From: Magnolia sinica
Lineage: Eukaryota; Streptophyta; Magnoliopsida; Magnoliales; Magnoliaceae
Length of the DNA: 64,000 nucleotides
Assembly: GCF_029962835.1 (NCBI RefSeq)
Contig: NC_080588.1
Span: 65,558,001-65,622,000, forward strand
Reading direction: 5' to 3'
Shown: positions 1-64,000 of the stretch, piece after piece
Layout: the number at the start of each line of letters is the position of its first letter
Numbering within the stretch: position 1 is the first letter of the stretch
Position numbers and translations under genes: made by a program
The notes under the pieces: generated by a model
Database searches by the model: none
What the model was told of the DNA's origin: nothing
Seen by the model: the letters and a program-made list of their open reading frames with translations, nothing else

Positions 1-1794
1 TTTGAACCTAGTTAATTTTTTAAGACAATGGATTCTGGTGAGGTCGACATTATAAACGATTCTAATATTGGAATGTACAAACCATGGCAAGCCTTACAAA
101 CAAATCTATGGTTGGCATCCCATTGTCAATGGTCTCTATGGTGTGGCCCAAAAGTAATTTTGGCCATTAGCACCTAATGGATGGAGTGGATTGCATAACC
201 ACAACCTCATGGCCCCATGGAAGGTGCTTTACCAGCAGAGCTGTAGCCTATAAATGAGTTCATCTCATTTTTGAGATCATAGAGCTTTGCTAAGCCCATA
301 TGTCTTGTACAAATCAGCTAATGGACACACCATATGTACATCTCCTCAAAAATCAACTAAACAAATGTATGGTTATGAAAAAAATCTGTGGAAGTTTTTT
401 AAACTGGTCTACTTATTTCTAATATCATGCATGCCTATTGAGTGGACCACCTTTATCTTTCGGCAGTAGTATTTTCATGGTGAGGTCATATGATGGATGG
501 CTTGGATATTTCACTTGCCTGAGAGTGAGAGAGGGAGAGCATTATCATTTAGATAATTGAGTGCACCAGGTGTTATATAGCTCGAATAAGAAATTAAGCT
601 TCTCTACCAAAGAAGAAAAAGTAAAAGCAATTATCGTTTGTTGTAAAACTGCGTTGATGAAGAAAGAGACTTGATTTTTGGGTTTGTGTTATTTGGTACT
701 TTAGCTGTTGCTGTCTAAAAGAAGGGGAAAAAAAAAAATTGCTTTAGTTTAAAAAGAAAAAAGGAAAAAAGAAAAACCTAAAGGGAAGTGTCCTCTTGGA
801 TGCCCGATTAAATTGAATTGCAAACCATCTAATTAATTATGATCAAAATGGTTAAAGTGAGTGCGGCATAGTTTCAGTTAACAATAAAACTGAAACTCAT
901 ATGTTGGAATTCTGATATAATAGCCAAACATGCAGCCCGGTGTGAAAATGCCCACCCAACTCACACAGGCTATCACGCCAATCACCTCACACGAGGTACT
1001 TGAGTGTGCTCATGCAACCCACAGGTGACCTACTTTGATACAGTACAACTAATCACTTGGTCTAAAAGCTTGAATTGATTAAGTGTAATAAATTAATCTT
1101 TTTATTTTATAGCCTAAGCCACACATTTAATGGGTTAGGTTCTTAGTCGACCCCCCTTATGGACCCACATTACATGAGTTCCGCATCACGTGAGCCGCCA
1201 ACCACAAGTGTGCTCCGCATCCCACAGGCCACTCTGTGCGGGTATAATTATGGATCACGATCTAGACAACAAAAATCTACCCTTATTTGATTTTCTGACA
1301 ATTGGGGTGGTGGACATTTATTGGATGGTAGAACATGAAAATTATCCAATGGTTGTATTTCAACGGCCGAGTGTCTTAATCAGCTATTAGGTCTGATAAA
1401 CTAATTTGAGTTTTAGACTAATCAAAGGCCATGACCGCTCGACTAATCTAAGTTTCCAACTGTGATTTAGCAGCAGTGGTCCATTGTTTAGTTTGAATTC
1501 ATCCATGCCCAATATACAATATGTGAGTGCCTGCGTATCAAGCATCCACGGCAAGAGCACCAAATAATTCTACTAGACTTGTCTAGTCAACTCAAAATTT
1601 AGGAAGTTTCTTGGAAACTCATACCACTTTTTGAGTTTTATCATTATGGAGCAAGGGATGTGTGACACATATAGAGAAAGGAACGAACACACAGAGCGTG
1701 GAGAGAATTTGGAGAAGCATGGGTTAGGTGTGTGCTCCACGTAGAAAGAGAAGCTAAAGTAATCTTAATAGTGAGTATTTTCGTGATGGTATTT
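1..1794. other. Intergenic, no gene seen
   Basis: AT-rich with a poly(A) tract near 729. About 1215-1560 resembles the GCAGGCACTT MITE family (GGACATTTATTGGATGGTAG; GCCTGCGTATCAAGCATCCA). The remainder is unassigned; the short open frames lack codon or domain support. Confidence 0.5.
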
Positions 1795-2345
1795 TCATTG
1801 GTCTGAACCACATGATGGACTACAAACATCAAGGTGGGCCACACGTAATTGACAATCCATACCAAAGGTGGCTCCACATGATGGACGGCCCACATTGAAG
1901 GCAGAGCCTACATGATGGACAGTCCACATCAAAGGGGTGCTCCACATGATGGGTGGTGGACAATGAAGGTGAGCCCCACATAATGGCCTATTAACATCGA
2001 TGATCGGCCTCACATGACGGATGGCCCATATTATGGTGGGCCCCACATCATGGATGGTCCACATTAAAGGTTGGCCTTAATGATGAATGACCGACATCCA
2101 AGGCGGGCCTAGCATAAATATGGATCGTCCACATTAAAGATGGGCTCTGCATGATGGATGATCCACATCTAATGTTGGGCATGATGGATGGCTAACATCC
2201 AAGGTGGGCACCAAATGATGGATGGATAACCCACACTGAAGGTAGGATGGTCCACAATGAAGGTAGGCCCCACACAAAGAAAGGTTCACATTGAAGATAG
2301 GGACGAGGTGGCCCAACATAATGAATAGTCTACATCAAAGGTTGC
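1795..2345. repeat. Minisatellite array, ~35-bp unit, first array
   Basis: About 16 degenerate units of CACATGATGGATGGTCCACA followed by an ATnnAAGGTGGGCC box. Units are diverged and of uneven length. The reverse complement of the same unit forms the array at 53545-54415. The long open frames on the minus strand are by-products of the periodicity. Confidence 0.85.
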
Positions 2346-2786
2346 CTCGAGCATGACGGTCGATGGATATTAAAAGTGGACTTTTAGTTATGCCAAGTCG
2401 AATTTTGACTAAATCTTTTGCTAGATCGAGTAATTCTAGAGTTTTGATGAAATCTGGCTTAGTTGAATCAACTCGAGTGAGTCCAGTTCAGTTTATTTGA
2501 GTTTTTAAACCATGGTGGGGAGATGGCTCTACCACATTCTAGTTCATCCTCCACCTTATCATCTCACTCACCTCTCTCTTCATTCATTCCAGAGCTCATG
2601 GCAATCAAATTCCACATGTGGAGTTTGGATTTCTCACCCATGTCTAGGGCTGCAACTTGGGTTCAGGTCAACCTAAACCCGATTGACCCAATTCCGGTTC
2701 GGGTCAAGCACAGGTTGGAAAACGCCAACTTGATTTGAAATCAGGTTGGGTTTTACATTAAGAAAATTCAGATCGGATTAGGTCAA
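2346..2786. other. Intergenic, no gene seen
   Basis: Nothing recognisable apart from GGTTCGGGTCAAGCACAGG-type repeat termini near 2695. The 71-codon open frame at 2523 has no family resemblance. Confidence 0.4.
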
Positions 2787-4066
2787 GTACAAAATTCAAG
2801 ATGTTGGGCTTCCAATGTTGAAATTTGGGCTGGACCTCTCTATCCCATGTCTAACCTGCGGCACAAGATTACATTGAATCAAGTTGGTGAAATATGATTT
2901 AATCAAATTCCCATGGAAATGATTTTCATGTACATCCAAACACACCCCACAAGTATTTTAAAATGCAAAATTTTCTAGAGTCTAGCAACCAATCACCTGA
3001 AATGGTCAAAGGCTGTAAAATGAGAAGTTTCCTGCATTCGGTTTTCATTCAAGCAACTTTGGTCCTCAAGATCAGTGGTCAATACTGAAATCTGAATAGT
3101 TTCAATTGTCTGACCCATAGCTCTAAGGCTTTTACCAGGGGTTGTTAATAGGCTTGGGTTGCCCATGGACTTCTAGTCCTGGCCCACTTCAAATGGGCTT
3201 GGACTGGAAAATTGTAAGAGCCCTTCAGCCCAGCCCCACCAGACCCTTTTAAGAATTTCAAGGTCACTTTAATCACTTGTCATGCATGAAGGGAGCCCTT
3301 AATGAACAGCTAGATGTTGCACAGAAGTGGGCCGTGGGCCCATCTCGAGCTATGCATAATCATCACGGGTTGGGCTTTGGGCTATTTGTTTTGGTCTGTC
3401 AACGGCCCAAGCCCTCTGGGCTTGGCTGGAGCTCCGCCTAGTACTGATTGCAACATTAAGTTAGTCTGTATTTGACTAAACAAATTCAAAATTACAAAGT
3501 AGGGGTGCACACGGTTCGGTTCAGTTTGGTTCCAGGGTGAAATCGGAACCAAATCATTTCCAACGGTTTTAGGAAAACTAGAACCGGATTCGGACTGTTT
3601 GTACACTAGAATGGAATTGGAACCGGACCGTAAAAAACCAGTTCGATTCCGGTTCAGTTCTATGGTTCTGGGCTTTTTATAATCCAACCCAATTGCATAG
3701 TTTGTTTTTATAATCAAGCCCAATTGCATTATTTTATTTTATTTTATTTTTTTATAATCAAACCCAAGCTCCTCTATTGAAAATTTTCACGTGGAGAAAA
3801 TTTGTCATGGTTTATTTTTATGACCCTTTCGTGTTTCCTAAAATGATTTCACTGTCAACATTTATTCGTGTTGTGATCCATTTGATGAATGGTCTAGTTT
3901 TTAATATTTTTAAAAAATAAATTTTAAATATTTATTGACCAAAGGGTCTAGTTCTAGGTTCGATTCTACAGTCCGGTTCACAGTCTGGTTCAAATCTACG
4001 TATCACGAAGAACATTTAGGGCTAGCTCGGAATGGATGGAAATGATTGGATTAGTTAGGTGTTTAA
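2787..4066. repeat. Duplicated block A, copy 1
   Basis: About 1.28 kb repeated at 4855-6141 at high identity by eye. It contains a GGGGTGCACACGGTTCGGTT stretch typical of the termini of plant hAT-like repeats and several GGTTC/GAACC boxes. No gene; the open frames inside are not conserved as protein. Confidence 0.9.
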
Positions 4067-4854
4067 CCTTTTAGTCTTAATGAAAGATAATTGAATTCGA
4101 AATCCACTACTTGTGGGCCCATGTAGATGTATGTGTTATATCCACACCATCTATCCACATGTCCTTTACATGCGACGCTTGAATTGCATATGAATATAGG
4201 CAACCAGCATCAAATGTGAGTTCTGATTTGTTGATTACAAATTAAGCGTCTACCAAATGCTAGTTTTACATTAAATAATATTATTTTCAAAAGAAAGAAT
4301 TCAATCCAAAACATGAGATTGGATGGCCAAAATACTAAAGTATTTTTGTGACGATAATTCCATCTAATGAAATTCAATACCCCCAATCCCTTATTCCAAA
4401 CATGCATGTCTTCATAAACTTGAATTATCTCTAAGAAGTACCGGTGCTCCAACATTAATATGCATGGAAAGAATTTCTTGCCATGGTTCTAAATTACATT
4501 CGGAACTGAGTCAACTCGGTCAAATCAGAGTTACTGTGTATTTAATAACAGAAGATTAAGAGCAATGATCCGATGGACTACTCAAAGAACAATCTATGAA
4601 AGCAGACACGTCAAGACAGGCTGTCCACATGATGTCCACCCTTGATTTTAGTGCCAGTGTAGGTTAAGAGCGTGATCCACAGGGAGACGATTATCTATCA
4701 CCTGAGTAACAGCTTAGTGGGTGTTAACCTTAACGTGTGGAGCCCACCTGCATAAATGTTTTGTATATCCATGCCGTTCATCCGTTTTATCAACTGATTT
4801 TATAAAGTGATTCCAAAACTTAAGAAGATTCAAATGTCAGGTGGACCTAGAGGT
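4067..4854. other. Spacer between blocks A and A'
   Basis: No gene. 4730-4854 resembles half of a foldback MITE (GTGGAGCCCACCTGCATAAA). The rest is unassigned AT-rich sequence. Confidence 0.5.
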
Positions 4855-6141
4855 GTACAAAATTAAAGATGTTAGGCTTCCCATGTTGAAATTTGGGTTG
4901 GACCTCTCTATCCCATGCCTGACCTGCGGCACAAGATTACATTGAATCAAGTTGGTGAAATGTGATTTAATCAAATTCCCATAGAAATGATTTTCATGTA
5001 CATCCAAACACACCCCACAAGTATTTTAAAATGCAAAATTTTCTAGAGTCTAGCAACCAATCACCTGAAATGGTCAAAGGTTGTAAAATGAGAAGTTTCC
5101 TGCATTCGGTTTTCATTCAAGTAACTTTGGTCCTCATGATCAGTGGTCCTCATGATCAGTGGTCAATATTGAAATCTGAGTAGTTTCAATTGTCTGACCG
5201 ATAGCTCCAAGGCTTTGACCAGGGCCGTTAATGGGCTTGGGTTGCCCATGGACTTCTAGTCCTGGCCCACTTCAAATGGGCTTGGAGTGGAATATTGTAA
5301 GAGCCCTTCAGCCCAGCCCCACCTGACCCTTTTAAGAATTTCAAGGCCACTTTAGTCACTTGTCATGCATGAAGGGAGCCCTTAATGAACAGCTAGATGT
5401 TGCACAGAAGTGGGCCGTGGGCCCGGCTCGAGCTATGCATAATCATCACGGGTTGGGCTTTGGGCTGTTTGTTTTGGTCTGTCAACGGTCCAAGCCGTCT
5501 GGGCTTGGCTGGAGCTCTGCCTAGTACTGATTGCAACATTAGGTTAGTCTGTATTTGACTTAACAAATGCAAGATTACAAAGTAGGGGTGCACACGGTTC
5601 GGTTTGGTTCCGGGGTGAAATCGGAACCAAATCATTCCCAACGGTTTCAGGAAAAGTAGAACCGGATTCGGACTGTTTGTACACTAGAACGGAATTGGAC
5701 CCGGACCGTAAAAAACCGGTTCGATTCCGGTTCAGTTCTACAGTTTTGGGCTTTTTATAATCCATCCCAATTGCATAGTTTGTTTTTATAATCAAGCCCA
5801 ATTGCATTATTTTATTTTATTTTATTTTTTTATAATCAAACCCAAGCTCCTCTACTGAAAATTTTCACGTAGAGAAATTTGTCATGGTTTGTGTTTATGA
5901 CCCCTTCGTGTTCCTAAAATGATTTTACTGCCAACGTTTATTCGAGTTGTGATCCATTTGATGAATGGTCTAGTTTTTAATATTTTTAAAAAATAAAATT
6001 TAAATATTTATTGACCAAAGGGTCTAGTTCTAGGTTCGATTCTAAAGTCCGGTTCACAGTCTGGTTCAGTTCTACATATCATGAAGAACATTTAGGGCTA
6101 GTTCGGAATGGATGGAAATGATTAATTAGTTAGGTATTTAA
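4855..6141. repeat. Duplicated block A, copy 2 (A')
   Basis: Same order and orientation as 2787-4066. It differs by scattered substitutions, small indels and a local 16-bp duplication (CCTCATGATCAGTGGT near 5135-5165). It directly abuts block B. Confidence 0.9.
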
Positions 6142-7490
6142 TATTTATAGAGGACTTGTGCGGTTCCGAAACTATCGTGTCATAATGAGAAATGCTAAAG
6201 AGCCGCTATTTGGGTAGGAAACTTCTCCCATAAGTGTCGTTGAGCCCACCTCAGCCGGTGTGATCTTTCGCCGAGAATATGTAAGTCCCTCTTTTTCCGA
6301 ATTTGTGGTGTGATTCCCTCTGGGTTTCTTGTGCCGTCTTGGCAGTGACCAGTTGGGTCAGCTCGAAAGGTGGGGAGAGCCTGGATCTTGAGTTCCTTGC
6401 CTCTTTTGCTTGTGTAACAGACATTCTTGGTGAGACGAAACTTTTCTCGCTGATTTCTGTCGTCAGACAACTCAACTTGGGCTCATTCCTCCATCAAAAA
6501 AGTTTCTCATTCTATGTACATACCATGTGATCTGAAAAACTAGGCTAGGAACCCCATCCTAACCTCAAATACCTCGGTTTGGATTCTCTAGTAGTTAGTA
6601 GATCGCTCTTCATACGTGCGAAAATAGTTCAATTTTCCCAGTAGCATTGGCCATATACTCCACGACGAATTGAATTTAATTACGATTGATTGGAAAAAAA
6701 AAAAAAAAAACAAACAAAAAAGGCTCCGTGGGACCCACCGTGACATGCTTGTGAAATCCACTCCGTCCGTCCATTTGTGCCAGATGATAATAGGATCTCA
6801 TTTTAAAAATCAAGGCCATCCATGATGTTATATGCCATCGAACCTATTTACGCAGGTGGGTCCCACCAGATCCAAAACTTCTCAGGCCCAAGGCTTCAAT
6901 GGTAGGCTTCTCCATCCCAATTTTTTCTTGTGGTGTGGCCCACATGAGACTTTGTTCACCCTAAATTTAGGGCTCGTATCTTATCATGAGCTGTTGCAAA
7001 TGATGGACGGAGTGGATGTCACTTACATCCCGGTGGGCCCTACAGACTTTTTGTTGCACGGGTTCTGGAACACTACTGTTGTACGATATTCGGGTCCCAT
7101 GCAACACTGTAACGCATTACTGTTTGGACGAAGTCAGAATCAAAATTCGCAATCATTCCTCTCGTAAAAGTGGAAGTAACCAAATTGCAATTTTCATTCT
7201 CAGCCCGGTTCATCTACTACTGTAGAATAGCTTAAACTACGATGTTGTATGTGGGGCCCACCATGATGTATGAATTCACATCCACTCCGTCCATAAGGTG
7301 TGAACCTTCAATTTCGTCCTGTGTTGGAAATTTCAGTCTGATCCAAAACATAGATGGGTCACACTGCAGTGAAAATTTGAGACGGGATGCCTACCATTAA
7401 AACATCCAGATGGTATGTGGGTCCTATTTGATTTTTATATACCATCCAATCCATTCATAAGACTCTCCATACTATAATGAATGGACACGT
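6141..7490. repeat. Duplicated block B, copy 1
   Basis: About 1.35 kb repeated at 8513-9900, from ATATTTATAGAG to AATGAATGGACACG. From about 6720 onward the copies look nearly identical. It contains a foldback MITE (about 6722-7050) with GGGACCCACCGTGACATG and its inverse. The same open frame occurs in both copies only because the DNA is duplicated. Confidence 0.9.
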
Positions 7491-8512
7491 TTTCTTGATT
7501 TTTATATTACTTAGAAGGTATTTGATAAAATACTTGTAAAACCATTGCCACTGTCTTAAATACAGTTAGATTTTGAAGGTGAAGTCCAGGTAAGTGTGAA
7601 AATGCTGCACATGCACATGAACTCAGCTCAATCTTGGCTTGAACTCGGCTCGAACTGGCCCGAGCTACTGACCAAACTGAGTCGAGCTGAGGCCAGCTCA
7701 ACTCAGTTCGACTCGATGTACACACCTAGGTGGACCACACCATTGGAAACCGTGGTGAATAACCAATTAAAGGTTTTTGTGGGATACGAAAGTTTTTTAT
7801 CAGGCTGATTTTTATATTTCCCTTCATTCAGGTCTTTTTGACCTTATCAATGGGTTGGATGGAAGAAAAAATAACGGAGGGCATTAATGTAGCCATAGGA
7901 AAAACGGATGTACGGAGTGGATATACAACAAATCAACAAGGTGGCCCCATGGTAAGGATAACACCGAATCCGCTCCCCACATGATCAAACTACTTTCTAT
8001 ATTTACACGTGTTGCACACACATCTATATGATACACATCTGAGGTGAATGATGACGTCATATCTGGCCCTACTTGACTTCTGGGGTAATGCATGTTATGA
8101 TCTGGTCCACGTGCTAAACGGCTTGGATCTTACACAAACTTTCTACAGTTGGCACCAATTGCTACCAAAAGAAACAAGTCATGTGACTAGTCTACTATAT
8201 GGGTGCGTTTGGATGTTCAATCAGAATGAATTGCAATTTCAATTCAACAAAGAGTTATTCACCATATTGCAATTGGGTGTTTGGCTGTCATTATGAATTT
8301 AAATTTCACCGTTGTTACAAGATTTTGAGTCAATAGATGTAGTTGATCGTGAATATATATTCACAGATGGACCTACAAAGACTAGGGAGATGTGGACAAC
8401 AAGGGTACCAGTGATTGGCTATGGTCCTTCCGGTGCTTAAATTAAGTTGATAAACTTGGATCAAGGACTACATGGTAAGTTTGGAGCTTACCTTTTCTTG
8501 TTTGGCATAGTT
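7491..8512. other. Spacer between blocks B and B'
   Basis: No gene. 7600-7728 looks like one end of a hAT-type element of the 30278 family (GAGCTnGGC boxes, ending GTACACACCTA). 7730-7960 is half of a GGGCCCACC-family MITE. The rest shows nothing recognisable. Confidence 0.45.
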
Positions 8513-9900
8513 ATATTTATAGAGAACTTGTGCTGTTCTGAAACTCTCGTGTCATAATGAGAAATGCTAAAAAGAGTCGCTATTTGGGTAGGAAACTTCT
8601 GCTATTTAGATAGGAAACTTCTCCAATTTGTATAATTGAGTTTACCTCAGCCAGCGTGATCTTTGGCCGAGACTATATCAGACCCTCTTTTTCTGAATTT
8701 GGGGTGCGATTACCTCTGGGTTTCTTGTGCCGTCTTGGCAGTGACCAGTTGGGTCAGCTCGAAAGGTGGGGAGAGCCTGGATCTCGAGTTCCTTACCTTA
8801 GGGGTCCTTTGCCTGTGTAATAGGCATTCTTGGTGAGACGAAACTTTTTTAGCTGATTTCTGTCGTCAGACAACTTAACTTGGGGGCTCATTCCTCCATC
8901 AAAAAAGTTTCTCATTCTATCTACAAACCATGTGCTCTGAAACAATTAGGCTCGGAAACCCATCCTAACCCTCAAATACCTTGGTTTGGATTCTCTCCTT
9001 AGTTAGTAGTTCATTCTTCCTATATGTGAGAAAATAGTTCAATTTTTCCAATAGCATTGGCCATATACTCGACGACGAATTGAATTTAATTATGATTGAA
9101 AAAAAAAAAAAAAAAGCAAAAAACAAAAAAAGCTCTGTGGGACCCACCGTGACATGCTTGTGAAATCCACTCCGTCCGTCCATTTGCGCCAGATGATAAT
9201 AGGATCTCATTTTAAAAATCAAGGCCATCCATGATGTTATATGCCATCGAACCTATTCACGCAAGGTGGGTCCTACCAGATCCAAAACTTCTCAGGCCCA
9301 AGGCTTCAATGGTAGGCTTCTCCATCCCACTTTTTTCTTGTGGTGTGGCCCACATGAGATTTTGTTCACCCTAAATTTAGGGCTCGTATCTTATCATGAG
9401 CTGTCGCAAATGATGGACGGAGTGGATGTCACTTACATCCCGGTGGGCCCTACAGACTTTTTGTTGCACGGGTTCTGGAACACTACTGTTGTACGATACT
9501 CGGGTCCCATGCAACACTGTAACGCATTACTGTTTGGACGAAGTCAGAATCAAAATTCGCAATCATTCCTCTCGTAAAAGTGGAAGTAACCAAATTGCAA
9601 TTTTCATTCTCAGCCCGGTTCATCTACTACTGTAGAATAGCTTAAACTACAATGTTGTATGTGGGGCCCACCATGATGTAGGAATTCACATCCACTCCGT
9701 CCATAAGGTGTGAACCTTCAATTTCGTCCTGTGTTGGAAATTTCAGTCTGATCCAAAGCATAGGTGGGTCACACTGCAGTGAACAATTGGGATGGGATGC
9801 CTACCATTAAAACATCCAGATGGTATGTGGGTCCTATTTGATTTTTATATACCATCCAATCCATTCATAAGACTCTCCATACTATAATGAATGGACACGT
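8513..9900. repeat. Duplicated block B, copy 2 (B')
   Basis: Counterpart of 6141-7490, with an extra ~35 bp near 8605-8640 (a repeated TAGGAAACTTCT). Downstream flanks differ completely, which marks the duplication boundary at 9900. Confidence 0.9.
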
Positions 9901-10683
9901 CAAATATCAAAACATTCTGAGTCTCATGCAGGCCACACCACACGATTTTATATGTTTTAGGCATGATTTTACATGGTGTGGCCCACCTGGATCATGATCG
10001 GCCTGATTGTCGAAATATAAGAAGAATATGAGAGGAATCACATGATGGACGGATTTGATGTCATGTACATATCATAGCGAACTTTGTAGAACATTTTACG
10101 ATTCAATCCACTTGTGCATCCAAACGCAGCCCAATTAGTTTCAAGACATTTTGGTCTCATTTATCTCAACATTCACCACTCATAGCTGTGTACTACTATA
10201 GACTGCAGCTGTTTGCTTCATATCAGCATTCTTCATAATACAACATCCAAAAAGGTCCCATGAAATCCACCTGATCGACCGTTGTTGAGCAATTGAACGG
10301 CTAGGATTACTTTGGCGATGAATGTGATGATGGTCCTTGAAAAATCTCGGTCAGATTTGATTTGTTTTGTAGCCATTGAAAAGTTGATGTCGTTGACGTG
10401 TATCTTGTACTAATAGGCCAAGATCCTGCGGCTGTGATTGGTTGTCCAGGTCTGGTGGGCCCTATGTCTGCCATTAAGCCCATTTCAAGGACAAAAGGTG
10501 ACATTTGATTCTTAGATGTGAAGTCCACGTACATGCAACGCCTGTTCACCAAACAATAATGGCTTTGATTTTGGTTGAATATTCGAATACATAGGCTTTT
10601 ATTTTTGGGCCATTCATCAAGTGGGGCCCATCACCCTGTACATTGATTGTGGTTCGTTGGACAGTTACTTTTTCTTTTTTTTT
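9901..10683. other. Intergenic, no gene seen
   Basis: Scattered GTGGGGCCCA boxes from old MITEs; no complete element or exon is visible. Confidence 0.45.
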
Positions 10684-12515
10684 TTCATATATGGATAGCC
10701 CACCTGACTAGTTGTTTGGGACTGGTTTTTGGGGCCCACCTAATGAATGGCTAGGATTTCACATCATGGATCTCTTATTCTCACGTCCCCAGGTCATGTT
10801 TAGGACTTTTTGGGACATGACCCAATTGCAAATGAGTAAATGTCTCAAAAATAAGATGTGTTTTTATTAAATTTTTAAAATGGATGGCCCACCTGACTAG
10901 TTGGGTGGGATTGGTTTTTGCAGCCCACGTAATGAATGGTCAGGATTTCCCACGGTTGTAAAAGGGAAAAAAAATTTGGTGGGCCATGTTCTTATCATTT
11001 TATTGGATTCATGGGTTGTCCCTGATGGCAAATGAGTAAATTTCTTAAAAGTAAGATGTCTTTTTTATTATTATTAAATTTCATGGGTAGTGGTTTTTGG
11101 GCCCACCTAATGAATGGCCAAGATTTCACACGGTCATAAAAGAGAAAAATAAAAATGGTAGGCCCATGTTCTTATCATTTTATTGGATTCATGGGTCTCT
11201 TATTCTCATGACCCTAAGTCATTTTTTGAACTTTTTGGGACGTGACCCAATTGCAAATGAGTAAATATCTTTAAAATAAGATGCTTTTTTATTAAAATTT
11301 TAAAATGGATAGCTCACCTGACTAGTTGGGTGGGATTAGTTTTTGGGGCCCACATCATGAATGGCCGGGATTTCACACAATCATAAAAGGGAAAATTTTA
11401 AATGGTGGGCCTATGTTCTTATCATTTTATTGGATTCATGGGCTTCTTATTCTCATATCCCTATGTTAGTTTTTGGACTTTTTGGGGCAACCCAATTGCA
11501 AATGAGTAAATTTCTTAAAAATAAGATTTTTTTTATTAAATTTCTAAAATGGATAGCCCTAGTTGGGTGGGATTGGTTTTCAGGGCCCATGAAATGAAAA
11601 GCCAGAATTTCACATGGTTATAAAAGGAAAAAAAAAATGATGGGCCCATGTTCTTATCATTTTATTGGATTCATAGGTCTCTTATTCTCATGTCCCTGAG
11701 TCATTTTCTGGACTTGTTAGATATAACCTAATTGCAAATGAGTAAATTTCTTTAAATAAGATGTTTTTTTTATTAAAATTTTAAAACGGATAGCCCACTG
11801 AACTAGTTGGGTGGGATTGGTTTTATGTGCCCACCTAATGAATGGCCCTGATTTCAAATATCATAAAGGGAAAAAAATAAAAATAGTGGGCCATGTTCTT
11901 ATCATTTTATTTGATCCATGGGTCTCTTATTCTCATGTCCCCAAGTCATTTTTGAACTTCTTGGTTACCTGATGGTAAATGAGTAAATTTCTTGAAAATA
12001 AGATGCTTTTTTATTAAATTTCTAAAATGGGTAGCCCACTTGACTAGTTGGCTGAGAGTGGTTTTTGGGGCCCACCTAATGAATGGCCAGGATTTCACAC
12101 GGTCATAAAAGGGAAATTTTTAAAATAATGGGCCATGTTCTTATCATGTTATTGGATCCATGAATATCTTATTCTCCTGTCCTTAAGTCATTTTATGGGC
12201 TTTTTTGAGACATGACCCAATTACAAATGAGTAAATTTCTTAAAAATAAGATACTTTTTTATTAAATTTCTAAATTGGATAGCCCACCGGACTAGTTGGG
12301 TGGGATTAGTTTTTGATGCCCACCTAATGAATGGCCTGGATTTCATGCGGTGATAAAAGGTAAAAATAAAAATGGTGGGCCGTCTTATCATTTTATTGGA
12401 TTCGTGGGTCTCTCATTGTCATGTCCCCCTGAGTCATTTTCTAAACTTTTTGGGAGATGACCCAGTGGCAAATGAGTAAATTTCTTTAAAATAAAATGTT
12501 TTCTAATTAAATTTC
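10684..12515. repeat. Tandem array of a ~240-bp repeat, about 8 units
   Basis: Unit boundaries marked by ATGGATAGCCCACCTGACTAG recur near 10690, 10881, 11304, 11550, 11787, 12028 and 12273, with a truncated unit near 11085. Spacings in the regular part are 246, 237, 241 and 245 bp. Each unit also holds GGCCCACCTAATGAATGGCC, TCATAAAAGGGAAAA, TTCTTATCATTTTATTGGAT and CAAATGAGTAAATTTCTT. Units are diverged, so the array is old or not being homogenised. Confidence 0.92.
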
Positions 12516-13973
12516 TAAACATGAATTGCATTTCTTGATCGGATTGATTAAAGCTAGTGAATGATTGATTGTCATGAGGTTTTTAGATTCACACGTAGAC
12601 TCATGTGATAGTTCACCACCATTTTAAAAAAAGGCCATGACTCATCCACCACCGTACAAATGGCATAGTTATGGTTAATCTAGATCGTCCAAATTAGTCA
12701 CCTGATCGTCCACGGTGGAAACCCAAAAAAAATCACACTGAGAAGTTATTATATTATTACTCACAATCTAGTTTCACCCAATGAATTTGGGCCACTCACT
12801 ATTTTACCTTTAACCACCATGTATCAGGGTTCTTTTCAAGCTATGTCCAATCTACAACATGGCCCACAATGTCAACGGTCTTGATGGCTGTACATTCGTG
12901 CCACGTGTAAGAAGATCACTCACTACCATTTTTAAAATGTGAACTATGACGGGGAGTCTTGTCGTCAGATGATGCAAGCAGCTTTTCCTTCAATAAAATT
13001 TGGGCCATTTGAATGACGCCTGGAAATGATTTCGGCTCATTTCTGCAGAAATTCAGGACAATGTCTCCTTTTTATCAAAGGCGTTTTCGGGAAGACATTT
13101 TTTAAAAAAGAAATGAGTTGGGTGAAGCATACATTTTCCATCAGAGCGGCCACAGGCCATGCTATCGTGCATGGGAACAATCCAAACCGTCCATTTGACC
13201 AGTCACAAGAAGACAATTCTTAAAGTGAAAAAGCTAGGCCAGTTGGCTCTTTAAGTGGGCCACAAAAGGGGTGTTTCCATTCAAGCAAAGTCCAGTGTGA
13301 CCAACTATTTCAAGATACGGTTGTTTGCGACTTGTCAAACCCATTTACAAACTATATATATATAGAGAGAGAGAGAGAGAGACTGTGTGTGTAAACAAGA
13401 GTTACCCATGGAATGATTTGTACTAAATTTCCTATTTGGTTAAGGTCAACAATGATAAATAAATAATTATGACAAATGCTAAGGTGAGCGCTATATATAC
13501 ATGACGTCCAATTCAATTTTTAGATTATTTTATGGCATGAACAGAAAAGTGAGGCAGATACAAAGTTGGAATGGACCACACAATAGAAATAGTGGAGATT
13601 GACCAACTACGGTTAAAAACAACTTCTCGGTGCCTAACAAAAGTTTTAGATTTGCCTCATTTTTTAGCTCATGCCCTTATATGCTCTAACAAACTATTGG
13701 ATAATGTAGATAAAATAAATATATTATGGTGGGCTTAGGAAGTTTATTTGTGGATCCTTTTTTATATTATTTGTGTATATTAACTATTTTGCCAAAGTAA
13801 GTCATCATTACTTATTTATCAACATTTAATGTTTAATATACATACGTCACATGTGCCAAATGTGGTGCATGTATGATGGTTGAAATTCATGCATGTTCAC
13901 ATGCAACCATTAGCACATGAAACGTATGTCCATGTGCACATGCATTGTAAATGCTGCACATGCCACCGTTCAC
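12516..13973. other. Intergenic, no gene seen
   Basis: Besides the microsatellite at 13352 I see only diverged repeat sequence. Near 13860-13970 CATGCACATGTTCACATGC-like words recur, but without a clean period. Confidence 0.45.
13352..13396. repeat. Compound (TA)n(GA)n(GT)n microsatellite
   Basis: TATATATATA passes into a GAGAGA run and then TGTGTGTGT. No gene within 2 kb. Confidence 0.9.
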
Positions 13974-13982
13974 TTGAAACTC

Positions 13983-14490
13983 GGACGCGGATTTCCGCAC
14001 AAGGATGCTGGGTGGGGCCACCACCATAGTTTTTGGGAAATATACTTTGTTCATCCGTTTTGCAAGATAATTTTACGATAATATACTAAAAACAAGGTGG
14101 ATCCAAGACTAAGTGGGCCACACGAGAGGAAACAGTAGGAATTCAGTTAGAACCGTTGAAACATTTTTATGACCATAAAAGCTTTGTTTCAAGCTAAATT
14201 TTTTTATTTTCATTCATCCCTGTGTTAATAACCTTATAAATGGTTTGGATGGCACATAAACATCAAGGCAGAGCCTAGGAAGGTTTCAACGGTAGGTATT
14301 TCTTTCCCCAATTTTCCCTCTCGTATGGTCCACTTTAGCTTTGGATTCACTTCGTTTTCGGTCGCTTTTCCTAAAATGAGCTCCCCAAACGGATGAACAA
14401 AGTACATTTCTCAAAAACATGGTGGTGGCCCCACACAGCATCCTTTGGCAGGAACTTCCTGCGAAAGGCTTTCGCAGGAAATCCGCGTCC
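13983..14490. mobile_element. Mutator-like MITE, 508 bp, 9-bp target duplication
   Basis: TTGAAACTC is duplicated exactly at 13974-13982 and 14491-14499. The ends are GGACGCGGATTTCC and its inverse GGAAATCCGCGTCC. Inverted repeats extend inward for about 80 bp (GGATGCT...GGTGGGGCCAC on the left; GGTGGCCCCAC...AGCATCC on the right). The right end also carries GCGAAAGGC, shared with the element at 51067. Confidence 0.9.
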
Positions 14491-14499
14491 TTGAAACTC

Positions 14500-15367
14500 C
14501 TCACATGTGTGATAGTGCATTATTACTTATTTCAGACTGTTTACTAGATAATTAACTAGAAAAATATTGTCGGCAATTCACCTTATATACCAAAATGTTC
14601 TTTGGTGATCCATCAATTGCATTATCTTATATTAGGACATGATCCCGGAACTAAAGTCAATCCAAGAATCATATGATCCAAACCACAAGAAATAATAGGA
14701 ATGTAGACGCTCACCATTGAAACCTAGTTAGGCCTACCTTGATATTTGTATGCCATCCATTGTTCCCTATGTTGTCACCTATTTGAGCTTTGGCTTGGTT
14801 TGACTTTTGGCATCACAACTCAACGGGATCTTTCGCAAATGATATATATATACACACACACACACACACTTTAAATCACCTAAGAAATTTGTTATAACAT
14901 TATTTGGACATTATTTGGAATGGAATAACTAGTCCAAACAGCATGACTGGATAGCTTATTACCAAAGGGCGTGTTTGGCCGAGCAAATCCCATGGGATTA
15001 AGAGGCTAGTGTTTGTTCATGCTCGAGTCCAAATGGCTCCAAACTCAACTATTGAGATATCAACTTAGGTTGGTTTTAAATGAGTTAGGATGGTTTTTGT
15101 GCCACCCAAACGGGGCAAGAACATACTATCATCCATAAATTGACAGAACAGCTCAAATCAAAACAAAAATTACACAGATTAACTGAGGCAGTTTGGGTGA
15201 TTGGCTCAAATCATATTACCAACCCCATTATTTTGAGACATTGGTACAACTATATGCCTCAAAGTGTCCTAAATCCCTAACCTGCAACGTTCCTAAAAAA
15301 TACTGAACTGAATTGAGATTCATAAGCCTTGTGATGGCCAAACAGTCCCTTTTTATTTTCTTCACTT
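14500..15367. other. Region downstream of the bHLH gene
   Basis: No gene. It should contain the bHLH 3' UTR just below 15368; no polyadenylation signal stands out. A microsatellite lies at 14842. Confidence 0.45.
14842..14868. repeat. (TA)n(CA)n microsatellite
   Basis: ATATATATATACACACACA, uninterrupted, in AT-rich intergenic DNA downstream of the bHLH gene. Confidence 0.85.
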
Positions 15368-17944
15368 CTACATGCATCTCCCTCCATAGCCTGCATTTCT
15401 GAATAGTGCTTGCTTTATCTCTTCAGAGTTCACCACTGGTCTCTGCTCCAGATCCTGGCCAAATGAAATAAATATTATTATCAGGTTATTGGAGGAATCA
15501 CGAACGGAGAAAAGATGAATGGCCCACAGCATCGGATGGGAGATTCTAATGTATCTCCCATCAGATTGATCCTAGTCATTCAAGAATGGACAGTTAGGAT
15601 CATATGATGGGGGAGCTCCCTGGTATCTCCATCCACTTTAGAACACCATATGAACGGTTCAGATCACCAAGATGTGAAGCCCACATCATTTAAAGGGTCC
15701 TTCCAATCCTAGCCATCCACTGAGAATGGACACTCAGGATCATATGATGGGGGAGATTTTGGGTATATCCAATCCGCTTTAGCCACTATATGAATGATTT
15801 TCATCAAAAATATGTGGGGCTCACATCATCGGGTGGGCCCTTCCAATATATTCCCCATCAAATGATCCTAGCCATCCGGTGAGAATGGATAAATGGGGTC
15901 ATATGATGGGGGGGAGATTTTGGGTGTTCCCCATTCACATTAGACCACCATATGAACGGTTCGGATCACCGATATGTGGGCCCCACATGCACATCTCATT
16001 GGGTCACTCCCAGTTAGCATTTTACCTCGGAGCAGGAAGCTTGCATTCCAAAATCATTGAAGCAGCTGATAACACATTGCTGAATCTCAAGGCCTAGAGC
16101 TTCTAAAGTAGCTATGGTTGACAGCAGCAATCCGGGCTTCGTCGCGCAGCAAATATCAATCCGTGTGTCTGCATTCCTTCGTTCCACATCGAACTGCAAA
16201 AATCATTCCAAAAAATTCAATTTAGAATCGAATTTCATTGAGTATGCACTATTTTCAATTACGACGGCCCATGGTTTGATGAATCTTGGCCGTTGGAATT
16301 ATGGGTCCCGCTGGATCGGATGCCCCAACATTCTTCCAGATTGGAAGATCTTCAACTTTTATCAAATGTCTGGAAAAAAGGCCAAAAATTGGATGGCTGG
16401 GATGATTCTGATCGGAATGATTTTTGGGTCATCCTCATTATGGGCTGTTTTAGCTTAACGGTCACCGGACCATGGGCCACACTAGTATGGAATGATCATA
16501 CAACACTGGCGTCTTGATGCATCATCAGGGCCGTAGAATTACAATTTTAATTAGTAGCCTTCAAATAGTACATCAATGGTCTGGAAGAAAAAAGGCCAAA
16601 GATCGGATGGCTAGCATGATTCCGATCTGGATGACTTTTGGGTCATCACCATTACTAGCCCGCAGCTCAATGGTCACCTAAAGATGGGCCACACTATCAT
16701 GGAATGATCATATATATCTCGATGCATCATCTCGACCGTAGGATGACAATTTAGGTAGAAAGCATTTACCTTTGGAGTGTTCCTGACCAGGATTTCATTC
16801 GACGTTAGCTCCTTGAAAATGCTCAGTAGATTAAGCTGATTTGAACCCCCTTGGATTTCTTCTTGCAGCTTCTTGATTCGATCCAGCAGCTCTTTCATGT
16901 AATCAATCGTATCGCCGAGTATTGATGTTCGATCCATCTGTTCATAACCATTTCTATTGATTACTTACCACATCCAACGGTTTAGATGAAAATTTAAACA
17001 GCATTTTGCCCATTTCCAAGAGGATCAAGCTTCCATGATTTAGATCATTCACAGCTACTCATTACTGTTAAAAAATAAGAACCGTTGTATGATCTTGGTT
17101 TTCAATTTCTACTTTAGATAGATGATCCTCCAACATACTCCCAGATTTGAAAGGTTAAGATGATCTCGTTGAGGAGATTCTTGGGGCATGATCAATTCAA
17201 TGATGTGAATGATTGAACGGTGTGGATGATTGAACCATGGGCCCCATCATATAATCACCACCATAGAATGACTTGGAAAGAGAAAATGAAGAAATGCAAG
17301 TGATTAAAAATGCAAATGTTACAATCCATCCATCCATGATCAGGACATGAATAAAAAGGAATTACCTTACTGATCTTGGGGACCACTGATCGGAGCATTG
17401 AAAGGCGATCGTTCAATCGCTTCCGTCGACGCCTCTCGGCCATCAGATTCTTGGACGGCTGGCCTTCAACCTTCTTCACACGGCTCTTCCTGCCTAAACA
17501 GGAACCAACGTCGAATACTGGAATTTCAGCAGACTGGGACATTTCCACCTTGCAAATCCTCTGTTTATCATCTGAATTACGAAGATTTTCGGAGGCAAGA
17601 AGGCCTAGATCGTCGTCTTCGATGATGGAGGGGCAATCTTCTTGAGTGGGAAATGGGATGGGGTCATGGAATTCAGGCGATGGATCGATCTGGGTCGATG
17701 AAATTGTATCAACATATGGACAGTAGACTTCATTCAGGGAAGAATCGAATGTGGGGTGGGTTGATGTGGAGAATCCAAAACTGTCACAAGAAGAAAATGG
17801 GAAAACTAGATTTGGGTTGTCTTGGAAAGAATCAAAGCTACCTCCATGATTGAAAATATCACTCATTTCTATTGGGAAGCCTTCCCATGTATCTCTTCTT
17901 AGAGCAAGGAGCTCTTCTAAGAATCCATGTTCATCTAGTTCCAT
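15368..17944 (-). CDS. bHLH93: bHLH transcription factor, subfamily IIIb (bHLH93/bHLH61-like), four exons
   Basis: Nuclear DNA-binding regulator. Coding exons are 17944-17366, 16937-16770, 16193-16026 and 15454-15368; all introns are GT-AG and phase 0, giving 333 residues and a TAG stop. The basic region and helix 1 (about residues 165-193, with [12 protein letters not shown]) end exon 1. Loop and helix 2 open exon 2 ([18 protein letters not shown]). Exons 3-4 (about 259-333) form the C-terminal ACT-like segment, ending [16 protein letters not shown]. Order, splice sites and length agree with my knowledge of Arabidopsis bHLH93 (NFL, about 350 residues), reported to promote flowering in short days and to bind the stomatal factor FAMA; bHLH61 is the close alternative. 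The N-terminal 150 residues are acidic and less conserved. I chose the ATG at 17944 because [14 protein letters not shown] resembles the family start; an in-frame ATG at 18022 only adds microsatellite-coded residues. All domain residues are intact, so the gene looks functional. Confidence 0.93.
15455..16025 (-). repeat. bHLH gene intron 3 with ~145-bp tandem repeats
   Basis: A 571-bp intron. A unit containing GAGAATGGAnA, GTCATATGATGGGGG, TATGAACGGTTC and GATCACC recurs about three times between roughly 15525 and 16005, with key boxes near 15590, 15735 and 15895. The GT donor at 16025 and AG acceptor at 15455 are intact. Confidence 0.65.
16194..16769 (-). repeat. bHLH gene intron 2 with an internal ~210-bp tandem duplication
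   Basis: A 576-bp intron. Sequence near 16365-16546 recurs near 16575-16755. Both copies carry GGTCTGGAA/ATGTCTGGAA, then AAAAGGCCAAA, a GGATGGCT core, TTTTGGGTCATC, GGGCCACACTA and TGGAATGATCATA in the same order. The copies are clearly diverged, so the duplication is not recent. Splice sites are intact. Confidence 0.65.
16938..17365 (-). other. bHLH gene intron 1
   Basis: A 428-bp GT-AG intron between the two halves of the bHLH domain; this split after KISK is conserved in the subfamily. No embedded gene or clear transposon is visible. Confidence 0.85.
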
Positions 17945-17947
17945 TTC

Positions 17948-18020
<73 letters not shown>
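17948..18020. repeat. Compound (CT)n(CA)n microsatellite in the bHLH 5' leader
   Basis: An uninterrupted CT run (about 17949-17991) passes directly into a CA run (about 17992-18020), only a few bases upstream of the bHLH start codon. It is GA/GT on the coding strand. In the bHLH frame it stays open and would encode alternating Cys-Val and Arg-Glu from an ATG at 18022. Confidence 0.95.
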
Positions 18021-18025
<5 letters not shown>

Positions 18026-18412
18026 CTTGAGAGGATGTTACTACAAGCAAGAAAACTCTCTCTCTCTCACTCTAGAACACCTGAGAGAATGTTAACAGAA
18101 GCAAGAAACCCCCCTCCTTCTCTCCGAAACATTGAGAGAATGAAAAAACAAGCAAGAAAACTCTCCCAAACACCTGAGAGAATGAAAAAACAAGCAAGAA
18201 AACTCTATCCCAAACACCTGAGATAATGAAAAAACAAGCAAGAAAACTCTCCCAAACACCTGAGAGAATGAAAATACAAGCAAGAAAACTCTCTCTCTCC
18301 CCCCAAACACCCGAGAGAATGTAAATACAAGCAAGAAAACTCTCTCTCTCTCTCTCTAACACCTGAGAGAATGTCAATACAAGCAAGAAAACTCTCTCTC
18401 TCTCTCTCCTAA
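18021..18412. repeat. Minisatellite in the bHLH 5' leader, ~9 units of 38-50 bp
   Basis: Plus-strand units contain CACCTGAGAGAATG, then AAAnACAAGCAAGAAAACTC, with length differences from a (TC)n tract at the end of each unit. About nine units are recognisable, diverging outward. On the bHLH coding strand the array contains an open frame from 18452 to 18072 with a repeated motif close to ESFLACIFILSGVW. It sits between the putative TATA box and the start codon, so it is probably transcribed leader. Confidence 0.85.
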
Positions 18413-18474
18413 AAGGTAATACTAATAGAAAAACAAGGACACTTGTTAACATGAAGTTGCACCAAGTTGAAGGA

Positions 18475-18482
18475 ATATATAG
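18475..18482 (-). promoter_or_regulatory. Candidate TATA box of the bHLH gene
   Basis: The minus strand reads CTATATATT, about 530 bp upstream of the start codon. A transcript starting some 30 bp downstream would have a leader of about 500 nt containing the whole minisatellite. No other TATA-like site lies nearer the ATG. Transcript data are not available here. Confidence 0.35.
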
Positions 18483-19362
18483 AAGCCCACAAAAAAACGC
18501 ACTTTAGTTCCATTCATTTAACAAATCTTTTTTTTATTATACTCTCTAATATTATTATTCTATCTCTTCTAATAAATTGTAATATTAGGTCCCCCTCTCT
18601 ACCCCCTTAGATAGAAATGGAATCTCCTTTTTCCTCTCTCTCTCTCTCTCAAAGAGAGAGAAGTTGATTTCATGTCTTTTTCACCGAAATCTGCAATCCA
18701 ACAGACTTGATATTTAATTCCCCTCCCGCTGAATACTTTGACCCACACATCTGTCGCAACCGAAAATGATGGACTTAGCATCATAGACCCTGTCAGGTTC
18801 TTTGTATTTCTTTTTTCTTTTATTAAAACTCTCTAACTTGTCACCTTTCACCCTCTCTCATCTATGTGGCTATTATTCATCTCTGAGATGACCCATCGAT
18901 CATGTGGTTATCCCCATTTTCCCCATGTGGGTCCCACCCTCCCTCTCCTCTATTTACTCAGATCAACATTTTCAAATGGGTTGGTGGCTTCTTTTGTTCC
19001 CTTCCTCATCTCTTCTCATTCCTAATCATACAATTATTTCATTAACCTGTTTGTTTCTAATCATCTGATCCACTTGCCCATCTCCCACATGTGGATGAGA
19101 TCCGCCCTCTACATCATCTGGGCCCCACCTTTGATTGACAGCTGACCAGCTCTGTCCATCATCTAGTCCGTCCAATTTTTTCCTACCCGTCACTGCCAAT
19201 CAGACGATTGGGATCGTCCGATCCCGGAGATTTTCCATTTGTGGCCCGCTCGCGATCATCTTGCAGAATGCACGGTTTTGATCTCATCTAAGTATGCCAC
19301 GTATACAGTAAATGGTGTGGAAACACTGCAAGTTTGGTGTCCCGAGGGGCATTGGAACAGCT

Positions 19363-19489
19363 CCTTTTTTTTTTCCAACACGCGCACGCACCACCGCACA
19401 CTCACGCTGTAATGGGCTTTCACCCCCTATGGATACTCAAACCCTTGACCGGGTGTTGAAACTCCCGAGAGTCTACCACCCGAGAGGGA
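19363..19489 (-). mobile_element. tRNA-derived SINE, minus strand, 8-bp target duplication
   Basis: Flanked by GAACAGCT at 19355-19362 and 19490-19497. On the minus strand it starts with a tRNA-like head (GGGTGGTAGACTC, A-box-like), then AAGGGTTTGAGTATCC (B-box-like), then the GCGTGAGTGTGCGG region and an A-rich tail adjoining the left duplication. Length 127 bp. The paralogue at 44366-45093 supports a dispersed family. Confidence 0.8.
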
Positions 19490-19627
19490 GAACAGCTATA
19501 ATTTTCTAATTATGCTAATTAGTTTTCTAGCTTTTATTTGTTATTTTTATTATTATTTGGAATTAGTGGAAGATCCCCAACCAAGGATTAAAATAGATGA
19601 TAAATTTATAATTTAAAAAAAAAAAAA

Positions 19628-20012
19628 AAAAACTTTGATACTCCGGAAGAACGTAATAGATGATACATGAGCACTTAGAAATTGCATAAGTGACATAAAT
19701 TTAAGTCAAATTAAACTGTCCAAATTATGAACCGACATTAGATGCATCATGAAAAAAAAAAAATCTTATTTTATTATCAGACCATCAAAATGGCGAACAT
19801 TTATTGGAGGATTAAGAACGAAAATTATCCAGTAATCCTATTTCCATATATAAGTGTCCATACAAACAATCTGATCTCGGCACTGAGACTAAAAGATAGT
19901 AGCTTCCACAATTTAATCAGTTTAAGATGGGTGGATGTATGTCATTTGTACAATTTTTAAGTGCCTGCATATCAAGTGTCATAGCCAATATAAGTAAAAT
20001 AAAATAAACTTT
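19628..20012. mobile_element. MITE, ~400-bp GCAGGCACTT family
   Basis: Left ACTTTGATACTCCGG and GAGCACTTAGAAATTGCA; right TTTTTAAGTGCCTGCATATC. The interior CATTTATTGGAGGATTAAGA matches the 26180 copy. Confidence 0.6.
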
Positions 20013-21829
20013 AAAAAAAAAAAAAAACAGAGAGAGAAGGAAATAACCAAAATATATATATATGCCTCTCATGGGTGTTTATAATATGTATACATGCATA
20101 TATGAGTATTCCAAATCCACCGATATACAAATGTTACACTGTTTCTTAAGTGGCATTTTGGCGGATGCGGTCGGTCGATACCCATTGGCCATATCTATGC
20201 GGGCTGATTATACTAAGATAACTAATCAGCCGTGATTATTGATTATGCTTATTATAGATATTATGTTATTGTCATATATTTTTATATTTTGGCATGCAAC
20301 TAGGGGCTTGACATGCGGCGTCATGGTTACCAGATGGCACCTTTGACTTAAACCATGGGCTTGACCCATTATCATCGGAAGAAATGATCCCACTTTATAG
20401 CTAATTGTGATGATTTTTCACTATTGTTGTTAAAGTTGCTACTGCTGTTGTTATTATTATTATTTTCTTTTGTAGTCATCATATAAAGTGAATATTTTTA
20501 TTTTTCTTATTATTATTATTGTTATTAAAATGACTAACGAAATTATCACATATCTCCGTATAAAGTCATTAGCTACCATACATTCGAGTTGTAACGGCCA
20601 CCCTATGATGTTTATGTGCAATCAAATTGTAAATCTAGTCAACTCTTCATGTTCACCATACATAGCTAGCAATGTACAATTCTACCAGGAAACCTACATG
20701 TTTACGTGGTAGCATGCATGTGAGTTTTGGAATGGCCTTAGCTTTGGTGAATAATGACAGGATTGGGTAGAATACACAACTAGGGGGACCCCACATTCCC
20801 TGTAGAAGAACATGAGAGCATGCGTCATCCTCCCTAATGCCCCCATGCCATTCCCTTTGGCTTGGCCCACTTGAGTCATGGATCAAGTTGGATGGTGGGA
20901 TCGGATTTTTGGCATTCACCATGCATTGAACGTATGTGATCAGTTCCATTGTTATCATTAACGATTTTAGGAAAATTGGATAAAATAGGGGGTGTTATCT
21001 GTTGCTCTACCATGGCTTTTATGGCACATTTATGTAGAATTTTGATATGACCTGCTCTGAGATGGCCCACTCACCGACAATCCTAAGGATTGGAAGATCC
21101 TAGTCATAGAATAGTTGGTCCTTTAATGGTTAGGCTGGAAGTCTTTAACATTTTCTTTCTTGACCGTTATTCTAGACCATTTACAAGTGGGGCCCCCATA
21201 ATATCAACGGATTGTGGATACACTGAGCAATGGGACGCATTTTTACAAACTGATCAAGGCCCGAATGATACTGTACAAAGTAGAAAATTAAATAAGGTGT
21301 TATTGTTATTGGGGCAGTTATGGTCCACCATGTTTGGATGATGGAGATACGAGTGTACATTGTGCATTAAACATACAGTCCCATCATCATCATACCATTT
21401 ACAGTAGAGCAACCTTGATGAAAGAAAATACACCAAAAATTTTGTGTATATGCTATTCTCTAATCTTGTATAGTGCTGAAGCGATGTTAATGATAGGAAA
21501 CCGCAAAAGCAAACCTCAAATTCAAATCACATGGTAATAATAAAATGCAAGCAAAACATATATAAGAAGACATGATTTTACATAAAAAAAAATTTTGCGG
21601 AAAAAAATTACGATACAAAGCCAAAAGCAAATCTACTATGAAAATGAATTATAAAAGATTAAATGAACTTATATATACAAAACCCTTGTTTTCTCCGTTC
21701 CAAACTTTAGAATCGATTTACCCTTCTTCATTCTACTCTAATCCTGCAATTACACCCATATATATATTTTTACACTCGGAATAGGAAATAAATCTTGTAA
21801 TTATGCAAAAGTGCACATGCCGTTGATCT
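20013..21829. other. Intergenic, no gene seen
   Basis: AT-rich, with (ATT)n-like tracts near 20450-20530 and old GGGGCCCCC fragments near 21188. No exon or clear element. Confidence 0.45.
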
Positions 21830-22120
21830 AAACATTAATTGAGCAACCCCCGATCGATCGAGCCCTCACATGTTCGATTAATGGAGCATACTTAAAAAAT
21901 GTCTAGAGAATTTACATGAATTTTTGAATTTTATCGATCGATCGTTCTAACTTTCTAGGTCGATTGACCAAACCTGTTCAAAACTATCTAAAGACCAGTA
22001 TATCTAATTCGAAATTCACTCGATCAATCAAGAAGTCTAGTCGATCGCTTAAACTCCCTTGTCTCTACATAGATTGAAGACGTCTAGACAACAATCTCCA
22101 TAATAGCTTCAATCATCATG
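21830..22120. repeat. Possible LTR-side remnant next to the copia fragment
   Basis: Rich in ATCGATCGA motifs (CCGATCGATCGAGCCC near 21850; TATCGATCGATCG near 21933). The part at about 22000-22090 resembles 23245-23335 on the other side of pol (TCTAATT, ACTCGAT, TCAATCA, CTCAAACTCC, CTCTACA, ATTGAAGAC), suggesting a shared terminal or subterminal segment. Confidence 0.4.
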
Positions 22121-22189
22121 ATTCATAACTCTAAACTCCATTTCTAATTGTCTCTGTCATAGTAATAATATCATTGTCACTTCTCGTGC

Positions 22190-23225
22190 ACACTCCATCT
22201 TTATCAAATCTTCATCAGGCCCAGAGAAGTCGAACAAAAATTAAACTTCTTCATGAGAATTACCTTAATAAGCATATTTGTCAGATTCACGCTCGTGTGG
22301 ATTTTCTCAAGTGTGGCACCGCCTTCGTCAAACACCTATTGGATAAAAATGATAACTAACATCAATATACTTAGAATAAGAATGGCATACTGAATTTTTT
22401 GTCAAATTGATCATGCTTTTGCTATCGTAATTAACCAGCATACCCTCCTGCTAAATTTAAATCTCGTTCATCATTCCTCTCAACGAAATACATTCTTTGA
22501 ATGCTTCCATCACTGTCATGTATTCATCTTTGGTTGTAAAAAGAGCAACCATAGACTGAAGCTTCGACATCTAACTGATCATTACACTCGCTAACACAAA
22601 CGAGTCATTGGAACTCGACCTTCTATTGTCCACATTCCCTATGTAGTTCAAATCAACATAACATATAAGTTTTCCCTTTAATTTCTCAAATGTTAAGATG
22701 TAATCCGTTGTACCTCGTAAATAATAAAGTAGTTATTTCACCGCCTCCCAATATTCATATCAAAGTTTAACATGTATATGCTCACAACACTAATTGCATG
22801 TGAAATATCTGATCTCGTAGAGACCATAACATACATCAAAATGCCAATTGCATTTGAATAGAGCACATGGAATATAAACAACTTTTATTCATTTGTAACG
22901 GAACATTGATTCGAATAAAGCTGAAAGTGAGTAGCATGGAGTGTGCTAACTAATTTAGCCTTGTTCGTCCCAAACTTCACTAATACTTTCTCAAAGTATT
23001 TAACCTGAGACATAACATGCTCATTTTTCTATCTCTTCCTATATCAATGCTAAGAATTCTTTTTACAGTCCCTATATCTTTTATTTCGAATGTTCTTAAT
23101 AACTGAGTCTTCAATATATTAATCTCAAATATGGTATAGTTAGCAATAAGTATGTCATTAACGTATAATACAAGTACAATAAATTTTTCATCATTTAATA
23201 TCTTGAAGTAGACACAATGATCAAA
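22190..23225 (-). pseudogene. Decayed Ty1/copia retrotransposon pol 3' end (reverse transcriptase and RNase H)
   Basis: Minus-strand translation with frame changes gives DHCVYFKILNDEKF, LYVNDILIA (active-site box YVDD changed to YVND), SIDIGRDRK, VSTLHATHFQL, MYVMVSTRSDISHA, then the RNase H landmarks YVDLNYIGNVDNRRS and EYMTV, and finally EKIHTSVNLTNMLIKV. This order is diagnostic for copia pol. Many stops; gag, protease and integrase are absent. Confidence 0.85.
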
Positions 23226-23340
23226 TTCACTTATAATAAACCATTAAATTAAATTTATCTAATTAAAAATTTACTCGATTAATCACACTGCGACTGCTCA
23301 AACTCCTCTATTTCTACACAAATTGGAGACATCAAGGCAA

Positions 23341-25056
23341 TAGTCAATGAGTGAGCCCCACCTTTCTTCAAGCATGCATCCGGTGGAGCTCTTAGGACAT
23401 CTTCCAACAAATGATGGGGCCCACCTATCATCTCATCTCGGAACGTTGGGAACATATTTGCACGGTGTATCCATGGGTATGCAAAGATAGATTCCTGTGT
23501 TAGTTTCATGCCCTTTAAAAATGGTGGCTACCCATCCTCCTCACACATGGCAATAATGTACAGCTATCCAAACAATCTCTCAGCAACCACCGTTCAATCC
23601 TAACCATCCAATTAATGGCAATTAAAGGGACAGTAAAACCAGCAAAGCGCGACGTCCAAATTCCAAAGGGGAAAATCATAGATCAGCCGTTCGGACATTC
23701 TGGATTGGAATCCAACCGTGCCATGTGTACGGTTGAAGACCAACCACCATTTTTTTAAGAGGTGAAAAACTGACATAGGATCATAACCCACAAATGCATT
23801 GAAGCTGAAAGTACTATATTCATATTATTAGGAGAATTGTACTGTTTTTCTTCAAGTACATTTATAACCGTCCATTGCCCATACACTGTACAGTCCTTAT
23901 GTTACCATATTTTGGACACTGATACGTGTAGAAGGACGACAAGAGTAGAGTAATAGCTGTGTAGATGAGTAGATAGACTGGTAGCTGTGGATAATGTTAT
24001 TGTTATATACACTCATAAAACAAATGTATTTTGTCATATTAGTAGACAGCTAATCCTCCCCATAGAAAAATATAAAGAAAAAAAAATCAGAAACTTATGA
24101 AAATATGTACACAAGAATATGACATTAATGCCATGATACCATTCATGTTACAATCCAATTGGTTAGTCCCATCATGAGGATCACGATAAATCGAGACACT
24201 CATCAGGTAGGCCACCCCATAGTAATTAAACAAAGTATAGCCGAACAAAATTCAAGTGTGGTCCACATAATGAATGGATTGTGCTGATTTTTTCAAGGGG
24301 TGACCATCATGATGGGACTAATCTATTGGACGGTTTGGATTTTTTGCACATATGAAAGGTTATAACATATGCACTGGTGGATGGTAATTTATGGTCCAAA
24401 CGGTTGGACTCGAGACCTTCCTAGGTGGAAATAGAGGTTGGAAGCTGCTAGGCCCATATGCAGGTGCCAACCTGGCAAGCTTGTGGGACATCTGGACGGT
24501 TTATAAAGGGGACCCCACCATGAGGATGACCCCACAAAAATAGGGAGGTATTCAACTCATCAGATTCGCCGCCTAGGAAGAAAATGGATGGTTCATTTTA
24601 AATTGACGGCAGTGTATATTCTACGTAGACTTGTCACCTCTGCGACGACCGGACCTCCGTGATTTTTGGTAAACCTCTGAAAAATCTAGACCGTCCATCT
24701 ACTCATTGCGGCTGAGCCACAGATCATTTGTTCTTGAGAACATCGTGGCCGTTTACTTTACTACAAAATCAAAACGAATGTGCTTTCTCCGGTCTGTTTG
24801 AATTTATTAAATCATGGCAATTCATTTAACGGGGGCACACGTGTATGCTTATGGACCATATTGCGGGTAGAGCACTGGCCAAAAATCAGACTGACTGGGC
24901 GATGTCAGCCGTCTGATTGAACTATGTCAACCAATGGGATGGATTAACTCCCCATCAGCCAATACCAAAATTCGGACGGTCTGGATTGCTCTGCATGACG
25001 TACGGATGTGTATCGGACTTTCAGCCGCCTCGATTGAATATGTTGTGACCAACCCA
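23341..25056. other. Intergenic, no gene seen
   Basis: Remnants of GGGCCCACC-type repeats (near 23420, 24170-24560), otherwise unassigned. The open frames are short and unconserved. Confidence 0.45.
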
Positions 25057-25065
25057 TTTCAAACT

Positions 25066-25518
25066 GTACGCGGTAAGACCAGCCGGCTAGCTGGTGTCAA
25101 ATTTATATGGGCCCCACCATGATGTATGTGTTCTATCCACGCCTTCTATCCATTTTTCCAGCTCATTTTAGGGCATTAGCCAAAAAATGAGGGAGATCCA
25201 AATATCAGGTGGACCACACCACACGAAAAAAGTGTTAACTAAATGTCCACCATTAAAAACTTTCTAGGTCTCACTATAATGTTTATTTGCCATTCTACCT
25301 GTTCTCCCAAAGTTTTAAACGGTAAGCACTCAATCCCCACTGTTTCCTGTGGTGTGGTCCAACTGAGATTGGGATTAGCCTCATTTATTGGGCTTACGAC
25401 TTAAAAGGATCGGTAAAAATGAATGGACGGCGTGGATAAAACACATACATCATGATGGGCCCACAGCTTTGACATCAGTTAGCTGGCTAGTGTTGGGGTC
25501 ACTAGCTAAACCGCGTCC
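25066..25518. mobile_element. Mutator-like foldback MITE of the GGGCCCACC family
   Basis: Ends GTACGCGG and CCGCGTCC, with long imperfect inverted repeats including GGGCCCCACCATGATGTATG on the left and CATACATCATGATGGGCCC on the right. Flanks TTTCAAACT and TTTCGAAAT (7 of 9 identical) look like a decayed 9-bp duplication. Confidence 0.65.
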
Positions 25519-26179
25519 TTTCGAAATAGAGGAAATAGCGTCTATTTTCGAACGGGGGCCTACGAAGATGCAAGCCGTTGATCTGATGATCCAACATGAA
25601 TGGGAAGATCGAGAATATCCAATCGTTGGATCTTTCGTGGGCCACATTTCGAATGGTTGTGGCTATCCTTGAGTTTCTTGGGAGTCTCCTAGCCAAGGTG
25701 GGGACCACTGCATCAGCATTCCGAAGCCATGGCCCCCACCTGTGCAAACTCAACTCTCGAGTACACTATGCATAAATACATTCATTGAAAACTCGTGGGT
25801 AGTGTGCTCGCATGGGTAAGATGCTGTGAAAAATGAAGGAATGGGCACTGTGGCACACACGTGAGAGATCCGTACCGTTCATCAGGTAGTAAGTACTGTC
25901 TCAAATTCTCGGCTTAAAATTCATCATGGTCCACTCATTGGACCGAATACAGATCGTCACTCTAACCACCCATCTTTGTCATATAAATGTGCCCGGTAGT
26001 CTACTGCACCTGATCAATGGACCAGATCTCGTACAAGTTTCTAGTTATGACACGTTAACTGCAAAACCTAAATCCATCACACGCGCGCCAGTAACCTCTA
26101 TGCTCGTCACATTCGAAATAATTGCAGGTCCGATTGATGGCCAAACAGTGGAAAAGATGAGGGAATTTACAAAAAGGAC

Positions 26180-26600
26180 AAAAACTTTGATACTCGGCAG
26201 AGTGTGCTGGATGATAAGCAGGCACTTAAAAATTGCATAGAAATTGCACACCTGGCATACAATTAGTCAAATTAACCGTCCAAATTATGGTATCTACTGT
26301 AGATGATCATGAACCAGAAACGAAGCTTATTTGATTATCTAACTATCGGATTGGTGGTCATTTATTGGACGGTTAGAAGTTAAAAAATCCAATTTCTTCA
26401 GATAAGTGTCAATGAATCAGAGATCAGGATTGTTCAGCCAATCTGAGTTTGAGATTGTGACTTGACGACAATAGATCCACAATCTAGTCGGTTTTCTTTG
26501 GTTTAATATATGCCACGTGTACAATTTCTGAGTGCATGTGTACCAAGCATCATAAGCAGCCTGAGTAACATATAACTTCTCTTTCCAAAAGAGGCAGCAT
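26180..26600. mobile_element. MITE, ~400-bp family with GCAGGCACTT ends
   Basis: The left end includes ATACTCGGCAGAGTG and GATAAGCAGGCACTTAAAAA; the right end is inverse (TTTCTGAGTGCATGTGTACC, AAGCATCATAAGC). The interior has CATTTATTGGACGGTTAGAA. Four or five other copies occur in the window. Confidence 0.65.
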
Positions 26601-26959
26601 ATGCATGACCCCCAACATTTTAGTGGGGCCCACCATTTCCACCAATGGTATGAAAGTGGGCCCACTGATTCGCCAGCCCTGACCACTATGATTGTGAACT
26701 GGTGGGCCCCACTACTAAAACGAGAAGCACTGCTAATACAGGAAAAAGGCTGCAAGAATGACAAAAGAAACACAAGACCGAACATTGCACGAATTCGGGA
26801 TGCATCATCCACTTCCGACCAAACCCAAACACGTGAACGTTCTCCTTCACTGCCACGTGTCCCAACAAAAGTCTTCCACGTTGGAATCGTTTGATACTCT
26901 GTCAGACCCAGATGATTCGTGTGGCATACGTGGCACAGCCGTCGCAATCTTAACCAGTA

Positions 26960-27205
26960 ATTACCGGACCGGGTTTATTGATCTGAACTGTTGGGCTATT
27001 TTTCATTTCAACCGTCTGATAGATGTCCACCTGTTGGGTGTGGTTGAAAAGCCCATTCTATATGTAATTTACTTAGTAATACATCTAGAGCATATCCTAC
27101 CATTTGGACGGATTAGATTGAAGAAATATGTTACACGTTTACAATTTCTGAGTGTATGCATATGAACCTGCATATTGTTCCAGAGTACCAAAGCTTTTGT
27201 CTTGA
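26960..27205. mobile_element. Partial MITE, GCAGGCACTT family
   Basis: Interior CAACCGTCTGATAGATGTCC and the right end ACAATTTCTGAGTGTATGCA then CCAGAGTACCAAAGCTTTTG are present. The left part is missing. Confidence 0.45.
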
Positions 27206-27469
27206 CACAATTCATGCACCGTCCACGTTGCACGCACGTATATCCGTCTGATCTTTGAAATCGTGGCCCCATTACGATAGACCATAGCCGGGAATCTAGA
27301 TTGTCTAATGATTCTTGTTGAATCTTGGACGGCTGCCTGTTTCCTCTTTAACCATCCTTTTGATGCCACCGTACAAAAATGGGGCGCTGAATTTGGATGG
27401 TCACGATCAACATATATGATGTACGAGGAACCTCGATCTGAGTGAACTTTTAAGGACTCGGATTGTGTA

Positions 27470-27800
27470 GTGCGGCACGGCGCACTTGACCAATGGTCAG
27501 TGCTAGAAAATCTCAGTGGGCCCCACCATAATATATGTGTTTTATCCACGCTGTCCATCCATTTTTCGAGCTCATTTTAGTGCATGGTACAAAAAATGAG
27601 GCAGATCCAAATCTCAATGGACCACACCGTAGGAAACAGTGGTGATTGAACGCCCACCATTAAAAACTTCTTGGGGGGCTAAGCTGATATTTGTGTTTTC
27701 CCTTCATCCAGTTCATCCAGGTCTGTTTACCTGATCAACGGGTTGGATGGTTAATAAACATTACAGTAGACCGTAGAAAGTTCATAATGGTGGCGCACGT
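27470..27800. mobile_element. Half of a GGGCCCACC-family MITE
   Basis: The left arm (GTGGGCCCCACCATAATAT near 27518) and the first half of the interior are present, through CATCCAGGTCTGTTTACCTG. It stops before the right arm, so the copy is truncated. Confidence 0.5.
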
Positions 27801-28329
27801 GCGTACATATCAAAGAGAGGATATGCAGCACGCGCGCCAACGTCACAAACGTGTGCATGTAGGACAGTTTCCAGGTATGGGCCGTCCAAAAGATGACTTG
27901 GTGCAAAAATCAAGGTCTGATCGTCAAGCTGACGAGACGACCGTGAGAGAAATGTACGGTTAGGAAAGAGATGACCAGCAGTCGGTCCAACGATACACGT
28001 GCTGCCCGTCAGACGATGATTGTATCTTTTTATTTTGTAGGCCAGGGCATGTTATGGACCCAACCTGATAAGTGGTCTAGATCCTGCTTGCCACGCTACC
28101 ATGTGCCACGAATCCTCTTCAATCTCGCGTCACGCCAGACGGCAACTCGCGCGAGTGAGAAGGAAGGAGGTCATCGCGGCACACATGCTAACTCGTGCAC
28201 ACGTGTCGGATCTGTGCAATAGATACATCAGTTAGGGCATTAGTCTCCGTACTTCTGACAAAATTTGGCCTGCTAACTCAATTGGTAGGCCACACACGTA
28301 CGTTGAATATGATCCGTTCGTAACTTTTA

Positions 28330-28740
28330 TCCATGCGATGAGATTTGATACGCTGTAAGAGAATGATGCTTGATACGCAGGCATTAAGAAATTATACACG
28401 TGGCATGATTTAACTCAAATCAAATCGACTAAATTATAAAAACATGTCTCTAAATGAGAGTGTTTTAACAATCTTAATCTTTGATTCGTGGACACTTGTT
28501 TGTTGACATCTAACCATTGGATATTTGTATTTTCAACCGTCCAATAGATGTCATGCAATTCAATTCTAAGATAACCAAATGAGCGAGATTTTTGGTTCAT
28601 GGTGCATCTAAAATGGGACCTATTTTTTTGACGGTTTAATTTGAATTACTATATGTCACGTGTGCAATTTCTAAGAGCCTGTGTATCATCCATCAGACTC
28701 TGCATAATATCAAAGCTTTTCTATTCGTTCCAAGTTCTAA
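28330..28740. mobile_element. MITE, ~400-bp GCAGGCACTT family
   Basis: Left ATGATGCTTGATACGCAGGC, and right CAATTTCTAAGAGCCTGTGT then ATCATCCATCAGACTCTGCA. The interior is inverted relative to the 26180 copy (AACCGTCCAATAGATGTCAT). Confidence 0.65.
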
Positions 28741-29189
28741 CAGTCGATTTTTTTTTAAAGAATAGCGTGGCCGCCTGCTGGAGTCATCGCTCTGCCTAAG
28801 AGGCCACGTCATACCCGTAGGGCACCCTATCTAGAATCCTGTACGTGCGTTTCATGTTGCTCGTGTGACAGCATGTCCGTTCATCTTGCGCCAGCGACTA
28901 CAAGAATGAGAGTAGCATTCCTTGTCCACTTTTACACGTGTGCGAAGCTGCAAGCATACATGGGAAACAAACCGTACATCCACTGATCACTGGCGATAGA
29001 TGGTCACCAACGGTCCGTCTGCCACAAAGTACTCAGCAGTTGCAATCATACACGGGCGAGCATCTGATGCATGCATGCTGCTTGACTCGGTCCCCGAGCC
29101 TGACTAGCCAGCTCGGCTCAGCCTACAATTTATCAAGTACGAGCCGAGTTCAAACCAACATCGACCCAAGTTTGCCGGTGTAGCATTTT

Positions 29190-30005
29190 CACATATACTT
29201 AGTTTACACCTTCAAATTCTTAATGTACGTAAAAATACCAATAGCAGTCTCACAGGTAATTTCATCAAATACTTTGTAGGCAATATCAAAATCAAGAAAA
29301 TATAGAATTTATTTAATGAAATATACTTTCTTTACCACTAGCTGACACTTCGTTGAGCCATTTCATCAAACACTTGATGAGCAACATTAATGTCAAAGTA
29401 ACCGAGTCACTAAACTGGTTCGATTTGAGTTGGGCTCGAGTCGAGCTCGAGCAAGCTCAAACTTGGTTCAAAATTTTTTCAACCTCAAAAAATCAGCTTT
29501 ACTCAGCTTGAACTCAATTTTGAACTGAGTCTAGTCAAGCGAGCTAACACGATTAGCAACTGAGTTCAAGCCAAGATCGAGCTGAGTTCACTTGTGCATC
29601 ATTTTCATAAACACACGGACTACACCTTCAAATTTTCACTTATGTAAAACACTAGCAGTGATTTTACAGGTATTTCATCAAAACACCTGGTAGGCAACAT
29701 CAAAATCAAGAAAAAAAAAAAAAAAGGTATTTGTTTGATAAAACATAGCTTCCTTACCACTAGCCAACACTTCGTTGAGTCATTTTATCAAACACTTGGT
29801 GATCAACATCAATATCAAAGTAAACGAGTCACTGAACTGGTTCGATACAAATTTGGTTCGATCCGAGTCAAGTCAAGCTCGTGCAAGCTCAAACTCAATT
29901 CAAAATTTTTTCGAGCTCAAAAAATCAACTTGACTCAGCTTGAACTCAGTTTCAAATCGAGTCGAGTCAAGTCGAGCAAGCTAACCGAGCTAACTCAGTT
30001 CGGGT
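29190..30005. repeat. Two-copy ~400-bp tandem repeat next to a hAT-type terminus
   Basis: 29190-29585 and about 29605-30005 share ACACCTTCAAATT, GGCAA(T/C)ATCAAAATCAAGA, CACTTCGTTGAG, AACTGGTTCGAT, AGCTCAAACT and AAAATTTTTTC in order. The right end at about 30014 reads GTACAACCCTA and may be a hAT-like end. No gene. Confidence 0.7.
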
Positions 30006-30277
30006 ACAACCCTACATGCCTGGATGCCAATCTAGGCAGAATCTAGGCTAATTGAAGGTATTTGCAACATACGTGTGCAATATCCAAACTGTACTTTTGG
30101 TGGAACTGGATAACTGAGTAAACTCTACGAAGCCCACCGTGATGTATTTGTCTCATATCTAAAGCTACTTATCATCCGCACATTTTATAAACTCATTTTA
30201 AGGCATGAGCCTAAAATTAAAGCATATCCAAAGCTTAAGTGGACCGCACCACAAGAAACAATATAGTAGGTCATAGG

Positions 30278-31274
30278 TAGGGCTGTACACGAGCAAATTT
30301 AGCTCGGTAGCTTACTCGACTCAACTCGAAAAAGCTCGACTCAAGTCAGTTCAAAACTAAGTTTGAGCCGAGTCGAACTGATTTTTTGAGCTTGGAAAAG
30401 CTCCGAGCTGAGTTCGAGCTTGCTTAAGCTCGACTCGGTATTGGCTCGAACTTGATTCAATTTGACTCGGATCAACTCAAATTGAAAACCAGGTATATTA
30501 ATAATATAATATATTACATATATAAATCCTTGCCGAGTCGGTGTTTTTTTTTTTTAATTTAAAAAAACACTAAATCCCCAAATCCGTCCAGCGTCCAACC
30601 CTCTTTCTCTCTCTCTTTTTTTAGTGTCCAATGTCCGTCGAGAAATCTCCTCAATCATATAATACTTCGGATCCAGAAATCTCTTCTTCTCCAAAAACAC
30701 CGAGAAGAGAGAAAGAGAGCAAAACCCTAGATTTGCAGCAGAAAAAGCAAGGAGAAGATGTCTTCTACTTTTAGCGGCGACGAAACTGCTTCCTTCTTTG
30801 GCTTCTTCGGCACCATTGTTGCCCTCTTTTTCTCCTGTAATTTCTTTTCGATGGGTATGCACACATCTCGTCGGGGCTTACTGGGTTGTTAGCCGGGATG
30901 ACAAATGAGATCGTCAGTGATGCTAGCATCCGATAATTTATCCATCTTTATTCATTTTCTTTTGTAGATCTAGAGTTAGAGTATGGTGACTAAGCAGTTA
31001 GTAGTTCTTTAGTTTTATTTATTTATTCATTTGGATTTTTGAAGATCAGGTCTTTTCTAACTTGCATTACGAGCTCGAACTTAGTTTGAAAACTCAAACT
31101 CAAACTCGGCTTGAACTCGTCTTGAACTAGACTGAGATGCTGGCCAAGCGGAGCACGAGCTGTTGTTCCAAGCTCGAAGGTTGAGCTAAGCCGAGCACGA
31201 GCTGAGACTTAAGCTGTCCGAGTCAAGCACGAGATAGGCAAAGCTCAGCTCGACTCAACTTGTGTACACCTCTA
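30278..31274. mobile_element. Non-autonomous hAT-type element carrying V-ATPase subunit c fragments
   Basis: The element is 997 bp and flanked by a perfect 8-bp duplication GTCATAGG (30270-30277 and 31275-31282), the hAT hallmark. Its terminal inverted repeats are TAGGGCTGTACACGAG on the left and TAGAGGTGTACACAAG read inward from the right. Subterminal zones are dense in CGAGCTCGA-like boxes on both strands. No transposase is present. The middle (about 30590-30936) is not transposon-like and matches a host gene. Confidence 0.88.
30590..30936 (+). pseudogene. Captured fragment of vacuolar H+-ATPase 16-kDa proteolipid (subunit c) gene
   Basis: ATG at 30758 opens MSSTFSGDETASFFGFFG and continues to FSC at 30838, matching the conserved start of plant V-ATPase subunit c, the proton-carrying membrane ring protein. 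It is preceded by a leader-like CT-rich stretch with an AAAACCCTAG box. After about 29 bp, another frame at 30868-30933 reads SSGL then GLLAGM and IVSDASIR, corresponding to the later conserved SSGL...AGMAIGIVGDAGVR region with a few codons missing. The intervening and C-terminal parts, including the essential ion-binding glutamate helix, are absent, so it cannot make a working subunit. It lies wholly inside the hAT element, so I read it as transposon capture. Confidence 0.75.
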
Positions 31275-32052
31275 GTCATAGGAAGGTTTCAACGGTAAAT
31301 GTCATTATTTTCACTGTTTTCTCATGGTGTGGTCCACTTGAGCTTTGGACTGCTACAATTTGGAGCTCATGTCTTAAAATCAGCTGAACAAATGAATGAA
31401 TGTCCCGAGTAAGGCACAAACATCTACAGTGGGCCCCATAGAGTTTACTCAGTATACCATATTGCAATGATTTACTTAATACACAATCTGCTTTCAATTT
31501 TAATAGCCCAAATGCAAACGTAGATTGAGTATTAGTGTGGTCCACCCACTAGTCTTTTCACATATATAGGCAGGTGTATATTCAACTATGTGTGGCCCAC
31601 CTGAATTGTCTAACACAATGGCAAGATCGCCTCCTAAGAAGATCATGTGGTTGAAAGCTACATGGAGCCTAGATTCCCCTAAGTCTATCTAGTTATAATA
31701 ACCTTATGAGCGGTGTAGATGGCATGTAAAATTTATGGCCACCCTCCAGAAGGTTCCAATGGGGGACAATTCCAATCACACTGTTTCCTGTCGTGTGACC
31801 CTAAGTTTCGAACCTTACCTTATTTTGGACTTTTGTTTAAATGTCAGCCCGAAAATCAACAGAGTGTATTTATTACAGGCATTTCTGTGGGCCCATATGA
31901 CTTTCTATCATTAGATCAGTTTCTGTGGGCGGGTTATAAACCGTTTCCTTTCCATTGCTCACTCACAGTAGGGGAGCTTATAGCTCCAATGAAAATGCAC
32001 CATGTATATGCCACATGTCGAAGGCAGGTGTAGCTGGCATATTGACTTCAGC

Positions 32053-32510
32053 AAGTTCCGTGAGTCTCATCATGAGGTATGTGTTACGTTCAAACTGCCT
32101 ATCCATATTGCCAGCTTGTCCTAAGGCTTGAGATGAAAAATAAAATAGATATAACAATTAAGTGAACCACACTAAAAATAAAAAATAAAAAATAGTGGGG
32201 ATTGAACGTCTGCCATTGAAACCCTTGTAGGGTTCACAGAAGTTTTAGATCAATAAGAAATTTGTTTTTTCTCTTCATCCGGGTCTTTGTGACGTTGTGA
32301 ACAAATTGGATGGAAAATAAATGTTGTGATGGGCCTTATGAAAATTTTAATGGTAAAAATCATTATCTCGGCTGCTAATTGTGATATGGTCCATTTGATC
32401 TTTGAATATGATTCCTTTTCTAGACTATATGTTAAAATGATCTCTAAAAATGGATGAAAGGTGTGGATATAATAAATACATCGTTATGGGGCCATGTAAC
32501 TGTAATATCT
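32053..32510. mobile_element. Foldback MITE copy of the GGGCCCACC family
   Basis: GTGAGTCTCATCATGAGGTATGT on the left pairs with the inverse near 32480 (ATACATCGTTATGGGGCC). The interior carries the usual GAACGTCTGCCATTGAAACC and CTTCATCCGGGTCTTTGTGA boxes. Diverged; no target duplication identified. Confidence 0.5.
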
Positions 32511-32764
32511 TTTGAACTATTCGTACAACCTGAGTTCGAATAGCATCAGTGCTCATCTTGGCATGACATGTGCCTATACCAGCTATACAGCTGGTGTGTG
32601 GTACACCGGCCAATCCAATGCAATGAACAAGAACTCATTGGCAATTTTATGAAAGCAGATTGGTTGGTGTACCTCACACTACCTCTATAGCTGCTGTAAG
32701 TATGTGTAGTGTGAAGACCAGCACTGACGTTCCTTGAGGCCAAGTTAACGATTCAAAGGAGATC

Positions 32765-33150
32765 AAAGTTACACTGCTCTATAGTGATGTATTTATTATA
32801 TCTATATTGTATATATCTTTTTAAATTTCATTTTAAAGCATTACCCAAAAAATAATCATATCTAAAGAAATTGCAGTGGAGTAAACAATTTGTAGGGCCA
32901 CTATAATGCTTATTTTACATCCAATATACTCATAGGTTACAAATACTTGAATGAAGAGGAAAAACAAAGTTTATTTTACATCCAAAACTTCTGTAACCCG
33001 AAAAAGGTTTCAATGGTAGACATTAATCCTCGACTGGTTTTTGCAGCGTGGTCTACCTGTTAGTTAGATATATCTTTTTTTTCATCTCACGAGCTCAACA
33101 AATGAATGGACACTTTGGATATAACATATAACCTCACTGACTTCAATGCT
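32765..33150. mobile_element. Diverged foldback MITE copy of the GGGCCCACC family
   Basis: Begins CTATAGTGATGTATTTATTA, keeps the central GTAGGGCCACTATAATG box and ends near GGACACTTTGGATATAACA. Flanking 32560-32700 and 33150-33430 share TAGCTGGTGnnnGGTACACC boxes, suggesting that it sits in, or was duplicated with, a second small hairpin element. Confidence 0.4.
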
Positions 33151-33599
33151 GCAGTTATATAGCTGGTGCCAGGTACACCAGCCAATCCACTTCCCAATTT
33201 TATGGGCTACATAACTTTCAAACCAGAGGAACTTTCTATGGGCGGAGCTTTTTCCTTGGCATTACTTGCGATAGCTGCTGTGAAAAAGCACCATGTTCGA
33301 ATGTCAACCCATTGGACAAAGACACATCTATTTTTATTGGCCAGCATAACTTCCCACTAGATGAACTTTCTGTGGGCTTTGATATAGGCAGTTTCCTTCC
33401 CTCTGTTCACACCAGGTGGGTGCAGCGCCAGTAAAAATGTACCACATTTGGTATACCAGACACTAGACAAGGACCCCACGGTGGAAAGGGAAAACCGCCT
33501 TTTAATGCACGAGAATTTTCATCTTAACTGTGGGTCCCTTGCCTGACATGTGCACGTGGCGTCTTCGTAGGCATTACATGGCCTCCGCATAGCATTGCT

Positions 33600-33900
33600 A
33601 TACAAAATTTGGCATCTTATCACACTATCTCTAAATAAAAATTTAAAATTAGATTGATTAGACAATCCTAACTTTTAATTTATGGACCATTAATGTTTTA
33701 AATAGGAGTATTAGATATTTTTCTTTTTAACCTTTCAATAAATATCTATAGATCCAATAGTCAAGTAACTAAAATAAGCTTATTCTTTTTTGGGTACATA
33801 AATTGAATTACTTAATCCAACTACATGTGTAATTTCTTAGTAATTTTAAGTGCCTGCTTATCATCCACCATTCCTGCCCGAGTATTTTCTCTTCAAAAGA
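33600..33900. mobile_element. MITE, ~400-bp GCAGGCACTT family, left end eroded
   Basis: Right end TTTTAAGTGCCTGCTTATCA then CCACCATTCCTGCCCGAGTA is clear. The interior (CCTTTCAATAAATATCTATA) matches in inverse orientation; the left end is hard to place. Confidence 0.5.
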
Positions 33901-36900
33901 AATAAAAGGGGAAGAATGAAAAGGGCAAAAAAGTTCAAATAATATATATTTGTTGATGCATGACAACGTTAAAAGTTATGTGCTGCATTTATTTCGTCGA
34001 AGGGCCCCAGTTTGATTGTTGAAGACCGTTGAGATGGACAAATATAATATCTGGAGTGGATTAACATAGCCATCAAATATTATCTTTTTCTCGTGATCGT
34101 TGCTGCAGGTATTTTTTATTAACCGTTCATCTTAACCGTTTATCTGTAGACCACTGATAAAATATTCAGGAAATTCCCCATCTATGATCATAGCCATTAA
34201 TTCAACCGTCTGGATCACAAAATCATTCAAAATCAACCATCAAAACGTTGCTCACATCGGATCATCACCATGGATCCAAGTAGATGGACGGTGGAGATTG
34301 CCCCATCAACGTTGGTCAAGAAAGTATAAGTAAAATAAACCCACGGCAGATCTTCCCTGTGCCCTTTTTCTCTCTATCTCGTGACAAGACCACGAGAGAG
34401 GGAAAAAGCGGGCCCCACATCACGAAAACCACGGCGGTTTCCTCAACTCCCGACATTAGCGGTTTCCGTACGGCGCAGCCCACAATATCATCTGCCCCCC
34501 ACAAAACCGCTTTTCCCTTAGAAGGGTATTTTTGGAAATTCGAAACGGAGCGTACGAATGAAACTGAAAACGCACTTTAAATCGCTATACGACAACGTAT
34601 AGACGGTAGAACTGGAAGATGATCGACCGAATCTCTCAATAGTACACGTGGAGTTTTGAGCCATTGATCAGATCCATCCATCTACTTTAAAAGTACATTG
34701 ATGACCTATATTTTAAAAATATATAAATTATTATACTTCCTTCCTCAAATAAGCTTATCCACTACCGTTTATTTTAGTGAAATCTACAATAGATATACTC
34801 CTCAAATATAATTCTGACTAATTTATTTTCTTACCATAAGTAATTAAAACTATATGAACGGTTCTGATTTATTTATAACCATGTCACATGTACTGAGAAG
34901 AGAAGGGCTCTACCATGTTTCAGTTGTACGTGGTCCACCGTATCATGTTCATTAAAACCCGCCTGCGGTTTTCCGTAAACCCCGCCAATCTTCGCGTTGG
35001 CATTTTCGTAAATAAAGCAAGAAGAAAGGACATGGTCGTGACGTCTCTATGCGTCCAATCACCACAAGAAAACGAGGGAACTCAAAAGGCATAAAAAGAC
35101 GCGAGAGAGAGCATCAGAGAACACCACAACTGGGAAATGCTATGGTAGTATTGGGAATACTGGGATACAGTACATCCATCTAGCTAAAGCACACGTTGGC
35201 ATACTGAGAAATCAATCCCTTCCGTTCATCATAACCATTAGGATTCTAATATACAACGAGAGACGCCCATATCAGGAAATAAAAATAAAAATCATTATCC
35301 ATTAGTTTTAATAATCTTTTTGATGGAATAGATCATTAATTTCGTGTTAGTTTTAAGCGAAAATTATATACACGGTGGGGCCCAATACATTATCGGTCTA
35401 GATCTTTGTGTAGAGATTACACGTGTAGGATGGAGAGATGAATCTACCATATTCTAGTTCCACAGGTTCTACCGTACGATTCCTTGCATGGAGAAGAAGA
35501 AACTAGATGAGGTGACATGCACGAGAATACAAGTACCTGAATCAAAACCATCCAAACGGTGGGACCCACAGTCATTGACCGTATCCCCAAAATCAGATTG
35601 TGTGGGACGGTAAAGACCTCAAGTTAATGGATATCCGTTTATTAAATCCGGACCATACACAGCTGTAGAGTGTAAACCAATCAGCCAGTTAGAACCATCC
35701 GTTCTTTCATATGGCCCACTTAAGGTGGGGCACACGATTTGTACGGGTATCATCCATCCGTGCCAGAGTAAAGTTTATACACGCGCATGTACCGTAACAC
35801 ACTTTACATGTTATGAAAGCATTCGTGGGCTCGTCTCTCTCGTGGATTTTCACGTGAGTAGTTGATAATGGAGATTGGAAAATAATACAGTGATTTGATA
35901 TGTCTGCCGGAATATCACGATCCATACAGATGCATACAGCTATTGTCATACATGCAATCTTGGAATTGATGTGATTGATAATACCCAAAAATCACACTTA
36001 TAGGTGACCCTAACCGTTTATTGGTGCCCATAAAATGGATGGTTTAAAAGAAACTAGTTGATGGTCCAAATGTCCATTTTAAGTGCTAAGATCACCCATC
36101 CAATGTTATTTTTAGCTATGCTCCACATAAAGTCCGATTCCCATGTTTTTGACGGTTGAGATTTAGGTATATGTGTAAAGATAGAAACATGGATGCCTGG
36201 CGGAGTACAGTGATCCATGTACATGCAATGGCCATTCTTTGTGCTTGGAATACAAGCACCTCGATCCAAACCGTCCAAGCTGATGGATCCACTTTAGATG
36301 GTATACAACCACAAAATCAGATTGAAAGATGATCACAAACTCACATTTACTTGTTTGTTAAATTTGGGCCATTGATGTTTTCTAATCCTTTGCCTACCGT
36401 CTATCACACGTCATCCATGATCAGATACCCAGATTGAATTACAAATGGGCCACCTGTTTATTAAATAACTCATCTTATGTTAATGAGATTTGTCTCTAAG
36501 TAAGTTGCGACAATAAGAATAATATAAGGAAAGCCTTACTTGAATACAGGGGCATTAAGAAGGATTCGAGGGGAGATATCTAGATTAGCTAGAAAATTTA
36601 AATGCTAATGACTTAATTAAGGTGGAGAAACCATAGAAAAGAATGCCATACCTCTTAACAATTAGGATTTGATTCGAAGTAGATCGCATGTGGACCACAT
36701 CAGGCAAGACGTCGCCACATACATGAGTTAAGCTCTGATGAGTTAAATCACTTTTAATTGCTTAATCATATAATTAGTTGTACCTAAACATGATTAGTAA
36801 GTTAAATATATATAAGTACGACAGATGCGTGCCATGAGCATATATGATTTCGTGTGGAAACCAAGGCCCACTGTAAGTCATGGTGGGGGTATTCCAGCAC

Positions 36901-37589
36901 CCTTTTCCATGACTGAAATATGGTGCTGTGGAATCCCGCTGTATTTCTTTTTTTCCTTCGGGATTCCACCTCACCACCAGCCACGAGCAAAGCTAGTTTC
37001 TACATTGCTATGTGTGCCATGTGTGCATGGCACACATAACATTTTTACTAGCTGGCGTGGCATATAATCTAGTACTGATATGGATGATCTTTCATCTTTG
37101 ATTCTAATAAATGTAATATTGAAATAAGGTGGTGTATATTTATGGTGGAGATTTGGTGGGCCACACCATTTCCTAGGTGTATAGAGTTACTAAGGTCAGC
37201 CTCTTTCATCATCACTATCTTTTCATGATGGACGGTGAATAGCATATACATTGAAGATCTACCGTCCTTAACCAGTGACAGTTCACGGTTGTGATGTGTT
37301 ACTGCTGTGTAAGCTTGATTCACGTGAGTTGGATTTGATATTTCTGCTCTTCCCTTTTGATGCAGACATGCTTCTCTGTGGGCGAAATTATCACATGCCT
37401 TTTGGGGCGTAGGTAATTAGTAAAGCGGTTCTGGGCCCACCTGTGATGTTTGTGTGGAATCCAAACCGTTCATCTGGTGGGCCTTCTCATTTTCGCAATA
37501 CAACTAAATAATTATCCAGATCGAACTCGGGTGGGACAAGTTGTAGGAAGCAATGTACAATCCCCCCTAAAACTAGGATATTCACTCTA
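33901..37589. other. Intergenic; locally CpG-rich but no gene seen
   Basis: 34330-34580 and 34940-35120 are unusually rich in CpG for this window. Near 35088 GGCATAAAAAGACGCGAGAG looks like a TATA box with a GA-rich leader, but no coding sequence follows. A perfect hairpin (12-bp stem, 6-nt loop) lies at 37009-37038. The rest is diverged repeats. Confidence 0.4.
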
Positions 37590-38117
37590 GGATGGGATTG
37601 GATACTGACCACTCCATCCGTGCTCTGTGGGTCCCACCATGATGTATGTATTTTATCCACCCCGTCCATCCATTTTCTGGCTCATTTTAGGGTACAAACC
37701 CAAAAATGAGGCTGATCTAATTAATCTCAAGTGGACCACCATCGGAAAACCGTTATGACCGAACGTCCATCACTAAAAACTTTTTACCGACCACTGTAAT
37801 ATTTATTTTCCATCCAACCCGTTGAGTAGGCCACACAGATATGGATGAAAGGAAAACATAAATATGGGCTTGATCCAAAACTTTTGTTGCTCCTAATAAG
37901 TTTTCAACGGTGGGCATTCAATCACCATGATTTCCTATGGTGTGGTCCACCTGAGATTAGATCTGCCTCATTTTTTAGCTTGTACCCTACAATAAGATGG
38001 AAAAATGAATGGATATCGTGGATCAAACGCACACATCCTGGTGGGGCCCACAGAGCTTTTTCAGCACCGACCAGAGGGTAGGTGGCCAGTGGCAGGGTCA
38101 GCATGCAATCCGCGTCC
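37590..38117. mobile_element. Mutator-like foldback MITE of the GGGCCCACC family
   Basis: Left end GGATGGGATTGGATACTGACC, and right end reading inward GGACGCGGATTGCATGCTGACC. Core arms are GTGGGTCCCACCATGATGTA and its inverse near 38040. I found no convincing target duplication. Confidence 0.6.
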
Positions 38118-39359
38118 CTCTTTGTAGGTCAATTGAATTTTTTCAATGGCTTGGGTTCCAGTTTCTCCTTTGATTACAAAACAGCGGACCCCACATTTCT
38201 TCTGAAAGTTTCTATGGTGCACATCTCGGTCCCATGTCTCCCATTTGTTGCCTTTGGTGTGGCCCACCTGAATTATGGATCATGCTTAATCTTTGGATCT
38301 AGTTGTAACATAGGAAGAATATCTAATTGGACGGCTTGGATATAATTCACACATAACGGCGGTCCCAAACTTTCAAATGATCATTCCCCTTCTTTAGTAC
38401 TAATCTAATACCCAATTGAAGTACAACAAATGGCACTTTAATATTTCTTGTTCCAAGTTCCAATCCAATTACTTAGAATTTGAATGGACCCATTACTCAC
38501 AAGCCTTCATTGAAGGGAAATACTGCAATTTTATACTATATGATCTAAAAATATTGGGATCTTGATGATTTGCTCATGTCATGTTGTCCACATTCCTTTA
38601 CTAAGTTTGTATTTTGTTACTATTTTTTTAAAAAATATAAAAACATTATAATTGAGATTACAAGAGATTTTGATGGTTTTCGTCGATGGTGATTGATGGC
38701 GGTAATCAGTTGGCGGTCATCAGATCATGCCAATATCTTATACCAGATGGCCCCACTAACAAAATAAGTAGACACAGCCTTACTTGAATAAAAATGTCCA
38801 TTTCAAATCTAATACAACAACCTGCAATGTTTAAATAAATGATTATTGTCACCATTATCTATTACCATTTAAAGATGGTTGGCGGGAATCTATCAACTTT
38901 TCATACTTCAAACTTTCTAATATCCATTTTGAAATGCTACTAGCATGATATTCTTACCCATTGGTGTGAGAAGTACAATTTAATCTTTTCTATTGATAAG
39001 ATGTATGCCATGTTTATAAATGTTTAAATAATGAACATTAACTGCAATAGTTGTTAAGGTCGTGTTTGGATGATGCCTTTTGGAAATCATTTTTCGTTAA
39101 AAAGTGCACCATAGGAGCATATATTGGAGAGATTAGCTCCGGCATTCCATAAAATTCCAGCCATGTACTGGCCCTAAAATGTGAATATGATCTTTCTTTA
39201 AATCCGATTCATTGATGGGCCTTTGAACCCCATGCTTATAATACTCAATGGCCCACTTTGGCAAATCACAAATCAAAAAATGAAAGTAACCATGTAAAAC
39301 CCAAACTTACAATAATGGAGGAGATTCATGTATTGAAGAATACACACACTAATACGTAG

Positions 39360-39563
39360 GCGTTTGGATCATAAGTTACTTAAGATTAGCTACTTATACC
39401 TTAAGTAGCTTATCTTTATTTTTACTTATTAAACTGAAATAATTAAGTAATTTTAAATAAAAAAGTTACTTATAATTGACCATAAACCAAACATACTTGT
39501 CTCAAATAAGTTATTTATTACTGTAAGTAGAAAAAGTAACTTATGTCATGGCATCCAAATGGG
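39360..39563. mobile_element. Small MITE, ~204 bp
   Basis: GCGTTTGGATCATAAGTTACTT on the left pairs with AAGTAACTTATGTCATGGCA then TCCAAATGGGC on the right. The AT-rich interior is full of AAGTnACTTA boxes. It shares ends with the larger element at 53402-54604. Confidence 0.7.
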
Positions 39564-42151
39564 CTTTTAGTGACTAAGAGTCGTACTTATTGCAATATAC
39601 CATCAGGGTTTAGATTAATCTTTTTAATTTTTGTTTTGATTTGCTTACTTGGACTTTTAACCATCACAGTATCTCAAGTATATACCTTAAGACCATTGAT
39701 AGCAAAACCTTAAAACTAGAATTGTGCTTGCAAACCACATGGGCACTTGAACATATGACCGCAGTACTGAAATGCACTCTGTCTACCACTACAAGTCATG
39801 AGTTGCAACCCATAAAATGTTTTGCTTAGGAGATTGAGAGAGATACAAAGTTTATAAAGTCCTATTTACACTGGATTTTGAACAATCATGCATTATTAGG
39901 CCACATTTGTTAGAATACAGTTGAAATTAAGAAGTAGAGAAATGATTTATTTTTATTTTTTTTATTTTTTTGTGAAAATCTTCATCTATGACCAGTCCAA
40001 CCTAACACATAGATATCAGAATATTTAAATTTTGTGGGCATCCTTATCTAAGGGCCAACTCCCTCCAAACAGGGAAAACCTCTCTCAAAATAGACTTCTT
40101 TGTCTTAAGCAGAGCTTTTCATGCTCGGTTGTATAACCCAACACAGCTTGTCTAAAAAATGGGCCACCCACAACCATATGAAAAGGTCAGTGAGAAAGAT
40201 GATATTTATAACTCAAGTTTTTAAGCATAAATGTCATTTGCTTTCTTTCCTATCTTTTTTTCTTCTTTCTTAATAATTACCATGGCCCTACATTCCCTAT
40301 GCTTTTTCTTTCTCTAGCTACTACTTGGTACTATTTTCTATTGTTCTCAAGGTAAACCTTTTCTACATTGTCGATCTTCTGCAACTTCGAGAGCAATGTA
40401 ACAAAGTAGCCACATGCAATTTGATTGGTTCAATATAGTGGGTGGGGCCCATGCATACAATCATGATAGATATCACCACCTTTTGTTCCTGCCCATTTAA
40501 ATCAATCAAATCACGTTTGGCTTCTTTTTATGCGAACAAAGGTCCACTATTCTATATACATTTTCTATGGGGGACATAATGATGCCACTAGGATGCCTTT
40601 AATTACAATGTCAAAACCTTGAATTTGTGGGGTCACTTGGGTGTCCCTCGGAATTTTAGGTGGGGAGATGATTTTACCCATATCAGCATTGGGGCGCATT
40701 GACGCACCGCTTTCGCATGGAAAACGTAAGTCAACCCCATATAACATGATTGCCGTTACACTATGAAGGTGGGTTTGTTGAAATATCCAATCGGATTACA
40801 AGTTGGGCACTTTAAACATGGCCTCAACACAATTTAAAATTTTCTAAGCTTCAGTTTTTAGTCACTTTTTTTAAGAGGATGGGTACAATACAAAAGCTTT
40901 GCATGGCACAAAAAAGTGCATCTAAAGCTTTGTATAGTGATGTAAAGGAAAAGTGTTATTGCTATGATTTTATCATTGTCAAATCAAACTCGAGAATTAT
41001 AAGTGAAATGCAAATACATTTAGGAGACAAAAAAATTGTAGTAATTGTACTTTTTCACGATGTTATCATTAAAATCTCATAATTTAAACAATGATATTAA
41101 TATATTTTAGCAATAATTTGACATTAAAGTAATAAAAAAGAAGGCCATCATTACAATTTTACTATTGATAGTTAGAATCGTTGATCAAATACGGATGTTA
41201 TCAAGAAATTGGAGACTGATAAAGTAATTTACAATGACTACATGTTGCTATGGTAATTGGTGAAAGAAGCAAGCCCTAAGTGTGTTTTAGCATATTAGGA
41301 ACATTTAAATGCTCCAAAGTGTGTCTATTACAATTTTAATTGTGTTTAAGTTCCTCCAAGTGTAATATACTTAAATGCACTTAGACATACTTAACTGCAC
41401 TTAGACACAGTTAAACATTCTTTGTACCGGAAATCAGCTCTTTTATATACTTTTGCTCAAGTTGTATTTTCTTTCTTTTAGTGGTACTGTAATAAGGCGA
41501 GTTGGAATGCTGGATTCCTACTAGAATTTCAATGGGACCATTGTTCATAAACCTCCTCTGGAGGGAATTCATTTAATTTATAATACATGACGTAAAACGT
41601 CTGAATGTCTACGGTTTGGTAGTATATTTCTTTTCATTTTCTTGACAAAGTTTCATATTGGCTGTCATTAATGCTGTTTTTCTCCATATTTCATTTTTAA
41701 TTACTAGAAGGTTTGAAGGTTCTGCAATGGTGACCAACGATGGTCATAGATGGTAACTGTGATACACCAAATCATATGCAAGTGGGTGCTAGAAGATTGG
41801 CGTCGCATGGGACAAATTACCAAGAAGAAAAAATGCCAACGTTCACATGAGCCTTCTCTCAGTGGCTGAGAGAAACATTGCACTTGTTATCAGTGTTCGA
41901 AATATACTTTCCATGCATTATATTGGTGCCGGCATTTCGTGTATTGAGAGAACCCACATTTCCATGTAATTTCATGCTTTTCCAGCTTTATTTTGTTATC
42001 GTAAACCAAGCACAATCCGGTCATCTTTGATAAGTGGTCCAACCCAAAATGTGTTGCATTGTTTCCTATGACCAAAAAATATTTATTCAACGTTTGAAAT
42101 TGGCTCAAACAAATTGAACCCAAATGGGGGGAATCCAGCACAAGTTCTTGG

Positions 42152-42375
42152 GTCTGTTTGGAAGCTTGGAAATAAAAGGAGAGAAAAAGTCTTTTTTTTT
42201 TCTAAGTTATTTTCTAAGAAAGCATTTGGAGATAATAGAAAATTAGGAAAAATAGGTGTAGAGTTGAGAAATTTTTTTAAGACTTTCTCTATGAAAATGC
42301 ATTCCTGAAAAACGATTTAAAAAACATTATCTTCTGGGAAAGCATTTTCCACCCAAATACTTCCCAAGCTTCTAA
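42152..42375. mobile_element. Small MITE-like inverted repeat, ~220 bp
   Basis: GTCTGTTTGGAAGCTTGGAAA on the left, and the inverse of CACCCAAATACTTCCCAAGC on the right, enclose an A/T-rich interior with TTTTCTAAGAAAGCATTT and GGGAAAGCATTTTCCAC. No target duplication found. Confidence 0.45.
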
Positions 42376-43811
42376 CGAAGATTTCCATCTTGCATGTGAC
42401 AATCTGGCAAATATGGTTGTCTTGTGGGCCCGCACCGCCAATGCGGCGCCACCCTTTGATTTTTGTCTCAAGCTACTTGTTGTTTATAACTTTATTTTAT
42501 TTTGGTTAGGTGTCATTAGCAAACCCTTTTATTATTTATGAAATTGACCAAAGATAATGTGGGATTTCGTCCCAGTCAATGTGAACATTTCCATGGACCC
42601 GGTTTCTACTAAGTTAGCCATCAAGCATTCAATATCTGGGCCTTCCATCCGGTGCGTCCTGTCTTTGCCAACAGTGCCTTGTGACTTTGGTCTGGCGACA
42701 CTAGCCACCGGTTCAAGGACTATTAATGATCATCCATCCAATGGGCACTTACAAAAGAGACCAACTAAATTCTTCAATGACATGGATTCATCAATTAATA
42801 GCAATGATAATATCGCGGGTGTAACCTTTCATAGTATGGTCCACTTATAAGAGGTTTTTCAAATCAGAAGAGGTCTTTATTCTTTAGTTATAAATATTTT
42901 CAACTTTTGATTTATATTTATAAATTTTAGTGCATAGAAGAGATTAGATTGTGGAAATTACATATTATATTTATTTTATTGACTATAACAAGAATATATA
43001 AAATAGGAAAGATTTATAGAGATTTTTTTTTATTAAAAAAAAATTTGCATTTAAATAACTATCCATAATATGTATAGTTTTACATGTGCAGCTGTACGGA
43101 CTCTAATAATAATGAAGGTGAGTCGGTGACCGCTGAGATTTCATGCATGTGCTATGTAATTGATTTTTGTACTATGTTCCGATGTTCGCGGTACTTGACA
43201 AATGCTATCATGCTGCAGGTTAAGCTATCTTCCTTGATTACATCATTATCATGAACTTGGGTGGAAAAAGCAATTGGTGTGGGTCACATCTCTAATCAAT
43301 CACGAACCTTTCGGAGGATTTTGAATGCTTGGACCCATGCCAATAGGGGTGTTGATGGGCTGGATTTGGGCCGAGCTAGGCTGGCCTGATAGTTAGGCAT
43401 AGGACGGAGTTGCTCATGTAGGCCCAACCCGGACTGAAAATTGATCAAATCCATATTTCTTGCATTATGTTCATAATCCATCTGTTGATCAAGTGGGCCA
43501 CACATGCACAAGAAATAGACATTTAGAGGGGAAAAAAAAAGGAACGGTTTACATGCAAGAGGAATAAAAAACATCGACTGAAATGAGGTAATTCCTTTGC
43601 TCAGGCCCATTTAATGTACACCATGATTTATGGACTCATTGATAGTGGATAGATTGTATTATGAAGCATGTCGTGGCAAAACCTATGAGACCAAAATCCA
43701 AAACCCAGACCAGCCCATGATATAAGGAAACTGGATTTGGGCCACTAGGCCCAGTATCCAAAAATCAGCCCAGCAATGGTGCGGATGACACTTTAAACCA
43801 TGGGGCCTCTA

Positions 43812-43985
43812 GGCTCAAAACAAATCCGGCCCAGTAATCTTAGAGCCTCTTGGCTCAAAATAAACCTCACCCAAAAACATTGGAGTTGCCGAGCTCAGAA
43901 CAAACCCGACTCGAAAACATTAGGGCCTCTAGGCTCAAAACAAAGCCGACCCAAAAACATCAAGGCCTCCAGGCTCAAAACTAAC
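43812..43985. repeat. Minisatellite, ~40-bp unit, 4-5 copies
   Basis: Units of GGCTCAAAACAAACCCGACC followed by CAAAAACATTAGGGCCTCTA, with substitutions. It sits between stretches rich in GGGTTGGGTT (44020-44150 and 45290-45460) that resemble the subterminal zones of hAT-like repeats. The open frame across it is a repeat artefact. Confidence 0.75.
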
Positions 43986-44465
43986 GCTGAAAGTCCGGCA
44001 ACCCGACCCACCCATGACAGACCCGACATTGGGTTGGGTTCAGGCAGGATGTATTGGGTTTGGTCTCGAGCTTGGGTTATATAAGCACTAACCTAATAAA
44101 ACTTGGGTCGGGCTCGGGTTGAGGTCTCAGGTTGCCCAACCCAACCCGAACCCGATTGATATATAAGTTACTGATAAATTATAATTGAGTGTGGATTGTC
44201 TGTGTTGATCAAGGCACATGAAATTCCAATGCCAATGGGTCTCATTGGTCCATGCCATTTCCGTTGCCTCCAACTAACAAGATATGCCAGATTTCTCTTT
44301 CCCAAAGAGATTGCGTGCCACACAACTTGACTTTTTCTTTTTCTTTTTCATTTTTTAAAATTTTTATTTTTTTTACACCCACACCCACACCCACACACTC
44401 ACACTGTAGTGGGATTTCACCACCTATGGGTACTCGAACCCTTGATCAGGTGTTGAAACTCCTTA

Positions 44466-45067
44466 CGGCCTGTTTGGCCAGTTGCAAGGGAAAGGATTAG
44501 GTGGGATGGGATTCAAAAAACATAATTATTACCAATGGCAGGGAATGTTCTCTGTTACCATGGGATAAGCTTAATTCCCTGCTTTGTTTGTAATAAGGTG
44601 GTACATTGAAAGGATATTCCCACAATCATTTGAAACTATTGAGAATAACACACATGTGTTATATCTAAACCGTTCATTTGTTTTATAACCTCATTTTATA
44701 GCATGGGCCTAAAAATGAGGCAAATCTAAAACTTATGTGGCCCAAAGAAGTTTTCAACGGTAAGTATTCAATCCCCGTTGCTTTCTTTGGTGGGGTCCAC
44801 TTGAGCTTTAGATCTACTTGATTTTTTGGCCCATGCTCTAAAATAATCTCGAAAAATAGGTGGACGGTGTGGATATAGCCCACACATCATGGTGGGACCT
44901 ACACAACTTGCTAACATTGAGTGAAATTGGCATTAGACCCAATGCAATTCCATCTAACCTACTTCCAAGCTTTTCCTCTCTTCCCAAACATGGAGTGGAA
45001 TTGGTACCGGACCAGATGCAATTCCATTCCACCTAAGCCCATCTAATCCAGCCGGCCAAACAGGCCC
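44466..45067. mobile_element. Tourist-like (PIF/Harbinger) MITE, 602 bp, TTA target duplication
   Basis: Ends CGGCCTGTTTGGCCAG and, reading inward from the right, GGGCCTGTTTGGCCGG, the classic Tourist terminus. TTA lies at 44463-44465 and 45068-45070. The uninterrupted SINE at 19363 shows the target continuing CTCC-CGA-GAGTCTACC, which confirms the insertion point. A GGGCCCACC-family segment (about 44640-44910) is nested inside. Confidence 0.88.
44640..44910. mobile_element. GGGCCCACC-family MITE inside the Tourist element
   Basis: ACACACATGTGTTATATCTA on the left pairs with GGATATAGCCCACACATCAT on the right. The interior has the usual ATGAGGCAAATCTAAAACTT and CAACGGTAAGTATTCAATCC boxes. It moves with, or inserted into, the Tourist element. 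Confidence 0.6.
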
Positions 45068-45093
45068 TTAGAGTCTACCACCTAAGCAAAAGT

Positions 45094-46189
45094 AAGGACG
45101 CAACACCCACACCTCAACTTTTAAAGTAGTTGTCCTGTATTTTAACTTGTTTGTTTAGAAAAATAAAAGTTGTTTACAATAAATGACTACATATATAATT
45201 AATAAAATTATAGGTACAAAAAATAAGACATGTATTGAAATATAATAGACTAATGTAATAACAAAAATATTAGCATATATCCACCCGACCAACCCCACCA
45301 AGCCCGTTTAGGTTGGGCTTGGGTTGAGAATTCCCAACTCAAGGTTAGGTTGGGTTGGGTTGGATTAGAGTTGAGGCACAAGAACTTTGGGTTGGACTGG
45401 GGTTGAGCACCAACCCAACCCGCCTGACTTCCAACCCTACTCAAAACAAAGCTGGCCCAATCAGGCTGGGCTAGGCCAGCCCAACTTTAGTTTCCAATCC
45501 ATGACATGGACCGTTGTATGCCTTGAAGTTGGCTTGGACCTAACACTCTGCCATACCAAAGGGTCTGTTTGGGTGACTGATTTAATTGGATTGCAATTCA
45601 TTCTACATGGGCTCGATGGACGCCCGCTGAAAAGATCAGCAAGAATGAAAATCAGGCAAATCCACACATCAAGCAGGCCATAACAATGGGATTCAATGGT
45701 TGAACTGTGGTTTAAATGCGAGCATGGCTCACCTAATGAGTGGATTGGTCTCATTTGGGAGATTGGAGATATTCATGGTGGTATCCATTGTTTATATGGT
45801 TTGTATCTCTTGCACAAGCGACCCTTGAGAGGAAAGATTAGTTATCTAATCATGGTCATGTGAAATGCAAGTGATAATACGATGAAGGATGAAGGTGTGC
45901 CTCACAACATGGCTCAATAACGATCCATTTCAATGCAATAAAACATCCTAAAACACCTCGAACTGTTTGGATTGCCATTTATCATGGTAAAAATGATAAT
46001 GTAAAAGAGCAACTATTATAAATTTATAATATTTATTTAAGCACATAAACATAGATAGCCAATTACATATATAAGCACTGGAGGTAAATGAATGAGCAAT
46101 CACTATCTAAACAGAAATTGATGTGACATTTCAGTCATACATATAAAAGTACAATCATTAGCCCCGTCATCATCTGAAACTTATCATAA
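45094..46189. other. Intergenic, no gene seen
   Basis: 45290-45480 is dense in GGGTTGGG/CCCAACCC boxes resembling hAT subterminal repeats. The rest is AT-rich and unassigned. Confidence 0.4.
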
Positions 46190-46790
46190 TTAATTACTTG
46201 GGGATGGTTGCCATAATCTTTTCTACTGTTCCACTGTATCAATGGTCATAACTTCATAACTTCAGTTATATCATAGTTCTTTAGGTCTTTTTTATTATTT
46301 CCACCAATGCTCCCTTGAGTCTTTTTCTTACATTTTAGAGCTTTTAACTTGTATCAACTCATTCCTAAGTGGCAGAATTCTTAATCACCATTGTACATGA
46401 CCAAATCATTTAATCTCATCTAATTATCTGTCTGCATTTGCTCATGAGTTTCTTTGAATGCACTTATTTCTAATTCTATCATTCATTGTCTCGCTACTCA
46501 TTCATCTCAACATCCTCATTTAAGCTACACTAATCCTATGTACATGTTGTTCCTTAACAACGTAGTTTTATGTCCTATAAAGCTAGTCTTATAGCTATTC
46601 TATATATTAAAAAAATTTCTTCTAGTTTGAGTAGTACATTATGATCACATAAAACTCCCAATCCATATCTCCATTTCTTCCACCGTGCTTGAATTCTATG
46701 GGTAATATCCTTCACTATTTCTCCACACTTATAAATTATTGACTCTTAGGTATGGAAAGTGGTCATTTTGGAAAACTTATTGGTCAACAA
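46190..46790 (-). pseudogene. Broken LINE, C-terminal part of ORF2
   Basis: The minus strand matches the end of the plant LINE polymerase familiar from dispersed copies. Landmarks on the plus strand are AAGCTACACTAATCCTATGT, TATAAAGCTAGTCTTATAGC, AGTTTGAGTAGTACATTATG and TATTGACTCTTAGGTATGG. Heavily mutated; same family as the relic at 58713. Confidence 0.7.
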
Positions 46791-48479
46791 TCTTAGGCAA
46801 TTCCTTGTTTTCGCTCCTATTGTTACTAAAATTGTTGGTGCTGTGCCTTCAAAAAACTAATGTGAGCCCTAATCCACTAGCTATGTGAATGTGATGGAAT
46901 TAATCTTAGCCATTGATTTTTTAGGCATGTGTGATATGCTTTAATTATATTTAGTGTTGCCTTAAATTTATTATCATATGAGTTATGTGAGGGTTGATTT
47001 CTCTGATCTTTGGAATATTGAGATTGGACATAATAATCATTGACCGGAAAAAGTTGTGTTTCATGGTTCTAGTACCATGATGTTCCATAACATGCACATG
47101 TGCTTATGACACATCCGTGGACATCGATCTATAAGATGTATGGTCAACTTGTGTGAAGGACTGACTTGAGTCGACATAAAAATTTTTCGCCAACGAGAGC
47201 TGACTTGGGTCAACATGAAAAGTTTCTGCCAACGGGAGCTAACTTGAACTCAATCATACCTTTGCCTTTACTATCTTTGGAAGTATAAGTGGTCCATGGA
47301 TATAAGATTTTATTAAGCATTGTGATTATAGACTTGATGGTGTATAAAAGGTAATTAGATCCTTGGACTTGAGAATGTTTGAGGGTTGTGATTTTGATCA
47401 GGCAGATTTAGTTCACTTTATGATGTATGAAAGGTGAGTAGAAGATTAGACCTAAGAATGTGTGAGAGTTGTGATCTTGATCAGGCGGCTTTAGCTCACT
47501 TTATGAGATAAATGCATTGCTACTGAAAGTGGATGATGTTGGGTTCATTCATCAATAATTATTAATTCTTGCACGGGCCAACATGGCATTAGCTAGGTTT
47601 ATTATGGAATTTGAATTATGTCCAAATTTATTAAATCAAGGAATCATTAAGATGATTTTCCACAAGACATACACTTAAAAAAGTTTTGATTGACTTTACG
47701 AAAGTTTTCAATCGTTAGAGGTATATTTTGGCCGTTAAATATGGTTTTATTAAACTTGATGATGACTTGATGATCTAGATTGAATGGTCTACCACTTGAT
47801 TGGCATGAGATCATGTTCAATAAGGAATAGCCATGATAGTGGAGGAATTGGATCACAAATGCATGTATGTATAAAGTGTTTTAATGAACCTCCTTCACAT
47901 TAGACTATAAAAGTTCATAAGGTGGCAGAGTACTATATAGTGTACACACCTAAAACCCCAGCCTCCTCCTTATTTATGATCTTATTGTATAGAGGAAAGT
48001 GTAGAGATTTCTCCAAAGATGTCTTGGACATCCCCTCTCCTTGGGCGTCAAGAGCAAAGAGAGGATAGGTGTGTGGTGGCTTCACTCCTTTAGTTTTCAT
48101 CTCTTTCCTCGCTTCACACGTCCACATGTGTGGGTTCACTTGAGTGGACAGAGAGTACTGTTATCTTTGCCCATAATAAAAATCGAGCTTAGGATTTATC
48201 ATTTCATCCAATTACAATAGATCGAGGAGAGACTCCCTTGCTATAGATAATGACATCGGCAATCTACATTAACAAAATCTTCTATGCGATTGTTTGGAAA
48301 GATGCATGATCTAAATCATTATTTTGAATTTTTTAATCATTGAAAATATAACTTTCTTGCATTGGGAATCCAATTGGGAACATAATTATTTGAGATGATT
48401 TTTTAAATATTTGCCAATTCACTATGTTTATTAGGTTGAAATCCATAAATAAATAAATAAATAAAAGCACTCCATATAC
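46791..48479. other. Insertion inside the broken LINE, unclassified
   Basis: About 1.6 kb without conserved coding sequence. It contains two similar stretches (near 47360-47420 and 47420-47510: GTTGTGATnTTGATCAGGC, TTAGnTCACTTTATGA). The interval and its lack of ORFs would fit a solo LTR, but I could not fix its ends or a 5-bp duplication. Confidence 0.35.
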
Positions 48480-48960
48480 TTTAGCCTAACTAATTTTAAA
48501 TATTTTAAATTATAAAGTATCTCGTTGCATTTACACCCTCCCTCGTCTTGCTAATCAAAACTATGTGATCTGCAAATAATATACGCCATGGGATCTCTTC
48601 TTGCAAATGTTATGTTAACTCGTTCATAACTAATACAAAAAAGGTATGAGCTCAATGCCTACCCGTGGTTCACATGTAGTAATTGAGAACTCACTTATTT
48701 CTCAACTTGCAGTTGTCAAATTTGTTAATGTTCACTCGTACATATCCTTAATCAAGTTAATATATTCTCTTAAAACTCATTTATTTTCTAATATCAACTA
48801 GATTAAATTTGTAAGGACCTTATCATAAGCTTTCTCTAAGTTTATAAAATCTATGCGGAGTTTTGATGCAAGGAAAGATTATATGAGGTCGATCACTGTC
48901 TTCCTCATGGAATAACTACTCCAAATCTACTGAGCTCTTTGGACTCCTCACAGAGCTTCC
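48480..48960 (-). pseudogene. Broken LINE, central reverse-transcriptase part
   Basis: Minus-strand reading gives INLEKAYDKV (near 48830) and, further on, ILFADHIVLISKTRE (near 48570), with FADD changed to FADH. These are the palm-domain boxes, in correct order relative to the other LINE pieces. The missing contiguity with 46190-46790 is due to an insertion of about 1.6 kb. Confidence 0.8.
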
Positions 48961-49569
48961 TCGAATTCACAAGGGGTAAAAATAGAAATAATTTCTAATA
49001 AATTCAAAATAAATTGATTGATGAAAAAAAAATAAAATTACAATCCTTTAAATAATGAGCTCAAACCTAGGATAGAGTTTTATACCAAAACTCCCTAAAA
49101 ACGTGACTTACTATAAATAGTAAATTAACTTATTATTTATATATGGTTACCATTCCTACTAAACTTCATGGTTTTCGGCCAAAAATAGTAAGTGTAGAAT
49201 TTAGCTTAACCATGTTGTTCTCCTAACTTTTTAAAGCCCTTTTCATGTTAGACACAACTCCTACAACTCAAAGGATCAAAGTTATACGCCAACTAAAACT
49301 TATTATTTATAGTAAAAATGAAAATAAAAGGGGCTTTTTACCGTCGATCTGATATAATCTCACAAATTTGGCATGGGAAACCCAACATAGTGAGTTGGTT
49401 GGCTAAAGTAGCTTCTCCTACCCCAAAATCATATATGATATGTCCAAAAACTTTTCACGGTTTGCGAGATATGATTATTTTAAGGTTTTGATGGTTTAGA
49501 TCATTTTTGCCTTCGATCGGACGTTCTCTACTCCATCATTGCCATGAAAGTGCTTGCGACCCGCTCTAC
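48961..49569. other. Second insertion inside the broken LINE, unclassified
   Basis: About 600 bp, AT-rich, with direct repeats of TAnTAAATAGTAA near 49130 and 49300. No coding motif, clear ends or target duplication seen. Confidence 0.3.
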
Positions 49570-49990
49570 ATCAAGATTATTCTCTCTCCTTATATTTCTC
49601 TATCAATTATCTAAGTAAGAAGATGGATTTAGTGGTAAACCTCTATGACATGAAACTAAACTGATTTTCTGATACATTTGTCTTATGCTTTCATCTTTGC
49701 TTAATAATTATTTCCTAGAGTTTCATAATATAACTCATTAGTTTAATCCCATGATAGCTAATGTAGCTTTACATGTCTCATTTATTCTTATAAATAGGTA
49801 ATATAGTACTTTTCTTTCATTCCTCTGGCATTTTTATTAATCTCAGAATAATATTGAATGACTTTATTATTTAAAATTAATCTAATATCTCCCATACATT
49901 TTTAAACCTTTATTTATATACTATCTGGTCTAGGGATTTTTTATTTTCTTCTTTTTTAAAACTATTTTCACTTTAAATATCTTAATCCTA
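49570..49990 (-). pseudogene. Broken LINE, N-terminal reverse-transcriptase part
   Basis: The plus strand shows TATCAATTATCTAAGTAAGA, AACTGATTTTCTGATACATT, GAGTTTCATAATATAACTCA and TTATTCTTATAAATAGGTAA, the complements of the conserved fingers region of the same LINE family. It is separated from the central part by about 600 bp of unrelated AT-rich sequence. Confidence 0.7.
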
Positions 49991-52869
49991 CGAAATTATT
50001 TATAAACTCTAATGTCATTTGAGTTTATTGTTCTTTCTATCTGTTGCTCTTAATTAAGCAAGTTAAGGCCACTTGTGTGACCAAGAGCCTGGATTGGAAG
50101 TATATGTGTGTATGATTGTGCAGGCACCCCAAAATCTGCTCGACTTGAGGATATTGACTGAATTGGCCAATACCCCTGCACCGAGATGGACAAATTAGAG
50201 ACTGGATCTGGACTTAGAGTCCTCTCGAACACCGACTGATTGATTTAATGTGCATCATAATCTGGTTATTTGAGCAAGGGAAAGAGTTAGCCCTCATGAA
50301 TGAGTTCTTTTTTCCTTGTACCAGCAATTGCAAAATCGATTGGTTTAAGGACTTTCTATTTCACCAGTGCTTTAAACATAGTATTCCTAAATCAAAGTAA
50401 GAGTTTTGCCCATAATAGAATAAAGGCTAGTATAAACACGATCGATCTTTATTAATGTATTGGCCATGTTGCAACCATCATGTTCTATAATCTAATTAAA
50501 GGGATAAATAAGATAAATACCTAATATGCCTGTCGAAACAGACGATCAAGACAGATAGTCAGTAGGATATGATGGGGTATGAACAATTGAATCGAAACTT
50601 AGATGGGCATGAGGATTTGACAACTTAAGCTTGTAGATATTTATTCTACTCCTAAAATAAATGTACTATAGTGGGAACTGCTGGGTAGTAGTGAGATAGA
50701 CTAGGAAAAGTAAAATAAGTATGAATGTATAGTGGACATATATATATATATATCTTGGGGCCTCAGCTTTTATTCGGGTGTTCCTTTTATAGCTTTCTCA
50801 AGGCAGAGAAAGCCTCTCGCTGGGCTTTTAAGTCCTTCGGGATTCTTCGTGCGAACTTTTTGAATATGTAACATTTTCCTTCGCAAACCGGGGTTTGCTT
50901 TAGAAAGAAAATGTTCCCAAGTTACTAGCTCATTGGATCTTCTTTACATAACTGATCCTTTCCAGAGATGTTCGCGGCCCATTAAAGATTTGGCCTGGTG
51001 CCCTTATAGTTCTTCTAACAAAGATAATTAGACCAATATTCAGGAAACTTAAGGGCTGATATCTATGGCCGTGGATTTCCAGCGAAAGGCCCGCGCAAGA
51101 AGTTCCTTTGAAAGATGAGGTGTTCCAATAAAAATAAGTCATATAGTAAGTGACGTGTCATGATTTAAAAGAAACTAACGGAGTCTCTATTAGCCGTGAG
51201 ACTCGAGTGTGAACGTGAGCACCTCTTCATTTTTTGTTTTTGTTTTCTTTTTTCTTTTTTCTCTTTCCTCCACCTCATTTTCTTTATCTCTAAATTAAAT
51301 ATTATAGTTTTCTGCATGTAACCACATGATTTTGGAGGAAATCTAAATTTAAACACAACCTACTCAAACTGATTCTTTTTCCTAACTAATAATTAACAAA
51401 TAAGTTCAAATCAAAACATAACATGCAGGGGTTTGTATCAAACTCAACATGCTGAAATGCACTGCAAATTTGCATTTCCTTTTACATTTCTTATGTTTTG
51501 TTAAAATGAGTTTTTCACAACAACGCTGAATCAATCTGAAGGCTTATAACAATCACTTTAAACATATGAACACGTTGCAAATCTTTAAATAAAAAAGAAA
51601 AAAACTATCTACCAATTATTTTGTCTTAAACACTGTAAACTGAAATGGGCTTTCACTACTTATGGATTTTTTTTTTAAATTATTATTGGTTTGCAAAATG
51701 GGTTTTCTCGGATCAATATATGTATTAACAAAAACTTCCAAATTTTGTGGGAACTATAAAAATTTCAATACATTGAAATTGGTTTATTCTTCAGCTTTGT
51801 TTGGTTAATTTGTGAAATGCTTTTCAACTAATAAATCAATGGGAAATAGAACCCCTAGATTCATGAAATTTTACAAGTTGCATCAACATTTTGAAATAGG
51901 AAATAAAACCCCCATTGTCTTGGTGGGTTTTTTAAAATTTATTTTAGTTTCGTCTCAGAGAAGGAGAGAAGAGAGGGAAAAAAAAAACGAAGAGGCGCCC
52001 GCGTACATGCTCGAGTCTCACGGCTAATAGACACTCCGTTAGTTTCTTTTAAATCATGCCACGTCACTTACTACATGACTTGTTTTCATTAGAACACATC
52101 ATCTTTCGCAGGAACTTCCCGCGTGTGCCTTTCGCAGGAAATCCGCGTTCGATATCTATCAAACACGACCATTCAACATTTCCTGATGGTTCACCCTGTC
52201 AACTTTAAGGTGTTGGTCGATCCGAATCCAACCAACTTACTTATTTAATTACCTTGAATGACAATGACTTAGAGTATTAGAGAGATTTTACCCCTGATAC
52301 CAATCTGTCATTTAGATAGACTAGATCTCTCATTCTCTTGATTCCAATCATTGTGTAGAACAGGACCTGATATAAGTTCAGTTGTCCCTTTACGTTTTGG
52401 GCCTGGGATTGTGTCTAAGTTGGCTTGGATGTCGATTCATCCCCTTGGTCTTTGGAATCTTCTAGATCGTTATTGGTTCTACAAACGTCTTTAGGGAAAT
52501 CTCCCATTTTAGAAGGATTGTAGGAGATAATTCTACAGATGAAATCATATCTAGTTTCGAGATAGGATAGGCTCGTCTAACGGGTCTTTTATACTCATGA
52601 CAGGCACGTCGCTCATTTAATGACCACTTAATCATAGTCACGTGGCATGGTTCGTCGTCTTAAAGGGTCTAATAAAAGTTTATACCGTCACAATAATGAC
52701 AAAATGCATAACGTTGAAAAAAGATCAAACGCATATCCTCTTCAGGTGCAAGTACGATTCTGAGTATGCCAAATACGTAGTGTCTCCATGTGGTGTCTTC
52801 TTATTGTTCTATAACAGGACACCAAAAATGGGCGTAAACACCAGCCTTATGTTTTCAAAGTGATTATCA
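49991..52869. other. Third insertion inside the broken LINE; holds the 51067 Mutator-like element
   Basis: Outside the Mutator-like element, 49991-51057 and 52160-52869 have no conserved coding sequence. Near 52296-52307 the minus strand reads TTGGTATCAGG, resembling the initiator-Met-tRNA primer site of LTR retrotransposons, so this may be a decayed LTR element; the paired LTR was not found. An (AT)8 microsatellite lies at about 50739-50755. Confidence 0.3.
51067..52150. mobile_element. Non-autonomous Mutator-like element, 1.08 kb, 9-bp target duplication
   Basis: The perfect 9-bp repeat GATATCTAT flanks both ends (51058-51066, 52151-52159). Terminal inverted repeats run about 180 bp; the right end, read inward, starts GAACGCGGATTTCCTGCGAA against GGCCGTGGATTTCCAGCGAA on the left. 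Both arms share AAGAAACTAACGGAGT and TTAGCCGTGAGACTCGAG. No transposase is visible in the AT-rich centre; the ORFs there are short and unconserved. A short stretch near 51640-51664 resembles the SINE at 19363. Confidence 0.9.
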
Positions 52870-53400
52870 TACTATAAATTCTAAAAATAACTTTTTTCAT
52901 CTTTCATTGATCTCATTGTTTTTTACTAGTTCACTTTGATTATAGCTCTTAATACATCAAATATATTTAGGTCTTTACTTTTCCTCTCTCATTTTTTTAT
53001 GAGTATGAAAACATGTCCTCATCTTCTTTTGTCCTTGATCTAAAGATCATCACAAGCTTTAAGCTAAGTCTTACTTCTTTCTTATCAATCTTGTTGGTGT
53101 TTGAACTTAAACACGGCTTGCTAATAAATTATTATATATCATCATTTAACCACAATTATTTATTTATTTATTTATTATGGTTGGCTTTTTTCCTCTTGAT
53201 ATTCTTTAAATATCTTTTGTCACTTTTCTAGCACATTTTACCATGTCATTCCACATAATATTTACTTCTTCTGGGACATTTTATTTCCTTCTTCTATTCG
53301 TTTAATTTCTAAATAACACTGCTTTCTTTTATTTTAAATTTTACTACCTATTTTTTTAGTACCCATTAACTTTCATTTCATTTCTTTTATTTCTTAATAC
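52870..53400 (-). pseudogene. Broken LINE, linker upstream of the reverse transcriptase
   Basis: Plus-strand boxes CATCTTTCATTGATCTCATT, TTTTTTACTAGTTCACTTTG and TATTTACTTCTTCTGGGACA match the region between endonuclease and polymerase in this LINE family. The element at 53402 interrupts it on the right. 54605-55100 may be a further, unrecognisable part. Confidence 0.6.
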
Positions 53401-53401
53401 A

Positions 53402-54604
53402 AGAGGGTGTTTGGATCATAAGTCACTTTAGATAAGCTTCTTATGCCATAAATAGTTTATCTTGGTTTGTACTTATTCAATAGCCATTTTTGGTTTCCAA
53501 TATCATAAGTAATTATAACTAAGTATGTTTAGCCCCCATACATCCACCATCCATCATGTGGGGCCCACCATTGATGTGGACTATTTATTGTGTGTGCCCC
53601 ACCTTTGATAGGGTTGTCCATGATGCGGGGCCCACCTTGGATGTGGGTTATTCATCATTAGGGACCAACCTTTAATATGTACCATTCATTATATAGGGCC
53701 CACCATCAATGCCATTATCCATCATGTAGGCCCCACCTTTGATTGGATCATCCATCATGTGGGCCCTACCTCTGATGTGGGCCATCCATCATGTAGGACC
53801 CGCCTTAGATATGAGCCACTCATCATTAGAGTGGACCTTTTACGTTGATCATCCATCAGGTGGGGCCCACCATAATTAATTGCCCATCATCTAGATCTTA
53901 CCTTTGATGTGAATTGTCCATCATGTGGGCCCCACCTTCAATATGGTTGCCCATAATGTGGGGCTCGCCTTAGATGTTGACCATCCATCATGTGGGGCTC
54001 ACCTTAGATGTTGACCGTCCATGTGGGGCTCGCCTTAGATGTTGACCGTCCATGTGGGGCCACTTCAATATGGGTCATCCATCATGTAGGGCTACCTTAA
54101 TATGGGTCATCCATCTTGTGTGGCCTAGTTTCAATGTCCACTACCCATCATAGGGAGCCCACCTTTGATGTGGATTATCCACCGTGTAGGCCACACCTTT
54201 GAAGTGGGTCATCCATCATACCAACTTGCTTTAGATGTGTGTTGTTTATCATCATGGGCTGACCTTAGAAGTGGACCATCCATTGTGTGGGCCCACATTA
54301 ATATGAGGTCATCCATCATGTGGGGCCCACTTTGATGTGAACCATCCATCGTGTGAGCCCCACCTTCAATGTGGATAGTCCATCCTGTAGGGCCTCCTTT
54401 GATATGGATCTTTGAGGTAAGAGAGAGAGAAGTAAAAGAGTAATAATATGAAAAGCTTTAAAAAAAAAAAAGCTTATTAAGATAAGTATCTTTTAACACA
54501 TAAGTTTCTTTTACAATGATATTTACAAAACTAATTTAAATAAGAAAAAATAACTTATTTAATATAAGTTAAAAAGTAACTTATTTAGTAGTATCCAAAT
54601 AACT
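53402..54604. mobile_element. Inverted-repeat element enclosing the minisatellite
   Basis: The left end GGTGTTTGGATCATAAGTCA and the right end (inverse TTATTTGGATACTACTAAATAAG) are imperfect terminal repeats of the type seen in the small element at 39360-39563. Both flanks inside the ends are AT-rich with AACTTATT/AATAAGTT boxes. The minisatellite fills the middle. No target duplication identified. Confidence 0.6.
53545..54415. repeat. Minisatellite array, ~35-bp unit, second array, opposite orientation
   Basis: About 25 units of CCATCCATCATGTGGGGCCC plus ACCTTnGATGTGGnC. Some neighbours are near-identical (about 53960-54060, where GGGGCTCGCCTTAGATGTTG recurs), so part of the array arose recently. 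Confidence 0.9.
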
Positions 54605-55368
54605 TCTAAACATCCGTAGCAATAAACTTATTTGTATCGGTCAAACTCTCTTCAAGTACAATCTTACCGTCCTGCACAATAATTGTTTTATCTTCCTTAG
54701 TAGGAATATTTTTTTTTTTGGCTTATATGTGATGCACTTTTGGCTATTATAAAATATTAATCTCTACTTTTAAAATATTATTAAAATATGCATTTGTTAG
54801 GATTATGATATAGAGAAATAAAGATACCTTCACATATCTCATTTTATCTTCCAAAAACATGTTCTCCTTAAGAATCCTCTCATATTCTCTATATTCTTTT
54901 CTTATGTAACTATTTAAATCTTCTCCAAAATAGTCCTAAATTATGCAAATGTTTTGCATTAGTTTACCCATATTTCTCAAAATTGTCCAATAATTCTACC
55001 CTCTAACTCTATCTTTAACATATATGCATTGACTATCTTTTCTTCTAACACATTTTAGTAATAAAAGCCCATCACTTCCTCTATTAACATCGTATCACAA
55101 TACATAAATAACTACAAAAAATAAAAAAAATTGAACGGTAAATTCACCTTGTATGTCGTGGCCCACCTTCAGAGAGAGATTCTTTGGTTCTTAAGCCGAA
55201 AGAAACATTACGTGTGCCTGCATATGGACTCGAATCAGCACACCTCCAAGTTGCAATAACTAACGTATTTATGAAACATACAAGTTACGTGTCTGAGGCG
55301 TGACCCAAAAGGTCATGGCCCACCAAATGGAAGGTTGCGATTGAAAGAGACACATAACTTGTTCACGT

Positions 55369-55369
<1 letters not shown>

Positions 55370-55400
<31 letters not shown>
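55370..55400. repeat. (AT)n microsatellite
   Basis: ATATATAT run bordering the left side of the hairpin-containing element. Confidence 0.85.
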
Positions 55401-55402
<2 letters not shown>

Positions 55403-55596
55403 AAAAGGCACCATGCGCTAGACCTCATGAGTCCGTCCCATGAGGTCGAGCTGTGTGGGCTCCACTGTGATGCGTTTCGAACATCTACCCCATCAGTCAG
55501 ATGTACCATTCCATCGTGGAGCTAGGTCTCAAAAATCAAGTCAATCCGTGACTTGTGTGGGCCACACCACATACAGAAGTGGAAAGGGGCCGTGCA

Positions 55597-56284
55597 CCAT
55601 TAAAACATTCATAATCATTTTTTGGGCCCACCGAGATGTGGTTTGCAAATCCAGCCCATACATTATGTGTGTCCCACTTGCATGAGGGTTCAGACCAAGT
55701 TTCAGATGCATGCAAATTTCAAGTGGGCCCCACCAAGTGCTTTTATATGTTTTAACGATGTCTTCACATGATTTTAGATGTATGGCCTACCTGAGTTCCG
55801 TATACGAGTGATTTTTGGGATATCCCATAATTTAAAGGGGACCCATCAAATGCACGGTGATGATGGTCGACATGCATCACGGTGGGGCCCACACAGCTTG
55901 ACCTCACGGGAGCTAATCGTGAGGTCGAGCGCATAATCCCTCCCCCCCCCCCCCCCCCACACACACATATATATATATATGGTCGAGCTGTGTGGGCCCC
56001 ACCATGGTGTATGTGGAACATCAACATTGTGCATTTGATGGGTCCCCTTTAAATCATGGGATATCCCAAAAATCCGCCATACACCGAACTCAAGTGGGCC
56101 ATACCATCTAAAATCACATAAAAACATACCTAAAACATATAAAAGCACTTGGTGGGGCCCATCTGAAATTTTGATGCTTCTGAAACTTCGTTTGACCCAT
56201 CATCCAAGTGGGACACACATAATGTATGGGCTGGATTTGTGAACCACATCTCAGTGGGCCCAAAATTTTTGAATGTTTTAATGG
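55597..56284. repeat. Long hairpin: ~305-bp inverted arms with a 75-bp spacer
   Basis: 55597-55905 and 55981-56284 are inverse copies. The left arm runs CCATTAAAACATTC ... GGTGGGGCCCACACAGCTTG; the right arm runs GGTCGAGCTGTGTGGGCCCC ... GAATGTTTTAATGG. The spacer contains C17 (55942-55958), (CA)n and (TA)n. A related partial arm lies at 55430-55590. Probably a foldback MITE. Confidence 0.88.
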
Positions 56285-56670
56285 AGAGAGAGAATTTGAA
56301 TGTTCTCAAATTCGGTTGAGATTCCTACGGTCGATGGAGATACCTCCAACATCCTCCAACTTGGTAGATGCCAACAGTTTCATCAGTGGTCTGAAATAGA
56401 TTTTTTAATAAAGTGATAGCGATGGCCCACTTATCAAGTGGGCCACACTTGTTAGATGCTCAACCATCAATATACGATGTATATGTAGTCCACCTAAATT
56501 TCTCGGCCAGGCAGGTTTTAGTTTGGACCCGACCCAAGTACCATCCCCTGGGTGTAAATGGACCATTTTGAGCTGGGCCCAGTCTTTGTAAACGGCCAGG
56601 CCCAGTTCATTTAGCCAATGGGCCTTAATAATCATCCCCGGCTCAGCCCAAAAGGAGCTGCCCGGACCAG

Positions 56671-56740
56671 CACGTGTCCGTTGCCGGCCCACTTTCAAAC
56701 CACCAATGGTCCACGAAGCCCACGCGTGTGCCACGTGTGC
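56671..56740. promoter_or_regulatory. Two CACGTG G-boxes in a CpG-rich block upstream of the phosphatase-like gene
   Basis: CACGTG occurs at 56671-56676 and 56732-56737 within a locally GC-rich stretch (56640-56820), about 550 bp before the exon 1 ATG. G-boxes bind bZIP and bHLH factors. Placing them in this gene's promoter is inference from position only. Confidence 0.3.
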
Positions 56741-57287
56741 ACTCTTGCCGCGAATCCGCCTCTCACGAATTCCCTCGCGCGAATCGCCGGCATTTCCGTT
56801 GTCGCAATTTCTCCGTGAAAATGATTAGACATAGTAGCTGTATCATAACTTAATATACAACCATCTATTTCTTCCAACTTATACAATTTATGAAATATCC
56901 AATCCGTTAAAAAAATGAGAAACTTTTATTTTAATAAAATTAATTAAAATTATTTTATATATTCTTAAAAATAGACCCAAAATGAAATCAATATATAGCC
57001 AATGATATGACTCAGTGTGGCAGTGCGGCCCACTTAATGAGTAGATCGATATGATTTAAATTATAGATAATAATAATATTTTATTAAAAAATTTCAAAGG
57101 ACTAGATTTTCTATATGTACCAAATTATCATAAAAATATGTCTATATCATAACTTATGATACAACAGCTGTTTGTTATCATTCCTCATTGCTCAAAGAGA
57201 GGAAGACTCGGAGTACGAGCCTCGTGCGTGCACGAAAGGCTCAAAAAAGTGCACCAAAATTGTAAAAAAAAGGAAAAGAAAAAAGAA

Positions 57288-60200
57288 ATGCCAATAAGCT
57301 TGGTAGCATCAAATTTCAATCCATTTTCAGCCATTTTCAGATCAAAGACCAGACCTTATTTAATCCCATCTCTTACTGCTACTACTATCCGTTGCAGCTC
57401 TCTCACAAGTATGTAAAAATACACACATTTTTTTTTTTTACTTGTTTGGTGCTTTTTCCTTCATTTTCTTTTGTTGGGTATGTTCTTTTTCTTGTTAATC
57501 AGCAGAATTCATGTTTGGGTTTTCATTTTCCTGATGAATTTTGATTTGGGTGTTGTTAATTTTCATTGGATTTGTAGTTTATGTGTTCAAAATTTGAAAT
57601 GTGCTGGAGGAATTGTAGGGTACTGATGCGGCATGTCGGTGTAGTGGGGCACATGGTCAGGTAATCTAGGCTGGTTTTATGATGGGACCCACCAATGATG
57701 GAGGGTTGCCTAGAGATTATCCCGGATTGGAAGTTGCTAACCTTTTGATCAATGGCTTAAAGATGGACGGTTAAGGAAAAAGTACAGCCAGCAGGAAAAA
57801 ATTCAAATATTGGATAGACAGGATCTTTTAATCTGGGAGATTTTTAGAATTTCTATCTTCTTAATAAATATTTGATTTGGGTATTGTTAATTTATTTTTG
57901 TTGGATTTGTAGTTTGTGTTGGAAAAAAAAAATTGAATTGTGGTGGAGAAATTAGTAAATTAAAGGCCCTGCTGCTCCATGTCCATATAGTGGGGCCCGT
58001 GGTTAGGTGATCCACATTGTTGATATGATTGGACTCACCATTGATGGAGGGGTGTCTAAAAATTATCCCGAATTAGAAGCTCCTAGCCCTTTGACCAATG
58101 GCTTAAAATAGACTGTTAAGGAAACAATACAGCATGGTCTGGAGAAAGTTCAGACATTGGATAGACAGGATCTTTCAGTGTGGGAGGTTTCAGGGCACAG
58201 CCAATCCTACATTGACAGAGGAACCCCCGAGATGGGTGGTTTGGATGGGCTCGCTTTTGCATAGCCGCTTCATCAGGACAACTATTCACGGTGGATGCAC
58301 CAGAGGGGGGGGTGGGGGGTGGGGTTCTAGTTTCACATTGCCCTGATGATGGTAGATTTTGTTAGTGTGGCTGTTGTCAAATATTGGCTTAGAGTGGTTG
58401 TGTAGTTGTTTCAGTGGCTTCTGTTTATGGTTCAGATTTTTTGTGTTGGTGGTTCGATATAGAGGCAATCTCATCTGGGTATTGTGGTTTTTCGTTAGAT
58501 TCTTTTTGTTTGTGTATGAATTTTGTTGTGGAACTGTGTTGACATCAGTGAAATTGATTCCGTTATAGTTGCAGAGAATTTTGTTATGGTTGTTATATTA
58601 TAAGTAGTTGATAAAGCGTGAATGGTGGTGTTTGGTTATCTTTTTTATTTCCCCCTTTCCTTTCTTACTTTGTTTATGGTTTTAAACAATTAATGGAGAA
58701 ATATAGGAGAGAGGAAGGGTCTCCACATGGTCTTTATTGACTTAGAGAAAGCATAAGATGGGCTCTGTAGGGAGTTAATCTGTTGGGTGTTGGAAGAGAA
58801 AGGAGTTTTAAGAGGATATATTAACGTGATCAAGGATAAGTATGAGGGGGCAGTAGCAAATGTGAGGACAATTGGTGGAGAGATGGGTTCCTAATCATTG
58901 TAGGGTGAACTAGGGTTCGGCATTGAGCCATGTAACTTCTCACATTGGTTATGAACAAGTTAACGAGACATTTGGAGGAAGAGATCCCATGGTGTATGAC
59001 ATATGTTGTTTGCAGATGGCATAGTTTATTTACAAGATTTTTTTATATTTTATTTTTGGCTGGGAGCAGGTAATGTACCATGCTTTAGTTTGACTAATTT
59101 TAAATCCTTAAAATTCTAAAGCATGGGAATTTTAGAATTAGTTAAGATTGCTGCACCAATAAGTTTGCCAAAATAACCACTTTTGGTACCTTGGGTCAAT
59201 AATTCATGAGCGTGGAGAGAATGAGAAGGATATTGAATTCAAGTTAGGTGGAAGAAATGGAGACATGCCTCTAGAGTTTTATATGATCGTTGTGTCTCTC
59301 TCAAACTGAAAGGAAATTTTATAGGATAACTATCAGGCTAGCCATGCTTTATGGGACAAAATATTAGGTAGTTAAGGAACAACACATTCATAGGATGAGT
59401 GTAGCTGAGAGGAGGATGTTTAGATGGAAAGAGGCAAGATGAGCAAGGATAGAATTAGAAATGAATGCATTCAAGGGAATTTAGGAGTAGCACCAATAGG
59501 TAATAAGATGAGGAAGAGACTTTCTTGCTAGGATGCATAATCTATAGTGTGCTGTTTTTGTATGTACCATGTTTCTACATTCCGTATTTGTGTGTCATGA
59601 TGCTGGCGAGAAACACCTCCTGCGAGTATGCTGACCCAGAACAAATTGACAAACAATCTGCTGTGGTTGTTTATGCAAGCTTAATTATATTGTCTATTTT
59701 GGAATCTGTGGTGACATAGGAAGGGTAGGTATCTAGGTTGAGCCAAACCGCAACCAGTTACAAGATCACCCAGGACACTTTCAGCTACAAGATTCTATTC
59801 CATGCTTGCTTGCTGCACATAGATGTGAAATACATATAAGCTTTCTTTGTACTCGCCCCAAAACATTATGCTGAAATCTTCAACATGATCATTTTAGCAA
59901 GAGAAATTTTAGTGCTACTCTCTCGTTAGGTGAGCCACATTTGTATGCTTAATTCAGGCCATTAGTCCATATCTTGAAACTGTCCACATGCACTTATGCC
60001 CACCTGATGAGTGGCCAGCCCGTGGTATGCCAAAACAGTTACATAAAGGCCGTTATAGAAAAAATGACCCATAACAGCTCTTTAACAGTACTGAAACAGA
60101 TTTTATTTTTTTTTCAAGAAAAAATAAAAATAAATCTGTAATGGCTGCTATGGCCCGTATCGTAATGGTAACGGCTATGGCTGTTACAGCCACCGTTTAC

Positions 60201-60431
60201 TGTTATGGAGCACCTTTGGCCAGCCTGATTTTTGAGCTAGCGCACATATGTGATGGGCCCCACTTGATGCACATCCCTATCCCACATGTGTGCCATTCTT
60301 TTATGTTGGAAACAAGCAGCCCTGAAAAGGCTATGCTTTTGATATGTTGAGTTGGTGTATGTTGTTCTTTTAATATGCACTGAGGAACATATAATTCGAG
60401 GTAATTCAAGAAGTATTTATGGAAGGAAATG

Positions 60432-60470
<39 letters not shown>

Positions 60471-61027
60471 GTCCACTCACAAGATATGAGATCCCTTTGA
60501 GGGAGTTAGCATCCTAACAGTCTTCAATTTGATAGATGCAATTTGTTGCACATATAAAATAAGACGAAATACTTCTGGTAAAGCTTTCAATATCATCAGA
60601 AGCTGTTTCCTCAGACCATTAACTTGATTATCTTATGCCGTTGTGTCTCTTACAGCTCTTGAAATTGGTTTTTCTTTCTTGGTCCAATTGCAGACATGGA
60701 TGGCGCTGCAGGCCCAAACTTGTTCCCGTTGCACCGTTGTAAAACTCTGCACCTGGTTTGTATTGATTTTGTCTTTTTTCTTTCTCCCATATAAGCATTG
60801 ATATGCTTGTGATTATGAGCTATTTCGTTTTTTTTTTTTTTTTTGAAGGGATCTTCTCAAGATTGCCTTATTTTTCACTAGCTTTAAAGCATCGTGGTCT
60901 TATAAAACAATACATACAGGTGAGACATGCACAAGGGATTCACAATGTAGAAGGGGAAAATAATTATCAAGCATACTTATCTCCAGATTTTTTTGATGCA
61001 CAGCTTACCCCTCTTGGCTGGGAGCAG
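57288..61027 (+). CDS. Phosphoglycerate-mutase-like protein (histidine phosphatase superfamily), 5' part only
   Basis: Coding exons: 57288-57408, 60694-60755, 60920-61027, with phase-consistent GT-AG introns (GTATGT donor at 57409; CAG acceptors before 60694 and 60920; GTAATG donor at 61028). The 97 visible residues contain MDGAAGPNLFPLHRCKTLHL and VRHAQGIHNVEGENN. RHAQG is the RHG-type catalytic motif whose histidine becomes phosphorylated, and LTPLGWEQ follows as in plant phosphoglycerate-mutase-like protein 1 (Arabidopsis At5g64460 type). The family's later exons, with the second catalytic histidine, lie past the window edge. Exon 1 adds about 41 residues rich in Ser, Thr, Phe and Arg with few acids, ending RCSSLTN in frame with the conserved MDGAAG: a likely plastid transit peptide. 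Translation could also start at 60696 and give a cytosolic form. The true substrate of this family is poorly known. Confidence 0.88.
57535..58200. repeat. Two-copy ~335-bp tandem duplication in intron 1
   Basis: 57535-57850 and about 57868-58200 share TTTGATTTGGGT, GTTGTTAATTT, GGATTTGTAGTTT, GTAGTGGGGC, AATGATGGAGGG, ATTATCCCG and TTGGATAGACAGGATCTTT in the same order. Copies are moderately diverged, with a few indels. Confidence 0.75.
58713..59520 (+). pseudogene. Decayed LINE reverse-transcriptase fragment
   Basis: Translation with frame changes gives LHMVFIDLEKA, then KGVLRGYINVIKDKYEGA, LFADGIVYLQD (active-site FADD box with the second Asp changed to Gly), YLGSIIHERGE and DRIRNECIQGNLGVAPIGNKM. 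These are the standard landmarks, in order, of a plant LINE polymerase. Several stops and frameshifts make it dead. It lies in intron 1 of the phosphatase-like gene, in the same orientation, and belongs to the same family as the broken minus-strand LINE at 46190-53400. Confidence 0.85.
60432..60466. repeat. (AT)n microsatellite in intron 1 of the phosphatase-like gene
   Basis: About 17 AT dinucleotides without interruption, some 230 bp before exon 2. Confidence 0.9.
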
Positions 61028-62029
61028 GTAATGTCTGATAGCTTTTTCAGTTTCATGTCTAGCTGATTCTGGTGTCCTTTCATATTCTAGCCCCAGCTCT
61101 TCTCATGTTTGTTCAAGAAGTCAAACTTGTTTTATCCTTTCATTATAAACTCATACTTTTAGCGCACTTCTTAAAGAGGCATAATGAATTTATACTTCCT
61201 TTTAGTGCAGTTATTAATTCTAAACCTCAGTGACTTGACTCAAAACTGGTCCAAGTCAATTCAAATCGACAATATTTCAAGCTGAGTCACCATGAAACTT
61301 GACCATGAGAGTGATTCAGTCTTGACTCCGCGAGTCAACTCGATGAATCGGTCATCTTGATGTGACTCAGCATGACCCGAACCAAGTCACTCACCTGAAA
61401 AGACATTAAATTTTTTTTATTTTTTATTTTTTAAAAGTAGAAGGGAGGGTTTGAATGCACGACCTTTCTTAGGAGTACCGACATCCCTAATCAGCATGCC
61501 AAGGACTGTTGTTTATTAGTTCTTCAAATATTTTATGTTTTACCTCAATAAAACTACCTAGAATATTTATAAAAATTACTAAAATAAATTATTACATTTT
61601 GAGTCAAGTAAAGACTCCTCCGAGTCTCTGTGTCAACCCAACCCAGCTGAATATCTAGTCGAGTCTAGTTTTTGAGTTTTTAACTATGGTTGTAGCAATT
61701 GGTTTCTTGAATCTATCATGGCTGTGGAAAGACATTCATGGGCATACCAATCATGCATCACTAATTGTTTTGTGTTTACATAGCTGATTCAGATTTTCTT
61801 CTTATTCCTGAGCAGTCACATGAAGTCCTAAATTTGTAGAAGTGGATGCTTACAGGGATACTTGTAGAACTTTGATATCTTGTATTTGTTGGGCTTGGAA
61901 AGGCTTAGAGTGTTTTTGGGCATGTGGTCCCCATGCATTTTTCATTGATTGTGAAGTTTTTGAGTCTTAAGGGTATTTTCACCAAGTTCCTCAAAGTAAT
62001 ATGGATATATTATTCTTTTCTTGGGAAGC

Positions 62030-63227
62030 CATGGAAGCCGATGAAGGAGCACGCATCCCGTGCATCGTAGGAGCACTGAGCCTTTCGTACTCTAGCCCTG
62101 TAGATACAAATGTCTACAGCTACTAAGCGGTAAGAGAAGCTTCATATCGCGAGACGCGTGGCCTTGAGATTCGCAATCGCAACACGTGTCAACCATCACT
62201 TCACGCCCTCTTAGCCATGCGGATGGAGGAGCTTCGACCACGTCACCCAAGCAATGCGGAGTTTTTTAGAGACCCGAAACGTCAGACCTGGATTTGTAAG
62301 TATGGGCCGCGTGGCAAGTTCGGTGTATGTGCCGAAGGCTCGGAGGAGGATTGGGGAGTGTCAGTAGGGTCAGTAGTCAATTTCTCGTCAGATAAGTGTG
62401 CCTCGGACCACACGAACCCAACAACTTTCGATCTTAACTAATCCTTATGCATTGACCCTCTTTTTGAACCTATTCTTCTGCCAATCTCTCGAGAAGCCTC
62501 AGCGCCTTTTGCGGAGGAGTTCTCTCGTGAAGGTGAAACCCCTCTCTCGATCCATCCTTGGGTGACCTAGAAGATCACCTCGCCTCTGCGTCAATCGGGT
62601 CCAAGCAATCCTCAGCCCCCCAATCCACACTGGTGGGCTAACCACGATCCATTCCTCACCACAGGAACGATGCCACTTATGTGGGAGGTAGAAGAATCTC
62701 CCGATCTCGACTTCTGGTCGTGGAATTTGGAAAATTAGGATTCTCCAACCATTTCATTATCCTCTCCCATTTCTCCCAGAAGCGGCACGTCAGAGCTAGT
62801 ACTAACCACTCTTTTTTAGGAGGAAAGCGTAGAAGGCTTCATTGAAGCAGAGCCCTTGCAGATTCGGGTAGGAAAAATATCAGAAGAGACGGAGAACACT
62901 CAATTGATGAAGGTGGATGCTGACTCTCAGAGGGCCAAGTTGATTGACGTCATCCAAAGGAAAAAATGGATCAGAGATGCCATTGGACACGTGGGAAGAT
63001 CTTTAGGGCTATTGTTCGGGGACAGTCCAAAAGATTACATAGCCCTTTTCCAATGTGTTGAGACCCGAGGTTGACCGTTACTAGGAACAAGATCTCCTAG
63101 ACAACATCCCTCTAGACCGAGCAGCAAGCAACAGGGAACTCCACAGCCTTACATCTACTCTCAGTTCATCCATTGGCTTCAAATTGGGAACAGAGAATGT
63201 AGGTAAAAGGGGCAGTTCGGTTTCTCT
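62030..63227 (+). mobile_element. LINE 5' part with a decayed ORF1-like region
   Basis: The GC-rich stretch ahead of the endonuclease ORF differs in composition from the surrounding intron. It holds two short open stretches (62217-62441 and 62856-63074) that look like broken pieces of an L1-type ORF1; I see no intact zinc knuckle or RNA-binding motif. The 5' boundary near 62030 is a guess from the composition change. Confidence 0.55.
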
Positions 63228-64000
63228 ATGAAGTTCCTCTCGTGGAATGTTAGAGGAGTCGGGTTGAAGCAGAAAAGAAGACTCCTCAAAGACACATGCG
63301 GACAAAACAATCCAGATGTTTTTTTTTTTTTTTAAAGGCAAAACAATCCAGATGTGATTTGTTTCCAGGAGACAAAGGATTAAAATTTTACTGATCAGCT
63401 GATGGGCTCTCTTTGGAAGGCTCAAGATGCAAAATGGGTAGTGTTGGAGGCTACTGGTAATGCGGGAGGTATCCTAGTGGCGTGGAAATCATCTATATGG
63501 TCTCTCGACAATAGTTGGAAAGGAGATTTCTCTCTTTCAATTATTCTTAGAAACATCTCCTTCGACTTCTGTTGTCTTATTACCTTAGTCTACGGTCCTA
63601 ATTTGGAAGACAGTAGAAACGATTTCTGGGTGGAACTTAGTGCTACAAGTTGCAAATTTGACGGCTCATGGTGCTTATGTGGAGATTTCAATATAACGAG
63701 ATATGCCGAAGAGAAGTCCCACGACACCAAGGTTACTCTAGCAATGCGGACTTTCTCTTCTTGGATCAATGACCAAGAGCTAGTGGACCTTCCCCTGCTA
63801 GGCTCAAGATTCACCTAGACCAACGGGGGGTTGAAGCCGATTCTCTCCAAACTGGACAGATTTTTGGTCTCCACCGATTGGACTGAGTCATTTCCTTTAG
63901 TGTCCCAGTCGGTCCTTCCGAGAACCACATCAGACCACTGCCTGGTGATTCTTGCAGCTGAAGATCAAAGTTAGGGCTCGAAACCTTTCGGGTTCGAAAT
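63228..64000 (+). pseudogene. L1-type LINE ORF2, endonuclease domain, truncated by the window end
   Basis: The ORF starts at ATG 63228 with MKFLSWNVRGVG. It then shows the AP-endonuclease landmarks CFQETK (near 63360), VYGPN (near 63590), CGDFN (near 63680) and TSDHCLV (near 63930), as in plant L1-like elements. It is broken: a 36-bp insertion including a T tract (63320-63355), a TAA near 63380, a TAG replacing a Trp near 63816 and another TAG near 63972. The reverse transcriptase would lie beyond the window. Confidence 0.88.
63303..63355 (-). mobile_element. 19-bp poly(A)-only insertion with a 17-bp target duplication
   Basis: CAAAACAATCCAGATGT occurs at 63303-63319 and exactly again at 63339-63355. 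Between them lie 14 Ts and AAAGG, which on the minus strand is CCTTT followed by 14 As. This is the footprint of target-primed reverse transcription that stopped almost at once, leaving a tail and five bases. Confidence 0.8.

Follow-up and report, generated by a model that had tools for sequence, protein, structure and literature searches.

Plant hAT transposons that carry pieces of host genes are already in print for maize, grapevine and rice, and the VHA-c Pack-hAT that we describe here is a further case of gene capture by this superfamily. In maize, passages of a report on Ds elements describe gene fragments in 2 Ds2 and 9 Ds-l4 elements (PMC3260210). The grapevine family Hatvine-6 has, according to excerpts of its description (PMC2528002), variable interiors that match host introns and exons. 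Passages on the Pack-TYPE hAT elements of rice and maize present them as non-autonomous, with coding DNA inside, and with related elements clustered locally (PMC8903248). Capture by way of neighbouring insertions and re-mobilisation is treated in parts of the same paper and of a 2026 review (PMC13317346). The preliminary description of the present locus had called gene capture by small hAT elements much less documented than that by Pack-MULEs. This view finds backing in the maize Ds report, which in the passages at hand calls gene capture by Ds rare, but the process is nevertheless documented in excerpts of all three papers (PMC3260210, PMC2528002, PMC8903248).

The window analysed here is a stretch of 64,000 nucleotides of Magnolia sinica (C16:65558001-65622000), and it contains a non-autonomous hAT-like element of 997 bp at positions 30278-31274. 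This element is like maize Ds2 and Ds-l4 in that all are hAT elements with an 8-bp target-site duplication (TSD), the modal length of Ds-l4 being ~1 kb, and in that all contain genomic gene fragments with introns whose source genes lie on other chromosomes, as far as the relevant passages describe the maize elements (PMC3260210). Those same passages give the maize elements ends of the Ac/Ds type with an 11-bp terminal inverted repeat (TIR), whereas the VHA-c element has TAGGG-type ends and AGCTCG-rich subterminal regions. A further difference from the maize elements, as they appear there, is that an undeleted relative documents the later internal deletion in our case. Hatvine-6 members share transposase coding sequence according to excerpts of PMC2528002, and none is seen in the VHA-c elements. 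The Pack-TYPE elements of rice and maize belong to other species and other element families, and a series of capture followed by deletion does not appear in the excerpts of PMC8903248. A literature search joining V-ATPase with transduplication yielded no paper.

We consider it very probable that the feature in the window is one copy of a Pack-hAT, which is to say a hAT-like transposon that is not autonomous and contains, between its arms, a degenerate piece of a host VHA-c gene, and that its history comprises capture, deletion, spread and decay. Host gene sequence lies between the TIRs, an intact parent exists elsewhere, no transposase is coded and the capture has been mobilised, which are the features by which Pack-TYPE elements and transduplication are defined. 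A single assembly contains the parent gene, a relative without the deletion and 17 shortened copies, so that the events can be placed in order: genomic DNA was captured, a deletion followed at a 4-bp repeat, and after a burst the copies decayed with changes of the methylation type. This provides an ordered series for studying the gain and loss of host sequence by small transposons.

Results

A hAT-like element inserted near the centre of an older palindrome

The features of the locus are as follows, with positions counted from the first letter of the window.

30113-31453, no strand: insertion target, an older palindromic (inverted-repeat) sequence with arms at ~30113-30258 and ~31318-31453
30270-30277, no strand: left TSD copy, GTCATAGG, with a single equivalent in the paralogous empty site at 25106-25287
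30278-30293, plus strand: left TIR, TAGGGCTGTACACGAG; the left-end pattern recurs genome-wide
30294-30540, plus strand: left subterminal region, rich in AGCTCG/GAGTCG (inner edge placed by eye)
30541-30647, plus strand: stretch of ~107 bp from the left arm to the captured leader, common to the C12 element from 30579 on
30648-30757, plus strand: captured 5' leader of VHA-c; the match to the gene begins at C2:121656700
30758-30836, plus strand: captured VHA-c exon 1 (MSSTFSGDETASFFGFFGTIVALFFS-), recognised by ATG frame, PDB match, tblastn and gene alignment
30837-30846, plus strand: start of intron 1 (10 nt, GTAATTTCTT), of which the final four nt are common with the exon-2 side of the deletion
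30843-30932, plus strand: late piece of VHA-c exon 2 (FDGYAHISSGL...SDASI), internally shortened by 12 bp and out of frame with exon 1
30933-31064, plus strand: start of captured VHA-c intron 2, aligned to the C2 gene
31067-31258, plus strand: right subterminal region, again with AGCTCG/GAGTCG words (inner edge placed by eye)
31259-31274, minus strand: right TIR, reading TAGAGGTGTACACAAG on the minus strand
31275-31282, no strand: right TSD copy, GTCATAGG

Both copies of GTCATAGG stand directly outside the element, and the 8-bp duplication is perfect, just as the preliminary description had reported. The TIRs of hAT elements are short and start with the pattern (C/T)A(A/G)NG, which the two ends found here (TAGGG and TAGAG) fit. 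These termini had also been described as matching; inverted ends are indeed present, but only 13/16 TIR positions agree between TAGGGCTGTACACGAG and TAGAGGTGTACACAAG. The subterminal repeat words are strongly enriched, with AGCTCG occurring 46-fold and GAGTCG 55-fold above the window background when the two arms are pooled.

The halves of the target palindrome are identical at 243/352 aligned positions, and the insertion point lies ~4 bp off the palindrome centre when the flanks are joined. An insert-free empty site at 25106-25287, which is paralogous and not orthologous, aligns over the junction with 128/185 positions identical. The element has no stop-to-stop frame of at least 130 aa and codes for no transposase, and Rfam at gathering scores returned nothing between 29000 and 32000.

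Pieces of a related hAT-like element occupy positions 29000-30014, in inverted orientation and 263 bp upstream of the element, and include two units that are 77.7% alike. On the minus strand, the right end of the upstream piece reads TAGGGTTGTACCCGAACTGAG at 30014. Its interior looks, by eye, like that of elements of ~600 bp such as L041. No TSD partner for this piece was found between 24000 and 30000, where the best one-mismatch site is at 29070. The presence of an inverted piece so close by does not by itself show the mechanism of capture.

The interior contains pieces of a V-ATPase subunit c gene

An ATG frame, MSSTFSGDETASFFGFFG..., begins at 30758, and a second segment, FLFDGYAHISSGLTGLLAGMTNEIVSDASIR, follows at 30841-30933 in another frame. 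The preliminary description read the two as parts of V-ATPase subunit c in the right order, and a PDB search, tblastn and the alignment to the C2 gene all bear this out. In the PDB search, the first segment gave an E value of 1.8e-6 and the second 0.0029, with the same top match for both. This match is a single V-ATPase subunit c1 chain (36qu_g/7uw9), which we take to be the lemon/citrus subunit c. The whole subunit c as a tblastn query scored 43.1 and 40.4 bits in the element, compared to a best of 22.7 bits in 1000 dinucleotide shuffles of the element. Pfam gave no match for the two short peptides. Outside the element pieces, the next best stretch of the window reached 23.1 bits; a contiguous local pseudogene, which the preliminary description had named as a finding that would count against it, is therefore not seen.

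In the element, exon 1 is followed by ten bases of intron 1; the match resumes within exon 2 at TCTTTTCGATGG and extends ~130 bases into intron 2, so that part of each intron is retained. The intron-2 donor of the window copy reads AT instead of GT. The 2.7 kb that precede the start of the C2 gene match contain nothing that matches the stretch at 30541-30647, and the 5' edge of the capture is uncertain for this reason.

The parent gene is located on C2

Genome searches covered the 1.84-Gb assembly (127 contigs), with listed matches on C1-C19. A protein search of the genome, in which 61/61 candidates were scored and 21 matches obtained, revealed three VHA-c genes, one each on C2, C4 and C19, and in all of them the third exon is distant. 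The C2 gene is intact (coding part C2:121656841-121668355) and comprises three exons; for the first two, the match to the subunit c in the PDB is 100% and 98%. Intron positions for VHA-c were taken from this gene itself, where exon 1 ends in CTCCT^GTAATTTCTT, exon 2 ends in CG^GTAATTTATC and exon 3 follows GCAG^GGCCAATGC.

Among the three genes, only the C2 gene matches the captured leader and introns. Its identity to the element is 83.5% over element positions 371-569 and 80.9% over 566-787, and its exons 1 and 2 are intact, whereas the C4 gene matches at 79.3% over 87 bp plus 78.6% over 42 bp, and the C19 gene at 79.3% over 87 bp. Judged by these alignments, the C2 VHA-c gene is the parent of the captured pieces. 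Transduplication of a host gene, as proposed from the window alone, agrees with a parent on C2 in which the leader is followed by exons 1 and 2 and the beginning of intron 2, as it is in the element.

A VHA-c scan of a viral contig collection found no relative, and one of a genome contig collection returned nothing useful, just 2 distant relatives in bacterial bins. Given that the first genome search scored the best 40 of 3586 candidates, more rearranged captures may be missed. One example of such a capture is L019, which keeps just two leader pieces.

An undeleted relative and 17 copies with the same deletion

An element of 3,496 bp on C12 (L011, 48779132-48782627) is complete at both ends and flanked by a perfect TSD, CTCTCTAT. 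It aligns with the gene over 752 bases at 83.2%, with the middle present. In the protein search with 61/61 candidates scored, this is the sole place besides the three VHA-c genes that has the middle of exon 2. Positions 448-2644 of this element are taken up by a ~2.2-kb insert of the form TG...CA between CAAAT repeats, an LTR-type insertion by appearance.

A search for the deletion junction pattern (up to 3 mismatches) found exactly 17 places on 10 contigs, including the window copy, while the reversed control gave 0. Other copies of the element, which the preliminary description had suggested looking for, thus exist with an identical junction. The same 282 gene bases, which begin early in intron 1 and end late in exon 2, are absent in 17/17 copies, and the 4-bp repeat TCTT is present at both edges of the loss. 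In addition, 18/18 elements with VHA-c coding pieces (the 17 and the C12 element) have lost 12 bp that are present in the gene. The preliminary description was correct that the leader, the first segment and a late segment were kept. However, the missing middle was lost after capture and not skipped at capture, as the C12 relative still has it.

Among the 18 VHA-c elements, the TSD is perfect in 9 and has 1-2 mismatches in 6; one element (L013) is without a TSD, and in 2 one end was not found. In three of the 17 copies (L020-L022), a later loss has removed exon 1 together with some of the leader. The copies L007 and L013 are sisters 130 kb apart on C4, and the left flank of L013 equals the right flank of L007. 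Because L013 also lacks a TSD, one of the two may be a local duplication.

In a tree of the captured part, the C12 element branches outside all 17 copies with a bootstrap of 86, and L018 branches outside the remaining 16 with one of 99. A tree of the whole element separates the 16 from L018 plus the C12 element (100). Nodes within the 16 are mostly weak, and thus the burst appears star-like. The alignment of copies left out L019 and L023-L025, which are without a VHA-c coding piece. Tip lengths range from 0.02 to 0.10 for the captured part and from 0.04 to 0.15 for the whole element. At the rates typical of trees, such lengths would correspond to a time between millions and tens of millions of years.

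The copies have decayed

Codon-position and divergence figures are based on 14 of the 17 deleted copies, with L020-L022 left out for their loss of leader and exon 1. Differences among these copies at codon positions 1/2/3 are 0.110/0.134/0.150 for exon 1 and 0.117/0.144/0.126 for segment 2. All three positions differ alike, and protein constraint is therefore not seen. We found no evidence for a function of the captured pieces, and we infer that the copies are now without protein function. The leader has the lowest divergence among the 14 copies, at 0.089, whereas the remaining five regions range from 0.104 to 0.168.

Relative to the gene, C>T/G>A changes are found in 143/661 CG, 150/696 CHG and 87/1586 CHH cells, and are thus about fourfold commoner at CG/CHG than at CHH, although these counts (14 copies plus the C12 element) include inherited changes repeatedly and are inflated by shared ancestry. 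A bias of C>T towards CG and CHG is the pattern expected from CG and CHG methylation in silenced plant repeats. The bias observed here suggests that the copies were methylated and silent.

Discussion

The 17 identical deletions, the middle retained by the C12 element and the 12-bp loss common to all 18 elements indicate one genomic capture, one later deletion and a star-like burst. One lineage contains ~750 bp of genomic DNA of the C2 VHA-c gene, namely the leader, the first two exons with intron 1 between them and the beginning of intron 2, with a loss of 12 bp. In a descendant the 282 gene bases are missing, with TCTT at the breakpoints. This shortened form is present at 17 sites, most with an 8-bp TSD of their own, and the copies have decayed under no visible protein constraint. 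Transposase supplied in trans by an autonomous relative probably moved the elements, and the deletion may have arisen by end-joining after a break or by abortive gap repair. For the placement of a gene piece between the termini, fusion of neighbouring elements and template switching in gap repair are both candidates.

Some features of the window copy, viewed in isolation, might invite other explanations. Its VHA-c pieces are short and broken, and Pfam is blank for them, as might be expected if they were a local pseudogene or a chance similarity that is merely flanked by terminal repeats. This seems to us extremely improbable, given tblastn scores well beyond both the best shuffle and the next best stretch of the window, the insert-free paralogous site that spans the junction, and the recurrence of the same junction at 17 places, with dispersed copies that have TSDs of their own. 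Likewise, the exon 1 and exon 2 pieces are nearly adjacent in the window copy, as they would be if the captured source had been a processed transcript rather than genomic DNA. However, this adjacency is due to the later 282-bp deletion. The C12 relative retains intron 1, and the copies retain the start of intron 2 in alignment with the gene. Such intron sequence within the elements identifies genomic DNA as the source, and leaves a retrocopy with almost no credibility. We therefore reject both readings, on account of this intron sequence and of the dispersed copies with their own TSDs. It is also very improbable that the 44-residue open frame of the window copy represents an expressed peptide under selection. 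Exon 1 is kept in 14/17 deleted copies, and the ATG in 12/14, with frames of 27-77 residues, but this very variation in frame length, the ATA in place of the start codon in L007 and L013, the absence of exon 1 from L020-L022 and the similar change at all three codon positions argue against such a peptide. Pack-hAT copies that spread from one genomic capture and then decayed remain our preferred reading.

An effect of the family on its parent through small RNAs deserves separate consideration. When simple repeats are filtered out and only the same strand is compared, the window copy and the C2 gene region have 60 distinct 21-mers and 46 24-mers in common as exact matches, and the longest run is 58 nt and lies over the start codon. 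Matches of this kind would make small-RNA cross-talk possible. Each of the 17 copies shares between 4 and 61 exact 21-mers with the C2 gene region, and the leader is the least divergent part of the copies, although base composition may explain its low divergence. Transcription from the captured leader could in principle give rise to small RNAs that match the C2 VHA-c gene, such that the family would matter for C2 expression. We regard this as unlikely, as the many C>T changes suggest that the elements are silenced, and any phenotype could be buffered by the C4 and C19 genes, which share only 0-6 21-mers per copy. A more specific version, in which the VHA-c Pack-hAT family would continually supply 21-24-nt RNAs with matches to the C2 leader and start codon that tune C2 relative to its two paralogues, seems to us similarly unlikely.

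The wider element family and other observations in the window

A large family sharing the left end exists in this genome. A 30-base left-end pattern, allowing up to 2 mismatches, occurs at 1,321 sites (677 forward, 644 reverse), with 0 in the reversed control. Twenty perfect left-end sites were opened, of which 15 have a right end and a TSD with 0-2 mismatches and 5 do not. Fourteen of these two-ended elements measure 534-628 bp and one 1,308 bp, and the captured VHA-c part has no match in any of the 15. The elements of 534-628 bp (14 of the 20 sites) are thus like the VHA-c elements in their left terminus, their AGCTCG-rich arms and their 8-bp TSD, but unlike them in having no VHA-c match.

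No autonomous partner was found among the 20 opened sites of the 1,321. By eye, there is no transposase in the two longest frames of L031, L036 and L048, which are 3 of the 5 sites without a close right end. The frames of L031 appear to belong to a PPR gene next door, those of L036 contain nothing recognised, and those of L048 look like a Copia retrotransposon.

The elements L023, L024 and L025 have the same arms with a different, leader-like interior. That of L025 has at least 40 matches (the best 40 of 186 candidates were scored), and L046 matches part of it. Together, the VHA-c copies, the elements of ~600 bp and those with the L025-type interior imply at least three different interiors among elements of this kind.

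Within the window, another fragment with an AGCTCG-rich right arm is located at 7600-7735 and ends near GATGTACACACCTAGG. Two longer frames were also noted by eye: one of 260 residues at 17255-18037 (minus strand) with a bHLH-like stretch, and one of 144 residues at 63384-63818 (plus strand) that resembles a LINE endonuclease domain.
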